Assembly (NCBI GenBank): GCA_026416715.1
Contig: JAOAEQ010000021.1
Location: 5,448 to 69,447, forward strand
Source of the DNA: a bacterium
GTDB taxonomy: Bacteria > UBP4 > UBA4092 > JAOAEQ01
DNA: 64,000 nt
Direction: 5' to 3'
Shown: positions 1-64,000 of the stretch, in pieces
Position numbering within the stretch: the stretch's first letter is position 1
Layout of the letters: each line of letters starts with the position of its first letter
Notes under the pieces: model-generated
Database searches by the model: none
What the model was told of the DNA's origin: nothing
Seen by the model: the letters and a program-made list of their open reading frames with translations, nothing else
Translations under genes and position numbers: made by a program

Positions 1-371
1 GAGCAACCGCGATAATCTATCTTGCTGGTCTGCAAGGCATTCCAGAAGAACTTTATGAATCTGCTGAAATTGACGGCGCTTCAATTCGGCAACGGTTGTT
101 TCATATAACGATACCACAACTTCGACCGGTAATGTTAATGATGTTGTTACTTCAGATTATAGGTACATTTCAGGTTTTTGGTGAACCATTGATTATGACG
201 AAAGGCGGGCCGAATAACGCTACTTTAACCATTATGCTGCTGATATATCGATATGCATTTACATACGTCCAATTCGGTGCAGCAGCAGCAATTAGTTTAT
301 GTTTATTTACTGTTTTATTAATTCTAACGATTATTTATTTTCGATTAACAAAACGATTCCAAATTGAATAG
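1..371 (+). CDS. Sugar ABC transporter permease, 5'-truncated (MalF/UgpA type)
   Basis: This is the C-terminal end of an inner-membrane permease of a carbohydrate ABC importer. The reading frame is already open at base 3, so the gene starts before the window. The visible part begins at the EAA loop (ELYESAEIDGAS...ITIPQL), the cytoplasmic segment that docks on the ATPase, followed by a hydrophobic helix, a short periplasmic stretch (GGPNNATL) and a last membrane helix ending in basic residues. This is the usual end of the MalF/UgpA half of the pair. The partner permease follows 77 bases downstream on the same strand. The substrate cannot be read from this piece; the binding protein and ATPase are outside the window. 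Confidence 0.85.
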   Translation, partial: ATAIIYLAGLQGIPEELYESAEIDGASIRQRLFHITIPQLRPVMLMMLLLQIIGTFQVFGEPLIMTKGGPNNATLTIMLLIYRYAFTYVQFGAAAAISLCLFTVLLILTIIYFRLTKRFQIE

Positions 372-448
372 AAAATGTTGAATACCGATGATTGCGCGCA
401 GAATTCTCTGATTGAACCATTGAATCGAGGTAAACATATTAAACTTTA

Positions 449-1420
449 ATGGGTTATAGACGATACGTTCTAGCCCTATCGAATACAATTCTTGAATGTG
501 GTAAAGCTATGAATCAGATATTACCTGATAAACTGCAAATGGTTAAAGGAAGAACGCTCATTTCTGAAGCGGATTATAAGAAACCAAGTGTTAAACTAGG
601 ATATTGGCTACTATTTATTTTCTTGTTTATACTATCGATTACTGCAGTATTTCCTTTACTTTGGGGTTGGTTAAGCGGATTTAAAACTGATGCTGAACTG
701 CTCGCAGTTCCACCGAATTTCTTACCGAAATCATGGCGATTCGATAATTATATCGAAGCATGGAACCAAATAAAATTTATTCATTATTTTCATAATACTT
801 TATTGTTGGCATTAGGGTGCTGGTTAACATCATTGATGATCAGTTCATTAGCGGCATATTCACTTTCAAAACTCGACCCACCTGCTGGAAAATATATACT
901 CCTGCTTTTTCTGAGCACCTTAATGGTTCCTTTCACTTCAATTTTGATTCCTTTGTATATAACAGTAAAAGATATCCCGATTTTCCATATAAACTTATTA
1001 GATACCTATTGGTCAATCATCCTTCCTGCAGGAGTAAACGCATTTTTTATTTTTCTGTTAAAAGGGTTTTTTGATAGTCTTCCGAACGATTTAATTGCTG
1101 CTGCACGAATTGACGGCGCTTCTGAATTTCGGATATTTGTTCAGCTAGTTTTGCCATTAAGTAAACCGGTGCTCGCAGTATTAACCATTTTTTCGTTTAT
1201 GGGAACTTGGAATAGTTTTCTCTGGCCTTTAATGGTTCTTTCCACCCCGGAAAAATTCCCGATTATGGTTAAACTCTATGATTTTCAACTCACCAGCTCT
1301 GTTCCCTGGCGAGTAATTTTATCGAGTCTCTTTATCGCGTCTACGCCGCCTATACTTCTGTTTATGTTCTTCCAGAAACATATTATGCGCGGGATAACAT
1401 TGACCGGACTAAAGGGATAA
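449..1420 (+). CDS. Sugar ABC transporter permease (MalG/UgpE type)
   Basis: Second inner-membrane permease of the same carbohydrate importer. It has an N-terminal membrane helix at about residues 50-70, several further helices, and a clear EAA loop (DLIAAARIDGASEF...VLPLSKP) in the last third, as in the MalG/UgpE half of the heterodimer. About 320 residues is slightly long for the family, which usually has 270-300. The first 20 residues look poorly conserved, so ATG 509 (reading MNQILPDK) is a possible alternative start; neither start has a well-placed ribosome site. The gene follows the first permease closely, as in MalFG-type operons. No ATPase is seen downstream; many such systems share one encoded elsewhere. 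Confidence 0.88.
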   Translation: MGYRRYVLALSNTILECGKAMNQILPDKLQMVKGRTLISEADYKKPSVKLGYWLLFIFLFILSITAVFPLLWGWLSGFKTDAELLAVPPNFLPKSWRFDNYIEAWNQIKFIHYFHNTLLLALGCWLTSLMISSLAAYSLSKLDPPAGKYILLLFLSTLMVPFTSILIPLYITVKDIPIFHINLLDTYWSIILPAGVNAFFIFLLKGFFDSLPNDLIAAARIDGASEFRIFVQLVLPLSKPVLAVLTIFSFMGTWNSFLWPLMVLSTPEKFPIMVKLYDFQLTSSVPWRVILSSLFIASTPPILLFMFFQKHIMRGITLTGLKG

Positions 1421-1501
1421 TACGGGTAATACTAGTTGGAAGTTATGTGTTCAAAGTTATTAGGAAAAACACTAAACTTATACGAGCTAACCTACCTATT
1501 A

Positions 1502-2338
1502 TTACCGTACTGGCGGGACATTTTTTGCTAGCGCTTTATTCATTTCCTGGACTAACTCTGCTGCTGAAATAAACTGTTCTATTCGATGTATTTCTTTACC
1601 CGAATAATCTTGAAAAATAATAACTGGTACCCGATATATTCCATATGGTTCCGCTAACTCTGGATTTTTATCTACCTGAATATGGACGGTAATAAATTGC
1701 ATACCCCACTTTACTACGGTCGGGTCAGTTAAGGTTTCAGCGAGAAGTTTTTGCGCGTCGGTTGCTTTTTCGGTAGAGAAGAAAAGAAGAATCGCCTTCC
1801 CGGAAGATTTTGCCATGGCTAGAGCATCCGCTGGCGTTTTGGCAGACCAGCTGAACTCGGTCGTGGAAACTTCAACAAACTTAATCGCATCAGCAACAAT
1901 AAATTGTTCTGGTCCCTGCCATTCATTAGTTAACACTACTTCGCCAACCGTATCAAAATCATAAACCCCTAAATCAATACTCCATTTCCCTTCCGCCGTA
2001 GTTTGGTTACGAATTAAGGTTACCGAATTCTGACCATAATAAATTGTATATTTCGCATCGCTCGCATACGAGGCTGGATTCACCCAAGCGAAAACGCGAT
2101 ATCGGCCAGGATTAAGCTGCGCTCTCCATCGGACCGATTTAACAATATCACTCTTTGTGGTATATAACTTATCCGCACCATATACATCACCCCAAACACT
2201 CGTTTGCCAGGAATATGCGGGTGTAACAAAACAGGTAGAGTCACTATTATCAATGATAATTTCTGCAGCAAATAACATTGTTGGTATTAAACTTAAAATA
2301 ATGCTCGCTATATAGCTACCGGAAAACCATGTTTTCAT
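1502..2338 (-). CDS. Secreted golvesin-like plus thioredoxin-like two-domain protein
   Basis: A 278-residue exported protein with a signal peptide at residues 1-25 (hydrophobic stretch, cleavage near LFAAE). Residues about 28-155 resemble the golvesin/Xly-type beta-sandwich domain: a VxWxxxxxGxYxVFAWV core and a late FIVADAIKFV strand. Residues about 160-275 have a thioredoxin-like order, with AKSSGKAILLFFST, a later YRVPVIIFQD segment bearing the usual cis-proline, and a C-terminal helix. The active-site Cys-X-X-Cys is absent; the position reads STEKATDAQK, so a redox role is unlikely and a binding or folding role is more plausible. It has its own strong promoter and a GAGG ribosome site 9 bases before the ATG. 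The function is unknown; the domain naming is from pattern only. Confidence 0.6.
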   Translation of the reverse strand: MKTWFSGSYIASIILSLIPTMLFAAEIIIDNSDSTCFVTPAYSWQTSVWGDVYGADKLYTTKSDIVKSVRWRAQLNPGRYRVFAWVNPASYASDAKYTIYYGQNSVTLIRNQTTAEGKWSIDLGVYDFDTVGEVVLTNEWQGPEQFIVADAIKFVEVSTTEFSWSAKTPADALAMAKSSGKAILLFFSTEKATDAQKLLAETLTDPTVVKWGMQFITVHIQVDKNPELAEPYGIYRVPVIIFQDYSGKEIHRIEQFISAAELVQEMNKALAKNVPPVR

Positions 2339-2389
2339 AATTTTAACCTCGCTAAATCTTCAAATTGAATTTAATTTTTTTATCGTTTG

Positions 2390-2419
2390 AGTATAAACCT
2401 TATAGCGCTATTTTGTCAA
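2390..2419 (-). promoter_or_regulatory. Sigma-70 type promoter of the golvesin/thioredoxin-like gene
   Basis: On the minus strand TTGACA (2414-2419) and TATACT (2390-2395) are separated by 18 bases, a near-consensus housekeeping promoter. The start codon lies about 50 bases downstream, so the gene is probably transcribed separately from the division locus that precedes it. Confidence 0.75.
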
Positions 2420-2470
2420 CTATAAAATTAAAATATTTTTACGTAGTCTAGCTTTTACTAAGGGAATAAT

Positions 2471-3682
2471 TCATCTTCCGACAAGCCACGTTTCCGGGTC
2501 GATTGGTTTACCATCTTTTCGAATCTCAAAATATAACTGCGCTCCAATTAACGAACCTGTATCACCAACAGAACCGATTTGTTGTTTTCGAATCACATCT
2601 TGTCCTTTACTAACAAAAATATCTTGTAAATGGGCATAAGTTGTCCAATAACCTTTACCGTGGTCAATGATGACCATATTTCCATATCCCGCTAACCAAT
2701 CAGCGAAAATAACTCGACCGGAATGAACCGCATCTACTGGCGTCCCAATAGGCGCACGAATAGTTATCCCGGTTAACACAATTTCACTCTCTCCACCAGC
2801 AACTTTCTGCCGACCAAACCCCGCAATAATTTTCCCTTCGCTCACAGGCCAAATCAACCGACGCTGCATCGCTGAAAATGGTTCGCCACTATAGGTTACT
2901 TCTCGAGCAGCTATTTGCCGCGAACGAAGTTCTCGAATCATAGCTTCTAGTTTAACTGCAGCTTCTTTTAACTCTGCTATTGTCCGTTCGTAGGTAGCAC
3001 GATCGTTTCGTACCTTCGTTAAAAATAGGGTTTTATTCGCTTGCTCAGCTAAATAGATTTTTTTTGCTCTGGTGAGCTCCTGCTGTTGTATTCGTTGACT
3101 TCGGTCTAATTCCGCTAAATCAAACTGCTGTTTCTGAATTTTTCTAGAAGCTTGGTTGGTTAATAAAATATATTTCGCATCGGTATATGCTATAATGCGG
3201 TTATATCGCGACCGTAATAATATGTCACGATAACTCTGCTGGGTAAATAAAGTCCGCCAAAAACTGAACTTACCAGAAAAATATTGCCGAACCAACCGTT
3301 TGGATAAATAATCTTTATATTGCGCTAGACGAGACTGGGCTGATAACAACTCTTGCGTTAGTATCATCGATTTTTTCTTGTTTTCCAATAAGTTGCGCTC
3401 GATAACCGATAATTCACGTTCTTTTACTTTCAATCGTAGATTGATACTATCCAGTTCTTGTAATATCTTTTTTTCTGTTTTTTTCGTTTCATTCTTTTTC
3501 AATTCTGTATCTCGGATAGTTTTCTCTATTTTTTTCAATTCATTTTCTTTTTCGAGAATTGAACTATCCTGAGCAAATATGTTAGTGCCAACCATCAAAA
3601 TCCATATACCAAATACCAAGTACGAAGTATAAGGTACCAATGACCGTTTTAAGTATCGAATAACTGAATTCCTATTCATCAT
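2471..3682 (-). CDS. envC: EnvC-like murein hydrolase activator (degenerate LytM domain)
   Basis: A protein of about 400 residues: an N-terminal membrane anchor or signal (residues about 15-35), a long charged coiled coil (about 40-270), and a C-terminal M23/LytM domain. The domain has the fold signature (GTPVDAVHSGRVIFADWL, GYGNMVIIDHGKGYW) but the first zinc-ligand motif HxxxD is missing and the final HxH strand reads LYFEIR instead of LHFE. This is the degenerate pattern of E. coli EnvC, which activates amidases rather than cutting peptidoglycan. It sits directly downstream of ftsX and ftsE, the complex known to control EnvC at the septum. ATG 3682 is preferred over an in-frame TTG at 3715. 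The Tyr-Ala-His part of the second motif is retained, so residual metal binding cannot be excluded. Confidence 0.82.
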   Translation of the reverse strand: MMNRNSVIRYLKRSLVPYTSYLVFGIWILMVGTNIFAQDSSILEKENELKKIEKTIRDTELKKNETKKTEKKILQELDSINLRLKVKERELSVIERNLLENKKKSMILTQELLSAQSRLAQYKDYLSKRLVRQYFSGKFSFWRTLFTQQSYRDILLRSRYNRIIAYTDAKYILLTNQASRKIQKQQFDLAELDRSQRIQQQELTRAKKIYLAEQANKTLFLTKVRNDRATYERTIAELKEAAVKLEAMIRELRSRQIAAREVTYSGEPFSAMQRRLIWPVSEGKIIAGFGRQKVAGGESEIVLTGITIRAPIGTPVDAVHSGRVIFADWLAGYGNMVIIDHGKGYWTTYAHLQDIFVSKGQDVIRKQQIGSVGDTGSLIGAQLYFEIRKDGKPIDPETWLVGR

Positions 3683-3766
3683 CTCAATCCAAAATGTTCC
3701 ATAAACAATATTCAACGCAAAATGGATACTTGCGCATTGAAAATGAATATTGATAATCGTAATAAC

Positions 3767-4630
3767 TTATACTCGTAAGTATCTTCGCAGGGATATCATT
3801 GCACCAAGACACCCTAACATCATTCCACCGAAAACCAGACCGAGTATAAATGGATACGTAATAAATGCTACTCCACCAATTTGCACTAAGGTTAAATTAT
3901 AGATACCATATAATGCAGTTACTGCAACAATTGCACCGAGTAACCCTTGTACAAACCCTTCCAAAATAAAAGGACCGCGAACCAACCAATCCGTAGCACC
4001 GACAAGTTTCATCACTTCAATTTCATCTCGTCGATTGTGAATGGTCAATCGGATAGTATTCGCAATAATCACTAATGTCGCACCAACAATGACTGTTCCA
4101 ACAATCACCGCAAAAAATCGAATAACTTTTAAAAACTGCGATAAACGTTCAACCCATTCCTGTCCATAATCTACACTATCCACAATTGGCATTTGTAGAA
4201 TTTGTTCCGCAATATTTTCTAATTTCTCTTTTGAAAATGCAGTTGCTGTTCGGACTTCCAACGTATCAGGCAATGGATTAAATCCGAGTAATTGAATTTC
4301 ACGTTTAACTTCAGCATCTTTCATAAATTCTGCAAGAGCTTTATCTTTCGGCAAATAGACCACTTCCGATACACCATCGATATTCCGAATTTCTTGAACT
4401 AATTGGTCAATCTGTTTATTATCGTAGCCTTCATTTAAAAACACAATAATCGCTACTTCTTTACCAAATGAGGCACGGAGTTCTTCTAAATTCGATATAA
4501 CCCAGAAAAATATCCCTAACACGCTCAACGCTACCGCAATGGTTAATACGGTGATTATACTCAATGCCGCACTTCGTTCCAAGCTTAACCACGCTTCTTT
4601 AAAAAAATATTTAACTAGTCTAATTCGCAT
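3767..4630 (-). CDS. ftsX: Cell-division permease-like protein FtsX
   Basis: A 287-residue inner-membrane protein with the FtsX layout: a cytoplasmic N-terminus, first membrane helix at about 20-45, an extracytoplasmic domain at about 50-165 (EVAIIVFLNEGYDN, then a segment ending FNPLPDTLEV), and three further helices in the C-terminal half with a cytoplasmic DEIEVMKLVGATDW motif. FtsX relays ATP hydrolysis by FtsE to periplasmic hydrolase regulators during division. It lies between ftsE (173 bases upstream) and the EnvC-like gene (84 bases downstream). The 173-base gap after ftsE is longer than usual for this pair and shows no gene. Confidence 0.93.
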   Translation of the reverse strand: MRIRLVKYFFKEAWLSLERSAALSIITVLTIAVALSVLGIFFWVISNLEELRASFGKEVAIIVFLNEGYDNKQIDQLVQEIRNIDGVSEVVYLPKDKALAEFMKDAEVKREIQLLGFNPLPDTLEVRTATAFSKEKLENIAEQILQMPIVDSVDYGQEWVERLSQFLKVIRFFAVIVGTVIVGATLVIIANTIRLTIHNRRDEIEVMKLVGATDWLVRGPFILEGFVQGLLGAIVAVTALYGIYNLTLVQIGGVAFITYPFILGLVFGGMMLGCLGAMISLRRYLRV

Positions 4631-4803
4631 ATGAAGTTGCGGTTATTGGTAACGTTTGCTGCTGATATCGGGTAACGGTAACGAAATAAGTCTCGATATA
4701 CATCAACAAACGATTCGTCAAACCGTTGGGGTCTAAAAACCATACGTCAATCGCGAACCCGAACGACATATCCGATACCTTGCCTTCATGCAAATTAATC
4801 GCG

Positions 4804-5523
4804 CTAATTTTGATGAAAATTACGGAGCGGAATTTCTGATTTAATCTCTATTGGTTGTTTTTCAGTATCCAGACCAACCAATTTCCCTTGGTCAAGCTGG
4901 AGCAATCGTTTTTTGACTTCCGGAAACGGGTCAGGACCCTGTGTAGCCCAAATTAAAATCGCGCCATTTCGGTTCGCATCGAGTAGTAATTTTGTTATAT
5001 CTTGAGTTGTCTGCGCATCAAGATGCGCTGTGGGTTCGTCAGCTAAAATGATTGTCGGTTCGTATATCAATGCGCGGGCGATTCGTAACCGTTGTTGTTC
5101 TCCGCGTGATAAATTTCTTGGATACACTTCCGCTCGGTTCGATAAACTTACTTTGTCCAACATTTCGAATACACGACGGCGACATTCTTTTTCTCCGATA
5201 CCGAGAACTTGAAGGACAAACGCTAAGTTTTCATATACGGTTTTGGTTCGCAGTAATTTAAACTCTTGGAAAATAACCCCGATTCGGCGCCGTAGGTATG
5301 GGACTTCATACCATTTGATTTCTGATAGATTCCGTCCAAAAACAATGACTTCACCTTTCGTGGGTCGTTCGTATCGATTTATTAAATGTAGTAAGGTGGT
5401 TTTTCCAGAACCGTTTGCTCCGCACAATAACACGAGTTCTCCTTTCGTTATCAATAAATTTATCTCAGATAACGCTACAGTGTCTGGTGGATATATTTTA
5501 CTCACATTATGAAATGCTATCAC
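4804..5523 (-). CDS. ftsE: Cell-division ATPase FtsE
   Basis: The ATP-binding subunit of FtsEX, 239 residues. Walker A is GANGSGKTT (about 35-43), Q-loop Q86, signature LSRGEQQR (138-145) and Walker B TIILADEP (157-164). The H-loop histidine normally found after Walker B is replaced: the sequence reads WATQGPD, so the position is Gln195. The C-terminal tail is somewhat longer than usual. The start is GTG 5523, supported by AAGGA six bases upstream. FtsE works with FtsX and EnvC at the division septum, and all three genes are adjacent here in that order. Confidence 0.93.
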   Translation of the reverse strand: MIAFHNVSKIYPPDTVALSEINLLITKGELVLLCGANGSGKTTLLHLINRYERPTKGEVIVFGRNLSEIKWYEVPYLRRRIGVIFQEFKLLRTKTVYENLAFVLQVLGIGEKECRRRVFEMLDKVSLSNRAEVYPRNLSRGEQQRLRIARALIYEPTIILADEPTAHLDAQTTQDITKLLLDANRNGAILIWATQGPDPFPEVKKRLLQLDQGKLVGLDTEKQPIEIKSEIPLRNFHQN

Positions 5524-5680
5524 GATAAATCCTTAGAATACACCAACGGAACTGTTCAAATGCTATTTTTGATTATTCGTGTCCTATAACAATACTTATG
5601 CTTACTATATGAGTTTGACTGAGCTATAGATCAGGTCTATGCCATGTAATGGTAGCAATGCGATTACATCACGAACGTTC

Positions 5681-5702
5681 ATTATAATAACATTATTATA
5701 AT
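5681..5702. repeat. Perfect AT-only palindrome overlapping a candidate promoter
   Basis: Ten-base arms ATTATAATAA and TTATTATAAT are separated by CA. The palindrome overlaps the -10 region of the candidate ftsE promoter, so it could be an operator, or just a melting-prone AT tract. Confidence 0.4.
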
Positions 5703-5727
5703 ACCGTAATATTGCGATTCCTGTAAA
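5698..5727 (-). promoter_or_regulatory. Candidate promoter for ftsE-ftsX-envC
   Basis: On the minus strand TTTACA (5722-5727) and TATTAT (5698-5703) are separated by 18 bases. Each differs from consensus at one position. It lies about 175 bases upstream of the ftsE GTG, so a long leader is implied. Confidence 0.4.
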
Positions 5728-5910
5728 TAAAAAATAGGGTTAACCTGCTGCATTGCCTCGCCGCTTTACTATAACGAAATTAAGAATTCTAGTTTAAAAT
5801 CCAAGTCTGATTGCTTATTAGTAATGTTTCTGATATCTATCGAGTTTAAACGATTGATGAGACTTTGTATGGCGGTTGAATGATTAAAGTATTTTTCCAG
5901 AGGTGTATAA

Positions 5911-7806
5911 TTAAGTTTTGATGCAAGTATCAAGAATAATCATTTTAATACCTTCTGGAGTTAATCCATAATTCTGTAAGAGAATTGAACGGGCACCATG
6001 TGGTGGAAATTCGTCTGGCAATCCGATTGACCGTACTTTAACCTGATATAACCTATGCTGATTCAAAAATTCAGTTACCGCGGAACCAAATCCCCCTGAA
6101 AGAACATTCTCTTCAACGGTAATAAACCATGAAAATGTTTTAGCTAATTCTTTCAGCAACCCTTCATCTAATGGTTTAACAAATCGCATATTAACTACTG
6201 CGGGATCCAAACCCAGTTTTTCAAGTTCATATGCAGCTTCTAAACTTGGGGTAACCATCGTTCCGATAGCAAGAAGAGCAATTTCTTTTCCGGAACGCAA
6301 TATTTCCGCTTTTCCGAATTGTAAGAACCGAGAATTCTGTTTTGAAGACTGGGGAGAAGTTGAAATTTGATTGGTTATCTTATCTCGTGGATATCGAATG
6401 GCTATTGGTCCAGCGGTATATTCAATAGCAAGTGCTAACATCTGACGTAGTTCTACTTCATCTTTTGGAACCATTATTGCCATATTCGGTATCATTCTTA
6501 AATAGCTTAAATCGAATATCCCTTGATGCGTCATTCCGTCTCCTCCGACTAACCCCCCGCGATCAATGGTAAATACAACCGGTAGATTAGGAATGCCGAT
6601 ATCATGTACCAATTGGTCGAATGCACGCTGGAGAAAAGTTGAATATATAGCTACCACGGGACGTAATCCTTTTGTAGCTAATCCAGCAGCAAACGTTACC
6701 GCATGCTGTTCAGCTATGCCTACATCATAGAATCTTTCAGGAAATGTTTGTGCAAATTTTTTTAAGCCTGTACCTGATGCCATAGCCGCAGTTATCGCAA
6801 CAATATTGCGGTTTTCTTTAGCCAATTCAACTATTGTTTCAGCGAAAATATCAGTATAAGAAACGTATCCATCTTCATCAAATTCGCCTGTATCAATATT
6901 AAACGAAGGAGTGCCATGCCAAACGACTGGATTCTTTTCAGCTGGGGCATATCCTTTACCTTTTTTAGTAACAATATGGAGTAGAACCGGTCCTTTAAAC
7001 TCTTTGATTTTTTTTAAGGTATCAATTAATAACGCTAGATTATTACCATCAACAGGACCAACGTATCGGAAGCCGAGTTCCTCAAAAATCACCCCTTTCG
7101 AAACTAATCCTTTAACAAATTCTTCAAGACGTTTTTTCAAAAATACCATCGACTGACCAACATGCGGGATTCTCTTCATAAATTCAGTGACTTTTTTCTG
7201 TGCAATATTATAATGGTGGTCAGTAATGATTCGGTTTAAATACGCTGCTAATCCACCAACATTTGGTGATATTGACATTTCATTATCGTTTAAGATAACA
7301 AGCATATCTTTTTTGAGATGCCCAGCGTTGTTTAACGCTTCAAATGCCATTCCGCCAGTCATTCCGCCATCGCCAATAACTGCAATTACCGCATATTTTT
7401 CTCCTTGCATATCGCGCGCACACGCTATACCCAAAGCAGCAGAAATACTGGTACTGGCATGGCCAGTTGTCATAACATCAAATTCACTTTCCGCATGATG
7501 CGTAAAACCACAGAGTCCGCCGTACTGGCGCAACGTGTGGAATTGGTCGTATCGCCCGGTCAACAGTTTATGTGCGTATGCTTGGTGCCCAACATCCCAA
7601 ATAATCTGGTCTTTGGGGGTATTAAAAACATAATGTAATGCTATCGCTAGTTCAACTGTACCAAGACTCGACGCGAGATGCCCGCCAGTTTTAGCTACGG
7701 TACTGATAATTTTATCGCGAATTTCACGCGCTAAATGTTCTAATTCCGGAATAGTAAATGTTTTGAAATCCTGTGGTGATTTTATTTCTGATAGCGATTT
7801 AACCAT
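5911..7806 (-). CDS. dxs: 1-deoxy-D-xylulose-5-phosphate synthase
   Basis: The first enzyme of the MEP isoprenoid pathway: condenses pyruvate and glyceraldehyde 3-phosphate using thiamine diphosphate. At 631 residues it is full length. Visible motifs are GHQAYAHKLLTGR near residue 75, the TPP/Mg site GDGGMTGGMAFEALNNAG near 150 with the following LNDNEMSIS, the catalytic Glu region GIAEQHAVTFAAGLA, and the transketolase C-terminal domain ending in SIGLPDEFPPHG. It is followed 44 bases before ispA's stop on the same strand's upstream side, so ispA (farnesyl diphosphate synthase) and dxs are adjacent and probably co-transcribed with the upstream xse genes. Confidence 0.97.
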   Translation of the reverse strand: MVKSLSEIKSPQDFKTFTIPELEHLAREIRDKIISTVAKTGGHLASSLGTVELAIALHYVFNTPKDQIIWDVGHQAYAHKLLTGRYDQFHTLRQYGGLCGFTHHAESEFDVMTTGHASTSISAALGIACARDMQGEKYAVIAVIGDGGMTGGMAFEALNNAGHLKKDMLVILNDNEMSISPNVGGLAAYLNRIITDHHYNIAQKKVTEFMKRIPHVGQSMVFLKKRLEEFVKGLVSKGVIFEELGFRYVGPVDGNNLALLIDTLKKIKEFKGPVLLHIVTKKGKGYAPAEKNPVVWHGTPSFNIDTGEFDEDGYVSYTDIFAETIVELAKENRNIVAITAAMASGTGLKKFAQTFPERFYDVGIAEQHAVTFAAGLATKGLRPVVAIYSTFLQRAFDQLVHDIGIPNLPVVFTIDRGGLVGGDGMTHQGIFDLSYLRMIPNMAIMVPKDEVELRQMLALAIEYTAGPIAIRYPRDKITNQISTSPQSSKQNSRFLQFGKAEILRSGKEIALLAIGTMVTPSLEAAYELEKLGLDPAVVNMRFVKPLDEGLLKELAKTFSWFITVEENVLSGGFGSAVTEFLNQHRLYQVKVRSIGLPDEFPPHGARSILLQNYGLTPEGIKMIILDTCIKT

Positions 7807-7850
7807 AGTTATATCTATCTTGATAATATTAATCGCATTTAGTTTTCAAT

Positions 7851-8741
7851 CTATTCAATCCGTTTTGCTACTAGTTCAGCTATAGCTACCAGAGCTTCGG
7901 CTTTTTTCCCAAACGGATGCATGATGTTCTGGCAATCAGTATATAATTGGGCGACAGTATCTTTTGATTTTTCAATCCCAATAACGCTCGGAAACGTTGC
8001 TTTTCCACGAATGCGGTCGCGTTTCCCAATTTTCTGTAATTGGAAACGATTATCCATTTCATCCAGAATATCATCTGTTATTTGAAACATTAGACCTAAT
8101 GCATTACCAAATCGGGTTAATCTTTGTAATTGCGACTTATTCGCGTTTGATAGTATTGCTCCGATGCGAATTGAACTACAGAGTAATGCGCCGGTTTTAT
8201 GCGTATGTATATAGTACACTGTATCAAAATCAACCGATTTATTTTCTGATTCGGTATCAACTATTTGTCCGCCAACCATACCTGCAAAGCCGCTAGCAAC
8301 GGTCAGTTCTTTAAGAATACGAGTTTGAAGCCGGCTATCGAGCTTTGCTTTACTTTGGCTATTGGTAATAAACTGCATCGCTAACATTAACAATGCATTT
8401 CCTGCGAGAATAGCAATTGCTTCCCCAAACTGTTTATGACAGGTTAGTTTCCCACGACGATAATCATCATTGTCCATATAGGGTAAATCGTCGTGGATGA
8501 GTGAATAGGTATGAATTAATTCGATAGCACAAGCTACCGGTAAAACGCGCTGAATATTTCCGTTGAGTAATTCTGCTGTAGCTAAGGTTAAAATAGGTCG
8601 AATCCGTTTCCCACCAGCAAATACACTATATCGCATCGCCCGATATATTTCCGCCGGATATTGGTTATCTAACGGAATATGGTTCTCTAAATAAGCGTTG
8701 ATAATTTCAATTCTCTTATGTAGATAATTCTGTATATCCAT
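7851..8741 (-). CDS. ispA: Polyprenyl (farnesyl/geranylgeranyl) diphosphate synthase
   Basis: A trans-prenyltransferase that elongates dimethylallyl diphosphate with isopentenyl diphosphate. At 296 residues it is typical of the short-chain class. The first aspartate motif is in IHDDLPYMDNDD (about 86-97), followed by RRGKLTCH, and the second is QITDDILDEMD. GGKRIRPIL near residue 43 is the substrate-binding loop. The chain-length residues before the first motif (HTYSLIHDD) suggest a C15 product, but this is inference. It lies between xseB and dxs, a common bacterial arrangement. Confidence 0.93.
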   Translation of the reverse strand: MDIQNYLHKRIEIINAYLENHIPLDNQYPAEIYRAMRYSVFAGGKRIRPILTLATAELLNGNIQRVLPVACAIELIHTYSLIHDDLPYMDNDDYRRGKLTCHKQFGEAIAILAGNALLMLAMQFITNSQSKAKLDSRLQTRILKELTVASGFAGMVGGQIVDTESENKSVDFDTVYYIHTHKTGALLCSSIRIGAILSNANKSQLQRLTRFGNALGLMFQITDDILDEMDNRFQLQKIGKRDRIRGKATFPSVIGIEKSKDTVAQLYTDCQNIMHPFGKKAEALVAIAELVAKRIE

Positions 8742-8829
8742 ATATTAAATCGATGATATCATTACCAAGCTATTTACCATGGGTCACGAAAAGAATAACT
8801 CTCATTTTCCCAACCCTAACGACGTAAGA

Positions 8830-9129
8830 CTATGAAAGTTCTTGATTCGACTCCGTTTCCTCGAAAGGGATTTCTTGGAATTCATCAGAGTCGGTTTTTA
8901 TCAATTTCGTTATCCGCTGTTCCGCTTCTTCAAGTTTCTGACTACAATATTTGGATAACCGAATCCCTTCTTCAAACAATGTAATTGACTCTTCTAAAGA
9001 TACTTCGCTACTCTCAAGATGTTTAACGATTTCTTCCAGTCGTTTGAGTGCTTCCTCGAATTTCAAACTGTTTTTTGCGTTGATTTTTTTTATTTCTTCA
9101 CTTTTATTTTTTTGATTCTTCTCAGACAT
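8830..9129 (-). CDS. xseB: Exodeoxyribonuclease VII small subunit
   Basis: A 99-residue acidic and helical protein. The conserved XseB core (FEEALKRLEEIVKHLES, then EEGIRLSKYCSQKLEEAEQ) lies at about residues 24-70. Four or more copies bind each XseA to make the single-strand exonuclease. It starts 12 bases after the stop of xseA, in the common xseA-xseB order. The N-terminal 22 residues are Lys/Asn-rich and the last 25 acidic; both are extensions beyond the core. Confidence 0.93.
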   Translation of the reverse strand: MSEKNQKNKSEEIKKINAKNSLKFEEALKRLEEIVKHLESSEVSLEESITLFEEGIRLSKYCSQKLEEAEQRITKLIKTDSDEFQEIPFEETESNQELS

Positions 9130-9141
9130 AAATAACCTCTT

Positions 9142-10473
9142 TCAGCTACGGTGTAATTGTTCAACCGTAGCAATGAATTCACCTTGCGCAACGCGAACCG
9201 AAACTTTCTTCCCGCATTGCAATTGCTCAATAGTTTTAACAATCTTTTTCTCCGGATAGGTATAACTGATACTATAACCGCGTTCGAGAATAGCTAATGG
9301 ATTTAATATTGCTAATTTTTCGGTTATCGCTGTTACCTTCGCTGCTATAAGTCTATGCCGATATACTATTATATCACGGAGGGTACGCGTCTCTTTTTGT
9401 ATCATTTCCCTAGCTCGTGCTAATTTCTGCTGCGGGCTATATTGGAGCAGTAGAGCCGAAGCACGATGATACCTATTGTTCATCGACTCGAAAATATAGT
9501 CAATCTGTGTTCGGAATTGATTATGTAACGTATCAATGTAGAGGGATAATTGATTGATTTTATCGTAAGGTCGAATAATAACGGGGCGCTGGATGAGCTG
9601 TTCAACTTTTGTTTTTAACGTCGATATTTTATATCGAACCGTATTATGGAGATAGCGATGTAATCCGGCGAGTTTTTCGATAACGTCTTGTTTATTTTTC
9701 ACCACCAATTCCGCTGCTGCTGATGGGGTCGGAGCGCGTAAATCCGCAACAAAATCACTGATCGTATAATCCGTTTCGTGCCCGACTGCAGAAATGATTG
9801 GAATATCACAATCAAAAATTGCTCGGGCAACAATTTCCTCATTGAACGGCCATAAATCTTCGAGTGAACCACCACCGCGAGCAAGGATAATAACTTCGCA
9901 ATTTTTTAATCGATTTAAATCATTGATTGCTGTAGCGATTTGTTCGGCTGCTTCTTTTCCCTGAACCAAAACAGGATAAATTACAACCTGAATATTCGCA
10001 AACCGTCGTTTTAATATATTCAGAATATCTCTAATCGCAGCTCCGGTCGGCGAAGTAACAACTGCGATTTTTTGTGGAAATACCGGAATCGGTTTTTTAT
10101 ATTTTTCATCGAATAATCCTTCTTCCTGAAGTTTCTTTTTTAACTCTTCGAAAGCTCTCTGCAACGCACCAACCCCAACGGGTTCCACGGTTTCAATAAC
10201 AAGTTGATACAGACCTTGCGGTTCAAAAACATCGATATATCCTTTAACAATTAATTGTTGACCATCTTCAATATTAAACTTTATCTTCTGTAAATTACTC
10301 CGCCAAATCACACTATTGATCAGACTTCGTTCATCTTTCAATTTGAAAAATGCATGTCCGTTCGTTGAAACTTTATAATTACTTACTTCACCTTCAACCC
10401 AGACTTCAGGAAAATTCGATTCGAGAATTTCTTTAATTCTTAAGGTTAGTTCTGTTACAGTATACGGTTTCAT
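9142..10473 (-). CDS. xseA: Exodeoxyribonuclease VII large subunit
   Basis: Catalytic subunit of exonuclease VII, which degrades single-stranded DNA from both ends. Residues about 5-95 form the OB fold (VWVEGEVSNYK, GHAFFKLKD), followed by the nuclease domain with VTSPTGAAIRDIL, ILARGGGSLEDLWPFNEE and SAVGHETDYTISDFVADLRAPTPSAAAE, then a coiled-coil tail. The frame continues upstream to an ATG at 10524 that would overlap the 3' end of ymdB, but family length favours ATG 10473 (reading MKPYTVTEL), and this start is used here. Confidence 0.93.
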   Translation of the reverse strand: MKPYTVTELTLRIKEILESNFPEVWVEGEVSNYKVSTNGHAFFKLKDERSLINSVIWRSNLQKIKFNIEDGQQLIVKGYIDVFEPQGLYQLVIETVEPVGVGALQRAFEELKKKLQEEGLFDEKYKKPIPVFPQKIAVVTSPTGAAIRDILNILKRRFANIQVVIYPVLVQGKEAAEQIATAINDLNRLKNCEVIILARGGGSLEDLWPFNEEIVARAIFDCDIPIISAVGHETDYTISDFVADLRAPTPSAAAELVVKNKQDVIEKLAGLHRYLHNTVRYKISTLKTKVEQLIQRPVIIRPYDKINQLSLYIDTLHNQFRTQIDYIFESMNNRYHRASALLLQYSPQQKLARAREMIQKETRTLRDIIVYRHRLIAAKVTAITEKLAILNPLAILERGYSISYTYPEKKIVKTIEQLQCGKKVSVRVAQGEFIATVEQLHRS

Positions 10474-10501
10474 AATATACGAACCTAAACCATCATTAGC
10501 T

Positions 10502-11299
10502 TTACTGGTTTTGCAAATCTTCATTCACTATGGACAACCGAGATATAGCGGTAGCTTTTCCCGTTAATTCATCTATGGTCAATAACACTGCTTGCAGTTT
10601 TACATCGTCAGACGCAACTTCATGGGTTACTGGTAACTGGGTTAGAAACATTTTCAAGATAATCTCTTTTTTCACGCCGATAACCGAATCATGGGGACCG
10701 GTCATACCGACATCAGTTATATATGCGGTCCCTTTAGGCAAAATTTTTTCGTCGGCAGTTTGTATATGGGTATGGGTTCCTACCACAGCACTCACTTCAC
10801 CATCGAGATACCAACCCATGGCGACTTTTTCTGAAGTAGCTTCCGCATGCATATCGACAATAATCATATTCGTTTGCGATTTCAATTGATTCAACTCTCG
10901 GCGAATAACCTGAAACGGACAATCTACACAAGCGAGATATATTCGCCCAATTAACTGGACGACAGCAATATTATATTTATCAGCTATCGTAAATATCCCA
11001 GCACCACGGCCGGGAGTTCCTTCAGGCAAATTTGCAGGGCGAATCAACCGCGGTTCTTTTTCCATTACCGGAATAATTTCTTTTTTATGCCAAATATGGT
11101 TTCCGCCGGTTACTACATCTATACCGCACGATAATAATTGCGTTAGAATAACTTCCGTTAACCCCTTACCGGCAGCAGCATTTTCCGCATTCGCAATACA
11201 AAAATCAACCCGATATCTCTGCCGTAACTGCGGAACTAATGATACTGCAATTTCTCTTCCGGGACGGCCAAAAATATCACCAATAAATAAAATATTCAT
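10502..11299 (-). CDS. ymdB: YmdB-family metallophosphoesterase
   Basis: A 265-residue calcineurin-like phosphoesterase of the YmdB/TIGR00282 group, which in Bacillus hydrolyses 2',3'-cyclic nucleotides and acts with RNase Y. Metal-binding motifs visible are IGDIFGRPGR (N-terminus), NAENAAAGKGLT, GGNHIWHKKE, MHAEATSEK and GTHTHIQTADE. It follows rny by 46 bases, an order kept in many bacteria and consistent with a shared role in RNA turnover. Confidence 0.92.
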   Translation of the reverse strand: MNILFIGDIFGRPGREIAVSLVPQLRQRYRVDFCIANAENAAAGKGLTEVILTQLLSCGIDVVTGGNHIWHKKEIIPVMEKEPRLIRPANLPEGTPGRGAGIFTIADKYNIAVVQLIGRIYLACVDCPFQVIRRELNQLKSQTNMIIVDMHAEATSEKVAMGWYLDGEVSAVVGTHTHIQTADEKILPKGTAYITDVGMTGPHDSVIGVKKEIILKMFLTQLPVTHEVASDDVKLQAVLLTIDELTGKATAISRLSIVNEDLQNQ

Positions 11300-11345
11300 A
11301 GCACCTCGTCCAGCATTCTGAATAATGATTTAATTCTTAGAGCCA

Positions 11346-12929
11346 TTATTTTGCGTATTCAACCGCACGAACTTCTCGAACGACAGTAACTTTAATTTGA
11401 CCGGGATATTGTAATTCTTTTTCAATCTGTTTGCTAATATCGCGCGCTAATTTCGCTGCATGGACATCGTTAACTTGCTCCGGCTCAACAATAACCCGAA
11501 TCTCTCTGCCGGCTTGTAATGCATACGCTTTTGCAACACCAGAAAATGAATCAGCAATCTCTTCGAGTTTTTCTAATCGTTTGATATATCCTTCTAGGGT
11601 TTCTCGACGTGCCCCAGGTCGAGCGCTGGATATAGCATCCGCAGCTTGAACGATGATTGATTCCATAGTTTGTTGTTCAACTTCACCATGATGCCCCAAA
11701 ATAGCCGAGATAACCTCGGGTTTTTCGTTATATTTTTTTGCTAACTCAGCGCCTATAATTGCGTGCGGTCCTTCAACTTCATGGTCAACCGCTTTACCGA
11801 TATCGTGCAATAATCCTGCCCGCTTACAGATACCCGATTCTACACCTAATTCTGAACACATTACCCCAGCTAACCATGCCACTTCTTTGCTATGTTGTAA
11901 CACATTCTGACCATAACTGCTCCGATATTTCAGTCGACCGAGTAGATTTATTAATTCTATATGTAAATCGTGTATGCCGACCTCGAATGCTGCTTGTTTA
12001 CCAGCCTCGTGAATAGTATTTTTAATTTCTTGTTTGACTTTTTCGACTACTTCTTCTATCCGGGCAGGATGAATTCTTCCGTCGTTAATTAACCGTTCTA
12101 ACGCGACTTTTGCTATTTCCCGACGAATCGGGTCAAAACTGGATAACACAACTGCTTCCGGTGTATCATCAACGATTAAAGTTACGCCGGTAGCTGACTC
12201 TAACGCGCGAATATTTCTCCCTTCACGACCGATAATACGGCCTTTCGTTTCTTCATTTGGTAACTCAACTACGGAAACCGTAGTTTCTGCGGTATGATCT
12301 GAAGCGGTTTTTTGAATCGCGAGCGTAATAATTTCGCGCGCTTTTTTTTCTGCGGTTTCTCTTGCTTCATTTTCTATACTGCGAATAAGCATTGCTGCAT
12401 CCGCGCGTACTTCTGATTCCAATGTCGATAAAAGTAATTTTTTTGCTTGGTCAACGGTTAAACCGGAAACCTGTTCCAGCTTGCGTTTCTGTTCTTCAAT
12501 TAACGTAGCTAATTGTCGTTCTTTTTCCGTTATTTTTCGTTCGCGATTGGTAATATCTTTTTCTTTCTCTAATACTTCCCGTTCTCTTTTTTCAAAACTT
12601 TCTATCCGCCGATTTAAACTTAATTCCCGCTCCGTCAACCGTCGTTCAAGAGAATCAAGTTTGCCCTTTCGTTCGTTTGCTTCACGTTCGAATTTCGTTC
12701 GGGCTTCCAACATTTTCTCTTTCGCTTCGAGTAACGCGGATTCGCGTTTAACCGTTGCTTCTTTTTCTGCTTCTTTAATGATTTCCTCCGCTAATTTTTT
12801 CGCGGAAGCAATGCGACTTTCAGACGTTATTTTTCGAAAAAAGTAACCGATACAGAAGCACACGACGCCTATGGCGATTCCGCTACCAATGAGAACCAAA
12901 GGCATCGAGGTTCCTAACGATTGCAACAT
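11346..12929 (-). CDS. rny: Ribonuclease Y
   Basis: A membrane-anchored endoribonuclease that starts mRNA decay. At 527 residues it is full length. An N-terminal membrane helix (about 9-30) is followed by a long charged coiled coil to about residue 200, a KH domain with [13 protein letters not shown] and [14 protein letters not shown], and an HD domain with [10 protein letters not shown] and [14 protein letters not shown]. The start ATG 12929 is supported by AAAGGAG about ten bases upstream. ymdB follows directly. Together with Hfq (41330-41641) it shows the RNA-decay apparatus of this organism. Confidence 0.96.
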
Positions 12930-13078
12930 AGGTATATCACTCCTTTCAGGAATAAACCACGTGATAAACTACAATTATTTGGTACAATATATGATGAAAC
13001 AAAGTATTGCGTAAACTTCAATACAATTTAAAATTATAGTGTAGCGTAAGGGAAAGGATTATGAATAGAAATTTTTAT

Positions 13079-13107
13079 TTGCAAGAAATCCCTATCTGGA
13101 GTATACT
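13079..13107 (+). promoter_or_regulatory. Promoter of the 62-residue gene
   Basis: TTGCAA (13079-13084) and TATACT (13102-13107) are separated by 17 bases. The expected transcription start is about 30 bases before the GTG start codon, with the ribosome site in between. Confidence 0.55.
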
Positions 13108-13144
13108 GTTAAGCAAATATATTTTGTCCTGGAGGTGAGGTAGA

Positions 13145-13333
13145 GTGATTAAAGTCCACTTTTTCGCCACCCAAGCCGTGGGTGAAAAAACCCAAATTTG
13201 GAACCTGCTTGAGTTGATCAATACGTGGCTTGAAAAACATCCGAATATTAAAATTAATAGTATCCACCAATCCATGACCAGTTATACGGATTCCGTATAC
13301 ATCTTTATATCGTTATGGTATGAGGAATCCTGA
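13145..13333 (+). CDS. Small 62-residue protein, possibly Cse60-like
   Basis: A short protein starting with GTG 13145 behind a strong ribosome site (GGAGGTGAGG, 13131-13140). It opens with a beta strand (IKVHFFAT), has an amphipathic helix (WNLLELINTWLEKHP) and then strands (IKINSIHQSM, DSVYIFISLWYEE). This alpha/beta order resembles the small Cse60-type proteins known from Bacillus sporulation and many other bacteria, but that link is from memory of the pattern and is weak. Promoter, ribosome site, stop and a following hairpin form a complete single-gene unit on the strand opposite to all neighbours. The function is unknown. Confidence 0.7.
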   Translation: MIKVHFFATQAVGEKTQIWNLLELINTWLEKHPNIKINSIHQSMTSYTDSVYIFISLWYEES

Positions 13334-13370
13334 ACTCTTATTATTGATAGGTTTTTCTTATTCAGTTCGG

Positions 13371-13415
13371 TTATACCGGAAGTTGCACGGTTTAATTCCG
13401 TCACTTCCTGTATAA
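13371..13415 (+). terminator. Hairpin downstream of the 62-residue gene
   Basis: Arms TTATACCGGAAGT and ACTTCCTGTATAA (12 of 13 paired) begin 38 bases after the stop. There is no T-run, so it is a terminator-like hairpin rather than a canonical intrinsic terminator. Confidence 0.5.
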
Positions 13416-13477
13416 CTGTATATGGATATTTCCCTTACACTAGAATATCATTTAATTAATATGCAATAGTAGTAAAT

Positions 13478-14485
13478 TTATTTTTTGTCTTTCTTATCAA
13501 TCCAGCTCATTAATGAACGAAGTCGCGCCCCAACTTCTTCGATTGGATGCTGTGCTTGTTCTCGACCTAACGCATTATACACTGGTTTTCCGGCGCGATT
13601 CTCTAGAATCCATTCTCGCGCAAATTCGCCACTCTGGATTTCAGCAAGAATCTTTTTCATTTCTTTTTTCGTTTCTTCAGTAATAATACGTTTTCCGCGA
13701 GTTAAATCGCCATATTCCGCCGTATTACTGATCGAATACCGCATATAACTAATACCATAATTATAAATCAAATCAACGATCAACTTCAATTCGTGACAGC
13801 ATTCAAAATATGCGATTTCCGGCTGATATCCTGCTTCAACGAGCGTTTCGAATCCTGCTTTAATCAATGCGGTTACCCCACCGCACAGCACGGTTTGTTC
13901 GCCAAACAAATCGGTTTCCGTTTCTTCTTTAAAAGTGGTTTCTAAAACGCCAGCTCGCGTTGCACCGATCCCTTTCGCATATGCTAACGCCAGTTTTTTT
14001 GCTTTTTTAGTTGCATCTTGAAATACAGCAATCAATGCGGGAACTCCCTGACCAGCGACATACACGCTCCGAACTAAATGCCCAGGTCCTTTCGGTGCAA
14101 CCATAATAACATCAATATCTTTCGGTGGAATAATCTGACCGAAATGGATATTAAACCCATGCGAGAACATAATTGCTTTTCCTGGTTTCAGGTTCGGTTT
14201 GATTTCGTTGTGATACACCATCGGCTGATATTCATCCGGAACTAAGATTTGAATGATATCCGCTTGTTTTGTTGCATCCGCTGCGGATACTGGCTTAAAT
14301 CCATGCGATACTGCTAACTGATAATTATCAGTTCCGGGCAATTCCGCTACCACAACGGTTATTCCACTGTCACGAAGGTTCTGCGCTTGTGCATGACCCT
14401 GACTTCCATAACCAACAATTGCGATTTTTTTCTTTTTTAATATTCCTAAATCTGCATCTTTATCATAATAAACTTTTGCTGCCAT
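13478..14485 (-). CDS. ilvC: Ketol-acid reductoisomerase
   Basis: The second step of valine, leucine and isoleucine synthesis: rearranges and reduces acetolactate or acetohydroxybutyrate with NADPH. About 335 residues, class I. The nucleotide-binding motif is [18 protein letters not shown] near the start; metal-binding acidic residues lie in the C-terminal knotted domain ([24 protein letters not shown]). The start is ATG 14485, supported by GGAAGGAG eight bases upstream; an ATG at 14503 would place that ribosome site inside the gene. It is the last gene of ilvD-ilvB-ilvN-ilvC. Confidence 0.97.
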
Positions 14486-14584
14486 AGCTTGAACTCCTTC
14501 CAAATATTTAAAAAATTCAAATGGGCGAATCAGGATCTGTTTTCCGGTTTTCGGCTACCCGATTTTCCCATTCGTTTTTATTTT

Positions 14585-15064
14585 TTATCCACGAGACATT
14601 GCAATGCGACCAGTTCGTGCGATTTCTTTTAGTCCGAACGGTTTCAATAAATCGATCATCGCTTTAATTTTCCCTTGGTCGCCAGTTAATTCCAACGTTA
14701 ATGTCTTCTGGCTAACGTCAACGATTCGCGCGCGGAATATATCCGCGATTTGCATAATTTCAGACCGCGATTTCGAATCTGCATTAACTTTAATGAGAAT
14801 CAATTCGCGTTGCACGAATTCTTCCGAGGAATAATCTTGAACTTTAATCACATCGATCAATTTATTCAGTTGTTTCGTCACCTGTTCGAGAATCCGGTCA
14901 TCGCCGCGAACGACTATCGTCATTCGGGATACTGTTGGGTCTTCCGTTTCACCAACTGCCAGACTATCAATATTAAATCCGCGCGCTGAAAATAAACCTG
15001 AAATTCGTGCTAATACCCCAGGGCGATTCTCAACTAATGTGGTTAAAACATGTTCGTGTTCCAT
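14585..15064 (-). CDS. ilvN: Acetolactate synthase small (regulatory) subunit
   Basis: The regulatory subunit that stimulates the catalytic subunit and confers valine feedback inhibition. About 159 residues from ATG 15064 ([16 protein letters not shown]). The N-terminal ACT domain shows [23 protein letters not shown] and the Val-sensing region; the second half has ELILIKVN and [21 protein letters not shown]. The frame stays open upstream to ATG 15100, but those 12 residues are hydrophobic and not like the family. It lies 91 bases after ilvB and 99 bases before ilvC. Confidence 0.95.
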
Positions 15065-15155
15065 AGTTAAAACGAAACAAACGGAGATAAACGGATTCAT
15101 ACGGATAATAAATTTTATCCGTTTGTATCAGAGTTTCTATCCGTTTGCATCCACC

Positions 15156-16889
15156 TTATGCTAATTCAGCAATCATTTTATGGAGTGGCGCTCCAGCCGG
15201 AACCATTGGATATACGTTTTCTTCTTTACTAACAATAAACTCCATTAAAACTGGTTTATCGTGAATCGTCAATGATTTTTTCAGTGCCGGCTTAACCTCT
15301 TCAGGTTTAAATATCCGCATACCAATGGCACCATACGCTTCCGCAAGTTTCACCAGATCCGGAGTGAACGGTGGACATTTTTCGTTCGGTCGACATTCTT
15401 TCGGACACTCGACATTTCGGGATAAACAGGTATACGCGTATTTCCCTTTATAGAACAATTGTTGCCACTGGCGAACCATACCGAGATATTGATTATTAAA
15501 CACGGCGATTTTTATCGGGAGCTTATTGAGTACAGCGGTGGCCATTTCCTGGATATTCATCTGAATGCTACCGTCACCGGAAACCAAAAACACCGTTTTT
15601 TCCGGGCAACCGAGTTGTGCCCCAATCGCTGCTGGAAAACCATATCCCATTGTGCCTAATCCGCCGGATGATAGTAACGTTCGTGGTTTAGTGAATGTAT
15701 AATACTGTGCAACCCACATCTGATGCTGACCGACATCGGTTACCATAATGGTGTCTTTGTCTTTCGTGCAAGCATAAATCTCTTCAACGACAAATTGCGG
15801 TTTTAGATGGTTATTTTTTTCATAAGTTAATGGAAACTCTTTTTTCCATTTCTGGATTTGCTCATTCCATTCACGATAATCTCCCGCAGATTTAATTTGT
15901 TTTAACAACGCTTGCAGAATTGATTTACAATCTCCAACGACAGGAATATCCACAGCTACGCTTTTCGAAATCGCTGACGGATCGATATCAATATGAACGA
16001 TTTTTGCATGCGGGGCGAACTCAGATATTTTCCCGGTGACCCGGTCATCGAATCGCGCACCGATTGCGAGAATTAAATCACTTTCCATAACCGCATAATT
16101 CGCATACTGGGTTCCGTGCATACCGAGCATTTTCAACGATAATGGATGGGTTTCCGGGAAACTCCCTAATCCGAGCAAAGTCGTCGTTACCGGAATGTTA
16201 TATCGCGTAGCTAATTCAGTGAGTTCTTTGGAAGCACCGGAAATAATCACTCCACCACCAGCATAGATTATCGGTCGTTTAGCTTGCGCAATCGCTTCTG
16301 CAACTTTCAGAATTTGTTTCGGATGCCCTTCATACGTCGGATTATAACTTCTGATTTTTAATTCTTTCGGATACTGATAATTATCTAATTCCGCTTTCTG
16401 CACATCTTTTGGAATATCAATCAGCACCGGTCCAGGACGACCGGTTCGCGCTATATAAAACGCTTCTTTAAACACGGTCGGCAATTCCTGGACATTTTTA
16501 ACCAGATAGTTATGTTTCGTTATCGGTCGGGTTATCCCGGTTATATCCGCTTCCTGAAACGCATCGTTGCCAATCAATAACGTTGGCACCTGACCGGTTA
16601 ATGCAACTAGTGGAACGGAATCCATATATGCAGTTGCAATTCCGGTAACCAGATTCGTTGCCCCGGGACCTGACGTCGCTATGCATACACCTACTTTCCC
16701 GGTTGCGCGAGCGTATCCGTCAGCAGCATGCACCGCACCTTGCTCGTGTCTTGTTAAACAAAATCGGATATTTGACTTCGCAAGTTCGTCAAAAATATCC
16801 AGCACTGACCCGCCTGGATAGCCAAACATCAGTTCAACATTTTCTTGTTGTAATGCATCAATAACAATTTGTGCACCAGTTTTTTTCAT
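15156..16889 (-). CDS. ilvB: Acetolactate synthase large (catalytic) subunit
   Basis: A thiamine-diphosphate enzyme that condenses two pyruvates, or pyruvate and 2-oxobutyrate. 577 residues with the usual three domains: the N-terminal PYR domain ([15 protein letters not shown]; catalytic Glu in [20 protein letters not shown]), the central FAD domain and the C-terminal TPP/Mg domain (GDGSIQMN and [14 protein letters not shown]). Unusually, a segment at residues 488-505 carries four cysteines (Cys488, 495, 499, 505), just where the mobile loop near the active site lies. Related sequences with a cysteine-containing loop may exist in other lineages; I cannot check. It is the second gene of the ilv operon. 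Confidence 0.97.
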
Positions 16890-16976
16890 AGTTTAAGATA
16901 GAATATATCAATTGCTTACCATTATACGGATTTTAATAAATTCTATACACAGTAATCTTATTTTAAATCTGAATAA

Positions 16977-18662
16977 TCATACTTTCTTAAATACCGCACC
17001 GGTATGTGCCGATGTAACTAATTCCGCATACCGAGCGAGATACCCATAATTAATTTTCGGTTCCGGTTTTTTCCAAGATTTAAGTCGGCGATTGATCTCA
17101 GAATCGCTGAGTTCACACTCGAGTTTTCGTTCCGGAATATCGATATGAATAATATCGCCATTTTTTATAATCGCAATCGGCCCACCTTCCATAGCTTCGG
17201 GTGAAATATGACCTATACACGCACCGCGCGTTCCGCCGGAAAACCGACCGTCAGTTATTAACGCAACTTCTCTACCCAACCCCATACCAACCACCGCAGA
17301 TGTCGGGGTTAACATTTCCTGCATTCCGGGTCCGCCTTTCGGTCCTTCATACCGAATAACTACGACTGACCCTTTTTTGATTTTTTTACCGAGAATCGCT
17401 TTGACCGCATCCTGTTCTGATTCGAATACTACTGCAGGTCCGGAAAATCGCAACATTTCAGCGTCAACTGCCGATTGTTTCACCACTGCACCGTTTGGCG
17501 CGAGATTCCCGAATAGAATCGCCAACCCCCCTTCTTGCCGATACGGATTTTCTACTGACCGAATCACTTCACGATTGGTTACTTCCGCACGGGCAATGTT
17601 CTGCCCGACCGTTTTTCCGGTCACGGTCAGACAATCCAGATTTAGAATATCTAATCTCGATAACTCTTTCATTAATGCTTGCACACCGCCCGCTTCATAT
17701 AAATCGAGCAGGAAATGTTCACCGCCCGGACTAATTGCCGCTAGTTGCGGCGTTTTCTTGCTCCATTTATTAAACCAAGTTAATTCTAATTTTATCCCTG
17801 CTTCATGAGCAATCGCCGGGAGATGGAGAACGGTATTCGTTGACCCACCGAACGCTAAATCTACAATAATCGCATTTTCAAACGCTTTTTTCGTGAGAAT
17901 CTGACGCGGAAGAATCTGTTTTTTAATCAACTCGAGAATTTGTTCTCCAGCTTTTTTCGCTAGTCGAATTCGTTCCGCATATACTGCAGGAATAGTTCCA
18001 TTTCCAGGAAGCCCTAACCCTAGCACTTCGGTTAAACAATTCATCGTGTTAGCGGTAAACATTCCGGCGCAGGACCCACAACCGGGACACGCAGAATTTT
18101 CACATACCGCGAGCTCTGATTCCGACATCAATCCCGCTTGCACTTTCCCAACCGCTTCGAAAACATCTTTCACCAAATCCAGCCGTTTACCATAGAGCGG
18201 TCCAGGTTGGATATATTTCCCAGGAAGCATCGGTCCGCCGGAAATAACGATACTCGGAATATTTATCCGCGCTGCTGCCATCAGCATTCCCGGAATTATC
18301 TTATCGCAATTCGGAACGAGAACTAATCCATCGAACGGTTGCGCATACGCCATGCATTCGATACTATCGGCGATAAGTTCTCGGCTGGCAAGCGAATATT
18401 TCATTCCCTGATGATTCATTGCAATCCCGTCACAGATACCGATAACCCCGAATTCAATCGGTGTTCCGCCAGCAAGTCGAACTCCAGATTTCACCGCTGC
18501 TACAATCTGGTCAAGATGAATGTGTCCAGGAATAATTTCATTTGCGGAATTAACTATCCCAATTAACGGACGCGATAACTCTTCATCCGTATATCCCATT
18601 GCCTTAAACAGAGAACGATGCGGCGCTTTTTCTAATCCGGATTTCATGATATCACTTCGCAT
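16977..18662 (-). CDS. ilvD: Dihydroxy-acid dehydratase
   Basis: An iron-sulfur enzyme that dehydrates 2,3-dihydroxy-isovalerate or -methylvalerate to the keto acid. 561 residues, full length. The cluster-binding cysteines are in [29 protein letters not shown] and near the N-terminus; the C-terminal signature [22 protein letters not shown] is present but longer than quoted here in one run is not needed. The start ATG 18662 ([16 protein letters not shown]) matches the family, with AAGGA about ten bases upstream. It is the first gene of the branched-chain operon. Confidence 0.97.
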
Positions 18663-18717
18663 AAACTTTGATTCCTTTTCAATTTGGCATATCGAATGTA
18701 TATCGATTTAACTATAT

Positions 18718-18746
18718 AGTGTAGTTTATTTTGCTAAAAAAAGCAA
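18718..18746 (-). promoter_or_regulatory. Weak candidate promoter for the ilv operon
   Basis: On the minus strand TTGCTT (18741-18746) and TACACT (18718-18723) are separated by 17 bases, about 55 bases before ilvD. Both boxes are only partly consensus. No T-box or leader-peptide attenuator was recognised. Confidence 0.3.
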
Positions 18747-18809
18747 GATTGACAATGCAAAACCGATTTTTTATCCTAATTTAGTTGAGTTCTTTCAAGG
18801 TGGTCTGCT

Positions 18810-18852
18810 GGATAAGAGTGGGTATTGCTCCGAGCAATACCCACTCTTATCC
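18810..18852. terminator. Perfect 43-base palindrome between rho and ilvD
   Basis: Two 21-base arms, with GGATAAGAGTGGG on the left and CCCACTCTTATCC on the right, meet around a single C. The RNA would form a very stable hairpin. It is 130 bases past the rho stop and 148 before ilvD. There is no T-run on either strand, so it could stop transcription, protect a 3' end, or be a repeat. Confidence 0.55.
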
Positions 18853-18982
18853 AATGATACCAATTAGCAGAATTAAAGCTACCTGATGATTTATAGAGCG
18901 ATTTTGCTAGTAATACAGAAGATAACTTAGGTAAGTATTTATTTACATACACTAGGCTAGAGATAGACTAATTCTGGTTACG

Positions 18983-20371
18983 CTACTGATTCATACTATC
19001 AAGGAATTCATCATTGTTTTTGGTCTTCTTGAGTTTTTCAATCAGCATATCCATCAATTCAACCAGATTTGATTCGGAAAGAGCTTTTCGCATCAGCCAG
19101 ATTCGACCAAGTTCTTTCGGGGAGAGGAGCAATTCTTCTTTTCTTGTTCCGGAAGAGAAAATATCGATTGCTGGGAAAATCCGCCGATCAACCAACCGTC
19201 GGTCTAAATGAATTTCCATATTTCCGGTCGCTTTAAATTCTTCAAAAATAACCTCATCCATCCGGCTTCCAGTATCAATTAAACAGGTGGCAACGATGGT
19301 TAAACTACCGCCCTGCTCGATATTCCGTGCCGCAGCAAAAAATCGTTTCGGTCGCGATAACGCCGTTGCATCTATTCCACCGGACATCATCTTCCCGCTA
19401 TGCGGAACTACTGCATTATTCGCGCGCGCTAATCGGGTTAAACTATCCAGCAAGATAACCACATCTTTCCCATATTCAACCAGCCGTTTCGCTTTCTCCA
19501 TAACCATATCTGTTACCTGCAGATGTCGTTCCGGCGGTTCATCAAACGTTGAACTCACCACTTCCCCTTTAACCGAACGTTCCATATCGGTCACTTCTTC
19601 CGGTCGTTCATCAATTAAGAGCACAATCAGATATATCTCCGGATGATTCCGACTTATACTATTGGCAATACTCTGCAATAGCATAGTTTTTCCGGTTCTC
19701 GGCGCCGCAACAATTAGTCCCCGCTGTCCTTTACCCAAGGGGGTAAATAAGTCCATTAACCTTCCGGAAATATTATCGCTAGTAGTTTCGAGTATAATCC
19801 GCTTATTCGGATAGATAGGGGTCAAGTTATCGAACAGGATTTTTTCCCGCGCTAGTTCCGGGTCGCAGAAATTTATCGCTTCAACTTTGAGCAGTGCAAA
19901 ATACCGCTCATTCTCTTTCGGCGGGCGAATTTGTCCGGAAACGGTATCACCAGTGCGTAAATCAAACCGACGGATCTGTGATGGTGAAACATAGATATCG
20001 TCCGGTCCGGGTAGATAATTATATTCTACCGAACGTAAAAATCCAAATCCATCCGGAAGAATCTCTAACACCCCTTCGCCAAACATAACCCCTTCTTTTT
20101 CCGCCTGTTTCTCGAGAATAGCAAAAATCAACTCTTGTTTCCGCATACCGCTATGTCCTTCGATATTCAGTTCCGCAGCGAGTCGGTTTAATTCAGCAAT
20201 TGTTTTCTTCTGTAATGAACCAATATCCATCGAAATGATTTTATCCGGTGTTTTTTCTGGTCGTCCGTTCCGTTCTGAACGTTCAGCCCGGTCACTCCGC
20301 TCGCTACGTTCGACGCGGTCATTCCGGTCGGATTTATCGTTAGTAACCTTTGTTGTATTTCGCTCAGGCAT
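18983..20371 (-). CDS. rho: Transcription termination factor Rho
   Basis: A hexameric RNA-dependent ATPase that ends transcription. 462 residues. After a charged N-terminal tail of about 45 residues rich in Arg, Ser, Glu and Asp (repeats like RSER and RAER), the Rho N-terminal helix domain follows, then the RNA-binding cold-shock-like domain ([16 protein letters not shown]) and the ATPase core with Walker [10 protein letters not shown], Walker [15 protein letters not shown] and [19 protein letters not shown]. The ATG has GAGAGG about 12 bases upstream. The tail is an insertion like those of other bacteria with extended Rho N-termini. Confidence 0.97.
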
Positions 20372-20464
20372 AATCTTTTCCTCTCAATAAATAAGGTTAA
20401 GGGTGAAGAAGTTTGAATAGAATGGTATCAATAAATCTGCCTTTCTACTCATCCTCTTCACTAT

Positions 20465-21058
20465 TTACTGGTTACAAGTTAATTCTCGCCAAAGAGAATA
20501 CACTTGTTTTTTCGTCTCTTGCAGACTTTTAGAATTATCAATAATAAAATCCGCTAATTTCATTTTTTCGCGCAATGGCATCTGTGATTTGAACCGCAAT
20601 TCAATTTCGCGTCGAGTTAGGTTATCCCGTTGTTTAATCCGTTTCAATCGTTCCGTTCTCGGCGCATACACCACAACGATATAATCTACCAGCGAGTCCA
20701 TTTTCGCTTCAAATAATATCGCGGCTTCGAGCCCAATAAAATTGTTTGTTTTTTTAAGCTTCTCAATTTCTTGTTTAATTCGTTCGATCAATATTGGATG
20801 AACTGTTCGATTCAGCAATTGCAACTTTCGTTTATTCCCGAAGACTAACGCTCCAAGCTTTTTGCGATCAATTCGATTATCCGATGTTAAATATTCTTTA
20901 CCAAAAACTTTCACTACCGCTTGATATCCTACCCGACCCGGTTCCATTATTTCACGCGCCAATTTATCTGCGCTGACTATTGCTACTCCAAGTTGCTGAA
21001 ATATCTGGGCAACCGTAGATTGTCCTGAACCAATACCCCCTGTTATTCCGATAACCAT
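20465..21058 (-). CDS. coaE: Dephospho-CoA kinase with altered P-loop
   Basis: The last step of coenzyme A synthesis: phosphorylates the 3' hydroxyl of dephospho-CoA. 197 residues, typical length. The overall sequence is CoaE-like (DKLAREIMEPG, LVFGNKRKLQLLNRTVHPIL, EAAILFEAKMDSLVDYIVVVYAP, RIKQRDNLTRREIELRFKSQ). The P-loop reads GGIGSGQST where the family has GSGKS/T, so the lysine that contacts ATP phosphates is Gln13 (codon CAA). It may still work with another cation contact, or it is impaired. It lies between rho and polA. Confidence 0.93.
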   Translation of the reverse strand: MVIGITGGIGSGQSTVAQIFQQLGVAIVSADKLAREIMEPGRVGYQAVVKVFGKEYLTSDNRIDRKKLGALVFGNKRKLQLLNRTVHPILIERIKQEIEKLKKTNNFIGLEAAILFEAKMDSLVDYIVVVYAPRTERLKRIKQRDNLTRREIELRFKSQMPLREKMKLADFIIDNSKSLQETKKQVYSLWRELTCNQ

Positions 21059-21069
21059 GTATCGTTGTC

Positions 21070-21108
21070 AGTTTTCAGTTGTCATTTGTAGTCTGATAAC
21101 TGAAAACT
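21070..21108. repeat. Inverted repeat between polA and coaE
   Basis: Arms AGTTTTCAGTTGTCA and TGATAACTGAAAACT (14 of 15 paired) fill most of the 52-base spacer after polA. There is no T-run. It could be a hairpin terminator or a dispersed repeat. Confidence 0.4.
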
Positions 21109-21110
21109 AT

Positions 21111-23720
21111 TTAACATTCAGCGAGATTTTTCCCTACCTTAATATTGACAACCAGCGGAACTGTAAACCGCGCTACTGATTCCATTTCTTGCTTAACCAC
21201 CGCCTGCATAACGTTCAGTTCTGATTTAGGTACTTCGAAAACCAACTCGTCGTGAATAGTTAATAAAATCAGACTGGTTAGCTTTTCCTTTTTCATTCTT
21301 CGATAAACATTCAGCATCGCTCGTTTTAATAAATCTGCAGCAGTACCTTGAATTGGTGAATTAATTGCAGCACGCTCGGAAAACTCACGTAGGTCACGAT
21401 TCGGACTATTAATATCTGGCAGATATCGTCGCCGATTATAGAGCGTGGTAACATACCCTTTTTCCCGAGCAAAACTAATCGTTTGCGTAATATACTCTTT
21501 CACTCTAGGATAGCGCGCAAAATAGCGCGCAATATACGCTTTCGCTTCTTCCTGTGAGATTTTCAAACTCTGCGATAGCCCGAACGGAGATAAGCCATAA
21601 ATGATCCCAAAATTGACTACTTTCGCTGCACGACGCATTTCTCCGGTAACCAACTCTGGTAGAACATTGAATATTTCTATTGCGGTCTGGGTATGGATAT
21701 CTTCGTTATTCTTAAAAATATCCAATAACTTCTCATCTTGCGATAAATGCGCTAGAATCCTTAGTTCAATCTGTGAATAATCTGCACTTAAAAAAACATT
21801 GGTGTGAACTCGCGGAATATAACCAGCTCGAATTTTATCCGCCCAATCCCCTTGCGCCGGCAAATTCTGCAGGTTCGGTTCACTACTACTGAACCTGCCG
21901 GTAGCGGTTCCCGCTTGATTAAATGAAGTATGTAAGAGCATCGTTTCTGGGTCAACCAACGATAATACCGCATCGACATAGGTTGATTTCATTTTCGTTA
22001 ACGTTCGATACTCCAGAATTTTCGCCGGTAACGGATGCAATGTCGCTAGTTCTTCTAAAACATCTACGTCTGTCGAGTAACCGGTTTTCGTTTTCTTTTT
22101 TACCGGCAGTTTGAGTTTCTCGAATAATATCGCCTGCAACTGTTTCGGTGAATTGATATTAAACTCTTCTCCCGCAAGCTCGAATATCTTATTCGCTTGT
22201 TTTTTCAATTCTTTTTCGAACTGCTCAGATAACTGACTAAAATATGATTTATCTATCTTTATCCCCGCGAGTTCCATTTCTGCTAAAACCGGAATTAACG
22301 GCATCTCGATGTCATAAAAAAGTTGGGTAAGGTCATTTTCGACCAACTTCTGTTCCATAATCGTTGCTAATTCACGGATGACATTCGCTTCTTCGATAAG
22401 TTGCGTCATAGCTGAAGGTTCCGACGTAAGCAAGTCATCTGATGGTGTTACCGCTGACAATGATTTCTTTAAATATGTCATTGCTAATTGTCGTAAGGTC
22501 AGCGATTGGGGCGGTTGCGAAGTTAATAAATATCCGGCTAAGAAAATATCAAAAGCAGCGTTAGTTAATTCGATACCATTCTTTTTCGCAAGAATCGTTT
22601 GTTGTTTTAAATCAAATCCGATTTTCTGCAGTCGTTTTGACTGCAATATTTCGCGAATACCGTCTTTCGTTTCATCGTTCCACAAAATAACATAATTTTT
22701 TCTTTCCGTTAAGGATAAGGCGACCGCTGTCATTTGCTTATTTCGCTGCGATATTGCCACATATATTTTTTGATGTTTATCAAGTTCTTTTTTCAACTTG
22801 GATATACCAGATGCAGATTCTATGGTTTGATAAACAACGTTCTCTGCGGATTTAGAAGTCTGCCCTTGAGGTAGTTCAGCTAGTAAACGGTTAAACTCTA
22901 ACTCCCGAAATATTGCGGTTAATTCTTCATAGTTTGGCGAACTGATTTTCAAATCATCCACCTTAACCTCTAACGGTACAGAGGTGTCTATGGTTGCGAG
23001 CTTCTTCGATAACCGCGCTTGTTCAATATTGGTTTTTAATTGCTCCTGTAATTTATCTCCTTTAATTGCGTTTATATGATTTAATACACCGTCTAAATCG
23101 CCATATTCATTAATTAACCGAGCGGCGATCTTTTCACCAATTCCTGGCACTCCGGGTATATTATCTGAACTATCACCCATCAATCCAACAAAATCCGGAA
23201 ATTTACTCGGCGGGACACCATACTTCTCGATAATTTTCGTTTCGTCATAAACATACTGTTCACCACGATGAATCCGTAATACACGAATGTGCTTGTTGAC
23301 TAACTGCAACATATCCTTATCTCCGGTCACTAATACTACATCGTATCCTTCTTGTTCAGCTCGTTTCGCTAACGTGCCCATAATGTCATCCGCTTCAAAC
23401 CCGGGTAACTCTAGGATAGTTATTCCCATGGCGCGAACAATTTTTTTTACCCACGGAATCTGGATAACTAAATCGTCTGGGGTCGGTTTGCGGGTAGCTT
23501 TATATTGAACGAATTCTTGATGCCGAAATGTCGGTTCCGGTAAATCAAAACAGATTGCGAGATATTCTGGCGATTCATCTTTTAACAGTTTCAAGAGCAT
23601 TGACGTAAATCCATAAATCGCATTAGTCGGTAGCCCTTTAGAATTTGACAATGCAGCTATCGCATAAAATGCTCGGTAAAGGTAAGAACTGCCATCAACC
23701 AGAAATATTTTCGTATGCAT
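21111..23720 (-). CDS. polA: DNA polymerase I
   Basis: Repair and Okazaki-fragment polymerase, 869 residues. Residues about 1-290 form the 5'-3' exonuclease (FLVDGSSYLYRAFYA, GLPTNAIYGF, GDKDMLQL, GVPGIGEKIA). The middle domain (about 305-480) has the fold but no acidic DxE exonuclease motif (it reads IYVAISQRN), so proofreading is probably lost as in Taq. The polymerase domain has motif A (LSADYSQIELRILAHLS), motif B (RRAAKVVNFGIIYGLS) and motif C (TIHDELVFEV). It follows a candidate promoter with a leader of about 320 bases. Confidence 0.96.
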   Translation of the reverse strand: MHTKIFLVDGSSYLYRAFYAIAALSNSKGLPTNAIYGFTSMLLKLLKDESPEYLAICFDLPEPTFRHQEFVQYKATRKPTPDDLVIQIPWVKKIVRAMGITILELPGFEADDIMGTLAKRAEQEGYDVVLVTGDKDMLQLVNKHIRVLRIHRGEQYVYDETKIIEKYGVPPSKFPDFVGLMGDSSDNIPGVPGIGEKIAARLINEYGDLDGVLNHINAIKGDKLQEQLKTNIEQARLSKKLATIDTSVPLEVKVDDLKISSPNYEELTAIFRELEFNRLLAELPQGQTSKSAENVVYQTIESASGISKLKKELDKHQKIYVAISQRNKQMTAVALSLTERKNYVILWNDETKDGIREILQSKRLQKIGFDLKQQTILAKKNGIELTNAAFDIFLAGYLLTSQPPQSLTLRQLAMTYLKKSLSAVTPSDDLLTSEPSAMTQLIEEANVIRELATIMEQKLVENDLTQLFYDIEMPLIPVLAEMELAGIKIDKSYFSQLSEQFEKELKKQANKIFELAGEEFNINSPKQLQAILFEKLKLPVKKKTKTGYSTDVDVLEELATLHPLPAKILEYRTLTKMKSTYVDAVLSLVDPETMLLHTSFNQAGTATGRFSSSEPNLQNLPAQGDWADKIRAGYIPRVHTNVFLSADYSQIELRILAHLSQDEKLLDIFKNNEDIHTQTAIEIFNVLPELVTGEMRRAAKVVNFGIIYGLSPFGLSQSLKISQEEAKAYIARYFARYPRVKEYITQTISFAREKGYVTTLYNRRRYLPDINSPNRDLREFSERAAINSPIQGTAADLLKRAMLNVYRRMKKEKLTSLILLTIHDELVFEVPKSELNVMQAVVKQEMESVARFTVPLVVNIKVGKNLAEC

Positions 23721-24045
23721 GACAAAAAATTATACCGCAATGACCAACTACTAGAGCTATGGTTTCTTTTAGGATGTACTATATTTGGGAAAACCGGTTA
23801 TGGAAAGTAAAAAATTACTTACTAATGTATTCCGGAATTTTTATCCATACATATCGACATTCAACGAAAACATATTGAGGGTTACGTAACAATATACCCT
23901 TGGTGAAATTCGTATCTTAATAAGAAGTTTTATTTCGGTCGGATGTCTATGCTTTATCTAAAAATATATCGATATACCTAATTAGCTTATGACTTATGAT
24001 TTGTTATTTAAAAAGGAAGTTAACACTGTAGGAATTAACTATAAA

Positions 24046-24074
24046 ATTATATCACATTTTTTGTGTTTATACAA
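24046..24074 (-). promoter_or_regulatory. Candidate extended -10 promoter for polA
   Basis: On the minus strand TGATATAAT gives a perfect extended -10 (TATAAT at 24046-24051). A weak -35 (TTGTAT, 24069-24074) is 17 bases upstream. Confidence 0.45.
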
Positions 24075-24102
24075 GTTTTGTTGAAATTTATGATTTAGAT
24101 AA

Positions 24103-24147
24103 GATATCCGCTACCAGAAAGTTCAATCTTTCTGGTAGACGGATATC
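24103..24147 (-). terminator. Hairpin after the secretin gene
   Basis: Arms GATATCCG-CTACCAGAAAG and CTTTCTGGTAG-A-CGGATATC make a 19-pair stem with one bulged A and a six-base loop. It begins 16 bases after the stop on the minus strand. The tail is AT-rich but not a strict T-run. Confidence 0.65.
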
Positions 24148-24162
24148 AAACAACTTCTTGCA

Positions 24163-27100
24163 TTAGTCAATAATCGTTGCGGTTAAGAAAATAAATAACC
24201 GACTGGTTTCAGTGTAATCTATATTCTTCTTAAAAAAGGTACGAATGATTGGGATACTGCCTAAAATAGGAAATTTCGATTCCGCAGTATGCGCTCGTTC
24301 GTGGATTAGTCCGCCTAGTACAATAGTTTCCCCCGTATTAACTCGTGCTTGCGTAGTTAATGTGCGCGTATCGATTACCGCTTGTCCTAATACTTCTGAA
24401 TTTAATACATTTTTACTATATGGTGAATCAGCTAATCCTACATCCGGAATAACCATATTGATTGGAACGCGACCGACGATTTCCTGAACAGTCGGAGTAA
24501 TGTTTAAAATTATCGAACCATCTTCGTGGATTGTTGGAGTTACGGTCAATGAAATATTCACTGAATCAAATGACCACGCATATGAAATTGTGCTGTTTGT
24601 CCATGTAACAGTTACATTCGGAACACTCTTATACATTGATAAGGTAGCCGATTGCTGGTTAATTACGGTTACCCTTGGTGATGAAATAGTTTTCGAAACT
24701 CCTTTAGCTTCCATTGCTTGGAACGTCGCAGATAATCCACCTTTGGTCTGGAGTTGATATAATGTATTACCGCCTATAAGGTTGGTGCCAAAAAGCGGGT
24801 CTAGGACATCAGCACTACCGCCAAAATTAACCTGGTCATATACCGGAGTTAGACTGCCAATATTACTTAAACTTGGAATTACCCAGTCAAAACCATATTT
24901 TTTTGCCATAGTTTCATTAACTTCGATAAACTTCGCTTCAATAGATACTTGCAATAGTGGGATATCCAGCTGTTCTACTGCTTGGAGAAACCGGTTCCAC
25001 GCTTCCGGTTTATCACGGTCAATCCAGACTATCAGCGCATTACTCGGAGTATACTGCTGAATATCAAGAATCCCGATATCCTGCATAGACCGACGCTGGG
25101 GAAGTTGCGCTCCTTGTGGTTGACCAAACTGTTGTGCTTGGTAGAACTGCATCTGTTGTGCACCTTGTATCTGCCAGATTTCGATTTCTATCTGTGGCGG
25201 GTTGAACGTTGCTTTCGTTAACCGGATACGATACATATCCGCTTGAATACTCTGACCAAGAGTTAATGTCTGGTCACCATCTCGAGCGGGAGTCCGCCAA
25301 TAAATCCTCGCTGATGGATTAGCCGTATCTCCAGTTAAACTAACTAACTCGATATATAAATCACCGTAGGTAACACCGCCTCCTGACCCTTGCGATAAGG
25401 TATATTTCGGTGCTGACCCGATACCGCCGCCACCGCCAGGGCCCTGTAAAATCCTACGTAATGCTTCTAATAATGAATTCGGTTCCGCATGTTTAATTTT
25501 ATAAATTTTCCACGGCTGGTCTTCCAGCTCGGGAAGTTGTGCAATATAATCCGCGACTTTCTTCTGATTTATTTTGGTATCGACAACTGAGATAATTCCG
25601 CTTTTTTCATCTGGGATTAATCTTCGTCCACTTTCATACGCTTTATCTCGACCTTCCTGCGCATATAGCATTGCACCGAGAATTTCCGCTATTCCATCGA
25701 CCATTTGTTTCCGTAAATTTGCTTTTCGTTCAGCTTCCGTAGCGTCGTCTTTCGGGTCTGCAAGTAATGCTCTTGGGACAACCCGATACGCATTCGCAAC
25801 TAAATCTGATTCCGCTAATTTATCCATCATATTTTTGTTAGCGAGGAATTCTTCTACTTTGCGAATATTATCAAGCGTATCCCGAACGACCAACGTAGTT
25901 CCGCCTGGTTCTAAAATAACTTTGCGTTCGGTTATATCTACTCCTGGCACCGGTGACGCTTCTAATAATGCGGTTACTGCCTTTCTAACTTCTTCAGCTA
26001 TACCTCGGCGGATGATAAATGTTTTATTGATTAACTCAGTCGGACGAGGTTCTACCGCCGGTAAATTGGTGGTAATATATTCATCCAACTTAGCAATATT
26101 TGCTTTTGTATCAGTAATGATAAGCTGATGTGTTCGTTCGTCAAGATATAATTGCTGACCAGCAATTTGCGGTTTTACATCTTTTCCATAAAGATAATCC
26201 TGCAACATCCGAGTTTCGACCATTAGATAATGCAGTTTACGCACCTGGTCATTATTTAACGTATATACTTTACTTTTTAAATCTGGAATTACTTGAATAG
26301 TATTCCCTATCCGATTATATTTAAATCCATATAAGGGCAGTAAATTGTCTAACGCTTGTTTCAATGACCAATTTGACGCGGAAAAACTTACTTTCGCTTT
26401 AACTCCTTCTCCAATGATAATATTAAACCCAGCTACCGCTCCCATTTGCGTCAAAACATCGCCAATTTCTTGATCTGGGACATCCATCGTAATTACCGGC
26501 GCTAACATTCTTTGTTCATTTTCTGCTTCTTGTTTAGCTAATTCTTCTGCTTTTCTCTGCTCTTCAAGTGCCTTTTCATATTCCGGACGAGTTTGTTCAA
26601 TCATTAATTTCGCTTGACGATGGTCTGGAACTAATGACAGAACGGTTAACCATTCATTATGTGCAGTAATAAAATCGTTTTTATTTAACGCAGCTAATCC
26701 CGCTTGATAATGCGCTTCCGCTTCTTTCACTTTAGCTGCTAATTCCGCTTTCGCGCGTTCTGCACGAACCTTTGCTTCTGCTGCTTCTGCTCGTTTAATT
26801 TTTTCTGCATATGCCCGTTCTTCAGCATCCTGTTTTTTCTTCTGAACTACAACTTCTTTTTCTGGTCGAGTTTTTTGTTCTTTTGCACTAATTGCTGCCG
26901 CTTCTTTAGCTTTTTGTTTTTCCAAAGCTTGCGCTTCCTGCCGTAATATAGCTTCCAGCTTCTGCTGCGATTTTTCTAAAAGCGACTTCGCTTCTCCATT
27001 ATTTGGGTCTAATTCTAAAACTTTCTGAAATTGTTCTACGGCTATTTCATATTGTTGTTGAGCATAGTTCTTCTTCCCAGCTTTGAGTAAATCGCTAATC

Positions 27101-27771
27101 TGCTGTTCCCGCAATTTCTCTTCCTCTTTCGCTTTCAATTCCATTTCTTTCTTCGCCGCTAACTCCTGCGCCCGCTTCTCAGCAGCAGCCCTCTTCGCCG
27201 CCTCCTCAGCAGCCTTCCGCTCCGCCATCTCTCGTGCCGCCGCCTCCTCAGCCGCCTTCTTCGCCGCTAACTCCTGCGCCCGCTTCAATCGCGCCTCTTC
27301 CGCTAACCGTGCCTTCTCCTCTGCTCGTGCGCGTTCTGCAGCTTCCCGCGCCGCTTTTTCCTGTGCTATCTGCTCTGCTTTCGCTCGTTTAATCGCTTCT
27401 TCTTGTGCTTTCTTTTCTGCAGCTAATCGTGCTCGCTCTTCAACAACTTTCTGTGGATTTGCAATCGCATCATCACATTTCTTGATATAACTTAACGCGT
27501 CTGGATGGCTCGGGTCTAACCGAATCACTCGCTCAAACTGCGCTTTCGCTTCCAGATATTTATCTTGTTCATACAAGGCAATTCCTTTTTTCAAAAATTC
27601 TTTAATCTTCGACTGTTTTTCCTTTTCATACGCTGCCATTTCATCTGCGGTTAATTTCGCAATACGCGTATCTCCTGTATTGACATCAGCGAAACTATTG
27701 GATACACTATAACTCTGAACTAAAATTGAAAAGCCGAGTATTAAACCAATAATTAATCTTGACGATGTCAT
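24163..27771 (-). CDS. pilQ: Giant secretin with TPR and coiled-coil N-terminus (PilQ-like)
   Basis: An outer-membrane pore protein of a type IV pilus or type II secretion system, about 1200 residues. Order (numbered from ATG 27849): signal peptide 27-54, TPR about 82-125, an Ala/Lys/Glu-rich coiled coil about 130-255, TPR about 255-300, more coiled coil, a third TPR near 375-420, an STN/N0 domain near 455-520 (VPDQEIGDVLTQMGAVAGFN), N-domains, a Gly-rich linker (GPGGGGGIG), and the secretin beta domain about 950-1228 ending in GETIVLGGLIHER and KFPILGSIPIIRTFF. Two starts have ribosome sites: ATG 27849 (GGGAGA) and ATG 27771 (AGGGAGG, 9 bases), the second giving a normal signal peptide and used here. 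Confidence 0.88.
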   Translation of the reverse strand: MTSSRLIIGLILGFSILVQSYSVSNSFADVNTGDTRIAKLTADEMAAYEKEKQSKIKEFLKKGIALYEQDKYLEAKAQFERVIRLDPSHPDALSYIKKCDDAIANPQKVVEERARLAAEKKAQEEAIKRAKAEQIAQEKAAREAAERARAEEKARLAEEARLKRAQELAAKKAAEEAAAREMAERKAAEEAAKRAAAEKRAQELAAKKEMELKAKEEEKLREQQISDLLKAGKKNYAQQQYEIAVEQFQKVLELDPNNGEAKSLLEKSQQKLEAILRQEAQALEKQKAKEAAAISAKEQKTRPEKEVVVQKKKQDAEERAYAEKIKRAEAAEAKVRAERAKAELAAKVKEAEAHYQAGLAALNKNDFITAHNEWLTVLSLVPDHRQAKLMIEQTRPEYEKALEEQRKAEELAKQEAENEQRMLAPVITMDVPDQEIGDVLTQMGAVAGFNIIIGEGVKAKVSFSASNWSLKQALDNLLPLYGFKYNRIGNTIQVIPDLKSKVYTLNNDQVRKLHYLMVETRMLQDYLYGKDVKPQIAGQQLYLDERTHQLIITDTKANIAKLDEYITTNLPAVEPRPTELINKTFIIRRGIAEEVRKAVTALLEASPVPGVDITERKVILEPGGTTLVVRDTLDNIRKVEEFLANKNMMDKLAESDLVANAYRVVPRALLADPKDDATEAERKANLRKQMVDGIAEILGAMLYAQEGRDKAYESGRRLIPDEKSGIISVVDTKINQKKVADYIAQLPELEDQPWKIYKIKHAEPNSLLEALRRILQGPGGGGGIGSAPKYTLSQGSGGGVTYGDLYIELVSLTGDTANPSARIYWRTPARDGDQTLTLGQSIQADMYRIRLTKATFNPPQIEIEIWQIQGAQQMQFYQAQQFGQPQGAQLPQRRSMQDIGILDIQQYTPSNALIVWIDRDKPEAWNRFLQAVEQLDIPLLQVSIEAKFIEVNETMAKKYGFDWVIPSLSNIGSLTPVYDQVNFGGSADVLDPLFGTNLIGGNTLYQLQTKGGLSATFQAMEAKGVSKTISSPRVTVINQQSATLSMYKSVPNVTVTWTNSTISYAWSFDSVNISLTVTPTIHEDGSIILNITPTVQEIVGRVPINMVIPDVGLADSPYSKNVLNSEVLGQAVIDTRTLTTQARVNTGETIVLGGLIHERAHTAESKFPILGSIPIIRTFFKKNIDYTETSRLFIFLTATIID

Positions 27772-27896
27772 TACCGTAAACCTCCCTAAGAGTTCTTTAT
27801 AATATGCTTCAAACATATATTGTAACATTCTATTCATTTTTTTACTCATGGTAATTTCTCCCTAATAAATAATAAATGGTTTAGTTCAATTAAAAA

Positions 27897-28397
27897 TTAA
27901 TTTGTTGTTGCTTGCGCTGAAGCTTTTGCTTTTTCAGCTTTATTTTTCAATTTAATCGCAGGTTGTCGTGCTGAATCCTGCGCTAGTATTTCTTCACATA
28001 ATCGGATCGTTTCATCATAATTTTGCTGGTCAAAAAATGCTTGGGCAGCTTTAAGTTTATCTGCTATTTTCTTTTCGAAATCATATCGGGTCATTACATC
28101 GCGAAAATCAAATAAATTTCGGGATAATAATTTGGTTTTATAATCGGATTCATCAAAAGATTTCATGCCGGCAATGGTTTTAGCCACTGCTTCCGCACTC
28201 TCTTTCGGAAAATTAATTGTTTGTTGCTTTTGCAATTCTACTTTCGGCATATAATCTTCAGCGGTCTTTTGCCCACTTTGTGCTAATATCACTAACATCA
28301 AGATAAAAATTATTGCTAAGAAAGCAATCAGCAACCATTCTTTCCAGGCAAAAAGTAATTTTTTTATTTTACTGGTGTCAATTTGTTTAGCTGCCAT
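27897..28397 (-). CDS. Small single-pass membrane protein of the pilus operon
   Basis: A 166-residue protein with a basic cytoplasmic N-terminus (KIKKLLFAWKEW), one membrane helix at about 18-40, and a periplasmic part that ends in a TPR-like helical pair (AAQAFFDQQNYDETIRLCEEILAQDSARQPAIKL). It starts 12 bases after the PilM-PilN gene and precedes the secretin gene, the place where pilO or pilP usually stands. It has no recognisable PilO ferredoxin-like or PilP domain. It may link the inner-membrane platform to the TPR-bearing secretin, which is an inference from position. Confidence 0.65.
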   Translation of the reverse strand: MAAKQIDTSKIKKLLFAWKEWLLIAFLAIIFILMLVILAQSGQKTAEDYMPKVELQKQQTINFPKESAEAVAKTIAGMKSFDESDYKTKLLSRNLFDFRDVMTRYDFEKKIADKLKAAQAFFDQQNYDETIRLCEEILAQDSARQPAIKLKNKAEKAKASAQATTN

Positions 28398-28409
28398 ATA
28401 TATTTTAAT

Positions 28410-30080
28410 TTACGATTTTTCCGTAGGCGGTTTACATTGTACCGTAAATCGAAATACCGTCACAGGTTTTCCTAATCGGTCATCGGTTTGGGTTTTCATT
28501 TCATCGAGACTTGATTTTTTAAAATGATGTTTATTTGCTGGATTATTTAACCTATTACCAAAATCTACTACTGAATCTTCTCGTAAAGCCTTTCCTTCTA
28601 TAATCAAGGTATAATCCGCCCCGCCAGTAATCTTCGTAAACCAGACATCAACTGGAGTCATTTGATTTAATTTTACTAGTTTATCCAACCAATAGGTTCG
28701 ATTCGCTATGACTAACGATAAATTATCATATTGTTTTACCAAGTTATCTTTTTTCTGATTAATTTTCTGATATTTATCATACCCAGCTTTACTAGCTAAT
28801 GCTTTTTGATTTAATAATGAAATTGCCTCTTGTTTTTGTTTTAATTCGTTTCCGCCAAATTGTGCCCCGGTAAATATAATGGCAGCTAACAATCCGGTAG
28901 CGATTGCTAATTCAATTCGTTTCGCAGAAAATTCACGAACGCTTTTAATTTCCTCGGGCAGGAAATCAACTTTAATAAGTTCGGTTACTTTTGGCAACCC
29001 ACGTAACGCTAATCCAACACACGTGGTGAGAAAAGGAAGCTGGTCAGAATAACTATCACGTAATTCGGTTAATCCTTGCCAGGTCGGATAATCTTGCACG
29101 AGCTGAACAGTTGTTCCGATTTTCATTTCTAAAAATTGGGCTATCCCAGGAAGTTTTGAAGTCCCACCACTTAAAATAATGCGACCGATAGCAATGCCAT
29201 CGGGTTGCGAAATATAATAATCAAAGGTTCGGCGAATTTCGCCAATGAGTTTTTCTAACGCACTACCCACGGCGTCTTGAATCAATTTCTCGCGTTGTTT
29301 CGTTTCATTTCCGGCTTCGCTTTCTTCAAACAATTCAAGTTCGAGCGGTGCTTTCCCTTCATTAATCTTAATATCTTCAGCTTCATTTAACGAGATATTT
29401 AATGTACTCGCAATCCCCCGGGTGATTTCTATTCCGCCAATAGGTGCGGTTCGTGTGAAACTTAGTTTCCCATTGCGAATAATGCTAATATCCGTTGCCG
29501 ACGCTCCGATATTCATCAACGCGATTGCTTCTTCAGAAGGAGTTGGATCAATATATTTATGAAAATTATATAATGCAACAGGAGTTACATCCAGAAATAA
29601 TGGTTTTATGCCTGTTTTACTGAGAAACTCGATATATTCTGCAATAGATTCTTTTTTACTCCCAACCAGTAAAACCTCAACCTCAGTAGATTCAGGAATT
29701 TGACTGATTTGATAATCAAGTTGGATTTTATCTAATGGGAAAGGTATCTGGTGACGGGCTTCGTAAGCAATTATTTTTGCCAATCGGTCTTCAGGGGCAA
29801 TCGGTAATCGCATTTTCCGAACAAATACTTGATGTCCAGGTAACCCGAAAATTGCTTTTTTAGCCGAAATTTTATTTTCTTTCAGCAACGATTGTATCGT
29901 TTCAATCACCGTGGCAGTTCTCGCTTCAGACGTTTCAGATTCAACAAACGGGATTCTCTTAACCGCAACGCGGTCAATCACAACACTATTACGTGTTCGC
30001 CGCAACTCAACAGCTTTAACGGTTCCACTACCTATATCAAGCGATATCATTTTTTTCGCCGACAATAAATTACCTACCAT
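28410..30080 (-). CDS. PilM-PilN fusion protein
   Basis: One 556-residue chain joining two pilus alignment proteins that are normally separate. Residues 1-375 are PilM, an actin-like ATPase (SLDIGSGTVKAVEL, GLPGHQVFVRKMRLP, NIGASATDISIIRNG, LSGGTSKLPGIAQFLE). Residue 388 onward is PilN: membrane helix about 390-408, a coiled segment, then the periplasmic fold (LDKLVKLNQMTPVDVWFTKI, YTLIIEGKA, FGNRLNN). In the separate proteins PilM binds the PilN N-terminus in the cytoplasm, which the fusion makes covalent. It opens the operon ahead of the small membrane protein and the secretin. ATG 30050 (MISLDIG) is a possible alternative start. Confidence 0.88.
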   Translation of the reverse strand: MVGNLLSAKKMISLDIGSGTVKAVELRRTRNSVVIDRVAVKRIPFVESETSEARTATVIETIQSLLKENKISAKKAIFGLPGHQVFVRKMRLPIAPEDRLAKIIAYEARHQIPFPLDKIQLDYQISQIPESTEVEVLLVGSKKESIAEYIEFLSKTGIKPLFLDVTPVALYNFHKYIDPTPSEEAIALMNIGASATDISIIRNGKLSFTRTAPIGGIEITRGIASTLNISLNEAEDIKINEGKAPLELELFEESEAGNETKQREKLIQDAVGSALEKLIGEIRRTFDYYISQPDGIAIGRIILSGGTSKLPGIAQFLEMKIGTTVQLVQDYPTWQGLTELRDSYSDQLPFLTTCVGLALRGLPKVTELIKVDFLPEEIKSVREFSAKRIELAIATGLLAAIIFTGAQFGGNELKQKQEAISLLNQKALASKAGYDKYQKINQKKDNLVKQYDNLSLVIANRTYWLDKLVKLNQMTPVDVWFTKITGGADYTLIIEGKALREDSVVDFGNRLNNPANKHHFKKSSLDEMKTQTDDRLGKPVTVFRFTVQCKPPTEKS

Positions 30081-30103
30081 AATCTAATCGTAAATAATTA
30101 TAC

Positions 30104-30132
30104 ATTGTATCACATTAGAATAGCATATTCAA
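30104..30132 (-). promoter_or_regulatory. Promoter of the pilus operon
   Basis: On the minus strand TTGAAT (30127-30132) and TACAAT (30104-30109) are separated by 17 bases, with TG one base before the -10. The expected start is only about 17 bases before the PilM-PilN ATG, so the leader is short. Confidence 0.5.
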
Positions 30133-30341
30133 ATAAATTATTACACGTTTAATAAACTACTACAATAAATTTCTTATTTTGTTAATGAGTTATTTTTTGG
30201 ATAATTGATTATTTTTCCTAATTTTGTCTATATATTTATATACTTGAATAGCAATAACTGTCAAGATAATTCTGCGAATTATATCCCAAAATAAATTTTT
30301 TTGGTGAGTGTATCAATCATATCTAATTTCTAAATTTTTGG

Positions 30342-31391
30342 CTACTTGAGCGATGTTGCTCGAAGATAAATGGGATTAGAATATATCCACGGATGCCGAT
30401 GATATGTAACTTCAACTCGATACACGCCAGGAGAATTAAGCTTATAAACGATTTTATGGGTTTGTTCGCGATAAATAACTTGTCCATCTTTAACGAGTTT
30501 TACCATAACATATTTATCGTGTATAGGTATAGTTATGTGACAATATATCGGAAACGACGGGCAAAGTTCATCACCCATTATTCCCAATATTTTTTCTTTT
30601 TTATCAACAGCAACAAAATTAAATCCGCTAGATAACGCAATTCCATCATTCGCCAAGAACACATGACCGGATTTCAATGCCTGATAAACTCGTTTTGCAT
30701 CCTCGATTCCTTTGTAACTTAAAGGAGCGGACAATAATATGTGTGTTCGGATAGTTTTAAATACCTGGTGATACGGTAATATCACTGGTCGTTTGAATGG
30801 CGTTAATACTTTCGCATGAGCATCAACGCCGCCAATTGCAACCACTCGCCGAGTTTGAGTTAATTCATCCCATTTTTTTATTGTTTCTAGGGAAGGACCA
30901 CTAATCGTATGCTGCGGATTTAACCAGCGTTTCGCAAAATTGAGCCAAGTTAAATCTTTCGCCCAATCCGCGAGATACGACCATAATTCAATCCCGGTAA
31001 ATTCAGGCACATTCCAGTTTTTCCAGGAAACATTGCGAATTGCAAATTGCCAATTACTGCCAAAATGTGGATGTGCTATGAAACTTAATCCTTGATGTTT
31101 GTGTATATCTATCAAATATTGTTCCGGTTTTTTTCGCCGACCGGAAATCCGACTCGAAATGTTTAATGCTAGACAATGCCCCGCCCGACCAGAAATTTCT
31201 TCACCGACCAACACTAACGTTTTCCCATGCCAACCCTCGATGTGTTCTTTTTTAGCGCGAATCGTGTTATGGTCAGTTATGATTATATAGTCTAATTCCG
31301 CTTCCTGAGCGGACTTGATGATTTCTCGCAACGAACCTGAACCATCAGAATAATGACTATGGATATGAATCGCACCGAGGATTTCGAACAT
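30342..31391 (-). CDS. PHP-domain phosphoesterase
   Basis: A 349-residue protein with an N-terminal polymerase-and-histidinol-phosphatase (PHP) domain. Metal ligands are visible in HIHSHYSDGSG (about 8-18), ITDHNTI (about 38-44), VGEEISG, FIAHPHFGS and GGVDAHAKV. The last 100 residues look like a beta-rich accessory domain (GVYRVEVTYHRHPWIYSNPIYL). Related proteins with this layout are often annotated only as PHP-domain or histidinol-phosphatase-related; the substrate is not known. It is transcribed divergently from the next plus-strand gene, with a good promoter of its own. Confidence 0.8.
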   Translation of the reverse strand: MFEILGAIHIHSHYSDGSGSLREIIKSAQEAELDYIIITDHNTIRAKKEHIEGWHGKTLVLVGEEISGRAGHCLALNISSRISGRRKKPEQYLIDIHKHQGLSFIAHPHFGSNWQFAIRNVSWKNWNVPEFTGIELWSYLADWAKDLTWLNFAKRWLNPQHTISGPSLETIKKWDELTQTRRVVAIGGVDAHAKVLTPFKRPVILPYHQVFKTIRTHILLSAPLSYKGIEDAKRVYQALKSGHVFLANDGIALSSGFNFVAVDKKEKILGIMGDELCPSFPIYCHITIPIHDKYVMVKLVKDGQVIYREQTHKIVYKLNSPGVYRVEVTYHRHPWIYSNPIYLRATSLK

Positions 31392-31403
31392 ATTTCATTA
31401 GAT

Positions 31404-31433
31404 AGAATACCGTAGAAAGAAACCGTTTGTCAA
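31404..31433 (-). promoter_or_regulatory. Promoter of the PHP-domain gene
   Basis: On the minus strand a perfect TTGACA (31428-31433) and TATTCT (31404-31409) are separated by 18 bases, just upstream of the ATG at 31391. The leader would be very short. Confidence 0.5.
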
Positions 31434-31504
31434 AAGAAACAAAATGGGAATAATCGGCGTAATAAAAATAATGTAAATTTTATCGTTAAATGTGCTAAGT
31501 TAAG

Positions 31505-31533
31505 TTGACCATATCATAATCCTATGCTAAACT
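31505..31533 (+). promoter_or_regulatory. Promoter of the two-gene plus-strand unit
   Basis: TTGACC (31505-31510) and TAAACT (31528-31533) are separated by 17 bases and the -10 is preceded by TGC, an extended -10. The ATG at 31586 lies about 45 bases past the expected start. Confidence 0.5.
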
Positions 31534-31585
31534 TAAAGCGGTAGGTTATGTTGAATTTTATAAAGGGTATTGCGATTGATTGCTT

Positions 31586-32071
31586 ATGTTCACAACATTT
31601 TGGGATTGGGTATTAGGAATAGGAATTCTCATCGTCTTGATTTTATTTTTTGGTGAAATATATATTTTTTATCGTGACCGCAGGTCGTCAGCAATATTTG
31701 CGGCATTAAGTTATTTATCTGTAGCCATTGGATTAAGTTTTTATTTCACCAGTTCATTATGGCTCCGTTTGGTTTTCGGTCCGCTCATATTCATTTTTGC
31801 GTTCATTTTATTTTGGGTAAGTTACTCTGCACGGAAAGAAGAACGCGCTCCGCGCGCGATTTTCATCTCAAAAACACAAAAGGAAAAAGAAGCTGAAAAA
31901 CAATCAAAATTAGAAAAGAAAAGGGTTGCTGAGATTTCTGCTTCCGGAGCTATCGCTGCGGAAAAACGAACTACCGCACGAATTCCAATCGCTGGCGGAA
32001 AATCCCTTCCTAAAAGTGGTTCAAGTGCAGGAAAAACATCGCCACCGACTACTGGAAGAACGAGTAAATAG
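31586..32071 (+). CDS. Small membrane protein with basic low-complexity tail
   Basis: About 161 residues from ATG 31586; an in-frame TTG lies two codons upstream. Three hydrophobic segments (about 5-27, 38-57 and 62-80) are followed by a cytoplasmic tail rich in Lys, Glu, Ser, Ala and Gly (KTQKEKEAEKQSKLEKK, then GKTSPPTTGRTSK). I do not recognise a family. The next plus-strand gene follows by 79 bases and the two may share a promoter. Confidence 0.6.
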   Translation: MFTTFWDWVLGIGILIVLILFFGEIYIFYRDRRSSAIFAALSYLSVAIGLSFYFTSSLWLRLVFGPLIFIFAFILFWVSYSARKEERAPRAIFISKTQKEKEAEKQSKLEKKRVAEISASGAIAAEKRTTARIPIAGGKSLPKSGSSAGKTSPPTTGRTSK

Positions 32072-32150
32072 CGTTTCGCAATTATCAGAACAGCGACCTT
32101 ATACCTATTTAACAGTAACTTAACTAATGTTATAACAAATTTTCACCATT

Positions 32151-32975
32151 ATGGTTGCAGATACCAAGAACCCTATCAATTGTAGAATGGCTGACTGTCA
32201 GTATTATTCCGAGCAGATAATGAATACGTCGGAAGGACAGGTTAAGCAGGTATTCTGTGCTTCACCAAACTGGGCATTATTATCGGTTACTCGGATTGAC
32301 CTCGGTTGTCCATCATACCGACTGGATTGGACAAAACGAACCAGTCAACTATCGACCCCGGAAATTAAACCAGTTCAACCGAAACCGCAACCTGAAGAAT
32401 CTACCGCAGCAATCCTCCCTAGAAAGCCTCAAGCTACCGCTCCTTCGAAACCAACTCTAAGTAAAGTGAAAAATCGGAATAATGATCAACCGAATGCTCC
32501 CGATAGTCTGAAACCGAAACCACGGCAAAAACCGACCCCAGATTTCGCACCGCCAGTTAGTCCGAAACCTGAACCAGAACACGTGCCAACAAAAGCTTTT
32601 TCTCGGATGAAAGATTTACCGCCGCCGGAAGAAATTGTTCGTCGGTTTATCGAATCGTGGAATAAGCAAGATTTTGCTGCGGAATATCAATGTTTATCGC
32701 AAACCTTGCCATTACCACCGCTCGGTGATTATATTCAATCCCGGCAATCGATATATCAAGCATTATCGCAACAAATTGGAAAAGGAACCCCACCTCTCCA
32801 GCAAGTGGAGATTAAGAAGGTCGAATTCCGTCCTGGCGGAGTTTATATCGAATGCCTACGGAAAGATATTTTGGGTAAAGAAGAAAAACATTATCTTCAG
32901 GAGTTTTTGCTCCGTCGAGAAGAAGGCGGTTGGAAAATCACGCATGTCCATTCAAAACGATTGCGAACCACCTAG
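32151..32975 (+). CDS. Uncharacterised protein: Cys cluster, Pro-rich linker, NTF2-like end
   Basis: A 274-residue protein of three parts. Residues 1-60 carry four cysteines (Cys11, 16, 36, 53), possibly a metal site. Residues about 65-160 are a Pro/Lys/Thr-rich linker. Residues about 160-274 look like a small alpha+beta domain (EEIVRRFIESWNKQDFAAEYQ, then VEFRPGGVYIECL, LRREEGGWKITHVHS), the pattern of NTF2/SnoaL-like folds. There is no signal peptide, so it is probably cytoplasmic, perhaps bound to the preceding membrane protein. No function can be assigned. Confidence 0.6.
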   Translation: MVADTKNPINCRMADCQYYSEQIMNTSEGQVKQVFCASPNWALLSVTRIDLGCPSYRLDWTKRTSQLSTPEIKPVQPKPQPEESTAAILPRKPQATAPSKPTLSKVKNRNNDQPNAPDSLKPKPRQKPTPDFAPPVSPKPEPEHVPTKAFSRMKDLPPPEEIVRRFIESWNKQDFAAEYQCLSQTLPLPPLGDYIQSRQSIYQALSQQIGKGTPPLQQVEIKKVEFRPGGVYIECLRKDILGKEEKHYLQEFLLRREEGGWKITHVHSKRLRTT

Positions 32976-33044
32976 TTTATACAATTCATTAAACGCTCAC
33001 TGCCCGCCTAACTTTGCCTTTATAATGTCTAATATTGGAACGTA

Positions 33045-33071
33045 ATGAGAATTGAACCGTTCAATTCTCAT
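33045..33071. terminator. Perfect hairpin downstream of the plus-strand pair
   Basis: Arms ATGAGAATTGAAC and GTTCAATTCTCAT around a single C form a 27-base palindrome, 70 bases after the stop at 32975. No T-run follows, like several other hairpins in this window. Confidence 0.5.
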
Positions 33072-33189
33072 GATGCCCAAGTAACACATCACTCAATAAA
33101 CAAATAAACTATTTATTCAAAACCGATAATATCAATAAAATTGTTACAGATTTCCGAAATTAACGTAAACTAGGCGAGAAAAATTGAAC

Positions 33190-33265
33190 TGGTGGAGGAA
33201 AAGGGAGTCGAACCCTCGACCTCCTCGTTGCGAACGAGGCGCTCTCCCAGCTGAGCTATTCCCCC
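33190..33265 (-). tRNA. tRNA-Ala (anticodon CGC)
   Basis: A full 76-base cloverleaf on the minus strand: acceptor GGGGGAA/TTCCTCC, D arm GCTC/GAGC, anticodon arm CCTCG/CGAGG with loop TTCGCAA (anticodon CGC, 33230-33232, reading GCG), T arm GAGGG/CCCTT with loop TTCGACT, discriminator A and an encoded CCA. The third acceptor pair is G3:U70, the alanine identity element. Confidence 0.96.
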
Positions 33266-33378
33266 ACAACTAATTCGAAGTTGTCGAGATTGAAATATTG
33301 TCAAATGCAAAACTGAAATAGCAAACGAATGTATAAATTTTACGTAGTATTACGTGGTTCTGTCAAGCTATCTAGAAG

Positions 33379-35804
<2,426 letters not shown>

Positions 35805-35893
35805 TGTACAATGTAAATTTAGCATTACACATTTTAAATTTTAGATGCAAAATGCTAAATTTGAAATGAATAAAGAAATCTAAATATCTTATA

Positions 35894-36898
35894 TTATGCT
35901 GAAATTGCTGATATGAGCTCTTCAGGGGTAACGGTTGCAACGCCGACCTTACCGACCACAACGCCGGCAGCGAAATTCGAGAGCATCGCTGCTTCTTTAA
36001 AACTCCCGCCTACTGACAGCGCAAGTGTCAAGGTGCCAATAACCGTGTCTCCGGCTCCGCTAACATCATAAACTTCTTTTGCAACCGTGGGAATATGGGT
36101 TATATCTCCGGTCGGTTCGAATAGCGACATCCCTTCTTCACCACGGGTGATTAACACGTTGGCTCCTTCCAGTGCTTCAACCAATTGTTTCCCAACCGAG
36201 AGTAACGATTGTTCATCGGTTATCTCTTGTCCAATAAATGCACCAGCTTCATAATGATTCGGCGTAATAATATCCACTTTCTTATATAATGTGAAATGGT
36301 CAACTTTCGGGTCAACGCTAACGTATTTATCATGTTTCCGAGCTAGTGCTAAGACTTCTTTCAACAATCGCGCGGTTATAACTCCTTTGCCATAATCTTC
36401 AATAATTATCGCATCTATATCATCAATAATCTTTTTAGTCCCTTCAATAATCTGAGTTGTGATATCGTCAGCTACCGATTCGGTTGCTTCCCGGTCAACC
36501 CGCACAATCTGTTGATTATGCGCAATAACCCGGGTTTTCAATGTTGTCGGTCGCGTCGTATCGGTTATGACTAATTTGCTATTAATCTTACGGGTTTTAA
36601 ACTCGTGCAGCAATTTTTGCCCGATTTCATCATTTCCAATTACCCCAGCTATATCCACGTTACCGTTCAAAGTTTTAATATTATTCGCTACATTCCCAGC
36701 TCCGCCAAGAACATACGTTTGCGCCGTGACGCGAACTACCGGTACCGGAGCTTCCGGTGAAATCCGATTTACTTTCCCCCAGATAAATTCATCTAACATC
36801 AAATCTCCAATAACTAAAATTCGCGCTCTATTAAACTTATGCACTAATCTAATTAATTTCTTTTTATCAATATTATATTTCGCACAATCCATAATCAA
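35894..36898 (-). CDS. hldE: D-glycero-beta-D-manno-heptose-7-phosphate kinase (RfaE domain I)
   Basis: A ribokinase-fold kinase that phosphorylates heptose 7-phosphate at C1 in ADP-heptose synthesis. 334 residues, corresponding to the N-terminal half of bifunctional HldE; the adenylyltransferase half is not attached. Motifs: GDLMLDEFIWGKVNRISPEAPV, then VLGGAGNVANNI, DYGKGVITARLL, NHYEAGAF, LITRGEEGMSLF and the catalytic DVSGAGDTVIGTL. The separated domain layout (hldA-like) is known from other bacteria. Confidence 0.93.
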   Translation of the reverse strand: MIMDCAKYNIDKKKLIRLVHKFNRARILVIGDLMLDEFIWGKVNRISPEAPVPVVRVTAQTYVLGGAGNVANNIKTLNGNVDIAGVIGNDEIGQKLLHEFKTRKINSKLVITDTTRPTTLKTRVIAHNQQIVRVDREATESVADDITTQIIEGTKKIIDDIDAIIIEDYGKGVITARLLKEVLALARKHDKYVSVDPKVDHFTLYKKVDIITPNHYEAGAFIGQEITDEQSLLSVGKQLVEALEGANVLITRGEEGMSLFEPTGDITHIPTVAKEVYDVSGAGDTVIGTLTLALSVGGSFKEAAMLSNFAAGVVVGKVGVATVTPEELISAISA

Positions 36899-36977
36899 TA
36901 ATTATTTCCAATTGCAAATTTTTCATTGCTACATTAAAATTTAAAATGCTAAATGATACATTTTTAAAATGAAAATA

Positions 36978-37931
36978 TTATCTTCCTTTCAGAGCCAATA
37001 GTATTGCTGCGGTAAGCAACGGGATTATTAATTCATGATGTCCGGTGATACGGTATCCTTTTCCGCCGAGATGTGTTGGTCGCTGAACGACATTCACTTG
37101 CGGTCGATAATGCTGTTCCATATCAAGGTTTGCGGTAACGAAATTCCGTACCGGAAAACCGAGGTTGCGCGCAATAGTTAACACTTTTAGAAAAACTTCC
37201 GGCAGTATTACTGCTGACCCGATATTGAGCACAACCCCGCCGTTATTCAAATCTTTAACCACATCGGTTAATAACCGAAAATCCAGTAAACTCGATTCAC
37301 CTAACGCCGCACCGTCAACGTTCGGATGCTGATGGATAGTATCCGTTCCGATAGCTACATGAACCGTTGTCGGGATATCCAATTTCGCTGTCGTAGCGAG
37401 AATGCTCAGTTCGCGATGTTTCGCTTTTATCTCCAAGAGTTTATTTCCCAGCGCTCGACCTAACCCGACACCGGAAATTAATCCTTCGGTAACCGCTTGA
37501 TGCATCAACTCGCCAGTCTCTTTCACCATGCCGAACGTCCCGGTATCCAAAGTTTCATCTACTTGTTCGCTCGTTTCGCCGTAATAGGCAATTTCGAAAT
37601 CGTGGATACTGGTAGCTCCGTTCATTGCAACGGCGGTGATAACATTCCGTTTAATTAATTCGATAATGAACGGAGATACCCCGCATTTAACTGTATGTCC
37701 GCCGAGCATAACGATAACCGGTTTCTTCTTGCGATACGCAATGACGATAGCATGGACGAGTTCACGGAAATCTTTTCCGGCAAGAATATTCGGTAACGAA
37801 TCGAGATATTCTGCAAATTTAGGATCTTTGGATTTGGACGGTTTGCCAAAATCCGAAATTCGGACTTTATGTTTCCGTTGGCTGATTGATTGCAATTTAA
37901 CGTTATCTAAATCTACCGGTTTATATTTCAC
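36978..37931 (-). CDS. Conserved protein of unknown function, possibly deoxyhypusine-synthase-like fold
   Basis: A 317-residue soluble protein that looks conserved and well folded: PVIVMLGGHTVKCGVSPFII (about 72-91), AVAMNGATSIHDFEIAYYG, TGTFGMVKETGEL, HVAIGTDTIHQHPNVDGAAL, GGVVLNIGSAVILPEVF and TANLDMEQHYRPQVN. The glycine-rich strands and the GxxIHDFE segment recall NAD-binding Rossmann-like proteins of the deoxyhypusine synthase group, but the active-site lysine region of true synthases is not evident. Similar proteins occur, as I remember, in other diderm bacteria without an assigned role. It precedes the heptose kinase, kdsB and pyrG on the same strand, so a role near envelope sugar metabolism is a guess from context. 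Confidence 0.55.
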   Translation of the reverse strand: MKYKPVDLDNVKLQSISQRKHKVRISDFGKPSKSKDPKFAEYLDSLPNILAGKDFRELVHAIVIAYRKKKPVIVMLGGHTVKCGVSPFIIELIKRNVITAVAMNGATSIHDFEIAYYGETSEQVDETLDTGTFGMVKETGELMHQAVTEGLISGVGLGRALGNKLLEIKAKHRELSILATTAKLDIPTTVHVAIGTDTIHQHPNVDGAALGESSLLDFRLLTDVVKDLNNGGVVLNIGSAVILPEVFLKVLTIARNLGFPVRNFVTANLDMEQHYRPQVNVVQRPTHLGGKGYRITGHHELIIPLLTAAILLALKGR

Positions 37932-38002
37932 AGAATTGCTTTCTTTAACAAGGTAAGATTTATTATGTCGGGAATTTATTGTAGCAAAATATTGGAATTA
38001 AC

Positions 38003-38042
38003 GCAAAGAAAAAAAATCGGGATAGGTTAAACCCTATCCCGA
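38003..38042 (-). terminator. Rho-independent terminator
   Basis: On the minus strand arms CGGGATAGG and CCTATCCCG, a short loop, and then ATTTTTTTTC form a textbook intrinsic terminator. It would end the long unit that runs from the pepP-type gene to the zincin gene. Confidence 0.88.
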
Positions 38043-38184
38043 AAGTAAAAGAATTTTGGTTTTACGTTATTAAAATAATCAAAATTAATTCCTATTTATT
38101 ATTTATGACGAATCTATATTGCATTTGGTTGCAAAATAATCAAAAATTTTTTAGTATTCATTTCGCTACATAAAGTAATGATCT

Positions 38185-38370
38185 TTAACCGACATTTATC
38201 TCCAATTGTTTCAACCGTTTTAATTGAATCAGTTTGCCTGTAAAAGATACAATATCAGTATTCTCGAGATATCGCTTTGGTAATCCCAATAGCTGTTTCC
38301 GTTTCGGTTGCAATGGCAGGGTAAATAGGAGTGAGTTACACTGGAGAAAAAGCAAGGCAATAACGAACAA
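38185..38370 (-). CDS. Possible small protein, 61 residues
   Basis: A short frame lying between the zincin gene and the terminator on the same strand. It starts at TTG 38370 behind GGTGGAG. It has a hydrophobic N-terminus (FVIALLFLQ) and a basic C-terminal half. Nothing recognisable. It could equally be an untranslated 3' region; the composition does not decide. Confidence 0.25.
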   Translation of the reverse strand: MFVIALLFLQCNSLLFTLPLQPKRKQLLGLPKRYLENTDIVSFTGKLIQLKRLKQLEINVG

Positions 38371-38408
38371 CCTCGATTCTCCACCCTTATTTCAGCGGTG
38401 AGTTTTTT

Positions 38409-38771
38409 TCAAACATCGCTTAGTTCATCTTCATCAAGCCCGAAATAATGACCGACTTCGTGTTTAACCGTAGCGATGATTTGTTGTTCCAGTTCTTTTC
38501 TGGTTGAACAGATTCGTTCAATATTTTTCTGATATAAAATTATTCGGTCTGGATAGTAGAATCCGTCAATAGATTTTTCAGTTCGCGCTACCCCATGGAA
38601 TACACCGAGAATATCTCCGTGCCCGATACTCGCTCGCATCCTTTTATCTGGATACTCTTCAATTAACACGACAATATTTTCCTGCGCAATCTTCTCGCGA
38701 AATTGTTCCGGTAACTGGAGTAGCGCTTGTTCAACTAGCTGTTCAAACTCTTCTTTGGATAAAGAAATCAT
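38409..38771 (-). CDS. Zincin-fold metallopeptidase-like protein (TTHA0227/DUF1025 type)
   Basis: A 120-residue single-domain protein. The zinc site HEVGHYFGLDEDEL is near the C-terminus, with the HExxH helix and a following Asp/Glu, and ILYQKNIERIC plus VLIEEYP upstream, as in the small metallopeptidase family of Thermus TTHA0227. Substrates are unknown for the family. It starts 23 bases after pgsA and is the last solidly supported gene before the terminator. Confidence 0.88.
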   Translation of the reverse strand: MISLSKEEFEQLVEQALLQLPEQFREKIAQENIVVLIEEYPDKRMRASIGHGDILGVFHGVARTEKSIDGFYYPDRIILYQKNIERICSTRKELEQQIIATVKHEVGHYFGLDEDELSDV

Positions 38772-38794
38772 TTCAATATCGGAGAAGAATGAAG

Positions 38795-39409
38795 TTACCT
38801 ACCTTCGGAAGAAGGCGGTGACTCTTTTTCTTCCTTCTTCCTTTTTTCTTCTTCCTTCTGATTCGCTTCGGTGAGCCATTTACTTCCTTGGATAATATAG
38901 ATAAGTCCGGAAATAATGGTTAACGCTGCGGTTGTATAACATAAATACCAAACGAGCGGATGCGAAGTAACAGCAACCTGTGAAAATCCGTCAATAAGCA
39001 GAATGGTTAATACGGTGACAAGTTGCACGGTAGTGGTAATCTTACCTAACCAATTCGGCGCAATCCGAACATTCCCAAGAAGCATATATGCGATGACTGT
39101 TCCCAGCGTTAACAGAACATCACGACTGATAACAATCACCGCAACCCAAACTAACGGCGAATATTTTATGGCTAACAACAAAAACGCAGTGGTTAATAAC
39201 AATTTATCGGCTAACGGGTCAAGAATTGTTCCCAATTCGGTTTTCTGGTTTTTCGTTCTAGCGATAAATCCATCTAACGCATCAGTTACCGCCGCAATAA
39301 CAAAAATCAATAGCGCTACTTCCGGATAATCCTGCAGAACGCAAAGAATATATATTGGAATAGCCAGAATTCGGATGATTGTTAGTTTCGTTGCTAGTGT
39401 TAATCCCAT
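38795..39409 (-). CDS. pgsA: CDP-diacylglycerol-glycerol-3-phosphate 3-phosphatidyltransferase
   Basis: An inner-membrane enzyme for phosphatidylglycerol synthesis. 204 residues with several membrane helices and the CDP-alcohol motif D-x2-DG-x2-AR-x8-G-x3-D-x3-D visible in DALDGFIARTKN and GTILDPLADK (about 42-70). The last 20 residues are charged (KKEEEKRKKEEKE). It overlaps the Nudix gene by ten bases. Family members vary in alcohol substrate; PgsA is the best fit by length and start (LTIIRILAIPIYI). Confidence 0.9.
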   Translation of the reverse strand: MGLTLATKLTIIRILAIPIYILCVLQDYPEVALLIFVIAAVTDALDGFIARTKNQKTELGTILDPLADKLLLTTAFLLLAIKYSPLVWVAVIVISRDVLLTLGTVIAYMLLGNVRIAPNWLGKITTTVQLVTVLTILLIDGFSQVAVTSHPLVWYLCYTTAALTIISGLIYIIQGSKWLTEANQKEEEKRKKEEKESPPSSEGR

Positions 39410-39867
39410 CGGTTTCCTAACGATATTTGCTCGACTGATTTCCTTTGAATCAGCGTTAACAGTTCCCGGTTCACCCGTGGAAACATGGTTAATTCCGGTA
39501 TTTTTTCTATCGGAATAAATGCGGCATCAATTAAAACCCCATCGGGTTGGACGTTTAACGTCCCACCAATAATTGTACCCCAAAAAAATAAATTGAGTAC
39601 ATGCCGATGTTTATCTGGGGGAATAGATTCGTTAATAAATGCTAAATCTCCAAGTTCGATTTCGAATCCAGTTTCTTCTCGCAGTTCCCGTTTCGCACAG
39701 GATTCAATCGTTTCACCAAATTCGAGTCCACCACCGGGTAACAACCAATATTCTTTCCCATACTTGCAATGCTTCACGAAAAGAAGAGTACCATTTTGAA
39801 TGAGAATTACCGCTACGCGAATCCGAATTGATGGTTGCATAATTTTTCGCTGTGACGCTACAGACAA
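39400..39867 (-). CDS. Nudix hydrolase
   Basis: A 155-residue hydrolase of nucleoside-diphosphate-linked compounds. The Nudix box G-x5-E-x7-REUxEExGU is clear: GGGLEFGETIESCAKRELRE followed by ETGFE (about 46-70). An N-terminal strand (RIRVAVILIQNGTLLFVKH) and a late strand complete the fold. The substrate cannot be read. Its 3' end overlaps pgsA by ten bases, so translation may be coupled. Confidence 0.88.
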   Translation of the reverse strand: MSVASQRKIMQPSIRIRVAVILIQNGTLLFVKHCKYGKEYWLLPGGGLEFGETIESCAKRELREETGFEIELGDLAFINESIPPDKHRHVLNLFFWGTIIGGTLNVQPDGVLIDAAFIPIEKIPELTMFPRVNRELLTLIQRKSVEQISLGNRWD

Positions 39868-39947
39868 TATAAGTTAATGCAAAATATTCCAGTAACAATA
39901 TTCAACGTAACATGAGGATAAATATTGCATATGGAACGCTATACGAC

Positions 39948-41273
39948 CTAGAGTCTCTCTATAGTTCGATGGGAGTCTCGTATAAACTCTCGAAATCTAT
40001 GTTTATCTTCCGCTAAAATCCGTGCGGTGACTTGGATATGTTTCGCGAGATACTTGATAGTTTCCACTTGCCCAATATGGTACAGATTCGCTATCACATC
40101 CGCGCGATAATGCGGAATATTCAACCGAATTTCCAGCCATCGGCTTTCAAAAAATTGCATAATCGCATTGAATAACTCAATAAACCCGCGATGTTCTAAC
40201 GCTGAAATAACCACGCTATTCGCTACTTTATGTTTCAGTCGTTCTGCAGTCTCGATAGGGTTAACAAAGGTATCGCTTTTATTCCAAACCGTGATTATCG
40301 GTTTATCCGCTATCCCAATTTCTTTTAATACTTTTTCCACTGCCGCTATCTGGTCTTCTTTATAGGGATGGCTAGCGTCAACGATATGTAATAATAAATC
40401 AGCGTGGCGGACTTCTTCCAGCGTTGCACGAAACGCAGCTACTAAATCATGCGGTAATTTCCGAATAAACCCAACGGTATCGGACAGCAGGATATACTCT
40501 CCGTTCGGTAATTTAATACGACGTGTGGTCGGGTCAAGCGTTGCAAATAATTTATCTTGCACTAAAACAGTTTCATCGGTGAGTGCGTTAAACAATGTAG
40601 ATTTGCCAGCATTGGTATATCCAACTAACGCTACCAGCGGGATATGACTGGATACACGTCGCATCCGCTGCTGTTTCCGATATATCGCAATTTTATCTAT
40701 TGCTTGTTCGAGATACCGAATCCGGTCACGAATCCGTCTACGGTCGGTTTCAAGCTTGGTTTCTCCCGGACCACGGGTCCCAATTCCACCGCCTAACCGT
40801 GACATTAACACTCCGCGACCGGTTAAGCGTGGTAACCGATAATGTAATTGCGCTAATTCGACTTGGAGTTTCCCTTCTTTCGTTTTTGCCCGTTGGGCAA
40901 AAATATCAAGAATCAACTCGGTTCGGTCAACAATTTTAACCTGACAGATTTCCTCTAAATTCCGCTGCTGAGCTGGGGTTAAGTCATCATCGAAAATGAC
41001 CAGATTCGCATTGCGTGCAATAACTAATTCCGCTATCCTTTCCGCAGTTCCTTTTCCAATGAACAAACTCGGGTTAATCCGCGTTTGCTTGTGGATAACG
41101 GTTTCTAAACACTCTGCACCAGCACTTAACGCAAGAAGCTGGAGTTCATCTACCGACTCTTCTACTTGCCATAACGCATTCGGTGGATGAACTACACCAA
41201 CTAAAATGGCTTTTTCTACTGTAGGTTGTGTGGTAAGTAACGATTTATGCTTACGAATAGTTACTGAATAAAT
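39948..41273 (-). CDS. hflX: GTPase HflX, start codon not evident
   Basis: A ribosome-associated GTPase that rescues stalled or heat-damaged ribosomes. The G domain has GYTNAGKSTLFNAL (P-loop), DTVGFIRKLPHDLV (G3) and WNKSD (G4), with the HflX-specific GGGIGTRGPGETKLETDRR before it. Homology clearly continues upstream of TTG 41066 in frame: VEKAILVGVVHPPNALWQ (first codon at 41219) is the normal HflX N-terminus. Between 41067 and the in-frame stop at 41274-41276 there is no ATG, GTG or TTG; ATT codons at 41273 and 41258 are the only candidates of the rare type. The interval given is the whole open frame. miaA-hfq-hflX is a widespread gene order. Confidence 0.85.
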   Translation of the reverse strand: MYSVTIRKHKSLLTTQPTVEKAILVGVVHPPNALWQVEESVDELQLLALSAGAECLETVIHKQTRINPSLFIGKGTAERIAELVIARNANLVIFDDDLTPAQQRNLEEICQVKIVDRTELILDIFAQRAKTKEGKLQVELAQLHYRLPRLTGRGVLMSRLGGGIGTRGPGETKLETDRRRIRDRIRYLEQAIDKIAIYRKQQRMRRVSSHIPLVALVGYTNAGKSTLFNALTDETVLVQDKLFATLDPTTRRIKLPNGEYILLSDTVGFIRKLPHDLVAAFRATLEEVRHADLLLHIVDASHPYKEDQIAAVEKVLKEIGIADKPIITVWNKSDTFVNPIETAERLKHKVANSVVISALEHRGFIELFNAIMQFFESRWLEIRLNIPHYRADVIANLYHIGQVETIKYLAKHIQVTARILAEDKHRFREFIRDSHRTIERL

Positions 41274-41329
41274 TTAGATCGCAGACTTTAGAAATGCAAC
41301 ATATCTAAAATCTGGAATCTAAATTCTGA

Positions 41330-41641
41330 TTATTTTTGTCCTTCCATGGCCTTTTTAAATTCCTGAATTTTTTCAGGAGTAATTTCATCGGGTTTTGCGG
41401 ATTGACCTTGTGCGTTGAGCGGTCTCCTATCTAACGGCTTATCCGGGAAAACTGTTGCAATCGCATGTTTATAAATTAAATGCTGAATTTTACCAACATC
41501 AAGGATAACCGTGAAATTATCGAATCCGTTAACCTTGCCTTTCAGTTGTGAACCATCAGTTAATATAATGGTTACCGAAGCATTCTGTCGACGTGCTGCA
41601 TTTAAAAAACTATCCTGCAAATTCATACTAACTTTTGACAT
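41330..41641 (-). CDS. hfq: RNA chaperone Hfq
   Basis: A hexameric Sm-like protein that helps small RNAs pair with mRNAs. 103 residues. Sm1 has [20 protein letters not shown] and [18 protein letters not shown]; Sm2 has the diagnostic YKHAIATV (about 57-64). The C-terminal tail of about 35 residues is polar. The ATG has AGGAGG about 14 bases upstream, slightly far, with ATG 41626 (MNLQDS) as an alternative. It lies between miaA and hflX. Confidence 0.96.
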
Positions 41642-41740
41642 AACCTATAGACTTTCCTCCTACTACATTCGATTCGGTTAAAAATTTTACCCTATATTAC
41701 TAAAATAGTATACCATCATAAACCGATTCACTCTATTTTT

Positions 41741-42682
41741 TCAAGCGATAAATTGATTTTTTGTTATAGTTATGATTTTATTGATAATATTCTTCTTTTC
41801 TTCGACGTCAATTACAAACCAGTTGATTCTCGGATTTGCTCGAAACCAAGTCATCTGGCGTTTCGCATAATGTCGGGTATCGCGCTGGATTAATGTAATC
41901 ATTTGCTCATAATGTATTTTCTTATCGAGAAAAGCGTTGATTTGGCGATATCCTAATCCTTGCATTGAAAGAAGTTGCGGTGAATATCCTTGCGCTCGAA
42001 GCCATTGAACTTCTTCCACCCACCCTTGATTTATCATTTTATCAATTCGCTGATGAATCCGTTCATATAATCTTCGCATCTCCATGGTTAACCCGAAATA
42101 AAGTGGAATAAATCGTGTTCCCTGCTGTCGCTGTTCCTGTTGGAATTGACTTATCGGAATTCGAAAATAATGATAGACTTCTAACGCACGAAGGATTCGT
42201 CTGCGGTCGTTCGGATGGATACGATCAGCGGCAAGTTCATCAACCGCACGGAGTTCTGCATGTAATTCAGTATTGCTTTTCTTTTCTTTATCTACTCTAA
42301 ATTGTTTTCTCCACGATTCTGATATTTTCGGTTGCGCGAAAATGCCGTCGATTAACGCTCGAATATATAACCCAGTCCCGCCAACGACCAGCGGAATTTT
42401 CTGGCAATTATATAAATTTTCAGCAATCTGTGTTGCTTGTTGGCTATATATCGCAGCGTTATATGGTTCATCAGGATTAACTAAATCTATCATATAATGC
42501 TTAACTAACCGCTGTTGTTCCAAAGTTGGTTTCGCCGTCCCGATATTTAGATAACGATATACCTGCATCGAATCGGCAGAGATGATTTCGGTTTCCAGAG
42601 CTTGTGCAATTTCGATACCGATATCAGTTTTACCCACAGCGGTCGGTCCGACTAAAACTAATATTGGAATTTTATTATGCAT
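41741..42682 (-). CDS. miaA: tRNA dimethylallyltransferase
   Basis: Adds a dimethylallyl group to A37 of tRNAs that read codons starting with U. 313 residues. P-loop VGPTAVGKTDIGIEIA, SADSMQVYRYLNIGTAKPT, VGGTGLYIRALIDG and the later RRILRALEVY and RQMTWFR segments are all present. It starts two bases after the first GT-C-like gene's stop on the upstream side and precedes hfq by 99 bases. Confidence 0.96.
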   Translation of the reverse strand: MHNKIPILVLVGPTAVGKTDIGIEIAQALETEIISADSMQVYRYLNIGTAKPTLEQQRLVKHYMIDLVNPDEPYNAAIYSQQATQIAENLYNCQKIPLVVGGTGLYIRALIDGIFAQPKISESWRKQFRVDKEKKSNTELHAELRAVDELAADRIHPNDRRRILRALEVYHYFRIPISQFQQEQRQQGTRFIPLYFGLTMEMRRLYERIHQRIDKMINQGWVEEVQWLRAQGYSPQLLSMQGLGYRQINAFLDKKIHYEQMITLIQRDTRHYAKRQMTWFRANPRINWFVIDVEEKKNIINKIITITKNQFIA

Positions 42683-42684
42683 GA

Positions 42685-44016
42685 TTATGAAGAGAATATG
42701 AGCCGAATAATCTCGTTGAATTTCGTCGGGACAACAAATATTTGGTTATAGATAACAGTTAAAAATGGCGTTGTCCCGTCGCGGTCAATTAATCCTAACG
42801 TATATTGGGCAATGAGCAATAGATTCCAGATAATCAACACTGCACTGCCCAAATATATCAATGTAAATGGAATTTTGTTATTTATCTTTTCGAGAAAAGC
42901 GATTAACCCTAAAACGAAAAAAGCAGCGCTACTTAAAAACATCCGATGCCCGAATGAATGTGCTCCCCAATATTCGTGCCAAGAACTGATTAGATAAAGT
43001 TGGACGATAAATAGTCCCACGAGTAATCCGGTGAACCATTTATCTTTTTGATATAACCAAACGGTTCCAACAAGACTGAATAAAATTATCGGATGCCAAG
43101 TGATGAGCCCGTGCCTACCAGAAAAGAGAACCGCTAGCAGATGCGGTTGCAATAGATTGGTTCCGGAAATAATCTGATGCGATTCCGGTCCGCTAAAATA
43201 GGAACCGAAAATAGACTTCCATACCAATAACTGAGGCAGGAAAATAATGAAGAATGGCAGCCCAAAACTGAGTGCATTCTGCAGGATACTTCTCAGTTTA
43301 ATTTCTTTCCTTCGCTGCAATACATAATCCACCCAAGGAATCACCACAAATAGTGCATCCTGAAATCGAACCAAAGTCATTATACTTCCTATCACTCCAA
43401 GAAGACACCATTTTTGAAAGGATTCTCTTCCCCGCATAGTATACCAGAGGTAGAGAAACAGGGATACCGCAAATACTGAATTAGCATGCGCCATTGCCGG
43501 CTGAAGATACATATAGTAAACTAACGGAGAAGCTAACCAGAATAATAGAATGGCTACTTTGATAACTTTTTCATTGGCAAAGATATTCTTAGCTAGCTGA
43601 TATATCAAGAGAAGTCCGAAGAATGCATAGAGTGACGAACCGAAACATATCGCAAATATATACGGCATCGAATATCCATCCATCGGCATTAATGAACCAA
43701 ATAGATGCGCAACCCAAATCCCGAAATGAGCCAGCAGAAAAAATGGGAGCCATAAAATAGCTGACCCAATGGGTAAGCCATTCACCGGTTTACCAGTAAC
43801 CGAACTATATCCGACAATAAGATAAGAATCTTTATAATGCGCGAACTCGTTTGTAAAATCGAAATCTCGGTCAATCATTGCTGACCGGAGATATACATAA
43901 TATCCAATTTCATCGTTCCCAGAAATTCGCGGATGAAAAATGAATAGAAAGAGAACAAGATAAACAACAAGAAATATCACGAACGGACTTTTTATATGAC
44001 TACTTTTATTCGACAT
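42685..44016 (-). CDS. Multi-pass membrane protein, probable GT-C glycosyltransferase
   Basis: A 443-residue integral membrane protein with about ten helices. The first extracytoplasmic loop holds ISGNDEIGYYVYLRSAMIDR with acidic residues, the usual place for the catalytic Asp/Glu in GT-C enzymes (ArnT/PMT/GT39 type). It is followed by FTNEFAHYKD and NGLPIGSAILWLP. Such enzymes use polyprenyl-phosphate sugars. The donor and acceptor are unknown. It is spaced by two bases from both neighbours, so it is in the pepP-to-hflX operon. Confidence 0.65.
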   Translation of the reverse strand: MSNKSSHIKSPFVIFLVVYLVLFLFIFHPRISGNDEIGYYVYLRSAMIDRDFDFTNEFAHYKDSYLIVGYSSVTGKPVNGLPIGSAILWLPFFLLAHFGIWVAHLFGSLMPMDGYSMPYIFAICFGSSLYAFFGLLLIYQLAKNIFANEKVIKVAILLFWLASPLVYYMYLQPAMAHANSVFAVSLFLYLWYTMRGRESFQKWCLLGVIGSIMTLVRFQDALFVVIPWVDYVLQRRKEIKLRSILQNALSFGLPFFIIFLPQLLVWKSIFGSYFSGPESHQIISGTNLLQPHLLAVLFSGRHGLITWHPIILFSLVGTVWLYQKDKWFTGLLVGLFIVQLYLISSWHEYWGAHSFGHRMFLSSAAFFVLGLIAFLEKINNKIPFTLIYLGSAVLIIWNLLLIAQYTLGLIDRDGTTPFLTVIYNQIFVVPTKFNEIIRLIFSS

Positions 44017-44018
44017 AC

Positions 44019-45191
44019 TTAACGACTAATTAAATACGGATGTTGTGGCAATAGAAATACCCGCAATATTCCGAGTAACGTTAAGAACCACGCGAAATAA
44101 AGTAATATTCGCCAAGATAGATTTTTATTATCCTGACTATACCCAAGGATTATTAAGGGAAATACACCGGCTAAAACCCGTGCTGGTGATGTGAGGGTAT
44201 GTCGCCAGATTATCGAGTGACTTAGACATAGCCCAAAAATAACATGCACTAAGAGGAACCACGAAATGATATCTTTTTTTTTGCTAAATTGATATCCACT
44301 AACGATTAAACCCAGAACAACAAACGCTATCATCCAGATAACATTCGTTTTTCTAAACCAGTCATGAATACCAGAATATTCTTGATGTAACAAAAAAATG
44401 ATCTGCTGAATTATCCCGATAAATGGCAATCCGAACGCACCGGTTGAGCTGAGAATCGGGATTACCCCAAATTGTCTCCAGAGAACTAATTGCCATACAA
44501 CCCAAGGAATAATGCTAACTAATATATATCCCGTTTTATTCCATTCTTTTTTATACATGAAGTAGCCGAGTGATGCGCCGATAAAAAGCAGGGCATTTTC
44601 CATCGTTAAGAGAGAGAGCGCAAAGAATATACTGGTTAACCGAACGTTATCCCGTTTTAAATAATAGAGCCCAACTACGATTAACGTTATTGCTACCGGC
44701 GTGCCTAAATCGTAGAGTGTCCCGATAATAAACCCTACATTAAGGCCATACAGAATAACCAGATATTGCAATTTCGGATTATCAATAAACCTGCGGAGAA
44801 AATACATCCCGACAACTATACTCATTAGATTAACCAAAATAAACGAAATCGGGATGAATCGAGCGTTTCCGAATGCAACAAGTTTAACCAACACGGGATA
44901 TAGAATTCGCTGATATCGAAACGCATCGTTAAATTTTCCGTTAAAAAATAAATCTTGAATAATATAATAGTTATATTGACCGTCGTAGCCGTCCCCATGA
45001 AAAATCACAGTTCCCGGAGGTACGAAGTCCGAGCGATAATTGGTATCCTGTTCGTCAATTTTTATCAAACTGGATAGATTGAACTGATATGGTTGTATAT
45101 AGACAAGAATTAAAATGAAATAAACCAAGAAGACTATGAGAAGGTGAATCACAAACGATGATGTAACTTTGTTGAATAATTCGTTTTGCAT
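44019..45191 (-). CDS. Multi-pass membrane protein, GT-C-like
   Basis: A 390-residue integral membrane protein with about nine helices. The first outside loop has FHGDGYDGQYNYYIIQD and AFRYQRILYPVL, a pattern seen in uncharacterised GT-C-like proteins, where the Asp residues would be catalytic. It overlaps the pepP-type gene by one base and is two bases from the next GT-C-like gene, so the two are probably made together. Function unknown; polyprenyl-linked glycosyl transfer is an inference. Confidence 0.55.
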   Translation of the reverse strand: MQNELFNKVTSSFVIHLLIVFLVYFILILVYIQPYQFNLSSLIKIDEQDTNYRSDFVPPGTVIFHGDGYDGQYNYYIIQDLFFNGKFNDAFRYQRILYPVLVKLVAFGNARFIPISFILVNLMSIVVGMYFLRRFIDNPKLQYLVILYGLNVGFIIGTLYDLGTPVAITLIVVGLYYLKRDNVRLTSIFFALSLLTMENALLFIGASLGYFMYKKEWNKTGYILVSIIPWVVWQLVLWRQFGVIPILSSTGAFGLPFIGIIQQIIFLLHQEYSGIHDWFRKTNVIWMIAFVVLGLIVSGYQFSKKKDIISWFLLVHVIFGLCLSHSIIWRHTLTSPARVLAGVFPLIILGYSQDNKNLSWRILLYFAWFLTLLGILRVFLLPQHPYLISR

Positions 45192-46270
45192 TAGTTAGGT
45201 AAGCTGATTAATTCTTTTGGGTAATGGGTTAGCAATGTATATCCTTTATCGGTTACAACGACTAAATCTTCTATCCGCACCCCGCCCCAATTTGGTATGT
45301 ATATTCCCGGTTCTATCGTTATAACCATTCCTGGCGCTAGTTTCGTTTGATTCAGTTTGTTCAATCGAGGCGATTCATGAATCTCACGCCCGACACCGTG
45401 TCCGAGCCCGTGACCGAAATATTTCCCATATCCAGCTTGTTCAATAACGGTTCTCGCGATCGAATCCAGCCGATTACATTGCAATTGCGGGCAAACCGCA
45501 TTCAATGCGGTTTCCTGAGCTTTAAGCACTACCTCATAGATTTCTTTTTGTTTGATTGTCGGCTTACCGATACAGAAGGTTCGGGTACAATCGGAACAAT
45601 ACCCTTGATAGACGACACCGAAATCTATGGTTACGAATTCACCGTTGCGAAGTTTCTTATCGGAAGCAACACCATGCGGTAATGCTGACCGTTTCCCAGA
45701 AGCAACGATAAGTTCAAACGCTACCTTATCTGCGCCGAGTTTTCTCGCTTCCCATTCAAACCGCATTGCAATTTCTTTTTCGGTTGTGCCAATTCGAATC
45801 AACGGTATAACGTTGCGAAACGCCTGTTCTGCAATATTCGCACTGGTCTCAATTAACCTTAATTCGTGTTCGTCTTTAATTTCACGAAGTGATTCGACGA
45901 TTCGCTGAGTAGGAATCAAGCGAACTGTTCTGATATTTTTCATCAGCTTCTGGTGGGTAGCAACAGTGAAATGTTCCGCTTCGAACCCTACCCGCAACCA
46001 TCGGTTTTGTTGGATCAACTGAGCACAGGTTTCTAACGCAGTCTCGCCCGATTTTATTTCAACAATTTGAAATCCGCTTATCTCTTGTTTCGCTTGTTCG
46101 ATATATCTGAAATCGGTGATAAAATATGCTCTTCTCAATCCAATAAGGAGCGTCGCTTCTGTTCCAGTAAATCCGGATATATAATTTCGATTAATCGGAT
46201 TTGAGATAATTATAGCCGTGATTTTCTTTTTTTGCAGAATTTCTCTTACTTTACTTAATCGAAGGTTCAT
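45191..46270 (-). CDS. Xaa-Pro aminopeptidase family (PepP/PepQ type)
   Basis: A 359-residue M24 metallopeptidase with a creatinase N-terminal domain (about 1-130) and a pita-bread catalytic domain. Metal ligands: Asp in [20 protein letters not shown], His in [15 protein letters not shown] and Glu in [17 protein letters not shown]. Likely cleaves peptides at Xaa-Pro. It is the first gene after a terminator and overlaps the next gene by one base. Confidence 0.92.
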
Positions 46271-46302
46271 ATCATGGTTATACTATTTTAGTATAATAGC
46301 CC

Positions 46303-46340
46303 TAAATAAAAAAGCCTACTTATCTACATAAGTAGGCTTG
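46303..46340 (-). terminator. Rho-independent terminator after ahcY
   Basis: On the minus strand arms AAGCCTACTTAT and ATAAGTAGGCTT with a four-base loop are followed by TTTTTTATTTA. It lies just past the ahcY stop and ends the metK-ahcY unit. Confidence 0.9.
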
Positions 46341-46403
46341 GATAGTAACATTAGGTTTTAGGAAGTTAAATTGCACTCCTCAAGATACTCCGAATTGATT
46401 GGA

Positions 46404-47687
<1,284 letters not shown>

Positions 47688-47750
47688 TTAAATAATTACC
47701 GCAGAGAACGCTGAGTTCGCAGAGAAAAAAATTGGTTTAGAGTATACCTA

Positions 47751-47857
47751 AAAAGAATCTCGGCGGTCTCCGCGCTCTCTGCGGCATCGAAATTGCTTCT
47801 TGTTAATCCCGTTAGGGATGATTGATTCTAGCCCAGCTATGTATAGGTATAGCTGGT
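47751..47857 (+). repeat. Intergenic repeat module 1, copy A
   Basis: Contains TCTCGGCGG...CTCTGCGG, then TTGCTTCTTGTTAATCCC, GTTAGGGATGATTGATTCTA and a GCCCAGCTA...TAGCTGG palindrome. It matches copy B (55692-55788, reverse strand) and copy C (63866-63973). Confidence 0.85.
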
Positions 47858-47881
47858 TCGCTATGCACCATAATATCCGCT

Positions 47882-47905
47882 AGTCCTGTCAGGGACGTCT
47901 GAATG
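47882..47905. repeat. Intergenic repeat module 3, copy A
   Basis: AGTCCTGTCAGGGACG then TCTGAATG; the counterpart at 55936-55959 reads AGTCCCGCTCGGGACG then GCTGAATG. Each is a small hairpin. Confidence 0.75.
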
Positions 47906-47948
47906 GTCTGCAGCGCCGCTGGGTTTTAACCCAGAATGAAACCAATGA

Positions 47949-48027
47949 CGGGTTCTGGGCTGAAGCCCGATAAACCGGTCTACCATCTCTCCCCAACCTG
48001 AAGGTCGGGGCGAGTCATTCGGGACTA
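47949..48027 (+). repeat. Intergenic repeat module 2, copy A
   Basis: Runs from CGGGTTCTGGGCTGAAGCCCG to a CCCCAACCTGAAGGTCGGGG hairpin and CATTCGGGACTA. The reverse-strand counterpart is 55501-55587. Confidence 0.85.
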
Positions 48028-48086
48028 CCACATTTTTCCGATAATTATTTTATTTCTGCAAAAATAACGCGCCCTGCGGTATCTGG

Positions 48087-49235
48087 TTACAATGCTTTCT
48101 TTAATTCTTTAACTTTATCCGTTGCTTCCCAAGTGAACTCCGGTTCTGTTCGTCCGAAATGACCATACACAGCGGTTTTCTTATATATCGGACGACGCAG
48201 TTTGAGATGTTCAATAATTCCGGCAGGAGTGAAATCAAAATTATCCCGAAGCAGTTTTACAAGTTTCTCATTTGAAACCTTGCCAGTCCCTTTTGTATCA
48301 ACACTAATGGAAACGGGTTCCGGCACTCCAATACAATATGCGAGTTGGATAATACATTCATCAGCTAATCCAGCCGCAACAATATTTTTCGCTGCATATC
48401 GCGCAATGTATGCACCACTCCGGTCAACTTTCGTCGGGTCTTTACCGGAGAAACAGCCGCCGCCATGTGGAGCAACACCGCCATAGGTATCAACGATAAT
48501 TTTCCGGCCGGTAACCCCGGTATCCGCATGGGGTCCGCCAACTTCGAACTTGCCAGTTGCATTAATATGATAGATGGTCTTTTTATCCAACAATTCTTCA
48601 GGAATAACTTTCTTTATTACCTCTTCAATTATCTCTTCTCGTAATTCTTCCTGTCGAACTTCTCCATGTTGCGCTGCAATGACTACGGTATGTACGCGAA
48701 TCGGTTTCTTATCAACATATTCAACGGTTACCTGCGATTTCCCATCCGGGCGAAGATAGGGTAAGGTTCCATCTTTCCGGACTTCCGCTAACCGTTTACA
48801 CAGTTTATGCGCAAGCATTATCGGCATCGGCATTAATTCCGGAGTTTCTCTGCAGGCATACCCGAACATCATCCCTTGATCTCCTGCTCCTTTGACTTCA
48901 TATACGACACCTCGAGCGATATCCGGTGATTGTTCTTGAATCGCCGTTATCACTCCGCAGGTCTCATAATCAAATCCATAGGTTGCATCGGTATATCCGA
49001 TTGCGCGAACAGTTCCACGCACGAGTTTCGGAATATCTACATAACAACTCGTGGTTATTTCACCAGCAACGATAACCAATCCGGTGGTTACCATCGTTTC
49101 ACAGGCAACTCGACCATTCGGGTCTTTCTTATAAATTTCATCTAAAATTGCATCCGAAACCTGATCACAGATTTTATCCGGATGGCCTTCAGTAACTGAT
49201 TCTGACGTAAATAGATAACTTTTACTCATACTCAT
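48087..49235 (-). CDS. metK: S-adenosylmethionine synthetase
   Basis: Makes SAM from methionine and ATP. 382 residues, full length. Signatures: [21 protein letters not shown] near the start is cut here to its first part; [12 protein letters not shown] and [19 protein letters not shown] are the two family motifs. A consensus promoter (TTGACA, 17 bases, TACAAT) and ribosome sites AAAGGAG and GAGG precede the ATG. No SAM riboswitch was recognised in the leader. ahcY lies downstream on the same strand. Confidence 0.97.
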
Positions 49236-49303
49236 ATAACCTCTTCTCCTTTATTTCAAAACATTTGAAAATGTTGCCCTTTTGTTCCTCTTATAAACCA
49301 TAC

Positions 49304-49332
49304 ATTGTACCAAAGTATCATAATTCTGTCAA
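49304..49332 (-). promoter_or_regulatory. Strong promoter of metK
   Basis: On the minus strand TTGACA (49327-49332) and TACAAT (49304-49309) are separated by exactly 17 bases, with TTTGG before the -10. The leader is about 60 bases. Confidence 0.8.
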
Positions 49333-49400
49333 ACGAATTAAACTATTCTTATCCAAGTTCGATTCAATGTTAATATGATTTCAACCCTGAAGTAACCCTG

Positions 49401-49440
49401 GAGTGACTACGAACGAGATGATATCTCGTTCGTAGCAACT
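49401..49440 (-). terminator. Hairpin downstream of the GHMP kinase gene
   Basis: Arms CTACGAACGAGAT and ATCTCGTTCGTAG (13 pairs) around GAT, extended by a partial GAGT/ACTC match. It begins 19 bases past the stop at 49459 and has no T-run. Confidence 0.6.
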
Positions 49441-49458
49441 CCACGAAAATTCCACGGT

Positions 49459-50448
49459 CTATTCCTTACGAGCAGATTCCAAACGAACCCCTGGTTCAAT
49501 TGAAGGCCTCAATATAGTTTTTATCCCGATAGACTGAAAAACTGGAATCAAATTTTCTGGTTGCGGATGTAAAGCAATAATCGTTCCACCTTTGCCAGCA
49601 CCAGCTAACTTAGCACCATAGGCTCCGTTCTCTAACGCTAATGTTATTACCCGTTCATTTTGTTCTCCAGAACCACCGAGGGTTCGTTGAATTTGATGAT
49701 TTTCATTCATGAGTTTACCTACGGTAATCCAATCCTGATTTAATAGTGGTTCTTTCGCTAATCGCGCTAATTCTGCAATTCGGTTATATCCATCAACCAC
49801 TTCTTTATCTCCTTCTAACCATCGTTCGCGAATCGGTTTGTGAACTGTACCAGAAATTCGTTGAACGCCAGTATGCGCTAAAATAAAAGGTAAGTTGAAT
49901 GGGACATTTAACGGTTGGATATTTGCAAACGGTTCGTTCCCGATGCCACGATAATATTCTTTCCCACGAAATTCTATATAATTTAAACCACCAAATACGG
50001 TCATATATGCATCCTGATATCCGCACATAATATTGAGTACTGCATACTCTATCTGTCGAATTTTTTCTGCAATCAGGAATCGGTCTTCTTGGAGTCCGAG
50101 AAAAGCTAATACTGCGGAATAGATACTTGCCATTAACGCCGTCGAACCCGCTAGTCCTGCTCGCATTGGAATCTCAGTCCAATATTCAATCCGACATTTT
50201 AGGGTCGTCCAATTCTGCGCAACCAGAATGGCTTTTGCAATATCAAATTCATCGTTAGCGAACTCTAAATCCGCATCGGTTCTGATATATATGGTTTTTC
50301 CATTAGTCGTTAGGATTAATCCATCAGCAGATGCAACTGAAGCAAACGCGCGTTCTCGCGTAGAACACGAGATTACCGCTCCACCATACATATCACTGGG
50401 ATTACCAATTATCCCAGCTCGTCCGGGAGCAGAATAAATTCGTTTCAT
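49459..50448 (-). CDS. GHMP-family small-molecule kinase
   Basis: A 329-residue kinase of the galactokinase/homoserine/mevalonate/phosphomevalonate family. Motif 1 is PGRAGIIGNPSDMYGGAVIS, motif 2 MRAGLAGSTALMASIY and motif 3 KLAGAGKGGTIIAL. The exact substrate (a sugar or sugar acid is likely) is not evident. ATG 50448 (MKRIYSAPGRAG) is preferred over TTG 50460. It follows bshA by only a few bases, so the two may be co-translated. Other genomes often have a sugar kinase beside glycosyltransferases, but I know of no required kinase in bacillithiol synthesis. Confidence 0.85.
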   Translation of the reverse strand: MKRIYSAPGRAGIIGNPSDMYGGAVISCSTRERAFASVASADGLILTTNGKTIYIRTDADLEFANDEFDIAKAILVAQNWTTLKCRIEYWTEIPMRAGLAGSTALMASIYSAVLAFLGLQEDRFLIAEKIRQIEYAVLNIMCGYQDAYMTVFGGLNYIEFRGKEYYRGIGNEPFANIQPLNVPFNLPFILAHTGVQRISGTVHKPIRERWLEGDKEVVDGYNRIAELARLAKEPLLNQDWITVGKLMNENHQIQRTLGGSGEQNERVITLALENGAYGAKLAGAGKGGTIIALHPQPENLIPVFQSIGIKTILRPSIEPGVRLESARKE

Positions 50449-50466
50449 ATCATCATCCAACGTTCA

Positions 50467-51600
50467 TTATTTCATGAGAATTTCCCGATAGTAATTCTCA
50501 TACTGTGGAATGATATCACTTGCATTAAAGTAAGAAATAGCTCGGGTACGAGCGTTTTTCTTAAACTGGGTTAACAATGTTTCATCTTGCAATAAGGTAA
50601 GTGCATGGTTTGCCATAGCCTGTATATCTCCAACTTGGCTTAAGTAACCGGTTTCCCCGGATTGAACTACTTCCGGAATCCCGCCTATATTAGTCGCAAT
50701 AACCGGAAGACCACAACTCATTGCTTCTAACGCAGCTAGACCGAAACTTTCCTGTTCACTCGGTAAAATAAACAAATCTGCTATCGGCAATAAATGTTCG
50801 ATATTTCCCTGCTGTCCTAAACAGATGATATGTTCGTCTACTCCGAGTTCCTGACCTAATTCCCGAATTCTGCGCATCGGAACACTCTCACAATCTTCAC
50901 CAACGAGAATAAGTTTTACCGGAATCTCTTGTTTGACGATAGAAAAAATCCGCACGACATCTTCTACTCGCTTGACTGGCCGAAAATTGGAAATATGGAT
51001 TAATATTTTTTCGTTATTTGGCGCAAATTGGAATCGAAGCTTTTGGTTTTCAATTGGTTTGAATCGGCTGATATCAACGAAATTCGGAATAACTTCAATG
51101 TGGTTTTTGATGTTAAATTCATCGATCGTTTTTTGTTTTAAATAATTGGATACGGCAGTAACCCCGTCACTTTGTTCAATACTATATTTCGTGATTTGAT
51201 AGTATGACGGGTCAACCCCGACAAGCGTTATATCCGTTCCGTGCAACGTGGTGATAACTTTCGGGAATTTACTGCTCTTCATTGCTCTTGCTAAACAAGC
51301 GCAGGCAGCGTGTGGGATTGCGTAATGCACATGCAAAATATCCAAGCGCGCTTGTTCAGCGACATCAGCCATTTTAACGGATAACGCTAAATCATACGGC
51401 GGATATTTAAACAGCGGATAATGAACCATTTCAACCGGATGAAAGAAGACGTTTTCCTGATATTGTTGTAATCGGAACGGTTGCGCATAACTGATAAAAT
51501 GAATCGAATGTCCTGTTTTCGCTAACGCAATCCCTAATTCCGTTGCAATAACACCGCTCCCTCCATACGTTGGATAACATGCAATCCCGATATTCATCAT
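50467..51600 (-). CDS. bshA: Bacillithiol synthesis glycosyltransferase BshA
   Basis: Joins UDP-GlcNAc and L-malate, the first step of bacillithiol, a low-molecular-weight thiol. 377 residues, a GT-B fold of family 4. CYPTYGGSGVIATELGIALA at the N-terminus, HVHYAIPHAACACLARAM and TTLHGTDITLVGVDPS are typical of BshA, and the C-terminal donor site has LPSEQESFGLAALEAMSCG. bshC lies 94 bases upstream on the same strand. No bshB deacetylase gene is visible in this window. Confidence 0.93.
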   Translation of the reverse strand: MMNIGIACYPTYGGSGVIATELGIALAKTGHSIHFISYAQPFRLQQYQENVFFHPVEMVHYPLFKYPPYDLALSVKMADVAEQARLDILHVHYAIPHAACACLARAMKSSKFPKVITTLHGTDITLVGVDPSYYQITKYSIEQSDGVTAVSNYLKQKTIDEFNIKNHIEVIPNFVDISRFKPIENQKLRFQFAPNNEKILIHISNFRPVKRVEDVVRIFSIVKQEIPVKLILVGEDCESVPMRRIRELGQELGVDEHIICLGQQGNIEHLLPIADLFILPSEQESFGLAALEAMSCGLPVIATNIGGIPEVVQSGETGYLSQVGDIQAMANHALTLLQDETLLTQFKKNARTRAISYFNASDIIPQYENYYREILMK

Positions 51601-51694
51601 AGAACGAAGTTAAATAAAGGTTATGGTTAAATTGAGTTAGATATTCTTTTAGTGCACGCGCTTCGAGAAACCAAACTTGGTTACGTCAAGAACA

Positions 51695-53329
51695 TCAACG
51701 CAAATCGAGAATTTGATGTTCGTTATTCGTCTTATCAATCGTTGAATAAAGGCGGTCAATGAATTCAACATTGTATTTAATAAGATAAGGAATAATATTG
51801 AACGTTCTCTCCTGCAAATCTCGGTTTGGTAGGATATGATTAACCAGTTTCTTCAACTGTTCCCGAACGGTTTCACTTTTTTTCCTATGGGCTAATCCGA
51901 TTTTTTGTTCCAAATTCCTCACCTGATGTAAGACGGAATTTCGTGAATTCATAATTGCCTCTTTCATACTCGGTTCCCATTGAGTAACCGTTTCATTCAA
52001 TTGTTGGAACTGTCGTTCAATTTGTTCTTTTAACCGGTTCAATTCAAAATCAATCGCTTGCGGTAACGATTGGTTGAGCGTATCACTGATGGTTTTCTCA
52101 GCGTTCTCGAATATCAACCCAAGTTCGATATGATATTTATCGAGAACGTCAGCAATCTTTTTTTCTACCATCGTTATGCTTACTCGCGGAACGACTATCG
52201 GCATCTGGATTCCGAATACTTCATAGAGTCCTTTGCATTGCGCATAATAGGCAAGCTCGTTCGGCCCAGCGATATATGCTAGAGTCGGGATAAGCGCATC
52301 TTCAATAATCGGTCGTAATAGAACATTCGGACTAAATCGTTCCGGACACTGGTCAATCAAGTCAATCAACTCTGCTGCGGTATATTTCATATTCGTTCCA
52401 GGAAATACATAGCGCTCACCTTCGATCCGAATCGGATGTCGTGTTCCGCTATAATCGATAAACAAATTTGTTTTATCTTCTTGCACCGCTACTTGCCTAT
52501 GGTAGCCTTTTTCGAGCAATGCATTTGTTGTTACCCGAATCGCTTGCTTGACGTTCGCTTGTTCAGCGATTTCTTTTTTATACAGGGGACTTGCTAATCT
52601 CCGAATGCGCGCATCGGTCGGGTTAACGAATACCAATCCATAGTTACCAAACAACCTTGTCATCCATTGACCGAATGCAGTAGCGAAATTTTTCCCCGGC
52701 TGATAACAGTCTCGCAATCGGGTAAAAACTGCTGATTTAAATTCGGTGTCAAATAAACTCGATTCGAGTTGCGCTATCACTTCATTGATCTGCTGGTCAA
52801 AAACCATATACCCTGCGGATTGAGTCGATGTCGGATTTTGCGAGGTATACTCGAGCGTAACCACATGGTTGAATTTATCTAAAATGGTTATATGGTTGAT
52901 TTCACTGAAATCATGGTCATCCGCAGCGAGCCAAAACATCGGTACCGTAGGAATTGAATATTGTTCTTTAAGCGATTGCGCTAGACGGATTGCGGTTAAG
53001 ATTTTATAAACGGTATAGAGTGGTCCACCAAATAGTCCTACCTGCTGGCCAGTAACTATAGCTACGGTGGTATGATTTTCTAATTGCTTAATATTTTGTA
53101 CCGTTAGTTCTGGCGCTCCGAACGATTGATTTTGTTCAATGAGAATTTCAACCAATTCGTTACGTGGATATTGTGTAGCTTGAATTTTTGCTAATACCGT
53201 AGGATAGGCGATTTCGGTAGGATAAGCGGTATAGAAAGCAGCGAGTTCGTTCGATTGCGCGAGGTAATCGAGGAATAGCCGAGAACTCCCTGGTATCAAA
53301 GTAAAAGGTATTGTTTTTACGATACGCAT
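51695..53329 (-). CDS. bshC: Bacillithiol synthesis cysteine-adding protein BshC
   Basis: Adds cysteine to glucosaminyl-malate in the last step of bacillithiol synthesis. About 544 residues from ATG 53329. Family landmarks are VTGQQVGLFGGPLYTVYKIL, WLAADDHDFSEINH, RPIIEDALIPTLAYIAGPNE and a long coiled coil in the C-terminal third. An in-frame TTG at 53350 gives a longer start that is less likely. It lies between eno and bshA. Confidence 0.92.
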   Translation of the reverse strand: MRIVKTIPFTLIPGSSRLFLDYLAQSNELAAFYTAYPTEIAYPTVLAKIQATQYPRNELVEILIEQNQSFGAPELTVQNIKQLENHTTVAIVTGQQVGLFGGPLYTVYKILTAIRLAQSLKEQYSIPTVPMFWLAADDHDFSEINHITILDKFNHVVTLEYTSQNPTSTQSAGYMVFDQQINEVIAQLESSLFDTEFKSAVFTRLRDCYQPGKNFATAFGQWMTRLFGNYGLVFVNPTDARIRRLASPLYKKEIAEQANVKQAIRVTTNALLEKGYHRQVAVQEDKTNLFIDYSGTRHPIRIEGERYVFPGTNMKYTAAELIDLIDQCPERFSPNVLLRPIIEDALIPTLAYIAGPNELAYYAQCKGLYEVFGIQMPIVVPRVSITMVEKKIADVLDKYHIELGLIFENAEKTISDTLNQSLPQAIDFELNRLKEQIERQFQQLNETVTQWEPSMKEAIMNSRNSVLHQVRNLEQKIGLAHRKKSETVREQLKKLVNHILPNRDLQERTFNIIPYLIKYNVEFIDRLYSTIDKTNNEHQILDLR

Positions 53330-53352
53330 AAAGATTACACCGATAATCAAGA

Positions 53353-53432
53353 AATAGATTACACAGATTATTTCTCGTTATATTATGAAGGGTGAATCTG
53401 TGTAATCTATTCTGTTAATCTGTGTAATCTAT
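53353..53432. repeat. AATCTGTGTAATCTAT repeats between eno and bshC
   Basis: The 17-base arm at 53353-53369 is the exact reverse complement of 53395-53411, and a near copy of the latter follows directly at 53417-53432. The spacer could form a hairpin. Short repeats of this kind occur in many bacterial genomes. Confidence 0.7.
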
Positions 53433-53438
53433 AGTGTG

Positions 53439-54752
<1,314 letters not shown>

Positions 54753-54839
54753 TTAAGATAACTAATTTATCTTAGCCAATACATTATAAGGGTTTTTAGC
54801 AATTATTTCAATCGATTTATTCATAAAATTCTTTGCGAG

Positions 54840-54866
54840 AAACTACCTTATTATTATCGGTAGTTT
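54840..54866. repeat. Hairpin in the eno/lipoprotein divergent region
   Basis: AAACTACC and GGTAGTTT pair around an 11-base loop, with ATCTTTTT following on the plus strand. It lies between two divergently transcribed genes, so its role is unclear. Confidence 0.35.
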
Positions 54867-54915
54867 TATCTTTTTGGCATTAGATTTGCTCATTTTTATG
54901 GCAAGGATATTTGAT

Positions 54916-54931
54916 GTATCATTTTTGATAC
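54916..54931. promoter_or_regulatory. Small inverted repeat before the lipoprotein gene
   Basis: GTATCA and TGATAC are separated by four T bases, 14 bases before the ATG at 54945. It could be an operator site or a weak hairpin. Confidence 0.3.
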
Positions 54932-54944
54932 GACAACAATAGCT

Positions 54945-55310
54945 ATGGTAAAAATGAGCAAGTGGTTGATTTCACTCATTACCTTAACACTTATAGCCGG
55001 ATGCATAACCCAATATTCCGGAACAAAAAAACCCTATTCCTCACGAGTGAAAATGGCCAAACCGGCACAACCGGAAATTTTGCAGCATGTCTTCTATATC
55101 GTTATCCCGCCGAAAGGAACCATCAGCTCACGGAAGAAAGTTTTAGTTACGGTATATAAAAGCTATTCAATCCAATCCGGAGAATTGATGAAGGTGGCGG
55201 AAGGAACCCATGTTCGCGGACTTGAAAAACGCGGAGATTGGTATCGTATCCAACTTCCTGACGGCAAAACTGAAGGATGGATGCAAGGATACTATTTAGA
55301 AAAAGAATAA
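54945..55310 (+). CDS. Small lipoprotein with bacterial SH3 domain
   Basis: A 121-residue exported lipoprotein. The signal peptide ends in the lipobox LIAGC (Cys20 from the first ATG). After a Lys/Pro-rich linker, residues about 60-118 look like an SH3b domain (VLVTVYKSYSIQSGELMKVAEG, cut here, then GLEKRGDWYRIQLPDGKTEGW ending YYLEKE). SH3b domains usually bind peptidoglycan. ATG 54954 (MSKWLIS) is a nearby alternative start. It is divergent from eno and stands alone. Confidence 0.75.
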   Translation: MVKMSKWLISLITLTLIAGCITQYSGTKKPYSSRVKMAKPAQPEILQHVFYIVIPPKGTISSRKKVLVTVYKSYSIQSGELMKVAEGTHVRGLEKRGDWYRIQLPDGKTEGWMQGYYLEKE

Positions 55311-55457
55311 TCAATCTAAATTTTGCACTAAGCAATACGCGTTTGGTTGATTCGGTAATGAATTTTACGGAAGTTTCAGTCCAATATCGGCATCGAATCG
55401 AACGAACTTAAAGTATTAGAGTAGAAGTTTAGTATACGGTAAGTCAAATCAATCTAC

Positions 55458-55484
55458 TATTTATTCACCCGTTCATATTCTGCG
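55458..55484. repeat. 27-base direct repeat, distal copy
   Basis: Starts TATTTATTCACCCGTTCATA and ends TTCTGCG. It is identical to 56070-56096, which is the 3' end of the uracil-DNA glycosylase gene. The two copies bracket 585 bases of repeat modules. Confidence 0.95.
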
Positions 55485-55500
55485 GTTGTGACCAAATCGT

Positions 55501-55587
55501 TAGTCCCGAATGACTAGCCCCGACCTTTAGGTTGGGGAGAGATGGTGGTACGGTGTGTCGGGGTGTCGGGCTTCAGCCCAGAACCCG
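55501..55587 (-). repeat. Intergenic repeat module 2, copy B
   Basis: The reverse-strand counterpart of 47949-48027: TAGTCCCGAATG, a CCCCGACC...GGTTGGGG hairpin, then CGGGCTTCAGCCCAGAACCCG. Confidence 0.85.
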
Positions 55588-55691
55588 TCTGCGGTAGCGC
55601 AGGCTGTCAGCCTGTAGAACGTTACCACTCGGGGATATGCAGAAGGGGGCTAAGTCCCTAACGGGACTCACGAAACGATCCCGTATGGCGA

Positions 55692-55788
55692 CCCAGCCAT
55701 AAATGGCTGGGCTAATATCAATCATCCCTTCGGGATTAACAAGAAGCAATTTTTTTCACCGCAGAGAACGCCGAGGGTCTTCTTGGGT
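55692..55788 (-). repeat. Intergenic repeat module 1, copy B
   Basis: On the minus strand it reads CCAAGAAGACCCTCGGCG, TTCTCTGCGGTG, TTGCTTCTTGTTAATCCC, GAAGGGATGATTGATATTA and a GCCCAGCCATTTATGGCTGG palindrome, closely matching copies A and C. Confidence 0.88.
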
Positions 55789-55935
55789 ATATAAACTAAA
55801 CCAAATTTTTTTTCTCAGCGAGCTCTGCGTTCTCTGCGGTGAAAAAAGTTTTGTTGCCGGTTGTTAGCCCTGATAAGGGCGATTGGATTTAGCCCAGCAT
55901 GAAATGCTGGGACTTAGGTCATGAACAAATGCGTT

Positions 55936-55959
55936 AGTCCCGCTCGGGACGGCTGAATG
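55936..55959. repeat. Intergenic repeat module 3, copy B
   Basis: AGTCCCGCTCGGGACG then GCTGAATG, the counterpart of 47882-47905. Confidence 0.75.
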
Positions 55960-55974
55960 CAAAAAGAATATATT

Positions 55975-56003
55975 CACCGCCGAGACCGCCGAGAACGCCG
56001 AGA
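55975..56003. repeat. Short tandem CGCCGAGA-type units
   Basis: CACCGCCGAGACCGCCGAG followed by AACGCCGAGA is three imperfect 9-10 base units. It resembles the CGCAGAG/CGCCGAG part of module 1. Confidence 0.75.
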
Positions 56004-56068
56004 TTGTTCTTGGTTATTCTGGGTTGAAACCCAACGGCGCTGATGATTCAGTCCAATGAACTATTTAT

Positions 56069-56788
56069 TTATTTATTCACCCGTTCATATTCTGCGCGAA
56101 GCAGAAGCATATCCTGCCAGGCATCATATTTCGAGCTCGGATTCCGCAGTAAATATGACGGATGGAACGTAGGGAGAACCGGGATCCCTTCGTAGGTATA
56201 AAATTTTCCACGAAGTTGGCTGATTTTCGATTCCGTCCGGAGTAATGTCTGTGCAGCAAACGTTCCGAGTGCGCAAATCAGTTTCGGTTGGATAATTGCT
56301 AATTGCGCTTTCAGATAGGGTTCACAACATGCAATCTCTTCCGGTAATGGATTCCGATTCCCTGGCGGTCGGCATTTGAGAACATTACAAATGAAAACTT
56401 CCGTTCGCTTGACATTCAGTGATTTTTCAGCTTCAATCATCTGGGTTAATAATTGTCCCGCCCGACCGACAAACGGTCTCCCTTGCACATCTTCGTCTTC
56501 ACCTGGTGCTTCCCCGACAAAAACCAGTTTCGCCCGTGGATTACCTTCTCCGGGAACGGTATTCTTTCTGGTCTTATATAGCGGACATTTGGTACATCGC
56601 GCAATGTCAGCAGCAATATCAGCTAAGGTTCGCATTGTCGGCAAAGTAACCTCGGCTCTATCTTCGGATTTCACTAGGGTTTGCCCATCAAATTCTGCAA
56701 ATTGAGTAAAGGATTCTACTCCGAGTTTTTTAGCGATTCGAAGATGTGTTTCTAATGATGTAATCAGTGCAGTTAATTCGTCAGACAT
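56069..56788 (-). CDS. udg: Family 4 uracil-DNA glycosylase
   Basis: Removes uracil from DNA. 239 residues. The thermostable iron-sulfur class is shown by Cys65 and Cys68 (ARCTKCPLYKTRKN), Cys residues at CRPPGNRNP and further on, and motif GEAPGEDEDVQGRPFVGRAG (about 95-114). The other active-site segment is LPTFHPSYLLRNPS. The last nine codons and stop lie in a 27-base sequence duplicated 612 bases away. It follows pilT by 59 bases. Confidence 0.93.
   Translation of the reverse strand: MSDELTALITSLETHLRIAKKLGVESFTQFAEFDGQTLVKSEDRAEVTLPTMRTLADIAADIARCTKCPLYKTRKNTVPGEGNPRAKLVFVGEAPGEDEDVQGRPFVGRAGQLLTQMIEAEKSLNVKRTEVFICNVLKCRPPGNRNPLPEEIACCEPYLKAQLAIIQPKLICALGTFAAQTLLRTESKISQLRGKFYTYEGIPVLPTFHPSYLLRNPSSKYDAWQDMLLLRAEYERVNK
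56070..56096. repeat. 27-base direct repeat, gene-end copy
   Basis: This is the end of the uracil-DNA glycosylase gene, identical to 55458-55484. As it overlaps coding sequence it is probably the original copy. Confidence 0.95.
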
Positions 56789-56847
56789 AGCAATAGTAGA
56801 TAAGCAAGGTGGATTAAAACTTTGCGCACGTTCGTTTCATTTGCGGG

Positions 56848-57948
56848 CTAGAAGATGATACCACGACGGTCAGCGTCGGCATATCCACCAGCGATATTTC
56901 GGCGTAATCCAGCAGGGTCGTCGGAATAGAGCAATCCGGTTTCAAGGTCAATCTTTTTCGCCTGGTATAATTTAACCAGCGATTGATTAAATGTTTGCAT
57001 TCCATTTTCGCCATCCTGAATAACCTGATGCATTTCTGCTATTTTCCCTTCAGCAATCAGCTTGCGGATTATTGGCGTATTCGTCATTATTTCTAACGCG
57101 GGAACACGTCCTTTCCCATCTGCAGTCGGCAGTAACCGTTGACAGATAACCCCTTGCAGAATCTGCGATAATTGTTTACGAATTTGCGGCTGCATTTGAA
57201 CTGGATAGAAATCGAGAATTCGACCCACGGTTTGTGGGGCATCATACGTATGTAAGGTTGCCATAATTAAATGTCCGGTTTCTGCGATTGCCATGGTAAC
57301 CTGCATGGTTTCTATGTCCCGGATTTCGCCAATCATAATCACATCCGGATCCTGTCGCAAAACATGTTCTAATGCACGACTGAATGACTCTGCATCGGTA
57401 CCGACTTCACGCTGGCTAATAACACTCTTTTTATTCTGATGTAAAAATTCAATCGGGTCTTCAACTGTGATAATGTTACAAATCCGATTCGAGTTAATAC
57501 TATCAATCATTGCCGCTAACGTAGTGGATTTGCCGCAGCCAGCGGTTCCGGTAACGAGAATTAACCCTCGCTCTTCGTTCGCTAATTTTTCGACAATTGG
57601 TTCGAGATTCAACTCGGCAAAACTCGGTATCCGAAGTTTAATCGCGCGAACCGCAATATCATAACAACTTCGTTGCCGAAAAATATTTATCCGGAATCTC
57701 CCTAATCCGGGAGATACATAAGCGAAATCGACATCACCCCGTTCGTCTCGGATACGGCGTAATCGTTCGGTCGTCAGTAAAGCATCGCTTAAATCTTTCG
57801 TATCCTTATCCGTTAACTTTGCGTAGGGAGTAGGGGTTAAAGCACCGTGAATTCGAAACATTGGCGATGCGCCAACCTTGAGATGCAAATCGGAAGCTTC
57901 TTTGCTTAACATTTCAGCAAGGAGTAAATCAAATTCAGTCAATTGCAT
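56848..57948 (-). CDS. pilT: Type IV pilus retraction ATPase PilT
   Basis: A hexameric ATPase that depolymerises pili for twitching. 366 residues. Motifs: the N-terminal KEASDLHLKVGASPMFR, Walker A VTGTAGCGKSTTLAAMID, Asp box DPIEFLHQNKKSVISQREVG, Walker B DVIMIGEIRD and His box HTYDAPQTVGRI. The C-terminus (GLRRNIAGGYAD) is PilT-like. With the secretin and PilM-PilN genes at 24163-30080 it implies a retractable type IV pilus. The main assembly genes (pilB, pilC, pilins) are not in this window. Confidence 0.95.
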   Translation of the reverse strand: MQLTEFDLLLAEMLSKEASDLHLKVGASPMFRIHGALTPTPYAKLTDKDTKDLSDALLTTERLRRIRDERGDVDFAYVSPGLGRFRINIFRQRSCYDIAVRAIKLRIPSFAELNLEPIVEKLANEERGLILVTGTAGCGKSTTLAAMIDSINSNRICNIITVEDPIEFLHQNKKSVISQREVGTDAESFSRALEHVLRQDPDVIMIGEIRDIETMQVTMAIAETGHLIMATLHTYDAPQTVGRILDFYPVQMQPQIRKQLSQILQGVICQRLLPTADGKGRVPALEIMTNTPIIRKLIAEGKIAEMHQVIQDGENGMQTFNQSLVKLYQAKKIDLETGLLYSDDPAGLRRNIAGGYADADRRGIIF

Positions 57949-58050
57949 AGGTTTTATCTCACCACGGCACCAAGATATATCGAATGATAGAGATTCATGC
58001 TATGAATTTCATAGCGTTGCTCTATATCTTGCTACCCGATAATGGCTCCA

Positions 58051-59244
58051 TTATGTTATCGTAGCAATTTTATCCAGTATTCTTTCTGCGATTTCCTCTT
58101 TCGTCATTTGAGGAATCTCTTCGACATCTCCTTTTCGTGAAATGAGTATCACGGCATTGGTATCGCTGCCGAACCCAATTCCCGGTTGGCTAATATCATT
58201 GGCAACAATGAAATCGAGATTTTTCTTCTTCAGTTTTTCTTGCGCATTGGATATGATATCGTCCGATTCTGCAGCAAACCCGATTAAAATTTTATTCCCT
58301 TTTCGTTTCCCTAATTCCGCTAGGATATCCGGCGTGCGTTCTAGCGGGATAGATAACTCTGCGATTTCTTTTTTAACTTTCCGTTTGCTCATCTTTTTCG
58401 GCCGGAAATCAGCTACGGCAGCTGCCATAACTACAATCTGCGATTGCGGATAATATTGGTTAACTGCATTCAACATTTCCTGTGCGGTTTTAACTTGAAT
58501 ATAGGTTACCCCGAACGGAACCCGTAGTTGCGTCGGACCACTGATGAGGATAACCGTTGCGCCACGCGATTTCGCGACTCGCGCCAGCGCAAACCCCATT
58601 TTTCCGGACGACGGATTCGAAATAAACCGAACTGGGTCAATCGGTTCAACGGTAGGTCCCGCCGTGACCAGAACGGTTTTCCCCGCCAAATCTTTTTTCG
58701 TCTGGAGAATCTCGCCAAGAACATCTAAAATAACCGGAATCTCCGCTAATCTGCCTTTCCCCATTTTCCCGCAGGCTAGCATTCCTTCTTCCGGCTCAAT
58801 GAATATGACTCCACGCGATTGTAGTGTCCGGATATTCTCTTGCACCGCCGGATGCAATAGCATATTTTCATTCATCGCTGGCGCAATGATAACCGGCGCT
58901 TTCGTAGCCAGTAACGTCGTAGATAACAAATCATCCGCAATTCCCTGAGCATATTTCCCGATAATATTTGCGGTCGCTGGCGCAACCAGAACCGCATCCG
59001 CTTTATCTGCTACTGCAATATGGTCAATCTGCCAGTTGAATTGTGTATCGAACATATCAACGAGCACGCGATTATTACTCAATTGTTCGAGCGTGGTCGG
59101 AGTAATAAACTTCGTTCCAGATTTAGTCATAATCACCTGCACTATCGCTCCATGCTCGCGCATCCGACGGATAAGTTCACCGGCTTTATACGCTGCAATA
59201 CTTCCGGTAACGCCTAACGCAATAAATTTATCTTTCCACTTCAT
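58051..59244 (-). CDS. coaBC: Bifunctional phosphopantothenoylcysteine synthetase/decarboxylase
   Basis: Makes 4'-phosphopantetheine from phosphopantothenate and cysteine in CoA synthesis. 397 residues. The N-terminal CoaC flavoprotein has ALGVTGSIAAYKAGELIRRM, DHIAVADKADAVLVAPATAN and PAMNENM with ACGKMGKGRLAE. The C-terminal CoaB has VTAGPTVEPIDPVRFISNPS and the later FAAESDDIISNAQ and KNLDFIVANDIS. It follows gmk by 87 bases; rpoZ, often between them, is not there. Confidence 0.97.
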   Translation of the reverse strand: MKWKDKFIALGVTGSIAAYKAGELIRRMREHGAIVQVIMTKSGTKFITPTTLEQLSNNRVLVDMFDTQFNWQIDHIAVADKADAVLVAPATANIIGKYAQGIADDLLSTTLLATKAPVIIAPAMNENMLLHPAVQENIRTLQSRGVIFIEPEEGMLACGKMGKGRLAEIPVILDVLGEILQTKKDLAGKTVLVTAGPTVEPIDPVRFISNPSSGKMGFALARVAKSRGATVILISGPTQLRVPFGVTYIQVKTAQEMLNAVNQYYPQSQIVVMAAAVADFRPKKMSKRKVKKEIAELSIPLERTPDILAELGKRKGNKILIGFAAESDDIISNAQEKLKKKNLDFIVANDISQPGIGFGSDTNAVILISRKGDVEEIPQMTKEEIAERILDKIATIT

Positions 59245-59331
59245 ATACCTTTACCCATCAAATCCCAATATCGAAATCTGCTACAACAGATATCCGCTTA
59301 TACCGATATTCGATATTCAAATGTGGTATTA

Positions 59332-59907
59332 CTATTTCGCTAACCGTTCAGCGAGAATGAGTTTTTTAACTTTTTCTACCGCATGGTCGATGTCGTCATT
59401 CACCACAACATAATCATAAAACTGCATTTGTTTCGCTTCTTCTTTAGCTTTATGCAATCGGATTCGAATTGAATCTTCGGTATCGCTTTTTCGTCGCCGT
59501 AACCGTTCTTCTAGTGCTTTCCACGACGGCGGTAGCAGAAAAATCGAAACGGTGTTATTCGGAAACTTCGCTTTAATTTTCTTTTGGCCTTGAACATCGA
59601 TTGATACAATAACACTATACCCTAAACGGAGATGCTTTTCAAGGAATTGTTTCGGAATTCCATAATAAGCGCCGTATACGTTCGACCATTCAATCAATTC
59701 ATTTCGTTTCATTTTATGGTTAAATTCAGTTTCAGAAACGAAAAAATAATCGCGTCCATCTTTTTCACCCGGCCGTTTTTTACGGGTAGTAACGGAAACT
59801 GATAATACCGTTTTCGGAAGTACTTCAACCAATTTTTTACATATTGTAGTTTTCCCAGTTCCAGAAGGCGCTGAAATAACCACAATTAATCCTTTACCTT
59901 TTTTCAT
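59332..59907 (-). CDS. gmk: Guanylate kinase
   Basis: Phosphorylates GMP to GDP. 191 residues. P-loop SAPSGTGKTTICKKL, SVSVTTRKKRPGEKDGRDYF and the GMP-binding ELIEWSNVYGAYYGIP are present, along with IDVQGQKKIKAKFP. It lies between the yicC gene (71 bases upstream) and coaBC in the common yicC-gmk order. Confidence 0.96.
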   Translation of the reverse strand: MKKGKGLIVVISAPSGTGKTTICKKLVEVLPKTVLSVSVTTRKKRPGEKDGRDYFFVSETEFNHKMKRNELIEWSNVYGAYYGIPKQFLEKHLRLGYSVIVSIDVQGQKKIKAKFPNNTVSIFLLPPSWKALEERLRRRKSDTEDSIRIRLHKAKEEAKQMQFYDYVVVNDDIDHAVEKVKKLILAERLAK

Positions 59908-59978
59908 AGGTTAATCTACGTTCCCTTTTATTCCAATAATTTGGATGAACACTGCATAACCGTTAATCACGTTCCCTG

Positions 59979-60872
59979 TTATTCAATATTTTGAATTTGC
60001 TGTTTAACTTTATCGAGTTCGGTTTTAATATCAACAATCAGTTCAGCGATACCACTATGATTCGCTTTTGCGCCGGCAGTCGAAACTTCACGGAATAACT
60101 CTTGCAGAATGAAATCTAACCGCCGACCGATAGCGCCATCTGATTCCATCGTATTTCGAAACTGGTCGAGATGACTTTCGATCCGCACCAATTCCTCCGT
60201 GATATCCGACCGTTCAGCTAACAATGCAATCTCTTGCGCTATTCGAATCGGGTCGATTTCCTGATTTTCGATGAGCGTAGCTAATCTCGCACGTAACCGC
60301 TGCTGATAGGTATTCACTACTTCCGGAACAAGTTTCTTAATCTTTTCCACATCAAACTCGATTTGGGTTAATCGGCTATAAATATCTTCTGCGAGCGAAT
60401 CTCCTTCGCGCTCGCGAACCGCAGTTAATTCCGCTACCGCTACCGCAATGATCGGTTCAAGATTTTCCCAAGAGATTGTATCCGAGTCAATAGATACTTG
60501 GTTCCGAGTCTCGAGCCGAATTACGCCTGGTAACGAAACGAGTTCCGCTAGTTTAATTTCATCAGCAATTTGCAGGTCTCGAGCAAGCTGCTGTAATGAA
60601 TTGAGATAGTATCGCGCGAGCTCGGTATCAACCATAACGTTCGGCTGACTCGCAGCGGGTGGTGAGGTTACGGTGATATACATATCAAGCCTACCACGTT
60701 GAATTTGTTTCGCCAGATAGGAATAGATCGTCGCTTCAAGTTCAGCAAGTTCTTTTGGTGCGTGAACCGATATTTCTAGCCCTTTATGGTTAACCGATTT
60801 CAGGTCAACCTGAATTTCACAATTATTGATATGGCCATTCGCACGACCATATCCAGTCATACTTCGTATCAT
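59979..60872 (-). CDS. yicC: YicC/YloC-family endoribonuclease
   Basis: A 297-residue protein of a widely conserved family, members of which cleave RNA. The N-terminus has SMTGYGRANG and DLKSVNHKGLEIS, and the C-terminus has GRRLDFILQELFREVSTAGA with KANHSGIAELIVDIKTELDK. The start ATG 60872 (MIRSMTGYG) is typical. It is followed by gmk. Confidence 0.94.
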   Translation of the reverse strand: MIRSMTGYGRANGHINNCEIQVDLKSVNHKGLEISVHAPKELAELEATIYSYLAKQIQRGRLDMYITVTSPPAASQPNVMVDTELARYYLNSLQQLARDLQIADEIKLAELVSLPGVIRLETRNQVSIDSDTISWENLEPIIAVAVAELTAVREREGDSLAEDIYSRLTQIEFDVEKIKKLVPEVVNTYQQRLRARLATLIENQEIDPIRIAQEIALLAERSDITEELVRIESHLDQFRNTMESDGAIGRRLDFILQELFREVSTAGAKANHSGIAELIVDIKTELDKVKQQIQNIE

Positions 60873-60914
60873 AACAAAACCAAAACGGATACTCTATCGC
60901 TCAAGATTTACCGA

Positions 60915-61190
60915 TTACATTCCGATCGTGAACATACGTTCTAAATCATGTTTTGAATACACCCGAAATGCAATCAATGTTTCCGATTTCAGTATTCCGT
61001 CAACTTTCAGCATTTTATTGGTAACCAGCTCGGCTAAACTCTCATTATCTTTAACCCGAATGATTGCGACTAAATCATATTCTCCAGCTACGGAATATAC
61101 TTCGGTTATCCCTGACATTTCAGCGAGTTTCTCAGCGACCGTATTGATGGAATCCCGTTGAATATTTAATAGAACAATAGCGGTAACCAT
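60915..61190 (-). CDS. Stand-alone Lrp/AsnC-type ligand-binding domain
   Basis: A 91-residue RAM/ACT-like domain without the DNA-binding helix-turn-helix: VTAIVLLNIQRDSINTVAEKL, then ITEVYSVAGEYDLVAII and ILKSETLIAFRVYSKHDLERM. Such single-domain proteins form rings and bind amino acids or act as partners for full Lrp proteins. It precedes yicC by 42 bases. The role here is unknown. Confidence 0.88.
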   Translation of the reverse strand: MVTAIVLLNIQRDSINTVAEKLAEMSGITEVYSVAGEYDLVAIIRVKDNESLAELVTNKMLKVDGILKSETLIAFRVYSKHDLERMFTIGM

Positions 61191-61364
61191 ATGTTTCCCC
61201 TTTTGCTAGTAGTGCTATTCGATACATTCAACCTATCAAAAATACCATTCAATGATACATTTTGTCTAGTCTAAACTATTCCGTTTGTGGTCGAAGCAAA
61301 TAGCTGGTTATAACTAATGCAACATATAATATATGGCAAAGTATTTTTCGATACACGCGCACCT

Positions 61365-62498
61365 ATGAAAATTCTCCTTACCTCGGTTAGTATCGGTTCA
61401 GGACATCTACGGGCAGCTGAAGCGATTGCGGTCGCATTCCGACAGCGTTATCCGGAGTGTTGCATCAAGCATATTGATACGCTTGATTATCTCAATCCGA
61501 TATATCGGCGGATTTACGCTGGCGGGTATTTGATGTTGGTGAAACACTTCCCTATCCTTTTAGGCAAGCTGTATCGCCAAACTGCTACCATTTCGTTTAC
61601 TTCGTTGCCTTCAAGCATTCGGATTACTGCTGATTATTTGAATGCAGGAAAGTTTATCCGCTTACTGAATGAATATACCCCAGATATTGTGGTTAACACC
61701 CATTTTCTTGCGCCGGAAATTATCGCTATGGTAAAAAAACGGAAACGAGCGAACCTCCTGCAAGTCACTTGCATAACCGATTATACCGCGCATTCGTTCT
61801 GGGTTAATCCGTATATTGACCGATTGTATGTTGGCGCAGAGGTTGTCAAACAGGAATTGATTCAGCAAAATATTCCGGCGGAAAAAATTATGGTTACCGG
61901 TATCCCGATTCATCCACAGTTTCAGCAGAAGATAGAACCACGGACTGCGCGAATCCATTTCGGATTAGAACCGAATATACCGAGTATTCTAGTTTTAAGC
62001 GGCGGATTCGGTATCGGGAATGTATCGAAACTGGTTACGCGCATTCGCGCAACGTCGTTTCCGCAACCGATCCAATGGGTTATTGTTGCGGGAAAAAATG
62101 AACGGTTACGTAACCAGCTGATGCATGGAGCATTATCAGGTAACGTTCCGATGAAAATTATCGGATATACGAACGAAATGCATATGTTACTCGATGCAGT
62201 AGATTTGGTGGTTACGAAAGCGGGTGGATTATCCATCAGTGAAATTTTAGCGAAAGGATTACCGATGCTCATTGTTGATCCGATCCCCGGTCAGGAAGAG
62301 AAAAACACTGCGTATATCGTTCAGCATCATGCGGGAATCGCTGTCAAAAATATTTCGGATATCCCGCACCTGCTGCTCGACCTGCTCAATAATACTACTC
62401 GGCGAAAAGAATTACAACAAAACGCAAAATTGTTAGCGAAACCGAACGCAGCGTTTGATATTGTTAACGATATTGCAGAACTGGTTGCTTCTCGGTAG
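61365..62498 (+). CDS. MGDG-synthase/UgtP-type glycosyltransferase
   Basis: A 377-residue GT-B enzyme of family 28 that resembles diacylglycerol glycosyltransferases and MurG. N-terminus MKILLTSVSIGSGHLRAAEAI, then FHLAPEI-like NTHFLAPEIIAMV, YVGAEVVKQEL, ILVLSGGFGIGNV, and the donor site TKAGGLSISEILAKGLPMLI with PGQEEKNTAYI. It probably adds a sugar to a membrane lipid. ATG 61365 is the natural start; the frame stays open to ATG 61317. It is transcribed away from the Lrp-like gene. Confidence 0.85.
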   Translation: MKILLTSVSIGSGHLRAAEAIAVAFRQRYPECCIKHIDTLDYLNPIYRRIYAGGYLMLVKHFPILLGKLYRQTATISFTSLPSSIRITADYLNAGKFIRLLNEYTPDIVVNTHFLAPEIIAMVKKRKRANLLQVTCITDYTAHSFWVNPYIDRLYVGAEVVKQELIQQNIPAEKIMVTGIPIHPQFQQKIEPRTARIHFGLEPNIPSILVLSGGFGIGNVSKLVTRIRATSFPQPIQWVIVAGKNERLRNQLMHGALSGNVPMKIIGYTNEMHMLLDAVDLVVTKAGGLSISEILAKGLPMLIVDPIPGQEEKNTAYIVQHHAGIAVKNISDIPHLLLDLLNNTTRRKELQQNAKLLAKPNAAFDIVNDIAELVASR

Positions 62499-62667
62499 AA
62501 TCAAGCATTGCGGACAACGATGGTCGCAGAACGGAATGGATCCCTTTGTATTCGATTCCCGCTGCGATACTTTCCAGATTCTGGTTCAGTGCGAGTTTCC
62601 TTGTTCCATGTAAAGAGGATGGGATGAATCTTGACGAGCCGATTTCTATTCGAATCAAAATTTCAAG

Positions 62668-62696
62668 TAGACAAAAAACAGTAGATATTGTACACT
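62668..62696 (+). promoter_or_regulatory. Candidate promoter of pheA
   Basis: TAGACA (62668-62673) and TACACT (62691-62696) are separated by 17 bases, 45 bases before the ATG. The match to consensus is moderate. Confidence 0.4.
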
Positions 62697-62740
62697 ATTT
62701 ACCGTGATCTATCTAATCAGAGGAACCTAAAACTAAGCGT

Positions 62741-63859
62741 ATGAAAAAATCAGCTAAATCAGATTATACCATTGAATTAGCCAAATTCCGTGAACGAATC
62801 AATCAAATTGATTCGCAGCTCTTGCGCTTATTAAACCAGCGGTTTGAAATTGTGCTGGAAATAGCGAAATTAAAAAAACAGAATAAAGTGAAATCATTTT
62901 ACGCGCCCCACCGGGAACACCAGATTTACGCGCGATTGTTTAAAGAGAATCAGGGTCCGATGTCCAACCAAGCGATACAATCTATTTTTCGCGAGATAAT
63001 GTCGGCGAGTATCGCGTTAGAGAAAAAACTCAAAGTAGCTTACCTCGGTCCGGAAGCATCGTTTACGCATATGGCAGCGTTATCGCGATTCGGTTCCCAG
63101 ATGGAATATGTTCCTTTGCCAAGTATCGCCGATGTATTTATTGAAGTAGCAAAAAAATGGGCGGATTATGGCGTCGTTCCGATCGAAAATTCTACTGAAG
63201 GGGTGATAAACCATACGTTAGATATGTTTATGTCATTAAGTTCAGCGGCGGAACTGCAAATTTGTTCTGAAATCACGATGGAAATACGCCATCATCTTCT
63301 GTCGAACGGCGAATTGAAATGCATCAAAAAGGTATATTCTCGCGATACTGCGTTAGCCCAGTGTCGGCAATGGTTACAGAACAATTTACCGACTGCAGAA
63401 CTTATTCCGGTATCGAGTACAACGCGAGGAGTACAATTAGCGAAAAAAGATAAAACTGCAGCAGCGATTTCGAGTGAATTAGCGGCTTCATTATATGGGG
63501 TAAAAATTCTGGCGTATGGAATAGAAGATATTCCGGGTAATGTTACTCGGTTTTTAGTTATAGGCCGAACCGTGAGTGAAAAGAGTGGGAATGATAAAAC
63601 GTCAATTATGTTTTCGTTGAAAGATAGAGTTGGCGCGTTATACGATGCATTAAAACCATTCCAAAAATATAACATTAACTTAACGAAAATCGAATCCCGT
63701 CCATCGCGACGTCGCGCTTGGGAATATATATTCTTTGTCGATTTTAATGGATATAAGGATGACGATAACGTAGTTAAAGCGTTAAAAGAAGTTAGTGACC
63801 AATGTGTATATTTAAAAATACTTGGGTCATATCCTGCGAGTAAAATTAGAGCGGATTAA
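62741..63859 (+). CDS. pheA: Bifunctional chorismate mutase / prephenate dehydratase
   Basis: Converts chorismate to prephenate and then phenylpyruvate for phenylalanine synthesis. 372 residues in three parts: chorismate mutase 1-90 (RERINQIDSQLLRLLNQRFE), prephenate dehydratase about 97-275 (VAYLGPEASFTHMAALSRFG, PIENSTEGVINHTLD, the TRF motif in NVTRFLVIG) and a C-terminal ACT domain about 285-365 with the ESRP motif (KIESRPSRRRAWEY) for feedback by phenylalanine. The ribosome site is weak. Confidence 0.96.
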   Translation: MKKSAKSDYTIELAKFRERINQIDSQLLRLLNQRFEIVLEIAKLKKQNKVKSFYAPHREHQIYARLFKENQGPMSNQAIQSIFREIMSASIALEKKLKVAYLGPEASFTHMAALSRFGSQMEYVPLPSIADVFIEVAKKWADYGVVPIENSTEGVINHTLDMFMSLSSAAELQICSEITMEIRHHLLSNGELKCIKKVYSRDTALAQCRQWLQNNLPTAELIPVSSTTRGVQLAKKDKTAAAISSELAASLYGVKILAYGIEDIPGNVTRFLVIGRTVSEKSGNDKTSIMFSLKDRVGALYDALKPFQKYNINLTKIESRPSRRRAWEYIFFVDFNGYKDDDNVVKALKEVSDQCVYLKILGSYPASKIRAD

Positions 63860-63865
63860 TCAGTA

Positions 63866-63973
63866 TAACCAAGAAGCACCTCGGCGACCTCGGCGCTTTC
63901 TGCGGTGAATAAAATTGCTTCTTGGTAATCCCGTTAGGGATGATTGATTCTAGCCCAGCCATTTATGGCTGGG
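63866..63973 (+). repeat. Intergenic repeat module 1, copy C
   Basis: ACCAAGAAGCACCTCGGCG, TTTCTGCGGTGAA, TTGCTTCTTGGTAATCCC, GTTAGGGATGATTGATTCTA and GCCCAGCCATTTATGGCTGG, near-identical to copy B and close to copy A. It begins a few bases after pheA and probably continues as a larger cluster beyond the window. Confidence 0.9.
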
Positions 63974-64000
63974 AATCAAATTACCGCAATCAAATAATGT

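Follow-up and report, generated by a model that had tools for sequence, protein, structure and literature searches.

Duplication of a uracil-DNA glycosylase gene end around a block of palindromic repeat modules in a UBP4 bacterium

Described palindromic repeats and the present locus

Clusters of palindromes between bacterial genes are usually held to be the work of the RAYT enzyme. REP/BIME systems with RAYT form intergenic clusters of alternating palindromes, often as hybrid mosaics and in many copies per genome (PMC2817692). Four BIMEs contain a captured rayt 3' end together with the sequence following the stop codon, and such capture of gene ends next to rayt genes was ascribed to the BIME-making process (PMC2817692). 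The capture of a gene end by a palindrome mosaic is thus already a known phenomenon. The YPAL/RU-2 element of Yersinia is a non-coding, palindromic dispersed element of a defined 168 bp that is flanked by target duplications of 3-26 bp (PMC2229807). Acido-Lenti-1 (RF01687; PMC2864571) is catalogued as an RNA gene found in Acidobacteria and Lentisphaerae.

We analysed a 64,000-nucleotide stretch from the genome of an uncultured UBP4 bacterium (the window) in which a block of palindromic modules lies between two copies of the end of a uracil-DNA glycosylase (UDG) gene (Table 1). As in REP/BIME systems, palindromes of alternating orientation are clustered in many copies, and the captured UDG gene end resembles the captured rayt 3' end. 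Unlike those systems, the palindrome sequences differ, the captured end belongs to a DNA-repair gene and is located at the block's edge, and no cognate Y1/RAYT transposase (PF01797) was found in the genome, which is rated 100% complete. The block resembles YPAL/RU-2 in being palindromic, dispersed and bordered by a duplication, but it is a mosaic with variable ends, and the duplication is present at one locus only. One of its hairpin pairs passes the curated Rfam gathering cut-off for Acido-Lenti-1 (48.2 vs 37 bits). Here, however, the sequence is a module of a DNA repeat mosaic, found on both strands, and the nearest examined relative of the host is UBP4_UBA6127.

A duplicated gene end borders the module block

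The initial annotation described an exact 27-base duplication with 585 bases between the copies. The two copies of TATTTATTCACCCGTTCATATTCTGCG are indeed identical at 27/27 positions, and the length of the duplication had been understated. The 8 bases outside the left copy (CAATCTAC) match those outside the right copy (CAATGAAC) at 6/8 positions, a level equalled by ~0.6% of random local 8-mers. The right copy also carries two TATT units more than the left, an 8-base slippage. This outer extension and the extra TATT units indicate a duplicated piece of ~35 bases with later slippage. The annotation had further proposed that everything between the copies consists of palindromic modules. This holds from 55485 to ~56053, and the 16 bases next to the right copy look like duplicated flank instead.

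Table 1. Features of the UDG locus (positions in the window)
Feature	Position	Strand	Details
SH3-domain protein with lipoprotein-like signal, convergent neighbour	54945..55310	+	
Imperfect outer extension of left copy, CAATCTAC	55450..55457		6/8 to 56054-56061
Left 27-base copy, displaced copy of UDG gene end	55458..55484		
Mosaic of palindromic modules, homologous to other genome clusters	55485..56053		
Acido-Lenti-1 (RF01687) hairpin pair	55692..55737	+	46 bases; 48.2 bits, cut-off 37
Long palindrome flanked by the Acido-Lenti-1 units, CACCGCAGAGAACGCCGAG arms	55748..55850		28-base arms separated by 47 bases, 93% complementary
Second, inverted Acido-Lenti-1-like hairpin pair	55866..55911	-	32.7 bits, below cut-off 37
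Outer extension of right copy, CAATGAAC with two additional TATT units	56054..56069		
Right 27-base copy, native end of UDG gene	56070..56096		
Intact uracil-DNA glycosylase superfamily gene	56069..56788	-	239 aa; PF03167, E 4.7e-40

The probability that a 27-base match arises by chance over so short a distance, a few hundred bases, is negligible. We also considered whether the 27-mer is itself a dispersed repeat, a finding that the initial annotation had named as fatal to its proposal. The 24-base core TTATTCACCCGTTCATATTCTGCG occurs at two sites only, the left and right copies, when the whole 2.96 Mb genome is searched with up to 3 mismatches. The core is therefore unique to this locus and a dispersed-repeat origin is ruled out. 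No copy of the core was found in viral contigs. A longer duplication of ~110 bases, reaching TTCAGTCCAAT at 55375, was rejected; it would need many gaps, and the score of its part before the 27-mer was reached by 59/1000 shuffles.

The right copy had been described as the last codons and stop of the UDG gene. It does cover the last nine codons, and only two of the three bases of the stop codon (56069-56071) lie within the 27-mer. The UDG protein can be aligned to residue 237/239 in UBP4_UBA6127, the nearest relative examined (64% identity), indicating that the gene-side copy is native and that the left copy is the duplicate. Among the genomes compared, the sole member of the same class has 64-65% identity in the UDG protein and lacks the modules. 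We rejected this relative as an empty site, since the DNA downstream of its UDG gene, judged by eye, has no evident similarity to the locus.

The limits of module homology fell at 55484 and 56053 when the block was aligned with every other cluster of the genome, and the alignment with one cluster (L073, C18:40.2 kb) displays both joints. Duplicated flank and modules are thus in direct contact at either side of the block. This tight abutment is the strongest evidence that the block and the duplication arose in one event. The left end of the block falls inside a unit that extends further outward in L073, and the right end falls just inside an outer hairpin (TTCAGTC), showing that the block has no fixed ends. 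At the right junction, the end of the modules has AGTC in common with the left flank; this might represent microhomology, a weak indication that could be due to chance. Besides the features in Table 1, the block contains the hairpins GGGCTTCAGCCCAGAACCC, CAGGCTGTCAGCCTG, CCCCGACCTTTAGGTTGGGG and TTCTGGGTTGAAACCC, and its folding as single-stranded DNA is far stronger than that of shuffled sequences (z -8.7).

The same abutment bears on a history in two steps, with the gene end first duplicated nearby by slippage or unequal exchange and the modules entering or growing between the copies later, in an independent event. In its favour, a few places in 270 kb of the genome do have module-free direct repeats, 20-42 bases long and separated by at most 3 kb, and the repeat has diverged more in its outer part than in the 27-base core, which gives an impression of mixed age. 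Independent events would, however, seldom fill the space between the copies with modules almost to the base, and we regard this history as quite improbable. When the same 270 kb was searched for exact direct repeats of at least 18 bases, no more than 3 kb apart and outside modules, a handful were found besides the 27-mer, none of which brackets a module cluster. One pair of 30-base exact repeats lies in the window itself (27149-27178 and 27257-27286, 108 bases apart), outside the module clusters.

Assembly of repeat clusters is error-prone, and this genome is a draft in which several of the 64 contigs terminate in modules. The window's right end (63834-64000) falls within a module cluster and coincides with the end of contig C21, and contigs C26, C44, C45, C46 and C48 also carry modules at or near their ends, so that the modules seem to break assembly. 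An assembly artefact at the UDG locus is nonetheless very unlikely. A chimeric join would pair unrelated flanks, whereas both flanks here carry the same unique sequence, which speaks against misassembly. Substitutions and the TATT length change also distinguish the outer parts of the two copies.

Module clusters elsewhere in the genome

Sequences from the block were found by BLAST at 76 places in the genome. The modules form ~30 clusters, which are intergenic and occur between genes in all orientations; because clusters were collected from search matches, cluster counts are lower bounds. A recurring module order is an outer hairpin, a CCAGC hairpin and a GGGATTAA hairpin, followed by the same in inverted order, sometimes with the long palindrome between. 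Outer hairpins are recognisable at both edges in 3/29 clusters and at neither edge of the UDG block. Convergent gene pairs surround 7/28 of the entries with genes called on both sides, compared with 16/144 gaps overall; this is a rough count, as a few of the listed entries are repeated coding stretches rather than module clusters.

The genome contains 43 RF01687-like matches, 14 of them above the cut-off. Throughout the genome, as in the window (55692-55737 and 55866-55911), dispersed palindromic mosaics carry the Acido-Lenti-1 "RNA" in inverted pairs and on either strand. The RF01687 family is present in a few other genomes (7/145) and is absent from the class relative. In a genome of another class (G141), RF01687-like hairpin pairs (CGCCGGGTTGAAACCCGTCG...GTTCCTACGGAAC) form tandem arrays with an 87-base period at two loci (L205 and L210) and score below the Rfam cut-off.

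The initial annotation had called for a search for direct repeats at the edges of other module clusters. We compared flanks under two definitions of the cluster edge and against a null distribution obtained by cross-pairing, a test that duplications of a few bases would escape. No comparable direct repeat was found at any of the 24 other clusters with usable flanks, where matches were at chance level. Target-site duplication at a scale this test can register is therefore seen at 1/25 clusters, the UDG block alone. For a MITE or a YPAL-like transposable element, conserved ends and target-site duplication at most or many copies would be expected; the clusters lack conserved ends and show duplication at this single copy. 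Domain searches of the genome, rated 100% complete, gave no matches to RAYT/Y1 (PF01797), DDE_Tnp_1 (PF01609) or rve (PF00665). The absence of such repeats from the other clusters, the unfixed ends and the lack of RAYT, DDE_Tnp_1 and rve matches indicate that regular target-site duplication by these repeats does not account for the insertion. Transposon-style duplication as the normal habit of the modules thus finds no support, and the annotation's proposal of an insertion or recombination with duplication is the best reading for this locus, where the homology abuts a unique 27-mer.

These results weigh on the alternative that a palindromic element truly transposed here with a long, variable target-site duplication, and that the duplications at other clusters have decayed or are short. 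The YPAL/RU-2 precedent of 3 to 26 bp duplications around a palindromic element (PMC2229807), the abutment at both edges of the block and the dispersal of modules to ~30 places all fit such transposition. Against it, direct repeats at the 24 other clusters never rise clearly above the null, cluster ends are not conserved, and the three transposase families searched were not found in the genome. We consider transposition unlikely, although it is the strongest of the alternatives.

Duplication of a gene's 3' end that leaves the gene itself intact is common among integrated elements. Site-specific integration into the gene end, with the 27-mer as att core and the block as the remnant of an integrated element, is nevertheless highly improbable. 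The block has no integrase gene, and its content is the genome's own dispersed modules. Tyrosine recombinases are matched at only two places in the genome, neither of them in the block, and one of these matches contains internal stops. Searches of phage and plasmid records returned no match, and we rejected a phage or plasmid origin.

We also examined a reverse transcriptase as a possible agent. The genome has one match (C8:122466-123164), near a contig end, with motifs that resemble those of diversity-generating retroelements, including GLPIGNLTSQ, which we take to be typical of them. As a single match at a contig end with no link to the block, it was rejected. Separately, we observed a likely diversity-generating retroelement at L086:1019-1930 (G000:C8:21.0-21.9 kb). 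Its variable repeat (~1019-1125) and template repeat (~1754-1858) lie 735 bases apart with a bAvd gene (PF22296) between them, and they differ mainly at template adenines (AAC codons).

Origin of the block and its meaning

The best reading of the UDG locus is an insertion or copying-in of modules with duplication of the flank, and the duplication is a single event rather than a property of the repeat family. As to how it arose, we lean towards an error of repair or replication that, on one occasion, copied part of a palindromic module array into the UDG gene at its 3' edge. The source would be a piece of a REP/BIME-like mosaic with Acido-Lenti-1 hairpins. By one route, a replication fork would leave its template, copy modules elsewhere and return ~35 bases behind its point of departure, in a template switch of the microhomology type. 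By another, a break with ends staggered by ~35 bases would be filled in around a captured piece. Either route would make the 35-base edge twice, with the frame and the stop codon surviving in the gene-side copy.

Both the direction in which events ran and the mechanism of copying are our inference. A block with arbitrary ends and a 35-base flank duplication is what a template switch back or a staggered-break fill-in would leave, the lack of such repeats at 24/24 other testable clusters fits a one-off event, and the strong single-strand folding of the block fits fork stalling. A point against copying-in is that no near-identical donor cluster is present in the genome, where the closest pieces of the block are 86-92% identical and the 27-base copies are 100% identical to each other. 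As 27 bases are few, this difference is only mildly at odds with one-off copying, and as a guide to the age of the event it is compatible but not decisive.

A broader speculation, which we think rather improbable, is that Acido-Lenti-1 hairpins, rather than being RNA genes, belong to a mobile palindromic mosaic able to spread without RAYT by an unrecognised route, sometimes duplicating 30-40 target bases, gene ends included. Palindromic elements with target duplications of up to 26 bp were known before from YPAL, and the finding is a modest one of a known kind whose weight is limited by its restriction to a single locus. The finding also suggests that the Rfam family Acido-Lenti-1 merits re-examination as a DNA repeat. 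The UDG locus preserves a clean footprint of the arrival of one intergenic palindrome cluster, in a genome where no RAYT was found.
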